Assembly: GCF_028583425.1 (NCBI RefSeq)
Contig: NC_072806.1
Location: 32,038,001 to 32,102,000 of the forward strand
Reading direction: 5' to 3'
DNA: 64,000 nucleotides
Origin: Eublepharis macularius
Lineage: Eukaryota; Chordata; Lepidosauria; Squamata; Eublepharidae
Both the position numbers and the translations under genes were made by a program. This document shows, piece after piece, positions 1-64,000 of the stretch (position 1 is its first letter; every line of letters starts with the position of its first letter). A model generated the notes under the pieces. It saw nothing but the letters and a program-made list of their open reading frames with translations. It searched no databases and was not told the origin of the DNA.

Positions 1-175
1 ATCTGGGAAGCTGAGAAGGGTTGGCCCTGGTTAGTACTTGGATGGGAGACCACCAAGGAAGTCAACAGGTGCAATGCAGAGGCAGGCAACGGCAAACCAC
101 TTCTGAATGTCTCTTGCCTTTAAAACCCTACGAGGTTGCTGTAAATTGGCTGAAACCTGATGGCACTTTCCTCCA
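1..175 (+). repeat. 5S rRNA-derived SINE (left-truncated by window edge)
   Basis: The stretch contains the 5S internal-promoter-like block GGTTAGTACTTGGATGGGAG followed by the SINE body (GAGGCAGGCAACGGCAAACC and a CTTGCCTTTAAAACCC-type tail). Family assignment follows from the 5S rRNA homology. It lies in P2RX5 intron 8. Confidence 0.8.
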
Positions 176-441
176 CTGCCAAGTATCCAGTGTGTCTTCT
201 CACCCTTCCCCATAGCTACCAAAACCAGAAGAAAGTAAGCAAAATATCCAATAGAGTGAAATGAATTATGCAAAAGACGGTTAAATATGCAAAGGGTTTT
301 CAAAATGCATTCAGGTTGCAGAATTCAGTTAATCCTGGAATGCAAAAAGATGCAGAACCTTGGAGACAGTCCCACTCGTTGCGCGTGAGGGGGATATTCA
401 TGACGCACACAAAACACAGACTCGTGAACTGTGCTTGTTAC

Positions 442-578
442 CTGAAGTTGTAGCCGGACGAGATGGATTTCTCAGCAAATTTGTTATCCAGTCGGCTAAA
501 AGAATAGTGAGGGTTGCATTCAGAGGCAGCTTTATCAAGGTCACAGTCCCATTCAATCTGAATGCCTATCACACCTCC
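442..578 (-). CDS. P2RX5: P2RX5 exon 8
   Basis: Encodes [20 protein letters not shown]... [14 protein letters not shown] and SSGYNFR. The N-F-R triplet is part of the ATP site in P2X receptors. The donor is CAG|GTAACA in phase 2. No exon with the following FARYYRD-type sequence is seen in 1-441, so the gene continues off the left edge. Confidence 0.95.
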
Positions 579-1048
579 CTTGACAAAAGAGAGAGAGGTT
601 TTCAGCAAGTGTTTGGCTCCCATTTACCCACAGTCCTCTCTGTCGACTGGCTTCAGCCTCCCACCATTTTTACACAAGGGCGTCTCCAGGGTAGGGCCAG
701 TGGGTGTACCACTCCCACCCAAAGCCCTGCTTTGTTCCCCTGAAGAGTGGCACGCTTGCCCTCACAGTGCCTGAGGTGCGTTTCTGGAGCCTATCCCAAA
801 AAGAAGGCCACTTCAGGTGGCAGAACTCGGACATTGTTGAATAATACTCAAAAGCTATTTCTACAAATTAGAACTACAACAAACAAGAACCCTCTATTGG
901 AGCCATCTGACAAGAGAGACTCTTTTGTGCATCACCCAAACTTTCTAGCAAGGCTTGTGTAGAAAAATCTCTTGGCAGATTGTGTCAAATATAGTGGAAG
1001 AAGTGGGTGAGGAGTCATATCTTGATTTTATGTCTCAGGCTTCAAGAT

Positions 1049-1091
<43 letters not shown>

Positions 1092-4000
1092 TTCTATTTA
1101 TATACCGTCCTTCAGGACAACTTAACCGCCGCTCAGAGTGGTTTACAAAGTGTGTTATTATTATCTTCATAACAATCGCACTGTGAGGTGGGTGGGCTGA
1201 GAGAGCTCTGAGAGAGCTGTGACTGACCCAAGGTCACGCAGCTGGCTTTAAGTGGAGGAGTGCGGAATCAAACCCAGTTCTCCAGATTAGAGTCCTGCTG
1301 CTCTTAACCCCTACACCATCTTATTTAAGAAAAGGTCTCTTTTCCTTACTTCAAAACCTGTATTTTTTGCCGCCCTCCTTCTCTTGAATATCAGCCTGAG
1401 GAAGAATTCTGTGCAACTCTAAATGCGTAGCCCTAAGCAAAGTTACACCTTTCCAAGTCCATTGACATTAATGAGCTCAGAAGAGTGTAACTCTGCTTAG
1501 CTCACAGCCTTCCTGTGCATCTCATTTTTATCCTGGCCTTCCCCAAAAGAGCTCAAGACAGCAGTACACCGTGTGGGCTATTCTATTTTTATCTTCATGG
1601 TAACTCTTTGAGGTAGCTGATCGGAACGCAGGTGTTGCTGGTACAAGTCCAGCATTCTACCCCCATACTGGCCGTCATCTTGGACATCCTAAATTTTGAA
1701 GGCAAATGGGTTCAAATCAAGCCAAAGGTAACGCCTCAGTTCTTCTGTGCAACCAATGTGGCTTTTAATACATTTGTGTGTGAGGGAGGGAATCTATGAT
1801 TTCAGTAGCACTAGATGCAGGTATGGCTTCAAGTTTGGGAGCCCCAAGGAAAGATGCCCTCCAGTGGCCCTCCACAAAGCTCACCATCCACATCTATAGG
1901 ATGGGATGGAGCCTTATTTTACAGGCTCCTTGAAGGCCCAACTTCATTGGTTTCTTTTTGGCAATTTTATTCGATCTTTACACCATTTTTACACAAATTT
2001 TAATAGTAATATTTCTAACATATTTTGTTAGTACACTGAAAAAAAAAAGATCAGTGTAGTTTCATCCCAAGTCGAGAGAAGTGATGTCAGAAACAGGAAT
2101 TGTCTACCCATAACAGCGTAGCCACAAAAATTGATAGGATTCCTCAATGGAAGAAGTCTCTGATCAGCTATGCCTGAGAAGATGCCTGCTTCAAGACTTG
2201 GCCTTCACTAGATGGAAAAAAGGAGAGGGGAGATCTGTCTAAAAGAGGAGAACAGATATCTGGCGGACAGGGCCAGCCCGCCCATTGAGGCCGGTGAGGC
2301 CGCCTCCTCAGGACGCTAAGGCGCCAGAGGGGCACCAGCCCAGGGGCAGGGGTGCACGCTACAGAGCTGCCACCGCTGCTGGCCAGGAGGGCGAGCTAGC
2401 GGTGGCAGTGTGGGGCAGCTGAGTGGGCAGCCTCCCGTTAAGTTGCTCTGCGGGCCAGGCGCAGCCAGGGCAGCCGGCTGCACCTGGCCCGTAGAGCAAC
2501 TGAACAGGAGGGCTGGAAGGCCCCCTGTGTGCACGCCAGCCCCTACATGATGACGTCACACAAAGTGACATCATCACGCAGTCCGGTGCGCGCGCGCACA
2601 GAGGCAGCCTTAAGCTGCCTCAGGTGCCGGTGACGCTGGAGCCGGCCCTGCTGGCGGACATGTCACATGGGAGGAAGTGGAAATGCTGAGTTCCATACCT
2701 CTGATGCCATTTCCTGAAAGTTGCTCCCAGCCCACCTGACAAGGTTCCCCAGAAGGAATATGGGGCAATAAGGATGCTCCGGTCCGTAGCGGCAAGTTTT
2801 CAAATAGGTGTTGTCTTCCGTGTCCAGAACATTGGTCCTGCATTGGAGTAAAAATAAACAGTGCATAGTTTGCTCTCCTGAGCCATCTAATTATGAATTA
2901 GGGTTGCGAACCTCCAGGTGAGGCCTCCAGGTCTCCCAGAATTACAACTCATCTCCAGACCACAGAGATCCGTTCCCTGGAGAAAATGGTGGCTTTGGAA
3001 GGTGAAATCTATGGCATGATACCACTGCCCAGACTCCACCCCCAAATAACCAGGAATTTCCCAACCTGAAGTTGGCAACCCTACTACCAATGTTGCAATG
3101 AACTGCCCTACTGGGGAGATATTATCTACAGTACCACAGAGTTCAATAATTCCATCAGTACAGAGAACACTAGCGCTGATAGTTCTACATGTAGAGTGAG
3201 GATTCTCTAACAGAAAATATCTGTATTCTTGTTGAACTACAACTTCCACAGTTACACTGAAAGGAAACCAATATTCATTTTTAATGTAGATATGCCCTGA
3301 GAAAGAGTAGCTGCTGGCAAACCTTACATGAGCCAAAGCTGTTATGCTGCAGCAGCATAGGCCAATACCATTCCACGTTATGTTCTGCACCCCTAGGACT
3401 CAGAAAGTAATCATAGACTCCAGAGGCGAGGAAGAATGGCTGACCCCCTGAGCTTCTGGGCAGAGGGGGGTATTAGACTTAATTCTCTACATTAAATATG
3501 TTACAAAGAACATCTCTTTCATTTCATAGTCTTTGGGCCCTTCTGTTCTACACAGTGTGTACGCATGTGTATATATGCCCCAAGTCTGATCAATACTACA
3601 CCATATAAGCTCAATACCCATATAGTGGCGTATATCTATAAATCTGTATCTGTCTTCAGATTTAGGCTGACCTTCACGCATTTGAATAAGCAAGCTCTGA
3701 GCCACAAAATGTTTATCACACAGCCCGTGGTGGCCTTTGCTGTTAGGACAGGCTTCAGTGGATGAAGCTGCAAAGGATTCGGTTAGGAGGTATGAATATG
3801 ATAAAACATCCAGATGGAAAACTGGCACAGAAAAAGGGAGGTTTAAGAAGGAGGGGGATTGTTTGGTTGGTTTAAAAACATTTAAAAGAATTTCAGAAAG
3901 AAGAGCAGGAAACAATTTGATTTGTCGTTAAGAGGGTAAGTGGATCAGAACAAAGATTTATCGGGTCCAATATTGTTTCCAGCAGTGAGCAGCAAAATAC

Positions 4001-7000
4001 CCCTTAGGAAGCTCAAATGCAGGTCCTCACACACACCCAGACATCCTATTGTGTGTTCCTAACCTCAGTATATGGAGGTTCTAATGAAAAAAGCTCATCA
4101 CTATTATTAGTCAATTTGCTGATATACCTCTCCAATCCATGAATCTTCACTGAAGCTATCTAAAAGCTAGCAATTCTGCAAGCAGAAAGCTTCAGAGAGA
4201 GAGAGAGAGAGACAGAGACCAGCACTTACTTTGAGAATTTAAACTTGGGAAAGCGAATGGAATTCTTGATGTAAATGGTGAAGTTTTCCGCATTTGCCAG
4301 AAGAAGTTTTCTAAAAAAGAAAGGACGGATTTCTTGGATTAGTGGTATTTCTAACAGCTGGCGTATGATAAAAAATTTGAAATGATTGAAAAAATGCACA
4401 GATAGGAACCAACCTGGGTTTGCCTTTCTTCTCTACTGGACACCAAGCAAGTATTTCACATGTCCCACTTATCTGGCCTCCAATCTTCAAGCAGCGTCCT
4501 GTCTTGACCCCTGCAAGGCGACCGAGGATAAGGAGAAAAAGATCAGGCAGTGCAATGGACAGGGATTTTTTTCAGCAGGAACGAGGTGGAACGGAGTTCC
4601 GGCACCGCTTGAAAATGGTCACATGGCCAGTGGCCCCACCCCCGATCTCCAGACAGAGAGGAGTTTAGATTGCCCTCCGCGCCGCTGTGCGGAAGGCAAT
4701 CTAAACTCCTCTCTGTCTGGAGATCGGGGGCGGGGCCACCAGCCATGTGACCATTTCCCCCTAGGGAAAAACTCCCCCCTTGTTCCAACTGACCCAAAGT
4801 GACATCATTGTGCGGTCCTGAGTTCCACCATTGAGTTCCACCACCTCTTTTCCCAGGAAAAAAGCCCTGGCAATGGACCTTCTGAATGCTTCCTTTTTTA
4901 AAAAAAAGGCATCTGGGAAAGAAACCTTGCCAATGTTCTCAATTTCTTTTGTCTTATTATGTTTGTTATTAATTTATTTTTGACTCCCTTTTGCTATAAC
5001 CTTTTTGTTAAATTAGAGTTGCTTCCCTGATGATTCCTTATATATATATTTATATATATATATAATATTTATATATATATAAAACAAACAAAGCACAATA
5101 CAATCACAAAATCAGATAGAAGAGCTGGGTAACATTCCTCTCTTAAGATGGAATCCAAGTTTTTCTCAAAGGCAGAACTGTCCATTGTGCAGAAACAAAT
5201 TATGTTTTTTGCAAACCCACTTTTGCTCATACTGGGATGGGGGGTGTTTTGTACCTATTTTATGGCACTTTGATGCCACCGATATGCTAGTTACCACTGA
5301 CATGCGATTGATACAAAATAATGATAATATTGCATGACTTCATTGAAGAAAATGGTGAAAGGAAACAAAGTGGTGCAAAAATAAACCTTTGGAGTCATAC
5401 AAGGGAGAAATGAAGGTTAAACCATGATTTTGGAGTCAAGTGGTGGGCCTGCAGAATTCAGGAGCATCACCAAAGGGGAAAGGGCACTTAAATCAAACCA
5501 AGAAAGGGCTTTACCATTGCCAGAAATCACAACTTCCCCCGCTGGACAGTCACTGTTCTGATAACAAAGAGCATCCGGTATGCCAGGACTCTGTAAGCAG
5601 AGGAGAAACAGGGCCAGTGATTCTGGGGCCCTGGGCAAAAGGCAAGGATGCACCCCCCCTCCTTTGTTCCCACCTCTCCATCTGCACTAGAATAAAGTAC
5701 TCCATTTTCACACTGCATGTTCTTCAGATATGCACTGCAGTTTGCATTTTGACCTTCGTCTTTTTTCCTTCACCATTTTCTCTCACCTCACCGGCCCATC
5801 CCTGCCTCCTCAGCAATTGCCCAGCCTGCTGCCTAGCTAAGGCTACCCCCGAAGAAAGAGCATAGATCCCCTACGGACATTTTAAAGGCTCCTTTTCTTA
5901 TACCAATGTACTGGATTACCCTGGTCAGGCCTGCTTCAGATATAGGCATGCACTTTAGAAGCCCTAAGCATCGAGTTAGCTTTCCTGTATCAAATCATTT
6001 AACACCTGGCAACAGGTACAATTGACCTTTAGCTTCCATTATAAGCTTTTATTATTAAAACATAATTATTTAATATTCCTAATATCCGCGCAATCAACAG
6101 AAAATCATACTATCCATTATAACTACATGGATCATTAAAGGAGAGCCATTATGCGAGTCCAAGAAAGTATCTTACCCAAAGATAAGCAGGTTACAGGCAA
6201 GGAACCCCTTCTAGGAAGAAGCTCCCGATCAACAGGGCCGGATCGAGTGGGGGCAGGGGGGGTAGTCTGCCTCCGGCACCACCAAGGAGGGGGCACTGGG
6301 CGCAGCTTCCAGCCGCTGGGAGTGTGCAGGCGGCCTCCCAGCCCCCCGTGCTGCCTTTCGCCTGCCCCGCAGGACAGGGGGCAGGTGAATGGCGCAGGCA
6401 GCTTCCGATCCCAGCCCCGTGCTGCCTCCGCCAACTCGCGGCGGCATGCTCTGCCCTGCGTGATGATGTCACAGAAGTGACATCATCACGCAGCGCCGGG
6501 AGCACGTGCTGGGTTGCCCTGGGTGCCAGCAACCCTAGATCTGGCCCTGCCGATCAATTCAGCTTGCTCAACACAGTGTTGAGCAGTGTGTTGAGGAAGT
6601 AAATTCTCCCCCCCCCCCTTTCCCTTCTTGATCAATTCAGCTTCTCATAGTTATAGGGCTTCAAAATTACTAACAATAACTGATCGTCTCACTTTCAGAA
6701 GGGCTCACGTTCTTGGTTAACTAATTGTCTTATAACTTCAAACACCGGACAAGGATATCTATATTTGAAACGTCCTCTTAAAATATATCAAAATGGTCAG
6801 TTAATTCTTGCAACATTTTATCTTAACAGAAGGTCCACCCCCTTTCCCTAGTGCAGTATCCCCAATCCACCCCAGCCCCCTTCACAGCTGGGTTTTTTGG
6901 TCCACATTTCCCACCTGGAGTTGTAGTCCTGAAACCCCACCCCAACTTCGTTAGCTCTGCAGTGCCTTCTGATTGGAAACAAAAGTTGGCTGGTTTGAGA

Positions 7001-10000
7001 CCCCCGTGTCTGAACTGTCTTCGCTGAACTCTTCTCTCTTGCCCATCCCTTCATTTGTCTTTGTTCCTACCTCAGCACACGTGTCCTGGCGCTGGTTTGG
7101 AGTGACGATCAAATTGGTCATTACGAAGAAGACGCTTTCGCCCTACATGGGGAGAAGGAATCAGAAAAAGAAGGTTTTTTTAAAAAATGGCTCAGACAAG
7201 CTGATAATGTGTGTGTATGTGTGTGTGTGTGGATTCAGTCAGGCTTGAAAGCATTACAAATCAGTGAGAAAAGTTAGCATCTGCCTCAGGAACAAATTGT
7301 GCAGGCATGATGATGTTGCTAAATCTGTGTGTTTAATTCACATTCCTGTTTTTTCCTACAGAATTAAAGAGGGCTTGTAGAGACTAGGAAATTTCATGAT
7401 GCCAAGTACCTTGCTGGGTGCTGTTATGCCAACAGGAACTGAACCCAGGCATGATGGAGGGGTGCCTGACTGCTGCCTCTTTCCTGTTTGTGTATAGAAG
7501 TCCCCAAAACACACAATGCAGCCCCCTTGCTAGCTTTAAGAAGGTCAAGATCTCTGGCATACATCTCTTGGGACAGATCTCTTTGGAGCCCTCAATTGCT
7601 CTAAATTAATTTTTTTTTAGTCCCATTTGCAGGAAGGGTGGGGTATAAACAGGGTTTTTTTGCTGGGAAAAGAGGTGGTGGAACTCAGTGGTGGAACTCA
7701 GGACCGCACAATGACACCACTTTGTGTTAGCTGGAACAAGCGGGGAGTTTTTTAAAGTTTAAATCACCCTCAGTGAAAAAGTGTGTGGAGGGCCATCTAA
7801 ACTCCCCTCTGTCTGGAGATCAGGGGGTGGGGCCACCGATCATGTGACCATTTTCAAGAGGTGCCGGAACTCCATTCCACCGCGTTCCAGCTGAAAAAAA
7901 GCCCTGGGTGTAGGTCAAATAAAATAAACTGCAGATGCGATTAATGCAAATATAATATTAAAAATGTGTGATTTTAAAATGTTGTAAAACAAACAAAGGA
8001 AAGAGTGAGCTCCACTAATGAACACTGGCAAAACAAAAATACTTGCAGTGAAAGTAAATCAAGTCTGGTTTGGGAAATTCCTGGAGATTTGGGGGAGTGG
8101 GGCCTGGAGAGAATGGGGTTTGGTGAGGGGAGGGAGATCCCTGGGGAGGGGTGAGGGCAGAGCCCAGGAAGGAAGAGACTCAGTGGGGTATAATACTATA
8201 GAGTCTACCTTTCAAAGCATCCATTTTCTCCGGTGGAGTTGATCTCTGTTGTCTGGAGATCAGTTGTCATTCCAGGAGATCTCCAAGCCTCACCTGGAGC
8301 TTGGCAAATTCAATGGTGTTGCCAACTCTGGGATGGGGAAATTCCTGGAAATTTGGGGGTGGGATAGGCTTGCCAGATGCTGACTGATGGCAAACTCCCA
8401 GTGATTCATGCCTCTGCCTCCTGATTGCTCACTTGTCTTTTGAAGAAAGCATAAGCTCCCACGGGAAGAGGGAAGCTGGGGAAATGGGCACACGTGCACC
8501 TAGGGCACGTGTCATTGCGAGTGTGACTTGGAAGCAATGTCCTCTTGCCAGAGCCAATTCTTTAAAGAAGTGACTTCATTGACTGGGCTGCTTACCTGAG
8601 GGCCCATGGCTGATCAGTTTAGGGAGGGGAGAGACCTCAGAGCCAAGCTACAAGTGACGCCTGACACAGGTTGGACACTTGTCAGCTTCCCTCAAGTTTT
8701 GATGGGAAATGTAGGCGTCCTGGTTTTACAGCTTGGCTCTCCATTACAGCTGCAAGACCAGGATGCCTACATTTCCCATCAAAACTTGAGGGAAGCTGAC
8801 AGGTGTCCAACCTGTGTCAGGCGTCACTTGTAGCTTGGCTCCCAGTGGGATATAATGCCATAGAGTCTATCCCCCAAGGCAGCCATTTTCTTCAGGGGAA
8901 CTGATATTTGTTTTCTGGAGATCAGTTGTATTTCCAGGAGATCTCCAGACCCCACATAGGGCTTGGCAACCGTACATGAGAATGAATCAAAAGTGGGGGG
9001 GGGACCACAGTAAAATCAAGCCCCTCTCAGTACCTGTGGGGGGATGACGTAGTCAGCAACATCCCACAGGCGTTCACCCAGCTCTGAGGTGTTGGTGAAG
9101 GCCACGCCTTTCAGCTTGGTGATGACAGAGCTCTGGATGGAAGTGTCCACGTCTTGGTAGCCTTTCTTGACAACAAACACCCACCTGAAAAGCCACAAAA
9201 AGAGCCACAGTGGTGAACTGGGGCCAAAGGTTGTCCAAAGGGAGAATAATTCACCTCTGTGGAGCATATAATGAATTCTGGATATACTCAGAGATATAGG
9301 ACTAATGTTCTTTTAGGATTAATGCTTCTTTTGTTCCGGAGTTGGATCCCAGCAAAGGAATTCAGGTCTGGAGAGGAACTCTTGTCCTAAGCCCTTTGGG
9401 CAGGCTCAGAGATTGAGATTAGCTCTCATCGTCGATGCTACCGAAAGCCAGTTTGGTGTAGTGGTTAAGAGTGCGGGACTCTAATTTGGAGAGCCGGGTT
9501 TGATTCCCCACTCCTCCACTTGAAGCCAGCTGGGTGACCTTGGGCTAGTCACAGCTCTCTCAGAGCTCTCTCAGCCCCACCCACCTCCCAGGGTGTTTTG
9601 TTGTGGGGATAATAATGGCATACTTTGTAAACTGCTCTGAGTGGGCATTAAGTTGTCCTGAAGGGCGGTGTATAAATCAAATGTTGTTGTTGTTGTTGTT
9701 GTTACTCTTTTCCCTCTCTGGAATTCTGTGCCTGATGCAGAGAGGAAAATGCAAGCCAGAGAAAATAGCTTTTCCTGGTGAATAATAACAACATTCAATT
9801 TATATATTGCCCTTGAGGACAACTTAATGCTCACTCAGAGCAGTTTACAAGGTGTGTTGTTATTATCCTTACAACAATCACCCTGTGAGGTGGGTGGGGC
9901 TGAGAGAACTCCTAGAAGCTGTGCCTGATCCAAGGTCACCCAGCTGGCTTCAAGCGGAGGAGTGCAGAATCAAACCTGGCTCTCCAAATTAGAGTCCTGC

Positions 10001-13000
10001 TGCTCTTAACCACTACACCAAACTGGCTGTCAAAGGCCATGAGGTTGTCTTCCTCCAATATCTCCTGACACCAACATCTTTTTGGGTCATTGTTTAGTCA
10101 ATGAACACACCCAGCCCAATTTGGGCAGAAGATTAACCTGGGATATACCAGTCAACGCTGCCTTCAACATCATCAGGTATGTGGGGCAACATACCAAGAT
10201 ATAAAATGGTGATACTACATTTTCCAGGTATGGGTGGCACTTCTGACACACACAGTAGCCATTTCCTCCTTTCAGGCCACAAAAATGTGGGTCAATAATT
10301 TCAAAATCTCTTTGCAGATGGGCTAGTATATATACCTTTTACTTAAAAAGAGGTTACTAATCTGTGCCGACACAATCCAAATTACATTGGCAATCCAACA
10401 TAAACAATGCACATTTGTATAATTTCTCCTTGTGGGGTGAAAGCATAAAGCTTGGCAGGGCCCTGAAAATCTTCCTCAGCCTCCCTATGGCTTCTGCAGT
10501 TTCAGTACATGTCACATTCTCATTTCTCAGTGTTTTCTTCACAGCCATAAGGTTTACTTGTTAAGACAAGTTAAAATATATTATAATGACACAGCCAGGG
10601 CTTTTTTTCAGCAGGAACGTGGTGGAACGGAGTTCCGGAACCTCTTGAAAATGGTCACATGGCCGGTGGCCCCGCCCCCTGATCTCCAGACAGAGGGGAG
10701 TTGAGATTGCCCGCTGCAGCGGGCAATCTAAACTCCCCTCTGTCTGGAGATCAGGGGGCGGGGCCACCGGCCATGTGACCATTTTCTCCGAGGGCAACCC
10801 ACTGAGTTCCACCACCCCTTTTCCCAGAAAAAAAGCCCTGGACACAGCAGTGTCGTTATAATAACTTCCTAGAGTTATCACAGAACAGCTGGAAAACTAA
10901 CTGCAGCTGGATAGTGCTATCAGCTGTGTAATTAGGATGCAACAAGGTCTTACTAATTAGAGTAGTTACACCCTATTATTCTTGTCCTCTGCTTTCCGTT
11001 GCTCCACCACCCACCCGATCAGAATCAAACAACAGAATAGATGAAATAAATTAAAATAAATAAAACGTCCCACAACCCGGCTGAGGAAAGAGAGCAGAAA
11101 TGTCCTCTAAGGCAGGGGGCAAAACTCACACACCAACAGCCATAAGGACTAGAAACATGATCTTTTACAAATGCAAACTGGAAGCTGAATGTGGTGGCCG
11201 CATTCTCCACGTCTTCCTCCACTCCTGCGGAATCTCTGTATTTACCCCTAGGTTAACTCCACAAGCCGATATTCCTCATTCTGCACTCACCGATACCACA
11301 AATATGCAGAGGCATTCAGACAACACAGGCCGTCGTCACACGGGCATCTCTTCCGTTAAATTTACAGCATATAGCGTCCTACCTGTTATCGGCACAGTAA
11401 CGTTTCTTTGGGTCACCTAACGGCTCTTCGCGCCACCAGCTGTCCACACCGAAGCACTCTGTTCTGTTCTCTCTAACTGCGCAGAAGCAGCTCCTCCCCC
11501 CCTTTTTTATTATTCTGGCGTTTAATTCCGCTATAACGGAATAACAGCATATAAACATTCCGTTAGAGCAAAACATTACGACCCTTTTGTTTTTCCAACT
11601 TTGAAATGATATAAATAGCCCTTTGCCTGCAGAAAACTCCCTGTCTGACGTGATCCCCATCGCTGAAGACTCTGCCATGGCGACTGAGTCATTTTTACTT
11701 CAGCAGAAAGTTTGCAATGTGTTATGTCGTTATGGTGTTATAAGGACATAATAAAATTTAAAAAAGGGGAGTCGCAGGAAGAAATGGATTCTGGGATTGA
11801 AGGGAGGGCATAGGACGATGTGAGGTGAAATACATCGATGTGAGGCATTCACACTGAGGCACAAAATAGCGCGACTATCAAGCACAAAGCAGAAGAGAGA
11901 AAATCGCTACAGTGTTGGAATAAGGTGGGTGTTTGCCGGGAAATAGTGCCATTTTAGCGCTAAATAAAAGCCCGTGTGACGACGGCCACAGTCCACATAG
12001 AATGATTCTACACACTTTCCCTGATCATCCCCTCACAACCTTCACCATCACACAGCCCAACATCAGAGGTCTTTCTTTAAAAAAATGGAAATTGCTATAT
12101 TGGTATAGCATTATAGTGTTATAGCAATGAATGTAGCATTTATAGGGGGGGGGGGGTTAAGCCAGCAGAAGCCCTCCGATGGCACCAGAAGGGAAACTGC
12201 AGCTGTAAGTTATTGATGGCTGCAAAATAGCTGGCAGTAAAATAGCGAAACAGTGCGAAGGAGGTTCAAAAATACTTGCCTTCCCATCCACATGGAACAC
12301 AAACCTGCCTGGACTGTAATCTTTCAGGAAAGATTTGCCAAGCAGGTACTCAGTTTACATTCCTTTTGATGAGAGACACTGAACAAATAAGAACATCCGA
12401 CTCTCACTGGATCAGAACAATGGTCCGTGTAGTCCAGCATCAGTTTCCCACAACAGCCAACCAGATGTCCTGGAAGGGCCACAAGCAAAGGCACAGATAT
12501 TAAAGCCTTTGTCTGCTGCCACCCTGTCCAGCAAAGGTATACTGCCTTTGAACATGGGGGTTCCATTTAGCCATCACAGCCAATAGCTTTAAAAAGGAAT
12601 CAGGTATGGAAGAGAGAGTTGCCAATGGCTATCTAAACTTAAGGCCATTGCTACACGCCGCAGCAGTGAGCACCACAAGTGGAATTACATATCATGCGAG
12701 GAAGAGCTTTCTTTTACTGCCTTGGTTATTACAAGTCCTTTGTGCTATTCACTTGATCTGCAAACTTACCAATGGAACATTTGTGGAGGCATACAGGGAT
12801 TTCTAGAGGGGAAGGTGACCCTTAGAGAACAATTTGTGCAGCCCCAGAAAGGATGTACTTCCACACCCCATTAACCTCTTATGGAAATTCTCAGCTTTCT
12901 CTTTCTCGTGATGTTTTCCTCTTTTGAAAACTCCAAATCTCTTTTTAAACCCCCAAATCCCATGCCCGCTCTGCTTCAGGTTTGATAAGTGGCCCATTCC

Positions 13001-16000
13001 AAACAGTTGGAGAGAGATTATTATCCCAGTTATTAGCAGACCATCTCTTGGCATTAACCCCAGTTATGGATGTACACAGGGCTTTTTTTCTGGGAAAAGA
13101 GGTGGTGGAACTCAGGACCGCACAATGATATCACTTTGGTTCGGCTGGAACAAGGAGGGAGTTTTTTAAAGTTTAAATTGCCCTCAGTTAAAATGGTCAC
13201 ATGGCCGGTGGCCCCGCCCCCTGATCTCCAGACAGAGGGTAATTTAGATCACCCTCTGGGCTGCTCCGGTGCGGAGGGCAATCTAAACTCCCCTCTGTCT
13301 GGCGATCAGGGGGCGGGGCCACCGGCCATATGACCATTTTCAAGAGGTGCCGGAACTCCATTCTACCATGTTCCCGCTGAAAAAAAGCCCTACATTTTCA
13401 GACGCCTTGATCCTGATTTGTTTGCTCCCCCTGCCATCTTTATGCATTTAATGCAAAAACAAGCATCAATTTAAACAGCAATAGTTCTGTTTACTGATAT
13501 TGCTGGGCAAGGGGAGAGCTGCAGTATCATGCGGGGGGGGGGGACCCAGTCTGGAACTGGGTTAATTTTCTAATCAAAACACTGTGGCTGTGAAATTTGA
13601 TAACATTTGTAATGTACCTTCACTAGCCTTGCCATATGAAGAGGACAGCCATCACGGGCCATCACGGGCACTCCCTGTCCCCCACTGGCTTTCAATAGAG
13701 TGGGGGGATGTCATAATGCAGTGCCACAACGTCACTTCTGACTAGGAAATTGGAGTGATATTGACACATTGCACAACACTCTAGGAATGCTCCCCGTCCA
13801 TATGGTTTTTATTACAGAGATCAGGGAAAGTCCTAGAATGCCGCACGATACAGATCACTTCCAGGTTCCTTAGCCAAATACCATCACGGTCTCGCACAAC
13901 ACCATTTTTTCCAAGTACCGTCCCCCAAAATCTCCCGCAGCTGATGGGCCAGGGTTGGCAACAACCCTCATGCTTGTCCTCCCCTCCCCCTCCACCTGCC
14001 CCTGCCCCTCTACTTCCTCAAAAAAGGAAGCAAATGTTTTGATGCCACCAATATGACCCACCTTAGGTCGGGCTCCACCCCACTAGCTGAAAGCCAGTGA
14101 TCTATTGGACTGTGGAGCTGTGTTCTCTGCAGCTAGAATTTGACCCTTCTGTCGTACCAGCCATGTGTTTGGCTCAGATGGAACTCAAAACCATCCAGCA
14201 AGGCCTCAGTTTGGCACAGGTTGGGTTGCTATAGAAGCAGCTTTACTACCTCGTATTAATTATATCTTTGAGCAAAAAACACTTTAAAGCAATCCACTCC
14301 TGTTCTTCAGGCCTTCTGCTGAAACAGAGTAAGCAATGACCTTTTGGTTGAGGGAGGAGGCATTGGGGCCAAATGTGACTCAGGTCCATATTCCCACGTT
14401 CTCACCACTACATCATTTGAGCTTGCAGTCACTGCAAACTCAGGTGAGGCTGTGACCCAGCAGGCTAACTGCAGACTGCTTTGGAGACTCTGGAATTTCT
14501 CAGCCTTGCTGTTTCAACCCTCAAATTACCATTTCAATGCAGTTTCTCAAGTGAGCAAATCAAGCCTGCTATTGTTTATTTCTGTGCCTTTTTCTGGTTC
14601 CTCACATCAATGCCCGTTTTTTCCCCATCAATTACATAAATGTGGCATTTAATATTCTTTTTCTTTGGATTTTTTTGGGCTGTACCCGTAAAATTATGTC
14701 TTCAAGTCTCTCCAAACAATGGGGAACATGGGGTTTTGTCTATGAAATTTCAAACGACATAATAATACTCACCATTATAGTCTCTCTAATGGCACAGCTC
14801 CTGTAGACTGTGAGCTAACCATACGGAACTGCAAAGCAGAATTTTCCTTGTAAATATTTTATCTTACTATATAAAAAGCAAGCCGTATTGACGATGACTC
14901 ACTTTTTATCCCTGTGCAGGCGCTATCTGTCCTGTGCAAGGATAAAGAGTAGTCACCAATACGGCTTGCATACGAGGGGCCGGGAGGTCTGGCATGCCCC
15001 TCCCAAGGCTCTGTAGCCGCCGCGGGAGGGCCCGCACTACTGCCCGGCACACAGGCAGGGAGGGCCGCACTCCTGTGCTGGCTTTCTTCGTCACTGCAGC
15101 AGCCTCCTTGGGGCTTTGGAGGGTTGTGCCACTGTAGCCACTGAGTCACCGGGGAGGCCAACCATACCAGCCTGGCCCTCAGCACGCCCCAAGCAGGCTG
15201 GGGTGTTGCAACGGGCCATGGAGTGCTCCTGCGCACCGCACCAGCCCAATTTCCACCTGTTTGAGGCCAAATTGGGCCAGTGCGGGGCACAGGAACGCTG
15301 CCAGGGCAGTGCAGCGGCCCCTAGAGTGCTCCTGTGCTCTGCACCAGCCTGATTTCTTCCCATTTGAAGCTGAATTAGGCCAGTGCAGAGCTCAGGAACG
15401 CTGTTAGGGTGGCGCATTGGGCCCTGGAGTGCTCCTGTGCTCTGCACCAGCCTGATTTCTTCCCATTTGAAGCTGAATTGGGCCAGTGCAGAGCTCAGGA
15501 ATGCTGTTAGGGTGGCGCATTGGGCCCTGGAGTGCTCCTGCGCTCTGCACCGGCCTGATTTTGGCCCATTTGAGGCCAAAATTGGGCTGCTGCAGAACGC
15601 AGGAACGCTGCTGGACCAGCACATGCCCTCACAACTTGGCCCCACTAGAACCTGTCGTATTGTTAAACACAATGGGCTTTGTTGCTAGTTTTCTATAATT
15701 TGTTTATTTAATCTTTCTTTAGATTCTCCTCATGTCTCTTATATTCAAACAAACCCAAAATAAATTTCACTACTGGGTCTGTAATAGCTAAATCGAAACC
15801 ACCAAGCAAAAGTTGGAGCTTTTTTTCTATAGGCATGTCTATATCGGGAACTAGCAGATCGATGAATTGTGCTCTTAATTGCTTATATCTTTGACAGAAG
15901 AATAAAACATGCTCCAGAGTTTCAATAGAGCCAGTTCCACATCCACATAAGCGCTCGGAGTAGCTTAGCGCAGTGGGAAGTACATTGAATCTGGCTAAGA

Positions 16001-19000
16001 AAAAGGCTCTCCTATAGAGTTGCCAGCTCCAAGTTGGGAAATTCCTGGAGATCTGGAGAGTGAAACCTGGAGAAAGTGGGGTTTGGGGAGGGAAAGGACC
16101 TTGACAGGGCATAATTCCATAGAGTCCACCCCCCAAAAGTAGCCATTTCCTCCGGGTGAACTGATCTCTGTGGCCTGGAGACCAGTTGCAATTCCGGGAG
16201 ATCTCCAGCCACTACCTGGAGGCTGGCAACCCTACTCTCCTATAAGCTGAGATGGTATACGGACAGCAAGAATTTAACGACGTAAACCCTCCCCAAAACA
16301 GGCGAGACCCCTTGATCACCATTACAGTGTGCTTTCAGACATTCAAAGCATTCCAAATATATTATCTTCCCGTCAACCTTCTGTCAACCTTGGGGGAAAA
16401 AACAGGCCAGCATTTTCATCCTCATATTGCAGACGGGGGTTAGGGTGGGTTAGGGAAAGGGGCAGAAAGCCGTTTGCCTGGCGAATCTTAGTAAAAGAGC
16501 TATTTGAACAGGGGACCTCCTCATTTGACCACTGTGCAGGGGTCATTTCGTAGAAAAAGAGCATAACTCTTTAGCATAAATCATTAGCATCTGCCACGCC
16601 CCTTGACATCACCAGAAGTGTGTCATTAGCATGACTGATTTGCATAAGCCACACCCCCTGACATCACCTATCCTGGCTATTTTGGACCCAATCCTGGCCA
16701 TTCAGGGCCAAAATTGGGTCCAAAATGGCCCAAAAGGGGCTGAAAATGGCCCAAAAGGGGCCCAAAATGGTCAGGATCGGGCCGCTGCTGAGCGGGAGAG
16801 TGATCCAGCACCCATCAGAGGCCCTATCCGGGCCATTTCGGCCCCAATCCAGGCTGAAACGGGCCCAAAATGGCCGAGAGTCAGGAGGGTGGGGCCACTT
16901 GACATGAGACCTCTTTGGGGAACTGCCGGAACTGCGTTCCTGCGCATTCCCCCTGAAATAAGCCCTGCCACTGTTTCTCTTTAACAAATGTGTCAAGAAA
17001 GTATCATGCAAGTGGTGAGTTTTCAAGGGATGCCCCCAGGATCCTTACTTGTTTTTAGGCCTGTCTTGCTGGAGCCAGCGTGGTGTAGTGGTTAGAGTGT
17101 CAGACTAGGATTTGGGAGATGCAGGTTCAAATCCCCACTCTGCCATGGAAGCTCACAGGGTGACCTTGGGCCAACAGCCTCATCTTAACCTACCTCGCAG
17201 GGTTATTGTGAGGATAAAATGGAGAAGAAAATGATGTAAGCTGCTTTGGATCCCCTGGAGGAGGGGTAAGGTCGGGTAAAAATGAAGCAAGTAAGTAAAT
17301 AAATGGTATTTGCGCTCTCAAGAATTCTATGTCATTTAAGTGACTCACCTAATTGGCCAAAATACTTTGGGATAAGGGAAGGATGGAGATAAAACGGAAA
17401 TGTAGGCAGCACTTGGAAGAAACAATCATCTTGATGTGTAATGTTCTTCCTGTTTCTTAAACTGATGGCTGGAAAATGGGCCAGGATGTTTTCTCGATAA
17501 GCGGGAGTCTGGGATGCTACCAAGTTTTGCAACCCCCATGTCTGGACTTGAAAATCCTGGTTTCAATTTCACTTCTTTCTTGTGTGAATCAAACCCAGTA
17601 TGTTCACAGAAGGGGAAAGTGACATTAAAGAAGCGGGGCTGTGAAGTATGTCAGCATCCCAGACTCCTATCGAAGAAACATCATGAAGCAATCCTACACC
17701 ATTAGCTGGCAATCAGTTTATAACACAATTTTTTAAATGTTATTTTTGTGTCTATTGCAAAGAAACTGTTTGAATGAATAATGCAAAGAGTGGTATGGGG
17801 GAAATGGTATGAAACTGCAATAAAGATGCCATGAAAGAAAGAGACAGATCGGGAACAGCAGCAATGAAAATAGGGAAAATGGAAAGGCTCATGAAGGCAA
17901 TGTTCAAAAGAAAAAGAGATGCAAAAGAGAATATTTGTACATCCAGGGCTTTTTTTCAGCAGGAACGTGGTGGAACGGAGTTCTGGTACCTCTTGAAAAT
18001 GGTCACATGGCTGGTGGCCCCGCCCCCTGATCTCCAGACAGAGGGGAGTTGAGATTGCCCTCCGCGCCAAGAGGCACAGAGGGCAATCTCAGCTCCCCTC
18101 TGTCTGGAGATCAGGGGGCGGGGCCACCAGCCATGTGACCATTTTCCCCTAGGGTGATTTAAACTTTAAAAAACTGTTCCAGCTGACCCAAAGTGACATC
18201 ATTGTGCGGTCCTGAGTTCCACCACTGAGTTCCACCACCTCTTTTCCCAGAAAAAAAGCCCTGTGAAAATGAATGTAAATAAATTTTTTAAAGAACCTAT
18301 TTGTCCAGTTCTCATGCAGAGTGGTTCTATTCTAGTTTATTCTACGGTTTCTCTATTCTATAGTTTTTCTCTCCCCGCCCCCCAAAAATTCTAGGAATTG
18401 TTTTTTATAGGTGCTAAGAATTCTTTGTTAAAAATCCCTCCTCCCCTGGGAATTACTGTTCCCAATCACTTCTTGAGAAGAAAATTATTATTAAAGCATT
18501 ATGTCTACATGGTAGATATGCTCTGAGCCACACAGAGAGAAAAGAAACGGAAGAGCTATATGCATTACAAAATTAAAACTGGGTACTGCATAAGTGATGA
18601 TGGAAATCATAGCCGATTTATGGCAAACCCTGCTGGGGTTTTCAAGGCAAGAGTTTTAGGTGGGTAGCCATGTTGGTCTGCAATAGAAAAGTAGGATTTG
18701 AGTCCAGTGGCACCTTAGAGACCAATAAAATTTTCAGAGTGTAAGCTTTCCAAAGTCAGAGCTCCCTTCTTCAGACCCCAGATCGGGTTTTGCCATTGCC
18801 TGCCACTAAATAGCAACTCTGGTCTTCCTTGGAGGTCTCCCATCAATTACTAACCAGGCCCAATCCTGCTTAACTTTCCAGATCTGATAAGATTGGGATT
18901 TCCTGGGCTATCCAGGTCAGGGCCCTATATATCGAGGTTAGGCTTAAAGACTGAATGTTTTGAAGATGCCGTAACTGTTATTGCAGAACCAACCAGATCT

Positions 19001-22000
19001 ACTGCAGTGTTTCCTTTCCCAAAGCCAGTGTCATTCTAGTTGTCCTTATTAACTACCACCCTGCCCTAAATGCCAGGCTTCACCCTAACCTGTGATCTAA
19101 ATGCAAGTTCTGTGCTCATTCGCATTCCACCTGTCCATTCTTTTCCAGCTGCTTTTTTAAAAAAGGCTTTCTCTGAGCTGTGGCTCAGCAAAGCTCATCT
19201 CCTACCACTAATTTTGTTAGTCTTACAGGTGCTACTGGACTCTTGCTCTTTTCCACCGCTACAGACAGACTAACACATCTAAACATCTTAAACTTTTCCC
19301 ATTCATTTAGGCTGAATTTTCACCAACAAGGCTGTACCATTTCTGAGCTGCAGATACATAAAAGAAAATGAAACATGAAATTATTTAACATGGCCTTTCA
19401 AGCACTCCCATTTCAAGCTCAAATATCTCACCTTGTGGAGGGCATTAAACTAGATGGGCCGAACTGACAAAAGAAAGGACTTCTCCATACTACCTATAGG
19501 TAGCTTGTAGAACAATGTTGCAATGGCCAGTAGCTTGGGTGTGTGTAAAGTACTGTCAAGTCATAGCCAACTTATGGTGACCTCTCCTGGGGTTTGCAAG
19601 GCAAGAGACTAGCAGAGGTGGTTTGTCATTGCTTGCCTCTGCACAGCAGTCGTGGTCTTCTTTAGAGGTCTCCCATCCACTACTAACCAGCACCAACCCT
19701 ACTTAGTTTCTGAGATCTGACAAGATCATACTAAACTAGGCCATCCAGGGCACATCTTAAATGGCTTTTAAAAGGGGATTAGACAACTTCATGGAGAAAT
19801 GGCTATCAGCTATGATGGGCGAATGGAGCATCCATGCTCAGAGGCAGTAAATCTTTGAATGACAGTTGCTGGTGCGGGGAGCGGTAATAACAGAAGCTTT
19901 GGCCTCTGTGCCCTACTTGCGGGGTTTCCAGGACTTCTGGTGGGGCGCTATGGGAAATAGGACAATGCTGCAATCAATGGGCCTCTTGCCTGGTCCAGGA
20001 AGACTCTGTTGATGTTCTTACATTGCTTCTTCAGGACAATGGCAATCTATCCAGCATGCCGTTGAACCTGTGTGTTAAAATCAGATCTGCTTCTGAATTC
20101 TTCCAGCCGGGTGACGGAACACACAGTATGGGCAGGAAGGCGGCACTGAACTGTCTCACGGCCCAAGTTCTTCATCCTGTAACTGGGACATCCCAATTCT
20201 TTATTTGTCCCTAGTGGAAAACTGGAAGTAGTCCGGAAATTAAGAGCAATGAGGGGGGGGAGGCATAGATCATGGGAGATCTCATCAGGCCCTGACTGGA
20301 TTTGCTGCTGGCTTGTTCTGTTTGAACCTCAGGAAGCCTTTAAAAAACACGCGAAGGGCAATTTAATTTAATCAACGGAATGATTCAAAGGCAAGTGATT
20401 CTGGAACGGAAAGTTATCATCAGTCCATGGCCCTAATCTTGTTAGACACGCTGTAAAGTTCGGCCATAGAAAAGATGGAACGATTGATAGTGTGTTGCTC
20501 GACAAACCCAGCAGAAATATCAGCTGCTCTACGTGCCTTTCCTCCTTGGTGCAACACTGTTGGCGGGACCCAGCCGAGCCCCTTCCCCCATAAGGTTTGA
20601 GCCTCCAGGTGGAGCCTGGAAATCTACTGGTGGCATTGTTCAATATTTCACCAATCGGTATCTCTGTCCACCAATCACCAGCTGATTGATGGGAGAAGGC
20701 TGATGGGCGGAAATGGGGGGGGCATGAGCCCGTCATCCCAACACAATGGCATTGCTTCTGGTGTGACCTGGAAGCAGTGGCATCGCGCCGGGGCCAACAC
20801 TTTAACAATCGGTCAAAAACATGTTGCTGTTACTAAAAACATTTTATTAAAGAATCGGTCCTGGCACAACGTTGCCACTTCTGAGCTGTGCCAGAATGTT
20901 GCATCATTGCGCAGGGACATTGGGTGCACATGGACACCCTGGTACGTTCCTGCCACCCTCTCCACCTCCCACTGGTTGCTAGGAGGGAACTCGCAACCCT
21001 GTGACTGCCGGTATTACAACTGATCTCCGGACTACAGAGACCAGTTCCCCAGGAGAAAATGGGAGTTTTAAAGAGCAGAAAACAATAAGGATACCTCAAG
21101 AAACATTCCTAACTAATGTTACTGCTTGGAAGGGGGCTGTACAAATCAGCTGTCCCCCCTCTTTTGCATCTGCTGTTCCTGATTATTATGTTTAAAATTG
21201 CATAAGAGGGGGGTTAGAGCAAGGTCTGTCCACTCCAGCATCCTGTTTCTAACAGCGGGACAGCCACGTGCCTCTGGAAAGCCCGCCAGCTGGAGATAAA
21301 GGCAGCAGCCCTCCCCTCCCTGTTTTTCTCCAGCATGAGGTACACTGCCTCTGAACCGGGAGGTTCCATGTTGCTATCATGGATAATAGCTGTTATGCGT
21401 GCATTTATTCAACCCTTATTAAAATTGTTTTCCAAGTGCCGGGTGTCTCTACATAAAGCGCAAAGGAGGAAGAAGGGAATCTGCATGCATGCAACCGACA
21501 GGCACAGGGGGGGGGGGCTTGGGCAGCACAGGCTTTCTTATGCATTCCCCCATGTTGTCGGAAACCTTCCTTTTCATATTTGATAGTGCTGACCACCACT
21601 GGTCACTGCTGCGGCAGGCATGGCGAAATGCAAGTCAGCCCTTCCAGCGCTCCCAGACAAAGTGGGGCTTTTTTCTTTTTTGGAGTGACAGGCAAACTGA
21701 TTCAGTCAACCACCTGGGGACCATGCCCAGCCCCACAACACACGATGCTCAGCGTGCCAGAGGCGAAGACCAAGCCGCCCTCCGCAAAATTGCACCTGAT
21801 TTTCTCCCTGGCTGGTTAGATCCCAAGAAGAGTGTGGCAGGACCCGAGCAGAGGTCCGCCTAAGCCCAGGGGTCTCTTAGCAAGAGTGGGCAACCTCAGG
21901 GCAACCAGGGGGCGGGAGCATCATGCTGCGCGCCAGGCTCCCTGCATGGCATTGCTGGGCTCAAAGAGAGCCTCCCCCGGCGCCTTCCACCGGCACCCCC

Positions 22001-22165
22001 TCGCATGCAACCGCACACCCCTCCTTACCCCACGATGTAGGCCATAATAGACAGCTGGAGCGCTCGGTAGAGAATCCCCACTTTCTTGTTCTTGGCAATG
22101 ACGTACTTCTCGGTCTTGTAGTCGAAGAGCGACAGGCACAGCGCCCGCCCGGCCCCCTGCCCCAT
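442..22165 (-). CDS. P2RX5: P2RX5, ATP-gated cation channel P2X5 (partial gene, exons 1-8)
   Basis: Eight exons on the minus strand join in frame into about 296 residues of a P2X receptor, a trimeric plasma-membrane cation channel opened by extracellular ATP. Exon order, high to low coordinate: 22029-22165, 9034-9184, 7071-7142, 5515-5590, 4414-4510, 4230-4310, 2699-2837, 442-578. Splice sites are GT/AG and all phases match. Visible hallmarks are the cytoplasmic YKTEK site, a first membrane segment ([21 protein letters not shown]), the ATP-contact KLKG, the cysteine-rich head, and NFR at the end of exon 8. The P2X5 paralogue is chosen over P2X1 because of residue-level similarity ([18 protein letters not shown]) and because ITGAE/HASPIN is the neighbour, as in mammals. 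The second transmembrane segment and C-tail exons are outside the window. Intron 1 is about 12.8 kb. Confidence 0.95.
1049..1319 (-). repeat. tRNA-derived SINE, family A, with (AAC)n tail
   Basis: Reading on the minus strand: a tRNA-like head (GTGTAGGGGTTAAGAG, with a GGGTTTGATTCC-type B box), an AGCCAGCTG...CCTTGG core, the CTCTGAGxGG tail, then an (AAC/GTT) microsatellite at 1049-1091. The same family occurs at 9448, 9783, 25597, 27783, 36658, 42326 and 51918. Confidence 0.8.
2268..2650. mobile_element. hAT-type non-autonomous element, CAGGGCC ends
   Basis: Ends are CAGGGCCAGC and GCCGGCCCTG. It is flanked by the exact 8-bp duplication CTGGCGGA at 2260-2267 and 2651-2658. The 383-bp GC-rich body holds no gene; open frames in it are shadows. 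The 8-bp duplication and CAGGG ends indicate the hAT superfamily. Confidence 0.88.
2699..2837 (-). CDS. P2RX5: P2RX5 exon 7
   Basis: Encodes [20 protein letters not shown]... [20 protein letters not shown] and QEMASE. This carries the conserved C...CPIF.LG pattern of P2X ectodomains. The acceptor is AATGCAG, the donor GAG|GTATGG, and the exon ends in phase 0. A hAT-like element ends 48 bp downstream of the donor (2650). Confidence 0.95.
2899..3083. mobile_element. MITE with TAGGGTTGCC-type ends
   Basis: Begins TAGGGTTGCG and ends TTGGCAACCCTA. The body contains the CTCCAGACCACAGAGATC and GGAATTTCCCAACCTG blocks shared with copies at 8056, 16015, 30565 and 43728. The target duplication is not clear at this old copy. 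Confidence 0.7.
4194..4212. repeat. (GA)n microsatellite
   Basis: A short GAGA run in P2RX5 intron 6, just downstream of exon 6. Confidence 0.9.
4230..4310 (-). CDS. P2RX5: P2RX5 exon 6
   Basis: Encodes ...[25 protein letters not shown], matching the AEDFTIFIKN.IRFPKF segment of vertebrate P2X5. A T-rich acceptor (TTTTTTAG) and a perfect GTAAGT donor bound the 81-bp exon. Confidence 0.94.
4414..4510 (-). CDS. P2RX5: P2RX5 exon 5
   Basis: Encodes [10 protein letters not shown]... [27 protein letters not shown] is a P2X signature with two of the ten conserved ectodomain cysteines. The acceptor CTTGCAG is only 49 bp from the right edge of a hAT MITE (4560-4869), so the branch-point region was replaced or shifted by that insertion. 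The donor is CAG|GTTGGT, less canonical than the other introns. Confidence 0.93.
4560..4869. mobile_element. hAT MITE family 1 (CAGGGCTTTTTTT), palindromic
   Basis: CAGGGATTTTTTT at the left, AAAAAAGCCCTG at the right, exact 8-bp duplication GCAATGGA (4552-4559 and 4870-4877). The middle is a long inverted repeat (GATCTCCAGACAGAGAGGAG and its complement). It inserted 49 bp upstream (in transcript sense) of the P2RX5 exon 5 acceptor. Confidence 0.93.
5040..5085. repeat. AT-rich (TA)n microsatellite
   Basis: TATATATA runs with interspersed TTTATA in P2RX5 intron 4. No gene signal. Confidence 0.85.
5515..5590 (-). CDS. P2RX5: P2RX5 exon 4
   Basis: Encodes [19 protein letters not shown]... VVISGN, the cysteine-rich head region (C-x6-C pattern) of the P2X ectodomain. 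The acceptor is TTACAG, the donor G|GTAAAG, and the exon ends in phase 1. Confidence 0.93.
6233..6549. mobile_element. hAT-type element, CAGGGCCGG ends
   Basis: CAGGGCCGGATC at the left and GATCTGGCCCTG at the right. It is flanked by the exact 8-bp duplication CCGATCAA (6225-6232 and 6550-6557). It is related to the element at 2268-2650: both have GC-rich bodies with a TGATGATGTCAC-type block near the right end. Confidence 0.92.
7071..7142 (-). CDS. P2RX5: P2RX5 exon 3
   Basis: A 72-bp, 24-codon exon reading [19 protein letters not shown]... then TCAE, which is nearly the mammalian P2X5 sequence at this position. The donor is GTAGGA and the flanking acceptor TGTAG. Confidence 0.95.
7208..7232. 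repeat. (TG)n microsatellite
   Basis: GTGTGTGTATGTGTGTGTG run in P2RX5 intron 2, about 70 bp upstream of exon 3. Confidence 0.85.
7650..7906. mobile_element. hAT MITE family 1 copy
   Basis: Starts CAGGGTTTTTTTGCTGGG and ends GCTGAAAAAAAGCCCTG. Flanks GGTATAAA and GGTGTAGG agree at 5 of 8 positions, so this is an older copy. Confidence 0.82.
8056..8310. repeat. Degraded TAGGGTTGCC-family MITE
   Basis: Contains GGAAATTCCTGGAGATTTGG, the TATAATACTATAGAGTCTAC block and GGAGATCTCCAAGCCTCACC, all diagnostic of this family. Ends are decayed, and a second fragment starts at about 8318. Confidence 0.65.
8640..8841. mobile_element. Snap-back MITE with GAGCCAAGCTACAAGTGACG ends
   Basis: A near-perfect palindrome of about 202 bp. 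The left arm starts GAGCCAAGCTACAAGTGACG and the right arm ends with its complement; the middle holds a second inverted pair (TTGATGGGAAATGTAGGCG). A second, right-deleted copy is at 39032. Related copies elsewhere have 3-bp duplications. Confidence 0.85.
9034..9184 (-). CDS. P2RX5: P2RX5 exon 2
   Basis: Encodes the end of TM1 and the start of the ectodomain: [16 protein letters not shown]... then [12 protein letters not shown] and [11 protein letters not shown]. The lysines of KLKG correspond to the conserved ATP-phosphate-binding lysines of P2X receptors. The acceptor is TTTCAG and the donor CAG|GTACTG; the exon ends in phase 0. Confidence 0.95.
9448..9702 (+). repeat. tRNA-derived SINE, family A
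   Basis: Complete copy: head GGTGTAGTGGTTAAGAG, B-box-like GGGTTTGATTCCCC, body AAGCCAGCTGGGTGACCTTG, tail CTCTGAGTGGGCATTAAG and a (GTT)n end. It forms an inverted pair with the copy at 9783-10029. Confidence 0.87.
9783..10029 (-). repeat. tRNA-derived SINE, family A
   Basis: Minus-strand copy; reading from the right, it starts AGCCAGTTTGGTGTAGTGG and ends in a CTCTGAGTGAGCATTAAG-type tail. With the plus copy 80 bp away it could fold into a long hairpin in the P2RX5 intron 1 transcript. Confidence 0.86.
10596..10840. mobile_element. hAT MITE family 1 copy
   Basis: CAGGGCTTTTTTTCAGC to AAAAAAAGCCCTG. Exact 8-bp duplication GACACAGC at 10588-10595 and 10841-10848. The 245-bp copy has the central inverted repeat intact. 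Confidence 0.95.
11328..11987. mobile_element. Harbinger-like element, GGCCGTCGTCACACGGGC ends
   Basis: The terminal inverted repeats are perfect over 18 bp (GGCCGTCGTCACACGGGC and its complement), with a 3-bp duplication ACA on both sides. The 660-bp body is AT-rich with no coding capacity. The Harbinger placement is inferred from the 3-bp duplication and GG-start ends. Confidence 0.8.
12375..12600 (-). repeat. CR1-like LINE fragment
   Basis: Contains the CR1/L3-type 3' block in reverse (GGATCAGAACAATGGTCC and TGTAGTCCAGCATC on the plus strand). It is non-coding and truncated, in P2RX5 intron 1. Confidence 0.55.
13077..13391. mobile_element. hAT MITE family 1 copy
   Basis: CAGGGCTTTTTTTCTGGG at the left, GCTGAAAAAAAGCCC at the right with a degraded last base. 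The central GATCTCCAGACAGAGG inverted repeat is present. No clear duplication. Confidence 0.82.
13392..14858. other. P2RX5 intron 1 stretch without recognised features
   Basis: I see no exon, RNA gene or clearly bounded repeat here. Short open frames in it lack codon-level or family support. Confidence 0.5.
14870..15660. repeat. GC-rich repeat element with internal tandem array
   Basis: Starts near the inverted pair GCAAGCCGTATTG ... CAATACGGCTTGC (14879-14970). It continues into a tandem array of about 103-bp units, then ends near CCTGTCGTATTGTTAAAC. The open frames of 140-190 codons on both strands are side effects of the stop-poor GC-rich repeats. Confidence 0.6.
15213..15620. repeat. Four tandem units of about 103 bp
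   Basis: Units begin near GAGTGCTCCTGTGCTCTGCA at about 15213, 15328, 15428 and 15531. The two middle units are almost identical over their full 103-bp length. Each unit is itself partly palindromic around CCCATTTGAAGCTGAATTGG. Confidence 0.8.
15706..16014 (-). pseudogene. Non-LTR retrotransposon (LINE) ORF2 C-terminal fragment, left part
   Basis: The minus strand encodes about 100 residues including the zinc-knuckle-like pattern [18 protein letters not shown], typical of the C-terminal end of LINE ORF2 proteins (C-x-C...ET-x-EH-x6-C). It is interrupted at 16015 by a MITE; the same LINE resumes at 16235. It is a dead fragment with no reverse transcriptase domain in the window. Confidence 0.65.
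16015..16234. mobile_element. MITE with TAGAGTTGCC / GGCAACCCTA ends, inserted in a LINE
   Basis: Exact 8-bp duplication CTCTCCTA at 16007-16014 and 16235-16242. The duplication plus the terminal inverted repeats TAGxGTTGCC identify a hAT-type element. It splits the LINE fragment at 15706 and 16243. Confidence 0.92.
16243..16420 (-). pseudogene. LINE ORF2 fragment, right part
   Basis: Sequence directly beyond the MITE duplication continues the disrupted LINE copy. Coding similarity is weak, so continuity is inferred from the target duplication. Confidence 0.45.
16537..16967. mobile_element. hAT element family 2 (CAGGGGTCATTT)
   Basis: CAGGGGTCATTTCGTAG at the left and TGAAATAAGCCCTG at the right. 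Duplication CCACTGTG / CCACTGTT (7 of 8). Internal sequence is rich in GGCCCAAAATGG palindromic blocks. A sister copy lies at 23368-23799. Confidence 0.9.
17068..17305 (+). repeat. tRNA-derived SINE, family B
   Basis: Head GTGGTGTAGTGGTTAGAG, B box CAGGTTCAAATCCCC, then GAAGCTCACAGGGTGACCTT and a GTGAGGATAAAATGGAGAAG tail ending in (AAATAAAT)-like repeats. It is distinct from family A in body and tail. Confidence 0.85.
17306..17943. other. P2RX5 intron 1 stretch, nothing recognised
   Basis: AT-rich unique-looking sequence without exon, RNA or repeat signals that I can support. Confidence 0.5.
17944..18263. mobile_element. hAT MITE family 1 copy
   Basis: CAGGGCTTTTTTTCAGCAGG to GAAAAAAAGCCCTG, with the full inverted-repeat core. 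Flanks TGTACATC and TGAAAATG match only partly, so the copy is older. Confidence 0.88.
18600..18935 (-). repeat. 5S-derived SINE interrupted by a Penelope-type terminal fragment
   Basis: Minus-strand 5S SINE: TCTCCCATCAATTACTAACC and GCTTAACTTTCCAGATCTGA are the complement of the 5S-like head. The body is split by a foreign fragment at about 18656-18778. Confidence 0.7.
18656..18778 (-). mobile_element. Penelope-like terminal fragment with hammerhead-like core
   Basis: On the minus strand it reads CTGAAGA (18768-18774), then a stem-like segment, then GAAA (18747-18750), followed by sequence shared with fragments at 19205, 45655 and 56885 (TGCCACTGGACTC, GACCAACATGGCTACCC). CTGAxGA...GAAA is the hammerhead ribozyme core. 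The Penelope assignment is inferred from the same arrangement in the intact element at 32286-35760. Confidence 0.5.
19205..19290 (+). mobile_element. Penelope-like terminal fragment
   Basis: Contains TTTTGTTAGTCTTACAGGTG and CTACTGGACTCTTGCTC, the same terminal sequence as at 57085-57140, without the hammerhead core. Confidence 0.45.
19549..19755 (-). repeat. 5S rRNA-derived SINE
   Basis: Minus-strand copy: GGTCTCCCATCCACTACTAA and TTAGTTTCTGAGATCTGACA are the complement of the 5S-like head; the tail includes AAGTCATAGCCAACTTATGG. Confidence 0.8.
19756..20020 (+). repeat. CR1-like LINE 3' fragment
   Basis: GGGGATTAGACAACTTCATG and TCAGAGGCAGTAAATCTTTG followed by TCCAGGAAGACTCTGTTGAT-type 3' end, as in reptilian CR1/L3 tails. 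Non-coding. Confidence 0.55.
20021..21880. other. P2RX5 intron 1, promoter-proximal, mostly unassigned
   Basis: Contains degraded MITE-like blocks (20540-21060, with GGTTTGAGCCTCCAGGTGG and CAACTGATCTCCGGACTACA) and a CR1-like piece near 21220-21400. I see no exon. Confidence 0.45.
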
Positions 22166-22420
22166 CCTCCCGGCTGCCTCGGCATCAAGGGCGCCTCTGG
22201 GGAGGGGGAAGGAGCCACGCCGGCCCAGCCTTCCGCCGGAACCGGAGCCGCCAGGCAGCCCCGGGCCGGGCTGCCGCGTCCCCGTCCCCTGCGCCTGCTT
22301 CCAGACGCGGAGGGAAGGCGCTCCAGAGCGATGCGTCGCCGCAGCGGCGCAGGAATGCGGGCGGGCGGGCGCGGCAGGTAGAAGAGGAACCTCCTCGGGC
22401 AGGAAGCCCAAGGGAGGTTG
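21880..22420. promoter_or_regulatory. CpG-rich region around P2RX5 exon 1
   Basis: Dense CpG (for example GCCGCGTCCCCGTCCCCTGC) surrounds and lies upstream of the start codon, in contrast with CpG-poor flanks. This suggests a CpG-island promoter. No TATA box is evident. The start site is not determined. Confidence 0.6.
22029..22165 (-). CDS. P2RX5: P2RX5 exon 1 (coding part)
   Basis: Starts with the codon for M at 22163-22165 ([14 protein letters not shown]...). It encodes the N-terminal cytoplasmic tail with the conserved T-x-K site (TEK) and most of transmembrane segment 1. It ends with a GTAAGG donor in phase 2. It lies in a GC- and CpG-rich stretch (about 21880-22400), which fits a promoter-proximal first exon. 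An upstream in-frame reading continues past this Met but has no family similarity, so this Met is chosen. Confidence 0.95.
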
Positions 22421-22916
22421 CCAACCGGCCGGGAGAAAAATAGCCCAGCCCTTTGGTCGAGGTCGATCGTGCAGGAAGGCAGATAGCATCGCCTGGGAAA
22501 TAACATCCCATTCAGCCTCTCTTAAAGGGACAGGGCATTTCCCCCCTCCCGCTCCCGGCAGTTGGCAACCCTAATTTCCCAGGACTGGGTCTTTTGCCCT
22601 CAGAGGCTACTGTTTGAAGCACACTTTCTTGGAAGTAAGACTTAGTGAATACAGCGGGGCTTAATTTATGAGCAGGAGTAAAAGACTGCATGCAGTATGG
22701 GTATAAATCCCACTGAACTAAATGGGATTTATCTGCAAGGAGGAAAATTATTTAGGATCAAGACCGGTAAGGACAACGACGACGCTCGGTGCAATGTCAG
22801 AAGGCAGAGGCCTCAGGGACTCCTAAATTCTTGGATAAAATCCAGGCCGGTGAGGGGCCAAAAATTGCAGCCCAAACATCTGTTGGACTGTGGAAAATAG
22901 AGATGATAATAATAAT

Positions 22917-23345
22917 AATAGAAACATATGAACATAGAGCTGGAAGAACTCCCAAGGGTCATCTAGTCCAACCCCTTGCTCAGTGCAGGAAATTCTCTGC
23001 CACCTGCCACCCCACTCCTCCAGTGTTCCTGCTCTATGTTCAAAGGAAGGCAAAGACCCTCCAGGATCTCTAGCCAATCTGGCCTGGAGAAGAATTCCAA
23101 TCTGCATTCCCCTAGGCATATAAGAAGGGGTCAGGAGAGCCAAGCACCACCTCAACGGTTCCTGCCCTCCCTTTCACAATCTGCCTGAATTCATACTGAG
23201 TCACAGAATCAGCATTACTGACAGTTGGCCATCTAGCATCTGTTTAAAAATCTCCAAAGAAAGAGAGCACACCGTCTCCCAAAGAAGCCTGTTCCACTGA
23301 GGGACCGCTCTAATCATCTCATCGGGAAGTTCTCTAATGCTAAAC
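22917..23345. repeat. CR1-like LINE 3' region
   Basis: Contains GGGTCATCTAGTCCAACCCC, the classic amniote CR1 3' block, plus AAGAAGCCTGTTCCACTGAG. It is upstream of P2RX5, non-coding and truncated. Confidence 0.7.
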
Positions 23346-23367
23346 AAAAGTTACAATTCCTAATGTT

Positions 23368-23799
23368 CAGGGGTCATTTTGTAGAAAAAGAGCTGGAGGA
23401 ACTCATTAGCATAGCTCATTAGCATATGCCATGCCTCTTGCCATCACCGGAAGCGTGTCACTGGTATAACTAATTTGCATATGCCACACCCCCTGACATC
23501 TCCTATCCTGGCTGTTTTGGACCAAATCCTGGCCATTCAGGGCCGAAATTGGGCTCCAAATGGCAAAAAGGTGCTGAAAATGGCTGAAAAGGGCCCCAAA
23601 ATGGTCAGGATCGGGCTGCTGCTGAGCAGGAGAGTGATCCACCTGTCAGAGGCCTGATCCGGGCCATTTCGGCCCCAATCCAGGGTGAAACGGGCCCAAA
23701 ATGGTTGAGAGTCAGGTGGGCGGGGCCACCTGACATGTGACCTCTTTGGGGAACTGTTGGAACTGCGTTCCTGTACATTCCCCCTTGAAATGAGCCCTG
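23368..23799. mobile_element. hAT element family 2 copy
   Basis: CAGGGGTCATTTTGTAG to ATGAGCCCTG. Exact 8-bp duplication CTAATGTT (23360-23367 and 23800-23807). About 432 bp, close in length to the copy at 16537-16967. Confidence 0.94.
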
Positions 23800-23807
23800 C
23801 TAATGTT

Positions 23808-24594
23808 CAAAAAATGTTTAGCAGAAAACTCTTTTGATTTAATTTTAACCCATTGGTTGGTAATAATAATAATAAAGTGTTTTTCATTTGTATTCAGTTC
23901 CTGCCATTCCCTCACAGCAGCATACATGCGGCTATCTCATTTTCTCCCTTCACAATAAACCTGGAGGGTAAATTGAGGTGACTGTACTGAGGGCCAAAAC
24001 AATTTGTCAGAGGTAAATTGCAAGTGTGTGCAGCCCTGACTTGGATATGGGCCATATAGGGAGGAGAGAGGAGATTTAAACCTTCAACCCCCTTTGAATT
24101 ATGTTAATCAAAACTGAGTTTCTAAAACAATTATTCTGATTTTAAAAGGAGGAAATTGTCCTTTAAAAACCTTGTCCTTTTACCTTTTAAAATCCTAATA
24201 AAATCATTGATTAGTGAAATTAATTCACATTGGTTCCAATCCAAATAGCGGCAGATGTGCCATTTATCTTTTTCAGACTGATCTTTCTCACCACACTTGT
24301 TTTGGAACTGAACCTGGGTTCCACATCTCATGCTCTTCTTGCTAGACTACAGCCTCCATTTTTAGGTTGGGATTCCCAGCTTATAGACAGGCGGGAATAG
24401 GCTTGTAAACAAACTTTACACGCAGCCCAATCCTATGTGTTTTTACACAGAAGTAATTCCTATTATGGGCTTAATTCCTGGTCAGTGTGCATAGGATCGC
24501 ACTGTGGGTAATAAAAGTTAGAATACTAATATTCAGAACAAGAGTCCTAGCACCACATCAGTTGTGGAAGATGTCAAAGGGCTATAAGCAGAAT
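23808..24594. other. Intergenic stretch without recognised features
   Basis: AT-rich. A short (AAT)n run lies near 23862. No open frame with family similarity. Confidence 0.5.
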
Positions 24595-24932
24595 CAGGGC
24601 TTTTTTTCTGGGAAAAGAGGTGGTGGAACTCAGTGGTGGAACTCAAGATCGCACAATGACACGTCACTTTGGGTCAGCTGAAACAAGAGGGGAGTTTTTA
24701 AAGTTTAAATTGCCCTTGGTGAAAATGGTCACATGACTGGTGGCCCCGCCCCCTGATCTCCTGACAGAGGAGAGTTTAGATTACCCTCCGTGCTGCTGGA
24801 GCAGAGCGGCACAGAGGGCAATCTAAACTCCCCTCTGTCTGGAGATCAGGGGGCGGGGCCACCAGCCATGTGACCATTTTCAAGAGGTGCCGGAACTCCG
24901 TTCCACCACGTTCCAGCTGAAAAAAAGCCCTG
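24595..24932. mobile_element. hAT MITE family 1 copy
   Basis: CAGGGCTTTTTTTCTGGG at the left, CTGAAAAAAAGCCCTG at the right, with the inverted-repeat core centred near 24790. Flanking duplication is not recognisable. Confidence 0.87.
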
Positions 24933-25596
24933 CCACCCACCCTAGGAACTGAATAGGCAAGGCTAGACAGGAACCCAGAAGCCACCTTCTACAGGCTAGG
25001 CCCAGGAGGGAAGACAACAGAATGCCTCTCCTTATCTCTTGCAGCTCACAGCCAAAATCTCCCGAGAGCTTCCTTAGCTTCTCCTGGACAATAAGTTTTC
25101 CCTTGCACAGGCCTTGGAGGACAGGGGAATAGTGGCCGGTCCTTGGTTACCAACAGCCTCCCTCTAACCTGAAGCAACTACGGTCCTGCCAAGACAGCCC
25201 GTCCAAGGAAAAGCCCCTGCAGTGCTAATTCTGCTACACAGGACATGGGGTGGGGACCCTGGACCCTAATTCTTTTCTGAATAACGTGAGGTATAACCAT
25301 AACACCAGAATCATTTTGAACGTTGAAGGTGTGTTTGTGTTTGTACATTTCATTTAATTGCTTAAAATATTTTTATATATTCATATTTTAAACATTGTTT
25401 TAACGTTTTAATTTCTGGAAAGTTTAATGTTTGGAAAGTTTTAATTGTTTTAACGTATGCCACCTCAGGGACCCTGACTTGGGTGAAAAGGCAGCATAGA
25501 AATGTTTTAAATAAACAAAAAGGTGCTATTTCCAAAAAAACAAAAGAGGAATTCCAGAAACAGGAACAAGATGAGGTGGGAAACATCAAAACACAA

Positions 25597-25738
25597 GCTG
25601 AGCTCTCTCAGCCCCACCCACCTCACAGGGTGTTTGTTGTGGGGATAATAATGACATACTTTGTAAACCGCTCTGAGTGGGCATTAAGTTGTCGTGAAGG
25701 GCGGTATATAAATCTGTTGTTGTTGCTGTTGTTGTTAT
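25597..25738 (+). repeat. tRNA-derived SINE, family A, 5'-truncated
   Basis: Begins within the body (GCTCTCTCAGCCCCACCCAC) and ends CTCTGAGTGGGCATTAAG with a (GTT)n tail. Confidence 0.8.
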
Positions 25739-26580
25739 TCACAGCCCTCCACTGCCTCTGGCATGCTGGACTGTCTCCCCTTCAGGAGACTTTGCCCTGC
25801 CAATGCTCAGTTAATTTAAAGTTTTAAGCAGCAAGGGCAGTAGGGCAATGCTCCAGAAAAGGAGACAGTCCAGCATGCCAGAGGCGGCAGAGGGCTGTGA
25901 GAGAATCCATCCCCTCCAGAGTGATCTCTGCCAGCTCTGTCTTTTAAAACTATGCTTCCCGGCTAACATTGCGCCTCCCAGCATTTGATGAACACACGCC
26001 CAGGCGTCTCTGTAACAAATCAGGTCTTGGAAAGATTGCAACAAAATGGTGGGAAACATGAAAAGTGGATGATGAAAGCATGTTGCATGGATGCTAAGCA
26101 CGCACACACTCTTGTTTCCACTCCTGTGTGAAAGTAGCCTAAAGCACCTCCTGCCCTGGAGGTGCTTTAGATGGAGGAAACCTGGAACCAGTGCTTTGCT
26201 TTGGAAGAAGCGCTGTTTGGTTTCACTCTCCAAAGAAAGAGGAGGGTCTCCTTCTTGCACTAACACAGGGAAGAGTTTCCAAGCTTGAAAACATTAGAGA
26301 GTTTGTAGGCTCATGGCTGAGATGCACCTACCCCAGGCAAACTCCGTTATTGGCTAGTCCATCAGCTGGTAGGGACTGAGTGGATGCCCCCCCTTCCAAG
26401 CAAGACCCTTTATCCTCAAGAAACAAGAGGCAAGAAGCACATCAGCGGGTGCTATGGTGCCTTCGGGTAACATGTTAAGGATCACTGAATTAGGATGCCA
26501 AACTAAGGTTTGGGAGACTCAGTTTCAAATCTCTATACTACCCTAAAACTCAACAGGTAGATCTGAACCACTCCTGCTCT
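25739..26580. repeat. Unclassified intergenic sequence with a small inverted duplication
   Basis: 25742-25860 contains a short inverted pair (GCCTCTGGCATGCTGGACTG and GACAGTCCAGCATGCCAGAG). Nothing else recognisable. Confidence 0.4.
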
Positions 26581-26809
26581 TTTTTTATTTGTCATTTATA
26601 GTTCATCTTTCTCACTGAGATTCAAGGCGGATTGCATAGTGTGAGATAAGTACAATCAGTATCAAGGACATTTCCATACTATCAAGGACATTTCTATAAA
26701 CAATGTCATAGGATAAATAAATACAAATGTACAAAGACATAGCATTAGCAAGAATCCCATACAGAGTTGAAGAATTGCTGAAACAGAACATAATCAGTTC
26801 TAAGACTGA

Positions 26810-27431
26810 GGCCGATTCCAGATGGCTAGAAATTGCGGTTTTTCTGCGGAAATAATCACTTACCAGCCACGTGTTCACTTCCGTCTCCATCCGCTTTGTC
26901 TTGCAGCATGCCGTGCCGTCCCGCTTCCGGATGTTTGCACGGCCAACTGAGGTACCCGGGATTGGTTGTTTCCTCCACGTCACAGTTGACATCGGGGGCC
27001 TTCATTGGTTCGCATTTTGGGTTTTTTTTAAAAAAATTTTTTATGTGTTTTGCGCAAATGCGCAAACGCGCAGGTATACGAATATGCAGCGTCAATGTTT
27101 GTGTGCATTTGTGCATTTGTGCGCATTTGCGCAATTTGATGTGCGCAAACGTGCGACTGCGCAAATGGTGCCCGGTTTAAAAAAAAATTAAGGGAATATT
27201 GTTGCCGGTCGGCCAGCAAAGGAAGGAGGGAAAGGGGAGGGCCTCTCCACGGCGACGAAGCGTCCAGAAGTGTGCAAACCCGCCATACCACGTTCACACC
27301 ATCCGCTTATATAGCGCAACCGAGCGCCATGGACCACAGGTAAGCCGGGACAGGAAATTGGGGGGTTTTACGAGTGCGGTTGCTGAAAAAGCGAAAGCAC
27401 TCGCTTTATTTGTGCCCGTCTGGAATCGGCC
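26810..27431. mobile_element. Harbinger-like element, GGCCGATTCCAGA ends
   Basis: Terminal repeats GGCCGATTCCAGATGG and CCGTCTGGAATCGGCC with a 3-bp duplication TGA on both sides. The 622-bp body contains dense TGCGCAAATGCGCAA-type repeats and no coding region. Short relatives are at 44949 and 50947. Confidence 0.85.
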
Positions 27432-27780
27432 TGACATTAGATAATACGAAACACAGGTGGTATATAGGAGTACATATTTAAAGCAAAAGATAATATGTAA
27501 GGCAACATAGTGGTGAAGTCTGTGGTCCCTAACTCATTAGCGAAGCATCTGAGACCCCCTCCCTACAATACCGCCCTCCTATCTGAGTAAAAAGCCTTTT
27601 TGAATAATTCAGTTTTGCATTGTTTCTGGAAAGCCAGGAGCGTGGGGGCTCTCCTGACCTCCTCAGGCAGGCCGTTCCACAGGGTAGAGGCCGCCACAGG
27701 GAAAGCTCATGTACGGGCTGCTGTTGATTTCGCCCATGTTCAGGCTGGCAAGAAATCCTGTTCTGATTAGCGAAGCAGCC

Positions 27781-27864
27781 AACAATAACAATAACAATAA
27801 CAATAACAATAACAATAACAATAACAATAACAATAACAATAACAATAACAATAACAATAACAAT
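27781..27864. repeat. (AACAAT)14 hexanucleotide microsatellite
   Basis: Fourteen perfect AACAAT units, then AATGAC variants. It sits at the tail of a minus-strand family A SINE and probably grew from its A-rich end. The long poly-N or poly-L frames across it are artefacts. Confidence 0.97.
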
Positions 27865-28373
27865 GACAATGACAATGACGATCAATTTATATACCGTCCT
27901 TCAGGACAACTTAATGCCCACTCAGAGCAGTTTACAAAGTATGCCATTATTATCCCCACAACAAAACACCCTGTGAGGTGGGTGGGGCTGAGAGAGCTCC
28001 AGAGAGCTGTGACTAGCCCAAGGTCACCCAGCTGGCTTCAGGTGGAGGAGTGGGGAATCAAACCCAGTTCTCCTGATTAGAGTCCCGCGCTCTTAACCAC
28101 TACATCAGGGCTTCTTTTCTGGGAAAATAGGTGGTGGAACTCAGTAGGTTGTCCTTGGAGAAAATGGTCACATGGCTGGTGGCCCCGCCCCCTGATCTCC
28201 AAACAGAGGGTAGTTTAGATTGGCGGCACGGAGGGCAATCTAAACTCCCCTCTGTCTGGAGATCAGGGGGCGGGACCACCAGCCATGTGATCATTTTCAA
28301 GAGGTTCCAGAACTCTGTTCCACCGCGTTCCAGCTGAAAAAAAGCCCTGCACTACACCAAACTGGCTCACCTC
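27865..28373 (-). repeat. tRNA-derived SINE, family A, interrupted by hAT MITE
   Basis: Minus-strand SINE. The MITE at 28106-28349 interrupts it in the conserved head (CACTACACCAAACTGGCT resumes after the insertion). Confidence 0.85.
28106..28349. mobile_element. hAT MITE family 1 copy inside a SINE
   Basis: CAGGGCTTCTTTTCTGGG to AAAAAAAGCCCTG. Duplication CACTACAT / CACTACAC (7 of 8), and the rejoined host is the SINE head. Confidence 0.92.
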
Positions 28374-29307
28374 AGTGGGTTATTGACAAGATAAACAGAG
28401 AAATGAGAGCCATGAGCTCTTTGGAGGAAGGGCAGAATAAAAATGTATTAGTAGAATAGCTAGGAAAAAAGGACATAAATACATTATTTTCATCTCAGAA
28501 GGTTGTATACCTAAGGAACAAACAATGAAATCCTCAACAGAATTACTCCAGTCTAAGCCCATTGATTTCAATGGGCTTAGACTGCAGTAACTCCGCTTAG
28601 GATTTCACTGATAATCATATATTGAAAACCAACAGTCTGGGAAACACGTACCAAGAACATTTGAAGGGGAAAGAATCCACAGGAGTGGCAATAAAAGTTA
28701 AAATTAAAAGATTTTATTTTATTGTAGCAAAAATCTGGAGGAGCTGTGTAATAGTACAAGGTAATTAGTCCACAGAGTGAAATTGCTTGCATTTTGATAT
28801 AAATACCAAAATGATATGATTTTATAAAGTCCTATTAGAATGGGGGAAAGTTCACTGAAAGAGATATGAATGGGATTCTCGGTATGGTTTTAGACAGATC
28901 ATCTGAGAGTCGAAAGGTAGAACTACCAAAATCCTTCCAAAGAGAACCAGAAATTGGTGGTGGAGAGTGCCCTCAAGTCAGAAAAGAAAACAATATTAGA
29001 CACTGTCATTGTTTGTATACTTACCTCGAACATGGACGTCTTTCCCCAGAGCTTTTCTCCTCAAAGGATTTAAGAGATTAGAAAGAGACTGCTTCACCTT
29101 TAAACTGCACTAGCGCTGGGTTGTTCAAATAGTTGCGGCCATTTTTTATTGTACAATATTTATATATTTATTCACTCAAGACATGTATTTATTCTATTTA
29201 TTGATTGCTCTACATCAATATTGAACTATAAAATGTTTTTGGATTGTATGTACTTTATGGTATTTATTGTTGCACACAGACTCCTTATATTCTGGATTAA
29301 TAGTATG
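28374..29307. other. Intergenic stretch without recognised features
   Basis: AT-rich; no supported gene, RNA or bounded repeat. Confidence 0.5.
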
Positions 29308-29551
29308 TAGGGCTTTTTTTCAGCAGGAACGCAGTGGAACGGAGTTCCGGAACCTCTTGAAAATGGTCACATGGCTGGTGGCCCCGCCCCCTGATCTCCA
29401 GACAGAGGGGAGTTGAGATTGCCGGCGCGGAGGGCAATCTCAACTCCCCTCTGTCTGGAGATCAGGGGGCGGGGCCACCAGCCATGTGACCGTTTTCTCA
29501 GAGGGCAACCCACTGAGTTCCACCACCTCTTTTCCCAGAAAAAAAGCCCTG
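29308..29551. mobile_element. hAT MITE family 1 copy
   Basis: TAGGGCTTTTTTTCAGC (first base changed) to AAAAAAAGCCCTG. Exact 8-bp duplication ATAGTATG on both sides. Confidence 0.94.
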
Positions 29552-30564
29552 ATAGTATGAATAAATCTTGAATTTGGTTTTGTAATTTGTGTTTTGCATT
29601 GTGAACACTCTTATTCCTCCGGTCATGGCTTTACCATCTTTGATTTCATGTTTCTAACCGGGGAAGCCTCATTTGGATTCTGTCATGCTAGGAGCTGGCA
29701 CATGGAAGGCTTTGGCTTAAAATATGAGAAATAGGCATACCATATTAAAGACTACTGATAAGACCTCTTTTATTAGGAGAAAGATGTTCTCCAGCTTCCC
29801 CGTACTGGCAGTAAATCACCTCTCGGAGGACAGAAGGACAATGCAAACCTTGCAATGCAGTTCATTTCTCACTGCAGGCCCCATGCCTGCAATCTTATCT
29901 TTTCCACCATGGGAACATCACATTTTTTAAAAGAGTGCTGAAAATTCAGGGGCCCTCCCTCCGCGCACCATGGCCACAATCTTGGCCCTAATTATCGGTG
30001 TGAAATTATTAGTGTTAGAATTTTCTAAAGACCGCAGATGTACTCCAGAGACTGGGGGATGATCACAAGTCCTAGTCAATGGGAACCCCACTCCCCCAAA
30101 CCAGTAAGTGGCTTCTCTCTAGTTCAGGGTGACCCCATTTTTCCTGGCACACCCAGGAGGGAAAAACGTACCTCATACAGGCTTTCAAACTGTCTCTTTT
30201 GCACTAAAAATGTTATCTTTGTCCTCACGCAACAATGCATCTTATTAAGCTCTTTCAAAGTCCATCGATTTAGCAATTTTGTGCTGCTCTGTTATTCCTG
30301 TTGGCTGTTATTTAGAGCCATGAAAGGGTTGAAATACGGGGCTGGGAATACGAGCCAGCTGTTCCATTGGCTGCCGCATTCTAGCTTGTAACAATGTGTA
30401 TCTTTTTTTTTGGTTCATTTAACTTGCTGGGCCAGCAGATCAAAACAGTAAATCCTGAGAACTGCACTTACAAGATCCCCATTTATTCGCCCCCACCCTT
30501 CCTTTAGTTAAGAGTACCCATCTGTCTTTCTCAAATATAGGAGACCACGATAAAGAGTTGCGCC
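29552..30564. other. Intergenic stretch without recognised features
   Basis: No supported gene. Open frames are short and without similarity. Confidence 0.5.
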
Positions 30565-30785
30565 TGGTGTTGTCAACTCTGGGTTAAGAAATTCCTGGAG
30601 ATTTTGGGGTGGAACATGGGGAGGGCAGATTTTGGAGGGTTGAGGGACTTCCGCAGAGTATAATGCCATAGACTCCAACCTCCAAAGCTGCCATTTCCAT
30701 CAGGGAAACTGACTTGGTTATTTGGGAGGTCAGCTGTAATTCTGAGAGAAGTCCGGGTCTTACTTGGAGGTTGGCAACTCAAGGT
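30565..30785. mobile_element. TAGGGTTGCC-family MITE, degraded
   Basis: GTGTTGTCAACTCTGGG ... GGAAATTCC-type block, TAATGCCATAGACTCCAACC and CTTGGAGGTTGGCAACTC. Same family as 16015-16234. Confidence 0.7.
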
Positions 30786-31811
30786 GAACTTCTGATAGCT
30801 CTCTAAGGACTTCTGAGGCTGATTTGGGGTGAAATCAAAGAGCTATTTAAATAAGCCCTCTGAAAAGGCTGTGTGGGCTTTTCCTTGAGGTCAACCAAGA
30901 CTTACCACCAAGTTTTTCAGCAGGGATCCAGGCAGAAATTCAACAGATGAAGTTTTCACCATTATTTAATTTTGAAGGACAGCAGTTGCACTTTAATTCT
31001 GGCATCTTGTGGAGTCGTCCAAGGAATGCCAGAAAAAAGGTGGCACCTTTAAGCCCATGACTGGTGCAGTGGGGTTGACCCTGGGCTCACATACAGAGGC
31101 AGTGCCCACCCAGAAGAAAAGAGGCAGGGGAGATTTGTTACCCCCTTGCCATCTTCCAATCTCTGTTGAGGAGCACTTGGGACTTGTACCCATTGGAAAG
31201 CAGGAAAATGAGACGAGGAGCATCATACAGTCGTGGGGCTCTTGCCCAGAAGCAAGCCTGAGTCAACCACTCCCACGCAAACACTCCTGAGAGTCCAAGA
31301 ACGCTGCAGGACTCGGGCCAACTAACCTGAAAACGAGCCAGACTTGGAGGACCGGCTCAGAAGAGATCCAGGATAAAAATAGCTGCTAGCCCTGCAGTAT
31401 GTGAAACAGAACTGGTTATTCCAGTGAACACTGCAGGTCCCAAACGCCTTCCCAAAAGATACCGCAACATCTGGGATCATGCCCAGCACTGCACCGGATG
31501 CCACGAACGACTCTGGCTAATCTTTAAAAAAAAGCCGATGGGGGGAAGCAGATCTTGTTTCTTCTGGGGCACAAACACTCTTCATAACATCTCACTGGAT
31601 AGAAATGGCTGATGAAGATGCTTCTCGCAAGTGGGAACAATACTAAGCAGGTCTACTCATGAGCAAGCCCCATTTTATTCAATGGGGCTTGCTCCCAGGA
31701 AAGTGCTTATAGGATTGCAATCTTTGGCTGCTTGCTAGAGCCCACCCCTGCCAGCAAAGTCTGTTTTGCAGCTGGGACAGTCAACAGACCTGGGGGGAAA
31801 TGTCCTGTGAG
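30786..31811. other. Intergenic stretch without recognised features
   Basis: No supported features. A short inverted pair GCAAGCCCCATTTTATTC / ATGGGGCTTGC lies near 31661-31694. Confidence 0.45.
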
Positions 31812-31977
31812 CTGCTGTAGCACAGTGGTTAAGTGGTTCCGCTGCAAATCAGCTCTCTACAAGTTCAAATACCATTACTGCCATGAGCTCTGCAGGTGGC
31901 CTTGGGTAAGCCACTCCTCTCAGCCCCAGCTCCCCCGCTGTATTGGGGGGATAACAACAACAACAACAACAACACTA
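31812..31977 (+). repeat. tRNA-derived SINE, family C
   Basis: Head GCTGCTGTAGCACAGTGGTT with a CAAGTTCAAATACC B-box-like segment and CTTGGGTAAGCCACTCCTCT body, ending in (AAC)n. Other copies are at 37836, 40388, 49220 and 49389. Confidence 0.8.
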
Positions 31978-32357
31978 ACTAAATATGAGGGAAAGTAAAG
32001 CTTTTCATGGCATGGAGGTAAATAACATCCCATTCATCTTTTATTCAGTCAGTTCTTTATTGCTATTCGGCCGAAGCCATAAGCCGTACAAACACCAACA
32101 AAATATAGACTGTACACTTTTGAACATACCCAATTCACAAGACACAGCTCAACATTGATCTTTTATTAGGAGAGCACAGGGCTTTTTTTCAGCTGGAACG
32201 CTGTGGAACAGAGTTCCGGGACCTCTTGAAAATGGTCACATGGCTGGTGGCCCCGCCCCCTGATCTCCAGACAGAGGGGAGTTGATGTATTGTCGAAGGC
32301 TTTCACGGCCGGAGAACGATGGTTGTTGTGGGTTTTCCGGGCTGTATTGCCGTGGTC

Positions 32358-32423
32358 TTGGCATTATAGTTCCTGACGTTTCGCCAGCAGCTGTGGCTGG
32401 CATCTTCAGAGGTGTAGCACCAA
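32358..32423 (-). ncRNA. Hammerhead-ribozyme-like motif, PLE 3' arm
   Basis: Minus-strand sense: TTGGTG...CCT, then CTGAAGA, a 7-bp stem II (TGCCAGC/GCTGGCG, one wobble), then GAAA, then CGTC with predicted cleavage after the C, then AGG...TGCCAA closing stem I around an internal loop. The minimal stem III (ACGT) fits what is known of PLE hammerheads. Seen directly: core and pairings. Inferred: activity. Confidence 0.75.
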
Positions 32424-32480
32424 AAGACAGAGATCTCTCAGTGTCACAGTGTGGAACAGATGTAGGTCCTTTGTATCTAC

Positions 32481-35060
32481 TCAGGAGGGGTGGGGTTGAG
32501 CTGAGTCATCCTGTAAGAGTTTCCCAGGGTGTGGAATGCTAATGGCGGGAGGCTTCACTGTATCCTGAGGAGGTTCTTTTGCATATGGATTGGTACTTGA
32601 TGTGCTAATCTTCTCTGCAGGGCTATTGTCAGGGATAGAATGTTTTGTTAGCCTGGTGTTTTTCAGAACTGGCAACCATGCTCGATTCATTCTTAAGGTT
32701 TCTTCTTTCCTGTTGAAGTTTTGTGTATGCTTGTGAATTTCAATGGCTTCCCTGTGCAGTCTGACAAAGTAGTTGGAAGTGTTGTCCAGTATTTTGGTGT
32801 CCTGGAATAAGATACTGTGCCCTGTTTGAGTTAGGCTATGTTCAGCCACTGCTGATTTTTCAGGTTGTCCAAGTCTGCAGTGTCTTTCATGTTCTTTTAT
32901 TCTTGTCTGGATGCTACGCTTTGTGGTCCCGATGTAAACTTGTCCACAGCTGCAGGGTATACGGTATACTCCTGCAGAGGTGAGGGGGTCTCTACTGTCT
33001 TTTGCTGATCGTAGCATCTGTTGTATTTTTCGGGTGGGTCTGAATACTGCTTGAAGGTTATGCTTTTTCATAAGCTTTCCCATCTGATCAGTAATTTCTT
33101 TGATATATGGCAAAAACACTTTTCCTGTGGGAGACTGTTTTTCTTTGGTTGTTTGATTCATCCTGGGTTTGATTGCTCTTCGGATTTCATTTCTGGAGTA
33201 GCCATTTGCCTGAAGTGCGTGGTTTAGATGATTAATTTCCTCATTGAGAAAGTGTGGCTCACATATCCGTCTTGCACGATCCACTAATGTTTTCATTATG
33301 CCTCTTTTTTGTCGGGGGTGGTGATTGGAGTTTTTGTGTAGGTACCGATCAGTGTGAGTTGGTTTCCTGTAGACCTTGTGACCTAACTGAAAGTTTGCTT
33401 TGCGGATGAACCAGGTATCCAGGAATGGGAGTTTTCCCTCGATTTCTTTCTCCATGGTGAATTGTATGTTCAGGTGTATGTTGTTGAGATGATTCAAAAA
33501 CCCCATCAATTCTTCCTCCCCATGGCTCCAAATGATAAATGTATCATCCACAAACCGGAACCATACACTAGGTTTGTGGGGTGCTGATTCTAGAGCTGTT
33601 TTTTCAAAATGTTCCATGTAGAAGTTTGCTATAACTGGGCTGAGTGGGCTCCCCATGGCCACCCCATCCATCTGTTCATAGAATTCGTTGTCCCATTGGA
33701 AGTAACTGGTTGTCAGGCAATGGTGGAATAAGGCTGTTACATCCTCTGGGAAAATCTGATTAATCAGTGCAATAGTGTCTTTTACTGGAACCTTGGTAAA
33801 GAGGGATACAACATCAAAACTGACAAGTATGTCTTGTGGATTGAGTTTCAGAGAACTGATTTTGTTGATGAAATCTGCTGAATCTTTGATGTAAGCCGAG
33901 GTTTTCCCGATGTGGTCCTGCAGGAGATCTGCCAGATGTCTAGCTAATTCATATGTCGGTGAACCAATGGCACTCACAATGGGTCGGAGTGGGACTGAAT
34001 CCTTATGTATTTTGGGGAGTCCATATAGTCTAGGTGGCTGTGCTTCAGTCTTGCATAGTTTTCTGTGCGTGTCGGGATGTAGTGAGGAATTCTTGATCAG
34101 CGCATTTGTTAGCCTGGTGATTTTGCAAGTGGGATCTCGTTTTAGTTTTTTGTAGGTGGAGGGGTCCAGGAGTTCTTTAATCTTCTTTTTGTATTCCTCT
34201 GTTTTCATGATCACTGTAGCATTGCCTTTATCAGCTGGTAGAATGATGATGTCTGGATCTGCATTGAGGGTCTTGATGGCATCTCTCTCCTTGCGTGTTA
34301 TATTGCTGGTGGGAAGCTTTGCCTTTCGTAGAATCCTGGCTGTCTCTCCTCTTATTTCCTCAGCTTCCTCTTCAGGTAGATGACGAATGGCAGCTTCTAC
34401 ATTTGCAATGATGTCTTCCACAGGAATTCTGGTGGGGGTGACTGCAAAGTTTCCTCCCTTTGCCAAGATGGAGGTTTCTTCTGGTGAGAGTTGACGGTCT
34501 GTCAGATTGATGACAATGCGTGCATTGTCGAGCATGGGGCTTGTCTGTCTTTTTTCCTGTAGTTTGTTAAACTTCTGCTTCTGTCTGGATGTGTGGTTGG
34601 TAAAAACTTGTTCCATCTTCCTGTAGGTGAGATTATCGACCTTGTCCCAATCCTGACTTCTCATTTTATGGCTGGTGTTGATATGCAAGCAAAATAGCTC
34701 CTTGTCTGTGGCAGCAAGTTCTCTGCGGGTAGTGTGGATTCTCTCACGTAAGAGGGCCTGTTCTAGACGGTCATAAATGCGGTTCGCCTGTGTGGTTTTG
34801 AAGATTCTTTTAGTTGTGAGAAAAGATGGAATAGTTCTTGTGTCCCTGCAGCGTAGAAGAAAGGTTAAAGAACAGAGTAGATGTGCTTTCTTGTTCCGAA
34901 GTGTTTCCAATCTCCGGGTCTGTTGGAATGTTTCCTCCCCGTAGAGGTTGTTGTGGGTTTTCCGGGCTGTATTGCCGTGGTCTTGGCATTGTAGTTCCTG
35001 ACGTTTCGCCAGCAAAAGCATAACCTTCAAGCAGTATTCAGACCCACCCGAAAAATACAA
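32481..35060 (-). CDS. PLE polyprotein: reverse transcriptase + GIY-YIG endonuclease
   Basis: Open for 859 codons. Motifs by residue of this frame: LPADKGN (274-280, PLE N-terminal signature), LPKIHK (348-353), FDVVSLFTKVP (415-425, catalytic Asp), GVAMGSPLSP (466-475), FVDD (503-506, catalytic Asp pair), KLPFLD (543-548), YRKPTHTDRYLHKNS (564-578), then the endonuclease GVYRIPCSCGQVYIGTTKRS (697-716) and KEH (722-724). The protein is expected to nick DNA and prime reverse transcription on the target. The first 38 or so codons are read from the terminal repeats, so the true start is downstream and uncertain. No frameshift or stop is seen in the body, so it may be functional or very recently so. 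Confidence 0.93.
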   Translation of the reverse strand: MYFSGGSEYCLKVMLLLAKRQELQCQDHGNTARKTHNNLYGEETFQQTRRLETLRNKKAHLLCSLTFLLRCRDTRTIPSFLTTKRIFKTTQANRIYDRLEQALLRERIHTTRRELAATDKELFCLHINTSHKMRSQDWDKVDNLTYRKMEQVFTNHTSRQKQKFNKLQEKRQTSPMLDNARIVINLTDRQLSPEETSILAKGGNFAVTPTRIPVEDIIANVEAAIRHLPEEEAEEIRGETARILRKAKLPTSNITRKERDAIKTLNADPDIIILPADKGNATVIMKTEEYKKKIKELLDPSTYKKLKRDPTCKITRLTNALIKNSSLHPDTHRKLCKTEAQPPRLYGLPKIHKDSVPLRPIVSAIGSPTYELARHLADLLQDHIGKTSAYIKDSADFINKISSLKLNPQDILVSFDVVSLFTKVPVKDTIALINQIFPEDVTALFHHCLTTSYFQWDNEFYEQMDGVAMGSPLSPVIANFYMEHFEKTALESAPHKPSVWFRFVDDTFIIWSHGEEELMGFLNHLNNIHLNIQFTMEKEIEGKLPFLDTWFIRKANFQLGHKVYRKPTHTDRYLHKNSNHHPRQKRGIMKTLVDRARRICEPHFLNEEINHLNHALQANGYSRNEIRRAIKPRMNQTTKEKQSPTGKVFLPYIKEITDQMGKLMKKHNLQAVFRPTRKIQQMLRSAKDSRDPLTSAGVYRIPCSCGQVYIGTTKRSIQTRIKEHERHCRLGQPEKSAVAEHSLTQTGHSILFQDTKILDNTSNYFVRLHREAIEIHKHTQNFNRKEETLRMNRAWLPVLKNTRLTKHSIPDNSPAEKISTSSTNPYAKEPPQDTVKPPAISIPHPGKLLQDDSAQPHPS

Positions 35061-35063
35061 CAG

Positions 35064-35600
35064 ATGCTACGATCAGCAAAAGACAGTAGAGACCCCCTCA
35101 CCTCTGCAGGAGTATACCGTATACCCTGCAGCTGTGGACAAGTTTACATCGGGACCACAAAGCGTAGCATCCAGACAAGAATAAAAGAACATGAAAGACA
35201 CTGCAGACTTGGACAACCTGAAAAATCAGCAGTGGCTGAACATAGCCTAACTCAAACAGGGCACAGTATCTTATTCCAGGACACCAAAATACTGGACAAC
35301 ACTTCCAACTACTTTGTCAGACTGCACAGGGAAGCCATTGAAATTCACAAGCATACGCAAAACTTCAACAGGAAAGAAGAAACCTTAAGAATGAATCGAG
35401 CATGGTTGCCAGTTCTGAAAAACACCAGGCTAACAAAACATTCTATCCCTGACAATAGCCCTGCAGAGAAGATTAGCACATCAAGTACCAATCCATATGC
35501 AAAAGAACCTCCTCAGGATACAGTGAAGCCTCCCGCCATTAGCATTCCACACCCTGGGAAACTCTTACAGGATGACTCAGCTCAACCCCACCCCTCCTGA
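35064..35600 (+). pseudogene. Inverted copy of the PLE C-terminus (GIY-YIG, 178 codons)
   Basis: The plus strand encodes the same residues as 682-859 of the minus-strand PLE frame, including GVYRIPCSCGQVYIG. It lacks the reverse transcriptase and is part of the 747-bp inverted arm. It is a duplicated fragment rather than an independent gene, although it remains open. Confidence 0.92.
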
Positions 35601-35657
35601 GTAGATACAAAGGACCTACATCTGTTCCACACTGTGACACTGAGAGATCTCTGTCTT

Positions 35658-35723
35658 TTGGTGCTACACCTCTGAAGATGCCAGCCACAGCTGCTGGCGA
35701 AACGTCAGGAACTACAATGCCAA
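35658..35723 (+). ncRNA. Hammerhead-ribozyme-like motif, PLE inverted arm
   Basis: CTGAAGA at 35672-35678, GAAA at 35699-35702, GTC at 35704-35706 (predicted cleavage after 35706). Stem II is TGCCAGC/GCTGGCG; stem I is CCT/AGG plus TTGGTG/TGCCAA with an internal loop. It is the mirror of the motif at 32358-32423. Confidence 0.75.
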
Positions 35724-35999
35724 GACCACGGCAATACAGCCCGGAAAACCCACAACAACCAGAGGGGAGTTGAGATTGCCCTCTGCTCCAGTGGCATGAA
35801 GGGCAATCTCAACTCCCCTCTGTCTGGAGATCAGGGGGCGGGGCCACTGGCCATGTGACCATTTTCAACGAGGGCGATTTAAACTTTAAAAAACTCCCCC
35901 CTTGTTCCAGCTGACCCAAAGTGACGTCATTGTGCAGTCCTGAGTTCTACCACTGAGTTCCACCACCTCTTTTCCCAGAAAAAAATCCCTGGCTTCCAG

Positions 36000-36657
36000 G
36001 AACTTCTGCCCATGGAGCCAGTGGAAAGCACCGAAGAGAAACAAATAATGCAGCGACACTCAGGCAAAGGAGGAATTTGATCCGGTAATCGTCCTCCAGC
36101 GTGCACACTCAGAGCTGTAATTAAAAGCCGGTTGAGCATTGCTGTGACCTGGGCATCAAGGAACAGGTGGCAAATGAGGCTGCCTGCATTTTGAGCCGCT
36201 GCAGAGATGTGGCTTTTTTTTAAAAGGAATTTTTCAGCACTGGGCATTCGTAGCTGTCATTAAGCAAGCAGGGAAGAACAGAACAATTTCAAGTCCTTTT
36301 AAAATAAGAACGATCATAGCAGCACAGCCTGGTTACGCCATTGCCAAGAAATTAGAGGGATTGGTGGTTTTCAAACTGCACTGCAGGAAATGCTGGGGTT
36401 CTTCAGAAGCTGGGAGCATCCTTAAAACCAGCAACAGCAGGCACACAACCTTCAGGACCCCTGAGTCAGGGTATATCTTATGGGGAAAAGGCGCATCCCT
36501 TGTGTCCCAGCCTCTTCGGGCATGACTGGGATTCTTGGGTTTTATAGCAAATGAATTCTTTCCTGCTGCAACTCAAGCATGCTTCTTGGCAGGGATGTAG
36601 GGAAGGCTGGGGATAAGACCTTGTTGGCAGGATTCTAAATCTAGATAATTCTTGGGA
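36000..36657. other. Intergenic stretch without recognised features
   Basis: No supported gene or repeat boundaries. Confidence 0.5.
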
Positions 36658-36885
36658 GCCAGTAAGAGCGGCGGGACTCTAATTTGGAGAGCCGGGTTCG
36701 ATTCCCCACTCCTCTGCTTGAAGCCAGCTGGGTAACCTTGGGTCAGTCACAGCTGTCTCAGAGCTCTCTTAGCCCCACGCACCTCACAAGGTGATTGTCA
36801 TGAGGATAATAATAACACTTTGTAAACTGCTCTGAGTGGGTGGTAAGTTGTCCTGAAGGGTGGTATATAAATTGAATGTTATTAT
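36658..36885 (+). repeat. tRNA-derived SINE, family A
   Basis: Head partly lost (AGTAAGAGCGGCGGGACTC), B box GGGTTCGATTCCCC, tail CTCTGAGTGGGTGGTAAG followed by TATAAATTGAATGTTATTAT. The tail is the target of the next MITE. Confidence 0.82.
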
Positions 36886-37050
36886 CAGGGCTATTTTTCA
36901 GCTGGAACGTGGTGGAACAGAGTTCCGGCACCTCTTAAAAATGGTCACATGGCCGGTGGCCCCGCCCCCTGATCTCCAGACAGAGGGGAGTTTAGATTCC
37001 CCTCCGTGCCACTGAGTTCCACCACCTCTTTTCCCAGAAAAAAAGCCCTG
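36886..37050. mobile_element. hAT MITE family 1, internally deleted
   Basis: CAGGGCTATTTTTCAGC to AAAAAAAGCCCTG, only 165 bp because one side of the palindrome is missing. Exact 8-bp duplication GTTATTAT on both sides. Confidence 0.94.
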
Positions 37051-37835
37051 GTTATTATTATTATTATTCCTCCATTTACCTCTCTGGGTAGTTTTCAAAG
37101 CATCCAATCTTTAGGGGACCCTTTTGGCATAAAGTTGTGTATCTTACAGCATGCTGATCACAGGGTTTCTGCATGCTGCAAAGGGTTTGGGACCTAATGT
37201 AGTGAGCATCCTTCATATAGGACACTGGACTGCCCTCCTGGGCCTCAAGTGCTTCCCTATATGGGACTCTGAAACCTTTCCCTACTGCAGGAAGAGTGCT
37301 GGGTACATTTGGTATCTCAAGTGCCCTCCTGTCTGCCTTTCAGGGAGGGATGCTGTCAAATTCCTCTTCCCTACCTCTTTGCCTTGAAAATCCTGGTTTC
37401 AGCTTTACTTCACCACCCCCTGGCTTGTGACCCAGCTCGTGACTTTTGCTCTCCAGCAAGATAGAGCGACATGCCAGGCTAATCTCTGTTCTTCAGCAAA
37501 TGCTCTACTTCCTTTCTGTCATTTCCCACACCCTCCTTCAAAACCACAGCAACCTGCAACTGACCAGCATCATTTAGAGACGAGTCACAAATTGTGTCAA
37601 CGAAGGTGCCTCCTTGAACTTGTCTTTCTTCTTCAGCAATTGAAACTTTGCCCCTCGGTGATTGCTGTTCTCTAACTTGCTCTGTTACTGCGGGTCTTGG
37701 CAGCCTGTTTCCCAAGCAACACCAGCAGAAGAAAGATATTCTGAACAGTGGGAAAGGATGATAAATTGCTAAATAGATCTTGCACTCGAGAGCTACTTGC
37801 TTCCATGCAGAGATCCACAAAGAACAACAGAGAGC
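37051..37835. other. Intergenic stretch without recognised features
   Basis: Begins with a short (ATT)n run. Nothing else recognised. Confidence 0.5.
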
Positions 37836-38082
37836 CTGTAGCAGTATAGTGGATAAGTGGCTGGGCTGCAAATCAGCACTCTGCTGGTTTAAATCCCACA
37901 AGTGCCATGAGCTCAGTGGGTGGCCTTGGGTAAGCCACTCCTCTTGGCCCCAGCTCCCCAGCTGTATTGTGGAGATAATAACAACACAGACTTTGTTCAC
38001 TGCTCTGAGTGTGGCACTAATCTGTCCAGAAGGGTGGTACATAAGCATACTATTGTTGTTATTATTACTATTATTATTACAA
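37836..38082 (+). repeat. tRNA-derived SINE, family C
   Basis: CCTGTAGCAGTATAGTGGAT head, AGTGGGTGGCCTTGGGTAAG body, tail CTCTGAGTGTGGCACTAATC with a (TTA)n end. Confidence 0.8.
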
Positions 38083-38312
38083 CATTTCCTTTACTTGGAT
38101 TTTCAAACTTTGCAGGCACAAAAATCAAAGAAGCCAATTATTCTCTGTCTTTTGCACTCAGTTGCTGACCCAGACCAAGCCAGATAAAGGCTTTCCATCA
38201 GAAAGGATCAAAGAAGACCCTGGTAGAGTCCAGCACAGAGATCTAGTACGGGGTAGTAGATTTTAGAATGGCAAAACCAAGCCTTGCCACATGACCAGAT
38301 CTGGCCTATTGT

Positions 38313-38920
38313 TAGAGATGCCAGACCTCCGGCAGGGGCGGGGGATCCCCCACCCCCACCCCCTGCCCCCACTTACCTGGCCAGCAGGGGGGCACGCAGC
38401 TTCTGTGTGTGCTCCCCTGTGGTGCTGCGTGCTCCTGTGAGCAGCAGCCTCCTGGATCAGGTCAGTTTGGGCCCAGATCGGAGCTGCTCCGGAGCACGGG
38501 AACACTCCTGCCCTCCACAGCGGCCCAAAACGCGCCCGTTTTGGCCCAAATCAGGTTAATTTCGGGCCCATTTTGGAGCGGATCAAGCCCATTTTGGGTC
38601 TCTGCAGAGCGCAGGAGCGCTCCCGCACTCCGCAGCACCTCAAAACAGGCCCAATCCATGCCAAAATGGGCCTGAAACAAGCCCGATTTGGGCCAAAATG
38701 GGCACGTTTTGGGCCGCTGTGGAGGACAGGAGTGCTCCCGCACTCCGCAGCAGCCCCCATCTGAGCCCTTGCAGAGTGTGGGCATGCTTCCAGGGCTGCG
38801 TGATGACATCACTTCTGGGAAGTGACGTCATTGCGCTTGCAGGAGCCGCAGGAGCCCACCAGAGGTAAGTGCCAGGAGCCAGTCCCACCGCCAGGAGGTT
38901 GAGAGGCCCTGGCAACCCTA
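38313..38920. mobile_element. Long TAGGGTTGCC-family hAT element
   Basis: TAGAGATGCCAG at the left, CTGGCAACCCTA at the right. Exact 8-bp duplication CCTATTGT (38305-38312 and 38921-38928). The 608-bp GC-rich body has alternating CCCATTTTGG and CTCCGCAGC palindromic blocks that give spurious overlapping frames on both strands. Confidence 0.93.
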
Positions 38921-39031
38921 CCTATTGTTGTGAAGGGCAGAAGGAGCTCAGTGGAAGAGCTTTGAATGGTTCAAACCCTTTCCACCTCCAGTTACCCCAG
39001 GCCTTGGGGGAGCAGCTGTTGGGAAAGGCCT

Positions 39032-39172
39032 CTGAGCCAAGCTACAAGTGACGCCTGACACAGGTTGGACACTTGTCAGCTTCCCTCAAGTTTTGATGGG
39101 AAATGTAGGCGTCCTGGTCTTGCAGCTTGGCTCTCCATTACAGCTGCAAGACCAGGATGCCTGCTTGGCTCT
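39032..39172. mobile_element. Snap-back MITE, right arm deleted
   Basis: GAGCCAAGCTACAAGTGACG start, with an inner deletion before the final GCTTGGCTC. Flanked by TCT on both sides (3-bp duplication). Sister of 8640-8841. Confidence 0.8.
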
Positions 39173-40155
39173 CTCTCTCCCTGGGGAAACCCTGGGGGAA
39201 CTGCAGCCAGTCAAAGGATGTTAGAAGAGGAGCACTGAGCGCTGTCCCTTTCCTCAAGTTTCAGAGGGGGACAAACCAAAGAGTTAGAGAGGTCAGGGCA
39301 TCTGTTTACTGCTCTGACTATCCTTTGATGTGTAGATTGCTATTCTCAGGACTTCCTCCTCATGACATCCTTCTCTTCCTGGCTTTGTCACTACCACCAT
39401 CTCCTTCTCCCTTCTCTCCATCTTGCAACCATGGATGCAGGATTTGTCCTGCCATCCATGTCCATCCTTAGATAAGATAGGTAGATAGAGATCTATCTCT
39501 CCTCCTTTCCTATCAGAGTTTAGAGTTCCTATAATAAAGAACTCTTATTTCCCTTCTAAATATAAACAAGTGTATGGTTTGTTATTTTTCTCTCCTGTGC
39601 GCACACACACCAGCCAGCATAACCAGCTCACACCACCTATAATCACGCTTTTACTGCAAACGATATACTCTGCTAATGGCCCAACTATGGAATCCTTTAA
39701 TTAGGTTTCTGAGGCCAACATATGATTTATTTCTCAAAGGAGACAATACTGAGCTCAGTGGACGAATGGAATGACTTAGTATAAGGCAGCTTCAGATGCT
39801 CACATTAAGAGGTTTCCTTTTATTTTCCTGTTTGTAGCTATAGGTCCTTATTGTGGCCGTACAGGGGGGGATACCTTCTTGATAGTTGCATGTTTGCATG
39901 TTCTGGACCTACAGCAGCCTCAAGACCACCAGGAGGATCAAGAGATCTGGGGATCCCTCTGTGTGTATTTATTTTTTTAAAAAACGGTCTTGCTTTTCTG
40001 CTGGAAAAGCAGCCAAGGAACCAATGGAGAGCTGAATTATCCTACCAGCTTCCAGCCACCATACAGCAAATCCCATGAGATTCACCGTCTGTAATCATGC
40101 TGAATGTACAACATCCTTTGGACAAGCCTTCCTACAAATTATGTTGCCCACCCAC
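39173..40155. other. Intergenic stretch without recognised features
   Basis: A short GATAG-type run lies near 39475-39500 and an (AC)n run near 39602. No gene seen. Confidence 0.5.
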
Positions 40156-40362
40156 CAGGGCTTTTTTTCTGGGAAAAGAGGTGGTAAAACTCAGTGGTGG
40201 AACTCAGGACTGCACAACGATGTCACTTTGGGTCAGCTGGAACAAGGAGGGAGTTTTTTCAAGTTTAAATTGCTCTCGGTGAAAATGGTCACATGGCCAG
40301 TGGCCCCGCCCCCTGATCTCCAGACAGAGGGGAGTTTAGATTGCCCTCTGTGCCACTGCAAC
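40156..40362. mobile_element. hAT MITE family 1, right half missing
   Basis: CAGGGCTTTTTTTCTGGG start. Homology stops at the palindrome centre (GCCCTCTGTGCCACTG), so the right arm and terminal repeat are lost. Confidence 0.85.
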
Positions 40363-40387
40363 ATACCCCATCGCTAATTCTGTCCCC

Positions 40388-40623
40388 AGAGCTGCTGTAG
40401 CACAGTGGTTAAGTGGTTTGGCTGCAAATCAGCACTCTACTGGTCTGAATCCCACTCCTGCTGTGAGCTCAGTAGGTGGCCTTGGGTCAGCCACTCCTCT
40501 CAGCTCCCCAGCTGTATTGTGGGGATAATGATAATGCTAACTTGTCCACCGCTCTGGGTGGGGCACTAATCTGTCTAGAAGAGCGGTATATAAGTGCAGT
40601 TGTTGTTGTTGTTGTTGTTGTTA
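40388..40623 (+). repeat. tRNA-derived SINE, family C
   Basis: GAGCTGCTGTAGCACAGTGG head, GGTGGCCTTGGGTCAGCC body, CTCTGGGTGGGGCACTAATC tail, (TTG)n end. Confidence 0.84.
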
Positions 40624-41371
40624 TATCTGTTAAAGGTATAGATTCTTTTATTCAAACAGTCAAGATCCAGAACTAAATAGTACATTTATTGCAACAAACG
40701 GGAGCATTGCACAAGACAAGCTCCCCGAACATTTTGCTCATACATAGAAGTTAATGCACATCCTATATCCGACTGCCGCGTTTCCCTCTCCCTTTCCCCA
40801 TTGGCCAAGGTCCTCAGGGGGTACATCCTTTCCGAATTGCCTACCGATCCACCCCTGATTACATCTCCCCTTCCCCTTATTTGTTTTTACTTATAGTGGG
40901 TCAGACACATATTAGCTACGCACACTCTTTCCTTATATGTCTTCACGTTTTGCAAGCTGAGCAAACGTGAGCTGGTTAGAATCAGTTTCCAACCACAACG
41001 GTATTTAGCTCCTATTCATATGGGGCGCCGCATCCGCCTTTAGGGTTTCAACACATGATAAACGCTAACTGTTATGGTTGTTAACCCCTTCCTATCCACT
41101 CAAGCAATGCTCTCCTAGGACCCAGCAACATCAGCCGTGTCACCAACAGTTTGTCACCTGCATGGCCCGGGTTATGTTAGATACTACCAGGGGACAGCTA
41201 GCTCTTCTGGACATGCTCCATGCAAGTGAAAAAAGGATACAAATCAGCTATTAAAAATGGGGACTAGTAAGGACAGTGTTTCGGCCCCCCTGGGGCATTC
41301 AATAACAGAGGCTGCAGTTCTCCAGCAGAACAGTTTCTAAGAGAAATTTCCGACAGAAGTTGTGTAGACGT
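40624..41371. other. Intergenic stretch without recognised features
   Basis: No supported gene. Possibly old repeat remnants. Confidence 0.45.
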
Positions 41372-41545
41372 GTGCCATCAAGTTGCAACCGACTTATGGT
41401 GACTCCAGCGAGGGGCTTTCCAGGCAAGTGAGCAGCAGAGGGGGCTTGCCATTGCCTTCCTCTGCACAGCTACCCCAGCCTTCCTCTGTGGTCTCCCATC
41501 CAAGTACTGATCGTGCTTAGCTTCCAAAATCTGATGAGACGGGGC
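41372..41545 (-). repeat. 5S rRNA-derived SINE
   Basis: GCCATCAAGTTGCAACCGAC tail and GGTCTCCCATCCAAGTACTG head complement. Confidence 0.82.
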
Positions 41546-41640
41546 TCAAAGAGAAGTTACTGGATTAGAATTCTTATGTAGACCCGACAGTCTCAAATTT
41601 GGGTTCAACAGGGATATGGATGGGATGAAATGAAATGAAA

Positions 41641-41820
41641 TCCTGCCCTCAAGTCATAGCTGACTTACGGCAACCCCCGGTGGGGTTTCCATGGCAAGAG
41701 ACTAATGGAGGTGGTTTGCCATCACCTGCCTTTGCAACCCTGGTCTTTGCTGGAGGTCTCCCATCCAATTACTAACTAACTCTACCAGCCGACCCTACTT
41801 AGCTTCTGAGGTCTGCCAGT
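41641..41820 (-). repeat. 5S rRNA-derived SINE
   Basis: CCTCAAGTCATAGCTGACTT tail, GGAGGTCTCCCATCCAATTA and CTTAGCTTCTGAGGTCTGCC head complement. Confidence 0.82.
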
Positions 41821-41843
41821 ATAATAATAACAACATTTGATTT

Positions 41844-42325
41844 TAGGGTTGCTAGGCCCCCTCAACCTCCCGGCGGGGGACAGGTGCCTGGCACTTACCT
41901 TTGTGGAGAGGGGTGTGTGTGCACATGGAGCGCCCGCCCCCCCCCCCACAGGCACGATGATGTCACTTCAGGAGTGACGTCATCACGCGCCCCCTGGGCA
42001 GGCCCATTTTTGGGCACTGTGGAGCGCTCCTGTGCTCCGCAGCGCCAGAAATGGGCCATTCTGCCATGGATCGGGCCTGTTTTTGAGGCGCTGTGCTCCG
42101 CAGCAGCTCAAAAACGGGCCCAATCTGCACCGAAATGGGCCTGTTTTGGGCGCTGTGGAGTGCAGGAGCGCTCCCGCGCTCCACAGCAGCCCCAATCTGG
42201 GCCAAAACGGGCCTGATCCCGGCGGCTGTGGCACACAGGAGCACGCTGCACCGCAGGGGAGCACACAAGGAAGCTTCTCAGGTAAGTGGGGGCGGGGTGT
42301 GGGGAGCGGGGGCGGGGGATCCCTA
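41844..42325. mobile_element. Long TAGGGTTGCC-family hAT element inside a SINE
   Basis: TAGGGTTGCTAGGCC at the left, GATCCCTA at the right. Exact 8-bp duplication TTTGATTT (41836-41843 and 42326-42333). It lies in the tail of the family A SINE at 41821-42653. Confidence 0.92.
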
Positions 42326-42653
42326 TTTGATTTATATACTGCCCATCAGGGCAACTTAACACCCACTCAGCGGTTTACAAAGTATGTTATTATTATCCCA
42401 ACAACAAACACCCTATGAAGTGGGTGGGGCTGAGAGAGCTCTGGAAGAGCTGTGACTGACCCAAGGTCACCCAGCTGGCTTCAAGTGGAGGAGTGGGGAA
42501 TCAAACCTGGCTCTCCAGATTAGAGTCCTGCCGCTCTTAAGTGACTGACCCAAAGTCACCCAGCTGGCTACAAGTGGAGGAGTGGGGAATCAAACCCGGT
42601 TCTCCAGATTAGATACCCATGCTCTTACCCACTACACCAAACTGGCTCTCATC
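42326..42653 (-). repeat. tRNA-derived SINE, family A, with duplicated head
   Basis: The SINE tail starts at 41821 and is interrupted by the hAT element. The head part (GACCCAAGGTCACCCAGCTG ... CTCCAGATTAG) occurs twice in tandem (about 42450-42540 and 42541-42653). Confidence 0.82.
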
Positions 42654-42659
42654 AGGTTT

Positions 42660-43727
42660 GCCTGGGCTATCCAGGTCAGGTCGGTTAGCTCATTACAGGT
42701 ATATATCCACTATTCAGTGGTGCCCTTTTCTTAAAAAAGAAGAAGCGCCGGTACTCATGATGTTTGCTGCCTGGAGTGCCCAAGCCTGCCAGCTGAATGG
42801 GGTGCCAATACTGTGGAAAGATGCTGGTACTGTACATAGTGCATAGTGCCAGGAAAAGGCCCTGCTTCAGATACATCCTGCTAATCAATATTGGATAGTG
42901 ACCCCTACCCGTGCTGAGAGGCTGCAGCCATATGGCTGGATTCTCTTTTCCCTTTTTTATCACTGCCTTGAATGCAGAAGCCTTTACACTGTGGCAATGA
43001 AGCATTCACATGGGCGCTTGGGGGCACTTTCACCCATCACCCGTCATTTCCCCTGCCTTCCCCCATGCCCCGTTGGATGGTTTGTTTTGGACTTTAAAAA
43101 AAAATGGTAATTGCTAAATCCCTATAGCATTGCAATGACTTGTCGCAAGAATCTACCGCTTCCTCTAAATTGTCAACTTTGATTTTAAAAAGGGGAAACT
43201 CTAGCTCTGTTAGTTTTATTTTAAGTATATTAACTGCCCTGTGGACTGTGATACACATAAGTAAAACACTGAAAAGGTTGTATGAATAAGCCAATTAAAA
43301 TGAGCAACAGCCGGCTGGAACTCAGCAGGGACTTGCAATATGCTCCGCGCCAAAGCACTGCCAGCGGAACGTACCTCATTGGCAAGACAGCTCAGCTTGA
43401 AAGAAGCACCACTTAGGGATTTAATGGGGCTCAGCTGGATTAACATGCCAGGAAAGAGTCTTTGAGGCCAAGCTGCCCTTGAACAGTTCCGTCTCCCACT
43501 TCCCAGACTGTGCTTTTACAATTAACTTCCTTGGTCTGGGCACACGGCCAAAGGCCCGTGCTTCATTCTCCTTCCAGACTCACAAGAATGATCTGACTGC
43601 AGATATTATTCCTGTACATGGTCTTGGGTGCGAAACAAGAGGCATGCTCATCAGGAGACATGTGGGTGGCAAGAGAGACTTAGAGCCCTCTTCTGTCTTT
43701 GCATTGGCATAAGAACTCTGGGTGGCC
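42660..43727. other. Intergenic stretch without recognised features
   Basis: No supported gene. A CTTTAAAAAAAAATGG run lies at 43092-43107. Confidence 0.45.
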
Positions 43728-43938
43728 AACTCCAGATTGGGAAATTCCTTGAGATTCGGGGGCAGAGCCTGGGGATGACAGAGTTCGGGGAGGGGAAGGA
43801 GGTCAGCAGGGTCTTTGTGCCATAGAATCCATTCCCTGAAGCTCCCATTCCCTCCAGGGGAACTGATCTCGATAGTCTGGAGATCAGTTGTAATGCTGGG
43901 AGAACTCCAGGGCTCACCTGGAGTTTGGCAACCCAACT
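43728..43938. mobile_element. TAGGGTTGCC-family MITE
   Basis: GGTGGCCAACTCCAGATTGG to CACCTGGAGTTTGGCAACCC with the usual internal blocks. Duplication not recognised. Confidence 0.75.
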
Positions 43939-44098
43939 CCCAAACCACCTTCCTGGAGACAGCTCAAAACTGGTTTTTCTCTCTTCATCCCTCTTTAGTA
44001 TTTCCTTGAGCAATGAAGGGGCATTAAATAAAAGACCAGGGGGGACTCGTTTCTTGGCTCAGAGATAATGGAGTGGGTGCCTAGAGTTTTGCATCCCA

Positions 44099-44200
44099 GA
44101 GCCAAGCTACAAGTGAGGAATGACACTTGCCTGGCAAGTGAACAGACTCACGTGTATTCCTCCCTGTTCACTTGCCCTCCACTTGCGCTCCACTCACTAT
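44099..44200. mobile_element. Snap-back MITE, left arm only
   Basis: GAGCCAAGCTACAAGTGAGG followed by CACTTGCCTGGCAAGTGAAC and CTCCCTGTTCACTTGC. The right terminal repeat is missing. Related to 50092 and 50650. Confidence 0.75.
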
Positions 44201-44940
44201 CTTGGAGAAGAGATTGGCCAGCACGCAAGGGGGGTGGGGGAGCTTGCCTTGGCCATAAATAAATCTGCTTCTAAAGCAAAAGGACAAATGGATGCCCTGC
44301 TGGTCTGGATTAGAGAGTATTTTTTAAAATGATACAAGGAGATAGAAAGGAAAAGGACACCCCTTCTCATGTCTGCTGTTTGAAGCTAGAACTTCAAGCT
44401 AATTTCATTGTGAAGGCAGCCCTGGAAGAGTGAACAAGGACCCCCACTCACCCGGCAGCAGAGGGAGGGCACTGAAGAGATGGGGGCAGTCTTTGTAACC
44501 TCATAAAAGTTTTTAAAAACCTAAAGGACTTTAGTAATTCCAGGTTAATTCATCAAATACACACACAGGTGAGCTCTAGGATGGTGCCGAATCCCTCGAG
44601 TCACCCTAATGAGCAACTGTTTTGTCTACAAGCTCCCCCTGGAGAGGCACATTCAAGGGTACCCACACACACACACATCGGTCTAATTAGAGAGCAATTA
44701 TTGGTGATGCCAGGCTACGCCTCGCCTTGCACGAAACTGCTCCAGGGACAGGGCCATTTTGCTGCCTTGTGCTGGAAGCCACCTCCCGCCTAGCCTGGGT
44801 GTGAAAAGACAGCTACATCTGGCAGCATGCCTTTGGCAGACGGGGCTGCTTCTCCTGGGCTTGCTGCAGGCCCCAGAATGAAGGCAGCAAAAGCGGCAGA
44901 GCTGAAGAGAGACTTTAGCATCACATATCCTTTGAGCACC
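44201..44940. other. Intergenic stretch without recognised features
   Basis: No supported gene; short (CA)n runs near 44563 and 44662. Confidence 0.45.
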
Positions 44941-44948
44941 CTGACCTG

Positions 44949-45149
44949 GGCCAATTCCAGACGGCCCCCTGCCTCGCGAAACGTCGCGCGTCGTCGCGCG
45001 TCGTTGCGCAGAAAACGCGAAATATCGCGTTTTCTCGCGCGAGGTCGCGCAAAACTCGCGCGAGAAAACGCGATATTTCGCGTTTTCTGCGCAACGACGC
45101 GCGACGACGCGCGACGTTTCGCGAGGCAGGGGGCCGTCTGGAATCGGCC
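44949..45149. mobile_element. CpG-dense snap-back MITE (Harbinger-like)
   Basis: Two 95-bp arms, identical as reverse complements except one base, around an 11-bp loop. Ends are GGCCAATTCCAGACGG and CCGTCTGGAATCGGCC. Duplication CTG on both sides. It splits a 5S SINE (TGACCTG | CTGGATAGCC). The arms are packed with CGCG. Confidence 0.9.
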
Positions 45150-45345
45150 CTGGATAGCCCAGGTGAGTCCGATCTTGTCAGATCTCAGAAGCTAAGCAGG
45201 GTCGGCCTTGGTTAGTAATTGGGTGGAAGACCTCCAACGACCAGAGTTGCAGAGGCAGGCAATGGCAAACCACCTCTGTTAGTCTCTTGCTATGAAAACC
45301 CCATGGGGGGGTGTCACCATGTCAACTATGGCTTGAGGGCAGGAT
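45150..45345 (+). repeat. 5S rRNA-derived SINE
   Basis: CAGATCTCAGAAGCTAAGCA and GGTTAGTAATTGGGTGGAAG head, GCAGAGGCAGGCAATGGCAA body. Its 5' end lies left of the MITE at 44949. Confidence 0.88.
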
Positions 45346-45353
45346 TCCATTTA

Positions 45354-45562
45354 GCCCTGACCTGGGTAGCCCAGGTGAGCCTGATCTGGTCAGATCTCAG
45401 AAGCTAAGCAGGGTCAGCCTTGGTTAGTAATTGGATAGGGGACCTCCAGGGAAGACCGTGTTTGCAGAGGCAGGCGATGGCAAACCACTTCTATTAGTCT
45501 CTTGCCATGAAACCCCCACCAGGGGTCGCCATAAGTCAGCTAAGACTTGAGGGCATTCTCTA
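45354..45562 (+). repeat. 5S rRNA-derived SINE
   Basis: Complete copy: CCTGACCTGGGTAGCCCAGG, AGATCTCAGAAGCTAAGCAG, GGTTAGTAATTGGATAGGGG and tail AAGTCAGCTAAGACTTGAGG. Confidence 0.9.
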
Positions 45563-45654
45563 CCACCATCCCTCGAGCCTTTCTCTTAGTTTCAGTCCCA
45601 CCAAAAGATGAGCTGGGCATGCTATTCCATCTGAAGTTCTGTTTAGCATCGTGA

Positions 45655-45762
45655 ACACCAAACAAATGAAGATACCTTCATCTGAAGAAAACTTCATCTG
45701 GTCTCAAATCTTGCTCTTCTACTGCAGACCAACATGGCTATCCACGAGAAACTTGGTCCATC
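45655..45762 (+). mobile_element. Penelope-like terminal fragment
   Basis: CTGAAGAAAACTTCATCTGG, then TCTTGCTCTTCTACTGCAGA and CCAACATGGCTATCC, as in the fragments at 18656 and 56885. Confidence 0.45.
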
Positions 45763-46064
45763 GAGATCAGCCGTGCCCCTCTGACAGAGGGCTTTTACAC
45801 CATGGGCAACCTGAGCCTCTGAACAGTTGTTGTCATGGACTGAACCTACTGTATGCAAAGTCCCTCTTCTTTCAGAGGTAGGGTACACGCTTTTAAACAG
45901 ATAGATTCTCTCTGATGATGGATAGGTTTTATACCTCTAGTTAGGCACTTGGTGATGGAGAGTGCCCTCAAGTCATAGCTGACTTATGGCGACCCCCTGG
46001 CAGGGTTTTCATGGCACGAGACTAACTGGCTTGCCCTTGCCTGCCTCTGCAACCTTTATGTAAG

Positions 46065-46883
46065 TTGGTTAATTGGTTAAACAACCAAGATACTAACATC
46101 CAGTTTACATGGAACTGTGACCAGAATTTCATTAACTTTTTGGACGTTACAGTATACAGAAATAGTAATAATAGGCTCTGTGTACGTCCTTATAGTAAAC
46201 CAACAGACTGCCACCCCTATTTAGAATACAACTCTTTCCACCCACCCCATTTGATAAGAAACATCCCTTATGGACAGTTATTAAGAATAAAAAGAAATTC
46301 TTCTACCACGGAGGATTACAATAAGGGCTGTCAGACACTGGCGAAACATTTTACTCAAAAGGGTTATCCAACTAGAATTATTGTCCAGGGAGTCCGTAGG
46401 AACACCTTAATAAATAAAAAAAGACAGGCTGCAAAAGAACGACTAACATGGGCCATGGACTATACTCCACTGTCGGGACAGATTAAGAAAATAGTCCATA
46501 AATACTGGCCATTACTTACTGAGATTCCAGGGTGCGAAAGGGAACCAGATATTGGCTATAGAAGAATCACTAATATCAAGGATATCCAGGTTCATTCAGC
46601 CTCACGGAGGATTGACCGGGAGGAGAGCCTAGTGGGTAGATTACCTCCCCCTAAGGGTACTTTTAGATGCGCACATTGCGCAGCATGTAAATATATGCTA
46701 CAGGGAAATTCTGTGGAACTAGGTAGTATCAATGTTAAGGTTCGCCTGAAACAACTTATCACATACCAAACCATGGGGGTGGTCTATTTGATTATATGCC
46801 TGTGCCCTAAATTATATGTGGGTAGCACTACGCATCCATTACGGGTACGGATTCTGGAACACGTATCAAGAATTAAAAATTGA
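46065..46883 (+). pseudogene. PLE reverse transcriptase C-terminus + GIY-YIG (Neptune-like), broken
   Basis: 272 codons: NFINFLDVTVYRN (thumb FLDV), YSKPTDCHPYLEYNS, NIPYGQLLRIKRN, then FRCAHCAACKYM (Cys-rich linker) and MGVVYLIICLCPKLYVGSTT (GIY-YIG). Upstream catalytic motifs, including the D-D pair, are missing because of 5' truncation. A TGA ends the frame inside the endonuclease, and homologous sequence continues after it in shifted frames (HFLDKKHN; RWIHSLNTMHPWGLNNEL). Not functional. Confidence 0.9.
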
Positions 46884-47404
46884 GTATTAGAAGCGCCACT
46901 CACACAACATTTTTTGGACAAGAAGCATAACACAAGAAGACATTAGAGTGGCAGGTCTCTATACTACCATTAGAGAATCTGACCTGCAATTACATCTCCT
47001 CCAGAAAGAGGCAAGATGGATTCATTCTTTAAATACCATGCACCCATGGGGCTTGAACAATGAACTGTCTTTGAAATGCTTTTTGGTATAGATGGATATT
47101 TGCCATTTGGGGATAATATGTTGTAAGTTTTCTTAGGATCAGGATGGCTCCAATGTATAAAAGCTAGAATCCCCAAACCCATAGTATGTAGGATTCTTTC
47201 CACGTCCATGGGTGTTCTTTCTTTTTTCTTTTTTTTTTTTTTAAATAAACATGGGTGTTCTTTCGGCGCGTATGTTATGCAACTGTGTACTGGTAAGCTG
47301 GATGTTTGTTTGTTATGTTTACTATTATCATTGTGAAGAAATACACGTAAAGCCAGGAGTGGTTTATATTGTATGGCATTTATTTTTGAAATGTGGATAT
47401 AGCT

Positions 47405-47440
47405 GGTTGCCCCTGATGAAGTCCTTATGGACGAAGAACT
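47405..47440 (+). ncRNA. Degenerate hammerhead-like core in the second PLE
   Basis: CTGATGA (47413-47419), stem GTCC/GGAC with a TTAT loop, then GAAG in place of GAAA (47433-47436). The last core base differs and no stem I pairing is obvious, so it is probably inactive. Confidence 0.4.
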
Positions 47441-47982
47441 ATAGGAAAATCTGCCAGTCTTAGTTCCGGGCACTGCTGGGCTCTCCAACTTTCATCTCTG
47501 GCCCAGCCACGTACCTTTCCATCTTGGCTTTTGAAAAATTTGAAAAAAGAAAAAAAGTTAAAGACACATTATTTTGAGTCTCTAAAGACTTTTTCTGCTG
47601 CATCGCCGTCACACCCTCAGGTCCTCTTGAAGAGGACTCTTGTTTCCGTGTATTATAAATGCTGAAAAATGTTGAGAAATGATATGAGAAATGATATGTA
47701 ATATGATGTAATTATGCATTATTGTTAAAATCACTTGAAAAGATCCATAAACTGTTGCACTATAGTATTGTAGAATCTTTCTTCCCGATGGTCCTTTGAC
47801 CACCTTTATTTAGTGACTGTAATCGGGAACAGCCTTATCTTTCTGCCTCGGCAACCTTGGCTTTCATTAGAGGTTTCCCATCCAATTATTAACCCAGGCT
47901 GACCCTGCTTAGCTTCTGAGATCTGACCAGATCAGGCTCACCTCGGCTTTCCAGGTCAGGGCCTGCACGCATGCTTGGTGGT

Positions 47983-48150
47983 GGTGCCCTCAAGTCATAG
48001 CTGAGGTTGGGTTTTCCATGGCAGGGGTTCTTCATTGGAGGTCTGGTCTTCATTGGCGGTCTTCCATCCAATTATTAATCAAGGCTGACCATGCTTAGCT
48101 TCGAGAACAGGCTCACCTGGGCAATCCAGGTCAGGGCAGTTAGGCAACTA
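47983..48150 (-). repeat. 5S rRNA-derived SINE
   Basis: CCCTCAAGTCATAGCTGAGG tail, GGTCTTCCATCCAATTATTA and CATGCTTAGCTTCGAGAACA head complement; some internal deletions. Confidence 0.78.
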
Positions 48151-48485
48151 GCACTGGAGAAACTAGCCAGGCAGAACAAGCTGATCATGGAGGAGAGGTC
48201 AGTCTGGAGGCACCAAAGAGCAGCTGAGTACCTTTCCTGAGCCTCATGTGGACCTTCTGCAGAAACATGGTCTATATGCAGCAGTGACATTCGGGTTATG
48301 CCCTGCCTGCTCTGTATGCCCCATCTGTACCCTCCTGTTTTGTGTGCAGGATAGAGATGGTATGGTTGTTGCCCATCAGGATGTGTGGGCATGGGGTTGG
48401 ATCCAGCAATCCATGGACCCGAGGGGTGGAGAAAGTGGATAGAAAGTGCTTTCTCACCCTCTCCCATTAATACCAGAACTCGGGG

Positions 48486-48625
48486 ATTCCCAATGAAGTT
48501 GATGGGCAATAGCTTCAGGACGGACAAAAGGAAACCCTTCTTCACTTAGTGCATAATTAAGTGATGGAATTCACTGCCAGAAGACATAGGGGAAGGAGGG
48601 GTTTCCAGCTTCCCTGCCATACTGT
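48486..48625 (+). repeat. CR1-like LINE 3' fragment
   Basis: AAGTTGATGGGCAATAGCTT, GGAAACCCTTCTTCACTTAG and GGAATTCACTGCCAGAAGAC are typical of reptilian CR1/L3 3' ends. Confidence 0.65.
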
Positions 48626-48991
48626 TTTCATTAGGATGTTTGCCCCTTTCTCTGGCTCCATGTGTCCTATAGAAAGAGGCAAACAAGCTCCCTCTCCCAG
48701 TGAAAACAACATGCGAGGAAAGCCAGAAGCCCCCAACCCCCCACTTTTGCAGTGCTGAGTGGAGCAATGGAGGGCTTTCAAGATAAGTTCTCCCACTCAC
48801 GTGTGTGACACCAAGTCTGGCATCCACGCCCTGACTCATGTCTGCTTTGGCTGTAATGTGTACTCTGGCTGTGAGAGAGAGAGCACGGTGTTCTCATGGT
48901 GTGCGAAAGAGAGTGCTCAAGCACAGAGGCAGGGAAGGAAGAAGCCTTTGAAGGAAGAAAATCCCTGAGATTCACATTCTTGGTAAACAAA

Positions 48992-49168
48992 GGTCGTTTT
49001 CACACGTTGTTAACATCGCGCAACACTCATGGACTGCTAGCATCTTTATGGTGCGATTTCTAGCGTCACCATGAAAACAGAATCATGACGGGGTGACGTC
49101 AGAAATCACCACGATGATGCCACCGTTCCGTGAGTGTTGTCTAATGTTAACGATGTGCGAAAACAGCC
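48992..49168. mobile_element. Snap-back MITE, GGxCGTTTTC ends
   Basis: GGTCGTTTTCACACGTTGTT and ACGATGTGCGAAAACAGCC are imperfect terminal inverted repeats. Flanks AAA on both sides. About 177 bp; Harbinger-like by duplication size. Confidence 0.75.
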
Positions 49169-49219
49169 AAAGAAACAGCAACGGAATAATAACTGTGCTT
49201 CTAGACTGCTCTTCTAGAC

Positions 49220-49388
49220 GTGCCTCGCCCAGAGCGGTGAACAAGTTAGCGTTATTATTATCCCCACAATACAGCTGGGGAGCTGGGGCTTAACCAAGGC
49301 CGCCTGCTGAGCTCATGGTAGTAGTGGGAGTCAAACCAGAAGAGCGCATTCACAGCCCAACCGCTTAACCATTATATTACAGCAGCTC
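49220..49388 (-). repeat. tRNA-derived SINE, family C
   Basis: Complement of the head (AACCGCTTAACCATTATATT) and tail TGCCTCGCCCAGAGCGGTGA. Directly followed by a second copy. Confidence 0.8.
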
Positions 49389-49606
49389 ACTGTGCACTTA
49401 TATACCTCTCTTCTAGACAGATTAGTGCCACACTCAGAGCAGTTAACAAAGTCAGTGTTATTATTATCCATAATATACAGCTGGGGAGCTGGGGCCGAGA
49501 GGAGTGGCTTATTCAAGGCCGCCTACTGAGGTGGTGGCAGTAGTGGGATTCGAACCAGCAGAATGCTGATTTGCAGTCAAACCACTTAACCACTGTGCTA
49601 CAGCAG
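49389..49606 (-). repeat. tRNA-derived SINE, family C
   Basis: TAGACAGATTAGTGCCACAC tail complement and CCACTTAACCACTGTGCTAC head complement. Confidence 0.82.
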
Positions 49607-49859
49607 AAAAGAGGAGAGGAAGGATCTGACCTGTCTAGTTTATGGCTAGTTCTGTGGCCCTGTATAGATTTTCTGGTGTGCTGGGTGCAAAGAGCCATTG
49701 CACCACCCTTCACTTCCAATGTTTAGAAGATCTGGCTCATTCACACAGTCTATGTCTAACATATATTTGTACACATGTTAAAAGCTGTAGCAAAAACATG
49801 GCAAAGGCCCTGGGCCTACAGATTATACTTGTTCTAATCTTGACATAAACATTTTCTTT

Positions 49860-49865
49860 TTTATT
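49860..49865 (-). terminator. Candidate ITGAE polyadenylation signal (AATAAA)
   Basis: TTTATT on the plus strand is AATAAA for ITGAE, about 530 bp past the stop codon. It is the first perfect hexamer I noticed downstream and is unproven. Confidence 0.3.
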
Positions 49866-50091
49866 CAACCAGAAGAGTCAACACTTGGAAAAGACATTCA
49901 CAAATCCAAACTAGTTGCAACCTAAATGAACACATGATAATCACAGCCAACCTAAGCAGACTCACACCTTTCTAAGCTCGCTGATAAGAAGGATATAATT
50001 CGGCTTAAGACAGCCTTGCAGGTCATCCAACCACCCCGCCCCCATCCATAAGATTCCCAGATCAGATTTGGAAGTAAATTGTGTCAAGTCA

Positions 50092-50281
50092 GGGCCAAGC
50101 TACAAGTGACGAATGACACTTGCTGGCAAGTGAACAGACTCACGTGTTTTCCTCCCTGTTCACTTGCCATTCACTTGCGTTCCACTTGAGCAAGTCGAGA
50201 GCAAGTGAATAGCAAGCGAACAGGGAGGAATTCACGTGAGTCTGTTCACTTGCCAGGCAAGTGTCATTCGTCACTTGGCCC
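50092..50281. mobile_element. Snap-back MITE, GGGCCAAGCTACAAGTGACG ends
   Basis: Long palindrome with TCA duplicated on both sides (50089-50091 and 50282-50284). It lies 110 bp beyond the ITGAE stop codon, so it is probably in the 3' UTR if the signal at 49860 is used. Confidence 0.88.
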
Positions 50282-50390
50282 TCAGACTGGAGCCCTTCTC
50301 AGCTTATGGGGTGGGGAGATAAAATAAGAAACTGGAGCTTGATTTTCTCTTGTTTCTTTCTACGCAGCCGGAAGGAGTCCCCGGAGGATT

Positions 50391-50474
50391 TCATCCACAA
50401 CTGGAATCTTGCTCCATTAAGGAATTGCGCTGCTCTTCCAACATATTTTTGTAATTCCTTTTGAAGAAGCCACC
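50391..50474 (-). CDS. ITGAE: ITGAE last coding exon, cytoplasmic tail
   Basis: GGFFKRNYKNMLEEQRNSLM then EQDSSCG and a TGA stop at 50391-50393. GFFKR is the invariant integrin alpha membrane-proximal motif that clasps the beta chain. The preceding position is Gly, where mammalian alpha-E has Cys. Confidence 0.95.
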   Translation of the reverse strand, partial: GGFFKRNYKNMLEEQRNSLMEQDSSCG

Positions 50475-53400
50475 CTAGAAACAAGAGGAACCGGAAACAG
50501 AAATATGTATTACAATTCAGTCAAGGCATCAGCAATTCTGATTTAACAAAAAATGAAATGATTGATATTTTTCCTTGAGGTAAGCCATGTATTAGTAAGA
50601 GTCTGCCAGCTTTTGGATATCTGGAGAGTTACTCTTGGTTTGCTTCTACGGGCCAAGCTAGAAGTGACGAGTTACACTTGAATGGCAAGTGAACAGACTC
50701 ACATGTATTCCTCCCTGTGATCGAGTGGAGGGCAAGTGAACAGGGAGGAATACATGTGAGTCTGTTCACTTGCCATTCAAGTGTAACTCGTCACTTCTAG
50801 CTTGGCCCCACACCTGCAAGACGTTAGCTCTCTGCAAATCATTGCTGCCTTCATTTTCTACCTCCAGATCTTAAGGATCACTTTCTGTACTAGATCCCAT
50901 TAGCATTTTTTAAAATTCCCATTCCCGGTAAGACAAAAGAGAGCAGGGCCGTTTCCAGATGGCTTACCTTCTGCTGCTCCATGCCACAACGCCGCAGCTC
51001 GTGCTGGGGCGAACGCAAAATATCGTGTTTTCTCGCGTGATTTTGCGCAAAACTCGCATGAGAAAACGTGCTATTTCGCGTTTTCTCCAGCATGAGCTGC
51101 GACGTTGCAGCATGGAGCGGCAGAAGGTAAGCCGTCTGGAAACGGCCAAGGAAAGTCATCCTATCACTAATAATGCTGTAGCAGAATTTCAGCATGTACA
51201 TGGTTGAAAAAGAATTACAAGTTTGGCATAGGAGGAAAGTTGAATATTTACCTTATAAAGGAGAGCAACAATCAGAGCTAAGAGCAAAATCCCAACTACA
51301 GAGCTTCCAATGAGAACAGGAAGATAGTCAAAATCTCGCTCTTTCAGCAAGAAAACAATGATCTATTTAAAAAAAACGTTGAGAGTTAGAATGATGATAT
51401 ACTTTTTAGAAAATAAATTCTAAAATCAAAAGCACTGTAATACTATCTTGTTGTAACCCTTACAAACCAGTTTTGCAAGGTAGGCCAGTATTATTATATT
51501 ATAAAGGGGAGAGGCTAAAGCAGAGACAGAGTCAGTTCCTGGCAGATAGGAATTCTGAACTAAAGTGCCCACCCCACCCCTCGATCTCATCTTATTCTTT
51601 TAGATGACTTGCTAATCCAGAACCTGATATTTCATTTAAATCTTAAACTGATTTAAATATCATGATTTCCCACATTCCAGGATAAACCCTTCACCTCTTC
51701 CACCCATCCTCTAATGAAAACTGGCTTTTGATTTTTATATCCAGCCAAAAACTAAGCTATTTGATTTATTGCAGTAGGAGAGATTTGCAACCGATGCCTC
51801 TGCACATTTACTGAAAAGTAAATCCCATCAGGATCGATCGAACTTAAACTTACATAAAGAGCACAGCATCGTGCTTTTCAGCGCAATTTGCCCATTGAAA
51901 TGAATGGGGTTCTAATTTTGGTGTAGTGGTTAAGAGCGGCAGGACTCTAATCTGCAGAGCCGGGTTTGATTCCCCACTCCTCCACCTGAAGCCAGAGGGG
52001 TGACCTTGGGCCAGTCACAGCTCTCTCTGAGCTCTCTCAGCCCCACCCACCCCACAGGGTGATTGTTGTTGTGGAGATAATAATAATATACTTTGTAAAC
52101 CGCTCTGAGTGGGTGTTAAGGTGCCCTGAAAGGCAGTATATAAATAGAATATTATTATTATTATATTGTTATTAATTAAGTGCTTCATTTGGGCCAAATT
52201 GTGCTTTTCCTCATTTACTGATTTAAATCTAAGCGCTTCATGAACGCATCACCCGAATCCTTACAACAGTCCTAGAAGGTAGGCCAGTGATATTATCCCT
52301 CAGTGGTGCAAAGGCCAGTTTCCCCCCTTTCCCCTGTCCCCCTGATCCCAGTGAGACTCACCACTGATCTGGGTTAAGCCCATACTGAGCAAAAGTGAAA
52401 CATCAGCCTCATAGCCAATTTGGTTCCACTTTTTCTCCTCTACGGGAAAATCAGCTCAGAATCCTGCTTCCCTCGTACCTGTGTTTTGTGATGACTTTCA
52501 CTCAAGCCCACGTAAAGGTCTCTGTTGAAAATTATCTCCCCGGTAACCAGCAAGCTAGTTCTGTTTTTAAAGATCTAGAAAAGAAGGGGGGTGATATTAA
52601 CAGCAAATGTATGACTTAATATAATTTCCCAGTCTTCAAGTGAGCACAGCTGATATACAGAGCAGACACTCTTGGTCGATAAACTGAAGCCAATGTTTCC
52701 TGGTGCCCTGACACAGAATTGCCAACTTTTTTCACTGCTCCTGCTCCTAATTGTAGCCTGCAGCAACAACTAAAGGGAAGCCCCCAGAAAAGGACACGTA
52801 AATTACAAACCGGAGAGCAATGCCAATAATTGCATATCAAAAATTTTTATATATATACAAAAGTGCAAAAGTGAAAGAATGTGCAACACAGTTTACAATA
52901 GTTTCATGAATGAGGTAGAGTGGTCCGTCGCCAAGAGCAATTACAAAAATTCATATATATACGATGATAAGCTCAATCGAAGGTGGAGAGTGCAACCAAA
53001 GGAAAAGGCAATCCATGTGTCCATAGATGGAATCAATAAGACAAAACTAGCCTAGACAAAACTGTGTTGCACATTCTTGCACTTTTGCACTTTTGTATAT
53101 ATATAAAAATTTTTCATATGCAATTACTTGCATTGCTTACCTAATTGTAGTCTAACAAGATGGAAACTGAGCAGGGGAAGCTTTGCCTGGTGTGGAAGGA
53201 AAAAACCAACAGGAAAAGCTTCTACCACAGAAATTCCATGTCAGGCTACTTTGAAGGGTGCAGGAGCCGGGCCAGTTAAGAAGTCTGCTACTTTGCTTCA
53301 AGGCACAAGGAAACTCTGCGCAGATCCAACTTCATCCCAGAAACAAACAGTGCCATCCCGGAACACTTTCCTGGGAGTAAGCCCCATTGAATAGACCCGA

Positions 53401-56400
53401 AGAAGACTCTGCATAGACCTGCTTAGGACTGCTCTCAAAGGGCTAAAGACTGCATTTACTGGAAGGGGAGGGGAGACACTAAAGGGGCTTCCCCTAAAAA
53501 CAATTTCACTCCCCTCCACAGTTTTATAAAACAATTTCACTCCCCGCCCCCCCGGGTTTATAAATACACCACTCTGACTCTTCCAGTATCTTCGTTGACA
53601 CTGCAGAAATCATGACATTTCACTTTTTTATCGTGGAGACATCTAACTGGCTTAGCAGCTCTGCCCAAGTAACCACAAATTTGTGATGAGGGCTACAGTT
53701 CTTTTGGAGAAAATTCTCAAGACTCTCCCCAGGTTACATCCCCCAGGAGTCTTTGCAGAAGCCAAGACAGCTAAAATGGAATAAGGCTAGCATATGTTTG
53801 TAACGGAGACAGGCCCCATGGACATTACTCTCTTGCTCAACGTCGAGTCATCCATGCGACTTTTTCTTACAACAGCTACCTGGCACTTGCTCTGTCCACA
53901 CCCCACACTTTGGACTCTGGCTGGTCACGGTGAAGATATCTTTGCACACTTCACTTGAATCAACATTGGATCCGTGCCCATAAAAATCTCTTCCCTGGAA
54001 TATACCTGCAGGGAATTGGCTAAAGGCAGCTCTGCAGTCACAATGACATTCTCTCTCTCTGACTTGATAACACAGTTCACAAGCTGGTATTGGATTGTCT
54101 CGCTGTTCTGTAAAAGAAAGGAGGGCAGGATGAGATTTCTCAGCAGGGTACACATGCCAGAGAGAAAATGCAGAGCACGGCTTGTAGAAACTGGGGCTCA
54201 CAACGAATAACATATTGCTGTCATGCAGCACACATCTAACCGTGCCAAGCACAGAACCTTTGCTAATTACTCCTGTTTAGAACATGGCAGAAGGCGAGAA
54301 AACGTTTGATTTGGGTCTCTTCTGCATGCTGAACTATACATCAGGCTTTCCGCATATTCAACCCACGAGAACTGGCTCTGCTTTATTCATCTGTTCTGGC
54401 TCGATACTGCTTTGATTCTTTAATTCCACACATTGAGGGTGTCAAACTGGCGTCTGTTTTTCATTTCTGCGCTGGAAAAATGCCCCCTTTCTGCTGTGGG
54501 CTTTGAGGACATGTCGGTTTCATCAGGTCCATTTCCTCAGTGGTTGCTGAGGCATGGTCAGTTACTTCAGTTAATGCTGGGGAAACTAACAAGGTTTTGT
54601 TTTCGTTTCAATGGAATCACCCTTGGAAGTTGCAAGGTTGCCGTTTCAATTAAAAAAAAAACACCAAAAAAGAATAGACTGAAAAGTACAGGAAGCACGG
54701 GTGGAAACTTTAAACGATGGCCTTTTTTGTACAGTGAATTTTCACTGCTTCTGGCCCCATACCTCTTCAGGTTTTCTTCCGCATTCTGGATCCTCAGCTC
54801 CTCCTTCAGATTTCGATACAGCATTTTCAAGATTTCTCTTTGGATTTTCTGCCTGCGCTTATTCCCCGGTGCTTTTCTTGATGCAGTTTTGAGTAGGCAT
54901 TTTCAATCACGCAGAATTGCCCCCCTCTGTCCTTCGTTCTGCCTGTCTCCTCCCCTCTGCAGGCCACTTTTTGTGATTGGTCTCTACATCCCCTTCTCAG
55001 CTTCTCCCTCCCTCTCTCTCCTCCTTCCCCTCATCCCTCTCCTTTCCCAAGATGCTTCTTTTTTTGTAAAAACTTTATGATGTTATCATAAAGTCATTAT
55101 CTCATTGTGTTAGTTGTCCCCCTTCCCTGGTGCCTGCCTCTGATGTTATAACATCATGATGTTATAATGTTAAGGTAAGGCAAGGCTTTTTTTCAGCGGG
55201 AACGTGGTGGAACGGAGTTCCAGCACCTCTTGAGAAGGGTCACATGGCCGGTGGCCCTGCCCCCTTATCTCCAGACAGAGGGGAGCTTGGCGGTGCAGAG
55301 GGCAATCTAAACTCCCCTCTGTCCAGAGACCAGGGGGCGGAACCACCGGCCATGTGACCATTTTTGCCAAGGGCAATTTAAACTTTAAAAATCTCCCCCT
55401 TGTTCCAGCTGACCCAAAGTGATGTCGTTGTGCAGTCTTGAGTTCCACCACTGAGTTCCACCACCTCTTTTCTGAGAAAAAAAGCCCTGAGGTAAGATAA
55501 AGGTAGTCCCCTGTGCAAGCACCAAGTCATTACTGACCCATGGGGGGACGTCGCATGATGACATTTTCTTGGCAGACTTTTGTTATGGGGTGGTTTGCCA
55601 ATGTTGTAACATCATTATTCTTTTTTTTAAAAAAAAAATTCTCTGATACAGGACAGCCATGCTCCGAGTAGACATTTTTGTTTAGGATTTACGACAGGGA
55701 GCAGGGGTTAGATTGATTCTGCGGCAGATGCATCCTTTCTCTGTGCGGAATGCAAAAAAGTTTGGGGAGCTGGTCAGAGGCTGAATAGGGTATTCTGATC
55801 ATACGTGCAGAACTCTGGAGAGAAACGGATGCAGTATGAGGCTAGAGCCGATGAAAAAGCCCTGTGCAGAAAATACCTCGGACAACATATATTCCCAGCA
55901 CATTTATATCCAGTTCTTCTTCAAGGAGCTCAGGCACATAGGTTTCCCTTATTCCACGTTATCCTCACAACTCTACGAGGTAGGTTAGGCCAACAGACTG
56001 ACTGCAGATCACCCAGTGTACTTTTTGGCACAACGGGGATTTGAACCTGGGTCTCCCAGATCCATATCCAACAGTCAGATAAAGGGTATGCAGCTTAGTG
56101 AGAGCCCAACACTTGCATCAGAGGAGGTGGGCTCTAGCTTATACTGGAATAAAAACTTGACAACCTTTTAAAATGCTACAGACTTTTGCTTATTTTGGTG
56201 TTCTTTTGACTTCCTCATCACTTGATAGCATACAAAGAGCCTTTTTACAAAGAAATTTACGCAGTGCAAGCACCCTTTTTACCTCTAAGCTGACGTGTCC
56301 CAAATCCTTCCTGATGAAGTCACTTGCAGTTCTGCATATTGTGGTATTCTGAGAAGGGGGGATTGGGTGGGGGAAGAAAAATCAACATTATAGTGCTTAA

Positions 56401-59400
56401 AGTTGTAAGATTTAAATGTACATTTGCAGGAATACAGGAAAAAGTCCCCCATCCCACACCACACAAAACCAGGAACAAGGTTTTGAGCATCTTATAATAA
56501 AGGTCAATCTTGCTGTCCCCATATTGCTGACGGAGTGGGACTGGCCCCTGAAAGAGAAGGCTTAATAATGATGCCATTTCCCTACCTTACTTCTTGTCTC
56601 CTCAGAGTAGCCTTTGGACAAGCCCAGTAATGTAACCCAGGGCTGTTATCCCCATAGTTCTTGTAACACAATCCTGCTGTGTAACCTCAGGAAAATATCC
56701 AAGAGCAGGGCTTTTTTTCAGCTGGAACACGGTGGAACGGAGTTCTGGCACGTCTTGAAAATGGTCACATGACCGGTGGCCCCACCTCAATCTCCAGAGG
56801 GGAGTTTAGATTGCCCTCCACGCAATTTGTCATACAGCTCTTGTTTCCTATTGCACTTCTATGCAAATTGTATTCCCATGAGAAAAGAGCAAGAGTCCAG
56901 TAGCACATACAAGACTAACAAAATTTGTGGTAGGGTATGAGCTTTCCTGAGTCACAGTATCTGAAGAAGTGAGCTGTGCTTCACAAAAGTTTATACCTTG
57001 CCACAAATTTTGGCAGTCTTATAGGTGCTGCTGTGATATCTGAAGAAGTGAGCTGTGATTCAGGAAAGCTCATACCCTACCACAAATTTTGTTAGTCTTA
57101 TAAGTGCTCCTGGACTCTTGCTCTTTTCTACTGCTACAGGCAGACTAACACCGCTACCCATCTTGATCTATCTGGATGTATAACGCTTGACGTGGAAAGA
57201 CCCATTACGTTAAAAACTCGCGTCTCTTAGTGCAGCGAAACTCAGCTCAACCTGGCGGAAACGGCACCTCCGCTGCCCGAGGCGGACCTTCGCCTTAGGC
57301 GGACACACGCAGCCCGCTTTTACCACTCTCATGGCGCCTACAGCCCCAACCGGAAGTCATAGGGCACCGTTATTTTCTTTCACCCTTACCTCTATGATGA
57401 TGACGTACGAAAGGAACGGCCCTCCCCTCTCCTTCGCTCTCCCCCAATCGTAGCCTCCCATTGGCTGCGCACAGCACTAATTGATTGACTGATTGACTGG
57501 TCGGAGACCGACTTCCCTCCCCCGCGCGCCGCCAAGTCCCCTCTCGCCGCCGCACCCGCCGAGTCTCGCCCGCTCTCGCGAGAGCCGCGTTTGAAATGGC
57601 GGCGGGCGCGCTGGCAGCCCGACGGCGGAGGGAGCCTCGAGCGAAGCGGCCTTGGCGCGCCTGAGGAGAGGCAGGGCCCGCCCGCCCGCCGGCCTGCCCG
57701 CCGGCTTCCGGCCTGCGCTTCGCTTCCCCGCCCCCTCCGGATGGAGAGGCGCCAGCCGCGGCTGCTGAGGACCTACGCGGGGCAGCGGGGCCTCCGCGGA
57801 AAGGCGGGCGGAGGCCGGGCCGGGCTGAGGCGGGTGCTGCCGGCCGCGCCCTGGATCTCGCCCCAGCTCGACCCGCGGCGCTACTTCAGCAGCACCAGCT
57901 CCTCGGGGGGCGTCTCCTCGCCCTCCTCCCTCGACGACCCGGACTTCCTGCCGCCCAGCCCGCGGCGCCGCCAGCCCGGCCGGAGGGCCAAGAAGGGGGC
58001 CAAGGAGAACCGGGCCCCGTCAAAGGGCCGAGACGCCTGCCTGCCGACCACCCCGCAGCTCAGGCACGTCACCCAGCGCCCGCGCCCGCAGGCCCAGAAG
58101 AGGACCAGCCTTCGGCTGCGGCCCCCCTTGGTCTGCAGCACCCCCCAGCTGCCCCTGTCGACCGTGAAAAGCAACCTGAGGGAGGAGAGCCCGGTAGGGG
58201 ACAAACCGTCGGCCTCATGCTGCTGCTGCTGCAGCCCTCCTAGTGGGCAGGAAGTCTGGAGGGAGGACAGAGGCTCCCCCTGCGATGTGCTCCAGGAGTT
58301 GAGCTTGATGAATATGGATGGGGATGGCGACCAGCAGAACACCGCAGGCAGCCTGGAGCTCTTCACCCACCAAGATGCAGGGCGCCCACTGTGTGAGTGC
58401 CCTCACAGGGGTCCCCCGATACAAACTCCATCCACGCCAACGTCCCGTTGTGGCTTCAGGCCGTCTTCCTGCAGGCTCTTTCAAGACCACTTTGCCTCGC
58501 GCTCGCATAACATCTGTAGCAAGGCAGAAGCCCCTCTCACAGGCGAGGGAGAACTTCCAATGTCGCCAAATGATGCTGTCTCTCTCCCAGGTCAGGGCTC
58601 TTGCCTTCAAGATGCTGATCAGGATCATCCCACAAAACTGTCAGTGTCATCAAAGGCCCTTGTGACACCGAGCCCACTGCAGGGAGCTTGCCGGTTACAA
58701 GCCATTGTGTGTGATGGAAAGGTTGCCCTCTCTTTGCCAAAAGGGACAGAGCCTCTGGAGAACAAGAGGCAGCAGATCTTGGTTCAAGAGAGTATCACAC
58801 CGTATCAAAGAGCAGGTGGTCTAAATGGAGTTCTCTCTGAAGAAGGAAGTGACTTCAGCCTGGCTGAAAACAACCCTCAGCTTCAGCCTGTTGTGATCCT
58901 GGACAATCAAGTGGTACCAAACTGGTTGGCCAGTAAGTCTACTGGAAAACAAGCAGTGGGCATGCTGCAGAAAAAAGATTCCCCTTGTGCCATTCCTGGA
59001 ATGTCTGACGCTACAAGCAGCAGTCAGGTGGTCCCCACCTATGGGGAAGGAGCCACTGGTAGAAAAGCTTGTATCAGTGGACTCAGTTCCAGACGGTGGG
59101 GGCAACGAGCCAAACCTGGGCAGTTAAAGCACAAGAAGAATACAGGTTGGAAACAACATGCCGATGCCTCCCTCCTTCAGGACCATCTGAAATGGAATGA
59201 GATGGAAGATAATCTGGCTTTCTCCTCCTTGCTTCCAGATAGCTCCTCCGTCAAGAATTCCAGCTTGTGGCGCAGGATTCGAGCCTCTTTGTCCCTCCAC
59301 AAGAAAAAGAAAATTCTGTCCGAGGCTGAAAGTTTTAATAACAGCATGCTGAGCACTTCATCCCCCAAATCCATCCCTGCAGGGACACCCAAGACCCCGT

Positions 59401-62400
59401 TCACTAAAAAACTTGGGTATTCTATTTGTCCTTCCTCTTCTATGGTCCTGCTGTCATCCATGAAGTCTTTTTCCGTAGCAGAGGTGATGCTGACAGATGC
59501 AGAAAAAGTGTATGGGGAGTGCCAACAAGAAGGTCCCATTAGCTTCGAGGAATGTATCCCCCCAGAGAAAATGCAAAAATGCGAGAAAATTGGAGAGGGG
59601 GTATTTGGAGAGGTTTTCAGAACAGATGGTGAGAAAGGAGCCGTGGCTTTGAAAATAATTCCTATTGAAGGGACCGTCCGAGTCAATGGAGAAGCTCAGA
59701 AGACCTTCAGCGAGATTTTACCAGAGATCATCATTTCAAAAGAACTCAGTCTTTTGGCTGAAGAGGAGGTCAACCAAACTTCTGGGTTTATTAGCTTGTA
59801 TTCTGTACACTGTGTGCAAGGAGCCTACCCTGAACATCTCCTGAAAGCCTGGGATGACTACCACAGGCTGAGAGTGTCTGAAAATGATAGGCCGGATTTC
59901 TTTGCAGACCAGCAGCTCTTCATGATCCTGGAGTTCGAGTTTGGTGGCACTGACCTGGAGAACATGAGCAACCGGCAGCTGAACTCTGTACTTGTAGCCA
60001 AAAGCATCTTAAGCCAAGTCACTGCTTCTTTGGCTGTGGCGGAGGAAGCGTTGCAATTTGAGCACCGAGACCTGCACTGGGGGAACGTGCTTGTTAAGAA
60101 AACAACCTTGAAGGAGCTGCGTTTTAAGCTGAGAGGGGAAAGCCGTACCGTTCCCACTCAAGGATTCCTTGTGAACATCATAGACTACACCTTTTCCAGG
60201 CTGGAGAAAGATGGCCTCACGGTGTACTGTGACCTGTCCACTGATGAAGAAGTGTTCCAAGGAAGAGGGGACTATCAGTTTGACATTTACAGGCAGATGA
60301 GAGAGGAAAACTTGAACAGCTGGGCTGACTATTTCCCCCACAGCAATATCTTGTGGCTTCACTACCTAGCAGACAAACTTTTGAAAGAGGTGTCTTACAG
60401 AAAGAAGCCCACATCTGCCTCCATGAGGCAGGTGCAGAAACAGCTTGAGTTGTTCTCTAAAGAGGTTCTTGGCTTCTGTTCTGCCACAGAACTGTTGAAC
60501 ACGGGCACATTCTTCCGCTGACTGAGGTGGGCTGTGGGGTCCATATTGGAACCAGTTGCCACAGGACGTGTTTTCCAAACCAACAATAGCAACCACAGTG
60601 TTACATTTTTATGTATATAGTCATACAGGATATATGGCAAATAAACAGCAAGAATGGAACATTTCATTTCCTAGTTTGATTGATTTATATTATTGACTGA
60701 TTTCAGCCTAGATATGCACTTACAAAGATAACTTTGCTTTCAGCAAATTCAAAAAAATATGATATTTTGTTTCCTAAACAGCGGCTTACTTATAATAAAA
60801 AGAATATTGCTACTTGCTGTCATATCTCTGTCACTTCAAATCTTAGAACATTTAACCTGACAAATTATTTTAGTAAGAATTTATTTGATGCTTAACCAGT
60901 CTTTTGTAGAAACTAGATAATGTATTCTGGCCTATGGCCAGAACAAATAACATTTTTATTACTACTTTATATTATTTTTAGTACTCCTTTAGTTCCTTAT
61001 CTGTGTGCTCTGCCTTGCATCTTTATTGATCTTTAATGGTTTTTTGTCTGTAATGGGTACATTATAGAATGTCCAGAAATAGTTTTTGGGTCCAGAAGTA
61101 GTCTTAACTAAAATCTAGAAGCATCTAGGGTAACACCAGCCTGGCCTTATAATGTCACAGTCCTTGTGGCCATTTGAGGGCTGTGCTCCCTTGGGTATGC
61201 CTACTGTCATGTACTTTTGGAGAAGAGGAGACAGCCCCCCTCCACAGCTCCACATCAGCATGTTGTAAGCATTTCTCACCATCAATGATATTAAAAGAGA
61301 GCCACATCTCCAGGGTCTAGGTGGGGCCATGGCAGTTCTCTGAATGAGTATGGGACAGTAAGTCATGCAGGAGATGTTACGAATTCCCTGCAAAGAGAAA
61401 AACCAGGCTGCAGAGCCTTTCTCCCTGTTATGCTAGATTTCTCTTTGCAGGAAACGTTTATTAGCACAGAGATTCAAAGCTGCCATCCATCACTTGCTGT
61501 CTTAAGTAGCCCAGTTCGTTGTACTGTAGTGAAGCTTTGTCACTTCACTGTCCTGCATGTGTGAACCAGGCCCCTGTTCGTCTGCATCACTGGTGAAGCA
61601 CTTTTCCTATGACAAGAGGTTAAAAAATCTGGGACTTTTCAAAGTCTACTGAGGGGTGACAAGATAGGGGTTTATAAAATTATGCATGGGTTAGTGAAAG
61701 TGGTCAGAGAGAACTTTGTCCTCTGTCTCCTAACACTAGAATGAAGTCGATGGGCAGCAGAGTCAAGATAGGCAAAAGGAAATAAGTATTTACTTAAGAG
61801 AGTAATTAAATTATGGAATTCACCCCCGGTGGATGTAGTGATGGTTATAAGCATAGATGGCTTTAAAAACAGATTGGAGGAGAGGTCCAGCGATTGCTAA
61901 CAGGGTGAGTTGAGGAAACCACCATCTTCTGAGGTAGTGCTGGGAGGCACACCTCAAGGGAAGGTGCCCTCTGTGCTTGTTTGGCCCTCCAGCAGGTAAC
62001 TATTGTGTTAGACGAGATGCTGGACTAGATCAACTACTAGTGTGATCCTGCTGGGCTCTTCACATGTTCTTATTGCTGCACAGCACTAGATTAGAATACT
62101 TTTGACTCTAAGGGTCAAGCCAGAAGTGACGAATTACACTTGAATGGCAAGTGAACAGACTCATGTGTATTCCTCCCTGTTCACTACGTGATCAAGTGGA
62201 ACGCAAGGGAACAGGGAGGAATACATGTGAGTCTCTTCACTTGCCATTCAAGTGTAATGCGTCACTTCTAGCTCGGCCCTATGTTGCAATTGAACATTTA
62301 GTGATGGGTCAAATGATAGAGGGTTGGGGTTTTAACTTGGGAAGGGGACAATGTTAAAAATGTAGGCTTAAATGTGTTTCAGGTTCTAAATTGTGATTTG

Positions 62401-64000
62401 CCCCCTCCAAGTGGATTTCAGCTCTCTAGCCGTACATGGTGGCCTGATTGTTCTCTTTAAAAATCCAGTCTATTATGCCTGGAAGTATAAAAACGGGAGT
62501 TGTCGAATACCTGCCAGGCCACTGTACATAGTAGGGTGCGCTTGACTGGATAGGTGACACATCTCAAAAGAAGGGCTAGTGCTTGTGTTGAAGATGAACA
62601 GGAAATGTTCAGCCTTAAGAAATCGTTTGGGAGTGGGCATCTGTGTATGCACCCCATTTTGGTGGGCCCTCAGCTGAGCCTATGGCCAGAGTCCCCAGAC
62701 CAGTCTCCGGGTAAGAGTTCCTTGGTAGCTCTGCTTCAGACCTTAAGGGAACAGTAATGGGTTGCATGTGCCAGTCATCTGATTTGCTGTAAGGCAGCAG
62801 TAAGGCTTTGTAGCATGGCTGACCTGGGAATACTCTGCTGGCCGTGAGCATAAACTCACATGCCCATTTCTTGGTGAAGGCCTGAGGAGGGAACCGCAGA
62901 TGACAGGAAGAGGGGCAGTTCGGAAAGGGTGCCCCCATCGTTTGCCCAAAGAGACACCAGTTTGAGCAGACCATGGGGGAAGAGACCAGGGCAGTGCCAG
63001 AGGCGTCTGCAAGTAAAAAGGCAATCTTTGGCCTTTGGTAAAAATGAGGTGACTGATCTCGGCAGGGCCTGGAGAACCAAGGCTGGCACCCACCATTGCT
63101 GCAATTCTGTACGTTCAGAGTTAGAAATGGCCCAGGTGAGGTGGAAAGCGTTACCTGTGTCCCTGTTGCATTCTTCACAGAGATGACCTGGAGGTTGGCT
63201 ATGAGGGCTGGGACCCCGACCTGCAGCTCAAGCGGTGCCCTATATGGGTTTTGTCCGTTTATCTGCAAGGTATATACGGAAGGTCAGAAAATGGCACTGC
63301 CCACAAACAAGCAGCAACTTGGAGGGCATTGGCCTTGGACATACATTAAATTCCAAGCTGATGATCCGCGAGGATCTTTCATCCACGTTCACGTATAGGA
63401 AAGGATCTGGCCTGCAGGCAAAGAAACCCTGGAATCAGACATCAGTTTGATCTTTATGGAACAAGCCATATTGGCGGGTGGGGTGAGGACGGCTTATGGG
63501 CCTCTTTCGAGAGAGACATTAGGAAGTCTGTCTTTTTGATGCAAAAATTTATGCCTAGTTTCCTCTTCAGTATGGTAGTAATAATACTGGCCTATTTTAC
63601 AAGATTGTAGTAGGATTTACTCATGAGAAGTGTTTTGAATATTTGCAAAGTGCTATTTATGTAAAGTGTGTGTGTGTATAAAATTTAAATTATTTAAATT
63701 TATATAAATATATAAATTATATTTATATAAATACTATTTATATAAATAGTATTAGTTTTCTTAACCTTGAGATTAAGCATATGCTTAATCTCTTTTAAAA
63801 AAAATAAAATCCGTGTTATTACTAACAAATGAGGGGTACCTAGCCCCCGTTTCATTCCTTCTCTCGCATACTCTTGCATCTAAAGACAGAGGACTGTTTT
63901 TGGCCATTTACCTGCTGAGGAAGCTGGTGAAAGCGTATTTCACGTTGAGGAAATGTTCTTCTATCAGGGCCGTGCTGTTTTGGTTGGTGCTGTCAAAATA
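50391..64000 (-). CDS. ITGAE: ITGAE, integrin alpha-E (partial gene, last eight coding exons)
   Basis: Integrin alpha-E (CD103) pairs with beta-7 on intraepithelial lymphocytes and binds E-cadherin. The exons at 63912-63989, 63345-63411, 63155-63262, 56283-56348, 54006-54107, 52479-52574, 51252-51362 and 50391-50474 join in matching phases. They encode the membrane-proximal ectodomain, the transmembrane helix and the GFFKR tail. Residue similarity to mammalian alpha-E runs through every exon (for example GQNPYR versus GENLFG; GEIIFNRDLY versus GEISFNKSLY). FG-GAP and I-domain exons lie beyond the right edge. HASPIN occupies the intron between 63155 and 56348, as in mammals. Confidence 0.92.
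50650..50808. mobile_element. Perfect snap-back MITE in the last ITGAE intron
   Basis: Two 69-bp arms (50650-50718 and 50740-50808) are exact reverse complements around a 21-bp loop. The start is GGGCCAAGCTAGAAGTGACG. Flanks TAC / CAC do not form a clean duplication. Confidence 0.9.
50947..51147. mobile_element. Snap-back MITE, GGCCGTTTCCAGA ends
   Basis: 201 bp, the same length as 44949-45149, with the same GCGTTTTCTC / CGCGAAATA core but more decayed (many CpG to TpG changes). It lies 105 bp downstream of the ITGAE transmembrane exon donor. Confidence 0.87.
51252..51362 (-). CDS. ITGAE: ITGAE transmembrane exon
   Basis: 37 codons: IIVFLLKERDFDYLPVLIGS then SVVGILLLALIVALLYK, a clear single-pass helix ending at the cytoplasmic lysine. 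Donor AAG|GTAAAT. Confidence 0.95.
51363..51917. other. ITGAE intron, nothing recognised
   Basis: Unique-looking intron sequence with no other feature I can support. Confidence 0.5.
51918..52165 (+). repeat. tRNA-derived SINE, family A
   Basis: GGTGTAGTGGTTAAGAGCGG head, GGGTTTGATTCCCC B box, CTCTGAGTGGGTGTTAAGG tail, (TTA)n end. Confidence 0.87.
52479..52574 (-). CDS. ITGAE: ITGAE exon (third from the end)
   Basis: 32 codons: IFKNRTSLLVTGEIIFNRDL then YVGLSESHHKTQ. The G-E-I-x-F-N block is common to leukocyte integrin alpha chains just before the membrane. Donor CAG|GTACGA. Confidence 0.92.
52816..53137. mobile_element. Element with about 75-bp inverted terminal repeats
   Basis: Left arm AGCAATGCCAATAATTGCAT ... 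CAAAAGTGCAAAAGTG ... GTGCAACACAGTTT (52816-52893). The right arm is its near-exact complement (53063-53137). The middle of about 170 bp is unrelated to the other families. Superfamily not recognised. Confidence 0.65.
53138..54005. other. ITGAE intron, nothing recognised
   Basis: No exon or bounded repeat that I can support; minus-strand frames here are discussed under rejected items. Confidence 0.5.
54006..54107 (-). CDS. ITGAE: ITGAE exon (fourth from the end)
   Basis: 34 codons: NSETIQYQLVNCVIKSEREN then VIVTAELPLANSLQ. Corresponds to the SVSCVIASDKENVTVAAEIS region in mammals. Acceptor TTTACAG, donor CAG|GTATAT. Confidence 0.92.
54108..55180. other. ITGAE intron, nothing recognised
   Basis: A 215-codon plus-strand frame (54433-55080) has pyrimidine-biased, low-complexity composition and no family similarity. 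Confidence 0.45.
55181..55489. mobile_element. hAT MITE family 1 copy
   Basis: CAAGGCTTTTTTTCAGCGGG to AAAAAAAGCCCTG. Duplication AGGTAAGG / AGGTAAGA (7 of 8). In an ITGAE intron. Confidence 0.92.
56283..56348 (-). CDS. ITGAE: ITGAE exon (fifth from the end)
   Basis: 22 codons: NTTICRTASDFIRKDLGHVS then LE. Acceptor TTCTCAG, donor GAG|GTAAAA, phase 0 on both sides. Confidence 0.88.
56706..56822. mobile_element. hAT MITE family 1, left half only
   Basis: CAGGGCTTTTTTTCAGCTGG start. Homology ends at the palindrome centre (TTAGATTGCCCTCCACGC). Inside the ITGAE intron that holds HASPIN. Confidence 0.85.
56885..57140. mobile_element. Inverted pair of Penelope-like terminal fragments
   Basis: AGAGCAAGAGTCCAGTAGCA at the left and TGCTCCTGGACTCTTGCTCT at the right are inverted copies. 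The plus strand has two CTGAAGA cores (56961-56967 and 57040-57046), the second followed by GAAA at 57064-57067. The head-to-head layout mirrors the intact PLE at 32286-35760. Confidence 0.6.
57240..57740 (+). promoter_or_regulatory. HASPIN: HASPIN CpG-island promoter and 5' leader
   Basis: TATA-less and CpG-dense. Visible sites: CCAAT (57444-57448) and inverted CCAAT (ATTGG, 57460-57464); TCTCGCGAGA (57574-57583), the palindrome bound by BANP; TTTGAA (57590-57595), a CHR-type cell-cycle element; AAATGGCGGC (57594-57603), a YY1-type site often just downstream of the start. The combination suits a proliferation-linked gene. In mammals this promoter is reported to be bidirectional. Confidence 0.7.
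57596..57664 (+). CDS. Upstream open reading frame in the HASPIN leader
   Basis: ATG inside the YY1-type motif opens a 22-codon frame (MAAGALAARR...) that stops with TGA at 57662-57664, out of frame with HASPIN. If transcription starts upstream it could dampen translation; if it starts at the YY1 site the frame would be absent or leaderless. Function not established. Confidence 0.35.
   Translation: MAAGALAARRRREPRAKRPWRA
57741..60521 (+). CDS. HASPIN: HASPIN, histone H3 Thr3 kinase (single exon)
   Basis: 926 residues from MERRQPRLLRTYAG; the human protein is 798. Haspin phosphorylates H3 Thr3 in mitosis to recruit the chromosomal passenger complex to centromeres. The first 550 or so residues are low-complexity with basic patches, a KEN triplet (88-90), and a five-Cys run (about 160-164). 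A basic segment RASLSLHKKKKIL (about 514-526) matches the haspin autoinhibitory segment. The kinase domain is about 600-926: glycine loop GEGVFGEVF (618-626), ATP lysine K638, EILPEIIISKELS, HRDLHWGN (catalytic Asp777), and DYT (Asp815) in place of DFG. All key residues are present. The upstream in-frame extension lacks an ATG. Intronless, nested in an ITGAE intron on the opposite strand. Confidence 0.97.
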   Translation: MERRQPRLLRTYAGQRGLRGKAGGGRAGLRRVLPAAPWISPQLDPRRYFSSTSSSGGVSSPSSLDDPDFLPPSPRRRQPGRRAKKGAKENRAPSKGRDACLPTTPQLRHVTQRPRPQAQKRTSLRLRPPLVCSTPQLPLSTVKSNLREESPVGDKPSASCCCCCSPPSGQEVWREDRGSPCDVLQELSLMNMDGDGDQQNTAGSLELFTHQDAGRPLCECPHRGPPIQTPSTPTSRCGFRPSSCRLFQDHFASRSHNICSKAEAPLTGEGELPMSPNDAVSLPGQGSCLQDADQDHPTKLSVSSKALVTPSPLQGACRLQAIVCDGKVALSLPKGTEPLENKRQQILVQESITPYQRAGGLNGVLSEEGSDFSLAENNPQLQPVVILDNQVVPNWLASKSTGKQAVGMLQKKDSPCAIPGMSDATSSSQVVPTYGEGATGRKACISGLSSRRWGQRAKPGQLKHKKNTGWKQHADASLLQDHLKWNEMEDNLAFSSLLPDSSSVKNSSLWRRIRASLSLHKKKKILSEAESFNNSMLSTSSPKSIPAGTPKTPFTKKLGYSICPSSSMVLLSSMKSFSVAEVMLTDAEKVYGECQQEGPISFEECIPPEKMQKCEKIGEGVFGEVFRTDGEKGAVALKIIPIEGTVRVNGEAQKTFSEILPEIIISKELSLLAEEEVNQTSGFISLYSVHCVQGAYPEHLLKAWDDYHRLRVSENDRPDFFADQQLFMILEFEFGGTDLENMSNRQLNSVLVAKSILSQVTASLAVAEEALQFEHRDLHWGNVLVKKTTLKELRFKLRGESRTVPTQGFLVNIIDYTFSRLEKDGLTVYCDLSTDEEVFQGRGDYQFDIYRQMREENLNSWADYFPHSNILWLHYLADKLLKEVSYRKKPTSASMRQVQKQLELFSKEVLGFCSATELLNTGTFFR
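60640..60645 (+). terminator. HASPIN: HASPIN polyadenylation signal AATAAA
   Basis: AATAAA 119 bp after the stop codon, the first perfect hexamer downstream. Confidence 0.75.
60660..61559. other. ITGAE intron downstream of HASPIN, nothing recognised
   Basis: No supported exon. A spliceable open segment at 61280-61387 is discussed under rejected items. Confidence 0.45.
61560..62078 (+). repeat. CR1-like LINE 3' region
   Basis: CAAAGTCTACTGAGGGGTGA, TTTATAAAATTATGCATGGG, ATGCTGGACTAGATCAAC and the final GGGCTCTTCACATGTTCTTA are characteristic of reptile CR1/L3 tails. In the ITGAE intron. Confidence 0.75.
62112..62279. mobile_element. Snap-back MITE, GGGTCAAGCCAGAAGTGACG ends
   Basis: Near-perfect palindrome; GTGAACAGACTCATGTGTAT in the left arm is mirrored in the right. 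Same family as 50650-50808. Confidence 0.87.
62280..63154. other. ITGAE intron, nothing recognised
   Basis: A long open frame on the minus strand continues from the 63155-63262 exon, but similarity to integrin stops at the donor. Confidence 0.55.
63155..63262 (-). CDS. ITGAE: ITGAE exon (sixth from the end)
   Basis: 36 codons: INGQNPYRAPLELQVGVPAL then IANLQVISVKNATGTQ. Acceptor CTTGCAG, donor CAG|GTAACG. A 217-codon frame runs on past this donor by chance. The intron that follows (63154 to 56349, 6806 bp) contains HASPIN. Confidence 0.92.
63345..63411 (-). CDS. ITGAE: ITGAE exon (seventh from the end)
   Basis: PDPFLYVNVDERSSRIISLE then FN. Acceptor CCTGCAG, donor AAT|GTATGT. Matches the KPSIMYVNTG...HKEFLFHV region of mammalian alpha-E. 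Confidence 0.9.
63668..63756. repeat. AT-rich simple repeat
   Basis: GTGTGTGTGTATA followed by TATAAATTTAAA-type runs. In an ITGAE intron. Confidence 0.85.
63912..63989 (-). CDS. ITGAE: ITGAE exon (eighth from the end)
   Basis: TNQNSTALIEEHFLNVKYAF then TSFLS, phase 1 in and phase 2 out. The TTTTGACAG sequence to its right is taken as the acceptor. If it is not used, the exon extends past the window edge. The donor is CAG|GTAAAT. Confidence 0.82.

Follow-up and report, generated by a model that had tools for sequence, protein, structure and literature searches.

Penelope-like elements (PLEs) are a telomerase-related third class of eukaryotic retroelements. The window analysed here, a 64,000-nt stretch of the Eublepharis macularius genome, holds one PLE whose catalytic motifs lie in a single long frame, which raises the question of whether the copy is intact and how it came to be inserted in its present form. 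A sequence-only reading had described a PLE carrying RT and GIY-YIG domains, with the PLE motifs in one long frame, and both descriptions were borne out. The motifs PADKGN, LPKIHK, FDVVSLF, GVAMGSPLSP, FVDD and KLPFLD were all found in an 861-codon frame on the minus strand, the protein of which matched RVT_1 in a Pfam search (E=1e-11). Its GIY-YIG-type C-terminus (GVYRIPCSCGQVYIGTTKR) retains the columns that are near-invariant among the 14 PLE proteins compared (GVY...VYIG, R, E/H). The domain had been called intact, which holds for these columns but not for the Pfam search of the PLE protein, where PF01541 (GIY-YIG) was not reported. Placing the RT in a PLE phylogeny had been proposed as a check; in a tree of 36 rows the window PLE grouped with three Anolis proteins (support 100/100), and the closest protein found was A. 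carolinensis LOC134299269, at 73% protein identity. Having both RT and GIY-YIG, the element is classed by its sequence as an endonuclease-containing PLE of the Penelope/Poseidon clade. The optional tail of 30-40 nt, a PLE trait, is present with a length of 34 nt, and the Penelope/Poseidon traits (pLTRs, tandem or partial-tandem units and inverted copies) were all found among the copies. A scan of viral contigs found no relative.

The bounds first given for the element, 32286-35760, coincide with those of a single insertion enclosed by a perfect 14-bp repeat, the target-site duplication (TSD; Table 1). The insertion is made up of two arms. The inverted arm and positions 32320-33067 share 748 nt with 2 mismatches, and since the arms differ at only these 2/748 sites, the insertion must be young. 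The outer end of the tailless arm lies at ORF nt ~83-84, and 44 nt are missing between the 69-nt segment and the tail+ arm. Both pLTRs stand at the outer ends, facing away from the ORF, and an upstream pLTR is absent. The RT and GIY-YIG coding region sits in the tail+ arm. The sequence-only reading had mentioned neither the inverted arm nor the TSD, nor the tail, which only the left end carries. The letters and layout of the putative hammerhead-like cores agree with the description in PMC11167929 (in excerpt). Rfam reported no hammerhead in the window at the gathering threshold, nor in 32200-32600 at a relaxed threshold.

Table 1. Features of the PLE insertion and its target (positions in the window).
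Feature	Position	Strand	Remarks
Host target, left arm of foldback repeat	32226..32285	+	Repeat interrupted by the PLE; partner at 35809-35868
Left TSD	32272..32285	+	CAGAGGGGAGTTGA; repeat analysis
Tail+ arm, 2,660 nt	32286..34945	-	Read as cDNA from the tail site (ORF nt ~118), 3' to 5', to ORF nt ~128
Tail, 34/35 nt	32286..32320	-	ORF nt ~84-118 of next unit; this outer end only
Hammerhead ribozyme-like core	32375..32409	-	CTGAAG ATG ... GAAAC GTC; overlaps start codon; 3' pLTR
Open frame, 861 codons	32481..35066	-	First ~40 codons chimeric: inverted arm and out-of-frame ORF start
Native part of frame, ~821 codons and stop	32481..34945	-	RT motifs, GIY-YIG-type endonuclease
69-nt segment	34946..35014	-	From the tailless site (ORF nt ~84) to ORF nt 15
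Tailless arm, 746 nt	35015..35760	+	Inverted partial copy: C-terminal coding part and pLTR
Second hammerhead ribozyme-like core	35672..35706	+	pLTR of tailless arm
Right TSD	35760..35773	+	First base common to element end

The same anatomy, with TSDs and arm identity, recurs in the samples read, and the outer ends obey a simple rule. Of 45 two-armed insertions, for which a TSD was the entry condition (11-17 bp, mode 12), all (45/45) combined one outer end at ORF nt ~118, the 'tail' site, with one at ~84, the 'tailless' site; tail side and arm endpoints were entered by hand from the read structures. The first 100 listed ends contained 23 head-to-head pairs, 20 of which had an exact-match single tail; the other three, once read, proved to have a single tail with a point change, and none of the 23 had two. 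Outside the 45, several more pairs were discordant in their two ends: L027b (TSD 14), L078 and L083-L085 (TSD by eye), and a further 6 + 3 pairs that were judged from listings alone. L068 is a nested or abutting pair with discordant outer ends, L080 has no TSD, and L041, L053, L057, L060, L061, L062 and L066 have no clear structure. L037 carries a tail at either end; as it lacks a TSD and its arms diverge by 3.4%, with 80/81 other pieces closer, it is read as two events. Single-armed insertions were also found, eight of them tail+ (L026, L038, L049, L058, L059, L063, L065, L067, all with TSDs of 10 bp or more) and one tailless (L079, TSD by eye), and two-sided priming is therefore not obligatory. 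The 30-base PLE end has 23,501 exact occurrences in the genome, and an exact tail start follows 9,098 of them, a total that neither shows nor refutes the rule because it also takes in ends with point changes, internal copies, and ends that are single-armed or were copied secondarily. Of the 54 unpaired places in the first 100 of the list, 17 had an exact tail start.

These insertions were probably made by two-sided target-primed reverse transcription of a Poseidon-type (Anolis PAc-like) PLE. The GIY-YIG enzyme would cut both target strands ~12-14 bp apart, leaving 3' overhangs, and each target 3' end would prime one cDNA on the PLE RNA. One cDNA would begin at ORF nt ~118 and keep the tail, whereas the other would begin at ~84 without it. 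The two would extend toward each other and join into head-to-head copies with their 3' ends outward, and fill-in of the overhangs would give the TSD. The window copy would have arisen when a tail+ cDNA of 2,660 nt jumped back to the tailless site and grew by another 69 nt before meeting the 746-nt tailless cDNA. Each start site would hold one enzyme, and usually one RNA molecule would serve both RTs, since no clean case has two like starts, and the arms come from a common source and in some insertions reach a common template 5' end. The overhang polarity, the single shared RNA and the order of steps are what we infer. The Anolis enzyme was reported to cut and extend both strands in vitro, and its two mapped RT start sites match the gecko end positions (~118, ~84), the outer one lying at ORF nt 111-118 in agreement with the gecko tail (PMC11167929, in excerpt). 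In the same excerpts, the start sites used in vitro were not seen to differ from one strand to the other, which counts against this account.

The arms of an insertion evidently share a source. They differed at 91/34,343 sites (0.26%; 38 comparisons covering 34 insertions, L037 among them), as against a median of 1.4% between arms and other insertions, and the partner arm was the nearest or tied relative in 28/38 comparisons. In one sample, 20 insertions unselected for length, the endpoints of the arms are also coupled: they fell within 30 nt of each other in 7/20, where 0.85 were expected (permutation p 5e-5, the lowest value that the test can give), and in 5/20 when short inner junction fragments were left out (0.81 expected, p 7e-4). 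The best-score set of 26 insertions, which favours long copies, had 0 coinciding endpoints and anticorrelated arm lengths (Spearman -0.67). The choice of long copies would yield this pattern, yet it lends the model no support and counts against it. At the junctions, target primer and RNA start share microhomology (mean 1.73 and 1.29 nt), which is a hint only: the shuffle null is too permissive, since it takes no account of matches that extend by chance at the edge of the TSD.

It may be, with somewhat less than even probability, that one RNA is held by a protein dimer and copied twice at once from starts 34 nt apart, each copy being primed by one 3' overhang of the staggered cut, so that PLE integration is two-ended by design. 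Alternatively, two-sided priming could take place on two separate RNAs, an asymmetric dimer assigning the tail site to one subunit and the tailless site to the other. This is possible but rather unlikely. The Anolis PLE protein was modelled as a dimer (PMC11167929, in excerpt), the start-site rule (45/45) accords with such an assignment, and the arms require only the same source locus. However, two RNAs alone would not account for the arms that end close together on the template, in 7 of 20 insertions (5 on the strict count), and the dimer in the published excerpts is symmetrical in its contacts.

Self-priming is a far less probable explanation. Here the inverted arm would arise when a single cDNA folds back and copies itself, or when an antisense RNA does so, as was proposed for inverted PLE copies in Adineta vaga (PMC3846280, in excerpt). 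The head-to-head palindromic junctions agree with that published account, 7/20 junctions are near-palindromic, and L036 and L052 contain short inverted pieces that may be small junction fold-backs. Yet an arm that is copied back cannot outgrow its template, and the tailless arm was the longer one in 15/26 insertions of the best-score set and 13/20 of the length-unselected set. A tail+ first strand should moreover give two tails, which were found in 0/45 clean insertions. As a general mechanism for the gecko family, fold-back is thus contradicted by the arm lengths and the tail rule.

That the window holds an intact, potentially autonomous PLE, as was first proposed, is suggested by the long open frame with its catalytic motifs and by the very young arms, but it is scarcely credible in view of how the frame begins. 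Codons 1 to ~17 fall inside the inverted partial copy, and the next ~23 are the start of the element read in the wrong frame, because ORF nt ~84-127 (44 nt), which other copies in the genome have, are missing. The first 14 ORF bases, the native ATG among them, are absent, and the sole in-frame ATG before codon 135 lies at 35021, within the inverted arm. The description of the frame as free of shifts thus fails, and so does that of the element as intact. Unlike an autonomous copy, the window copy lacks a complete ORF with start codon and upstream pLTR, and its pLTRs are outermost. Given the 5'-truncation, the out-of-frame deletion and the loss of the native start, the long frame owes part of its length to chance at the inverted junction. 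Without a start codon or upstream pLTR, the copy was probably dead on arrival despite its RT/EN coding sequence. Two side-by-side independent insertions, a later inversion or an assembly artefact can hardly be entertained: palindromes are hard to assemble and abutting or nested insertions are known (L068, L037), but a single TSD encloses both arms in all 45 (it was their entry condition), partner arms are mostly nearest or tied relatives, and the architecture recurs across chromosomes with different flanks, lengths and junctions.

Near-identical copies with different flanks, which had been suggested as a check on activity, were found, and the mean divergence between insertions was 1.16% (759 pairs of pieces). 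Judged by sequence, the PLE family has been recently active; it had been proposed as currently or recently active, and it is the recent activity that the 2/748 arm differences, the 1.16% mean and the 23,501 ends support. The full 863-aa frame including the ATG was present in 14/21 copies, this set being the window copy and 20 others picked by best score, with the longest piece of each. The idea that intact copies are uncommon in amniotes therefore does not apply to this genome. PLEs can be scarce in other squamates, as in the bearded dragon, where a published table puts them at 0.01% of the genome (PMC12360841, in excerpt). Tandem units inside an insertion differed at 11/5,811 sites and inverted arms at 49/17,086, some insertions entering more than one comparison. 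The likeness of tandem units, comparable with that of the arms, would fit copying round a circular RNA; recent identical tandem sources fit too.

Published in vitro work on PLEs ends at the cutting and first extension of each strand (PMC11167929, in excerpt). Judging by the window copy and related ones, insertions usually appear to be copied into the DNA at either side, with a separate starting point on the RNA for each. The rule that each target end takes one start site, seen in young insertions of one chromosome-scale genome, leads to countable predictions on PLE integration, explains the 'optional' tail and argues against the self-priming account of inverted copies. If coupled double priming is true, it would set PLEs apart from the one-strand priming of LINEs and from integrase-made LTR insertion. 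The gecko family offers a large natural data set, in which the two arms of each insertion serve as an internal clock, much like LTR pairs.

Among known systems, the closest is PAc (Poseidon_Ac), which presumably belongs to the same family as A. carolinensis LOC134299269. In both PAc and the gecko PLE, the start of the ORF lies within a hammerhead-like motif whose cut site is 26 nt downstream of the start codon. In both, too, the tail spans the distance from one RT start site to the other, of which the outer lies at ORF nt 111-118 in PAc and 118 in the gecko (PMC11167929, in excerpt). They differ in species and sequence, and the excerpted text on PAc contains no statement that each site is used once per insertion. 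The Penelope families of A. vaga (Pen2a_Av etc.) have few copies, in contrast to the thousands in the gecko (PMC3846280, in excerpt). The gecko PLE is further distinguished from them by a TSD mode of 12 and exactly one tail per two-armed TSD insertion read. In LINE-1 twin priming, two primed cDNAs are joined head-to-head within one TSD, as in the gecko PLE. There it is an occasional by-product, whereas the gecko PLE does so commonly, from two fixed and adjacent starts that are unlike each other.

The window insertion, a Penelope-like element (PLE), consists of two head-to-head copies, or arms, bracketed by two perfect 14-bp repeats (table). A tail of 34/35 nt is found at its left end, while the right end is tailless. 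The sequence-only reading took this element for an intact copy. The minus strand does hold 861 open codons, in which the reverse transcriptase (RT) motifs named in that reading are present (RVT_1, 1e-11), and the C-terminus is of the GIY-YIG type with its conserved columns. Intactness did not hold: the frame is an incomplete PLE ORF from which nt 1–14 and nt ~84–127 (44 nt) are absent, one natural full-length copy being the reference. It stays open only because an out-of-frame start sequence and then an inverted partial copy are read through; the sole in-frame ATG ahead of codon 135 lies inside the inverted copy. Other copies in the same genome have a unit length of 2,669 nt and a distance of 78 nt from the stop to the next ATG, and an 863-codon ORF beginning MPATAAGETSGT was found in 14 of 21.

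The best database protein was Anolis carolinensis LOC134299269, with 73% identity across 90% of the window frame. The phylogenetic placement proposed as a check agreed that this is a PLE: in a 36-row tree (the window plus 35 rows hand-picked out of 120 listed matches), it grouped with three Anolis proteins with a support of 100/100. A profile search of solved structures gave 13 matches with E up to 0.01, namely group II intron-like, retron, DRT2 and other bacterial-type RTs, with no PLE-named entry among them.

Features of the window
Feature	Position	Strand	Remarks
Four tandem repeats	15197–15612		103 bp each
Host foldback repeat, inverted arms of 60 nt and 23 nt	32226–32285 / 35760–35868		split
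PLE insertion	32286–35760	long arm, minus; 746-nt arm, plus	both 3' ends outward
PLE frame	32481–35066	minus	incomplete
69-nt segment	34946–35014		starts at the tailless site
In-frame ATG	35021	minus
Distant PLE-like element, 285-aa open frame	46026–46883	plus	tblastn ~21–43% identity to PLE proteins; GIY-YIG under the Pfam cut-off
Haspin kinase domain frame, 1010 uninterrupted codons	57489–60521	plus	PF12330, 5e-75; apparently a single-exon haspin gene

The two window arms have 748 nt in common, with 2 differences. With a substitution rate on the scale of 1e-9 per site and year, this would mean an age of a few million years at most; gene conversion between the arms could make this apparent age too young. 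The 69-nt segment suggests a template jump to a start site. It resembles the jump in L078 (C6:10225900-10226290), a tiny two-armed insertion in which a tail-bearing cDNA of 79 nt is followed by a jump just past the tailless start site. The window insertion sits in one arm of the older foldback repeat, and landing in a hairpin could be coincidence or target preference.

The genome searched (2.237 Gb, 72 contigs, N50 145,573,841, L50 6) contains many relatives. A whole-element search gave 4,737 first-look candidates, of which 39 were scored, with 194 matches. The 30-base PLE end GCAATACAGCCCGGAAAACCCACAACAACC occurs exactly 23,501 times and its reversed control zero times genome-wide; extended by ten tail bases, it occurs 9,098 times. 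Both totals take in internal terminal repeats (pLTRs) and secondary duplicates. One junction, read in locus L083, occurs 26 times, 9 of them inside C1:4.8-8.6 Mb, and same-strand ends ~9.6–9.8 kb apart recur; some ends appear to sit within another repeat or a duplication. The mean divergence between insertions was 1.16% (759 pairs of pieces).

Three samples were used to examine the ends. The first, the long-copy set, comprised the window and 20 of the 38 other clusters in the whole-element list, with 5 further clusters from the same 38 mapped additionally. The second, the length-unselected set, comprised 36 of 40 matches to a tail-containing 195-base query, the remaining 4 lying in first-set clusters; being conditioned on one tail, it tests the other end only. 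It yielded 20 clean two-armed insertions with a target-site duplication (TSD), 7 single-armed ones, 7 unresolved and the loci L068 and L037. L068 holds a pair of head-to-head insertions, both very short and either nested or directly adjacent; in each, one end carries a tail and the other does not. L037, the only two-tailed locus read, has no TSD, and its arms are 3.4% apart. All 45 two-armed insertions bounded by TSDs (11–17 bp, mode 12 in 21/45) carried the tail at one end and lacked it at the other. Independent choice of ends, at best 0.5 per insertion, would give 1.5e-8 for the 26 first-set insertions alone.

The third sample, free of length and tail selection, was the first 100 listed 30-mer ends (C1, 1.3–12.0 Mb). 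It held 23 head-to-head pairs versus 2 neighbours in the opposite arrangement within 5 kb. By exact match, 20 pairs had exactly one tail, three had none and none had two, where independence predicts about 3 two-tail, 11 one-tail and 9 no-tail pairs. Each of the three, once read, had one point-changed tail, a tailless other end and a TSD by eye. Since 7 of the 23 pairs share a 154-nt spacing and 4, to judge from their mirrored spacings, appear to belong to a duplicated block, the independent events are fewer, perhaps 16. A 154-nt spaced pair recurs at C1:4.8-8.6 Mb of this genome and elsewhere, L083 being one such pair.

The ends lie at ORF nt ~84 and 118, 34 nt apart. Arms of one insertion differed at 91 of 34,343 sites, with a median of 1.4% to other insertions, and the partner was in the nearest 5% for 35 of 38 comparisons, which indicates that the arms share one source. 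Neither arm is a simple copy of the other, since the longer one is not fixed: the tail arm was longer in 11/26 of the long-copy set and in 7/20 of the length-unselected set. In the latter, the arms ended within 30 template bases in 7/20 (expected 0.85; rank correlation 0.73). Two of these seven (L036, L052) depend on short inner fragments; with such fragments ignored, agreement was 5/20 versus 0.81 expected (p 7e-4, correlation 0.66). This suggests that the arms tend to share a template stop, as if the same RNA 5' end had been reached. The long-copy set showed 0 agreements and anticorrelated arm lengths, as selection for long copies would give. Each start site can act alone; single-armed insertions comprised 8 with the tail and 1 without. 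A single RNA with both start sites, each used once, would account for the pattern, the main rival being two RNAs on an asymmetric dimer.

The rule of one tail and one tailless end was not found stated in the available portions of PMC11167929 and PMC3846280 or in the mostly open-access literature searched, and may already be in print in the 2006 PLE survey or in a 2021 survey. In A. vaga PLEs, head-to-head copies with TSDs of 8–10 bp and a tail on one inverted pLTR have been described, and the inverted copies are attributed to self-priming (PMC3846280). The purified Anolis PLE enzyme has two RT start sites, and both strands are cut and extended in vitro; these two sites correspond to the two end positions in the gecko (PMC11167929).
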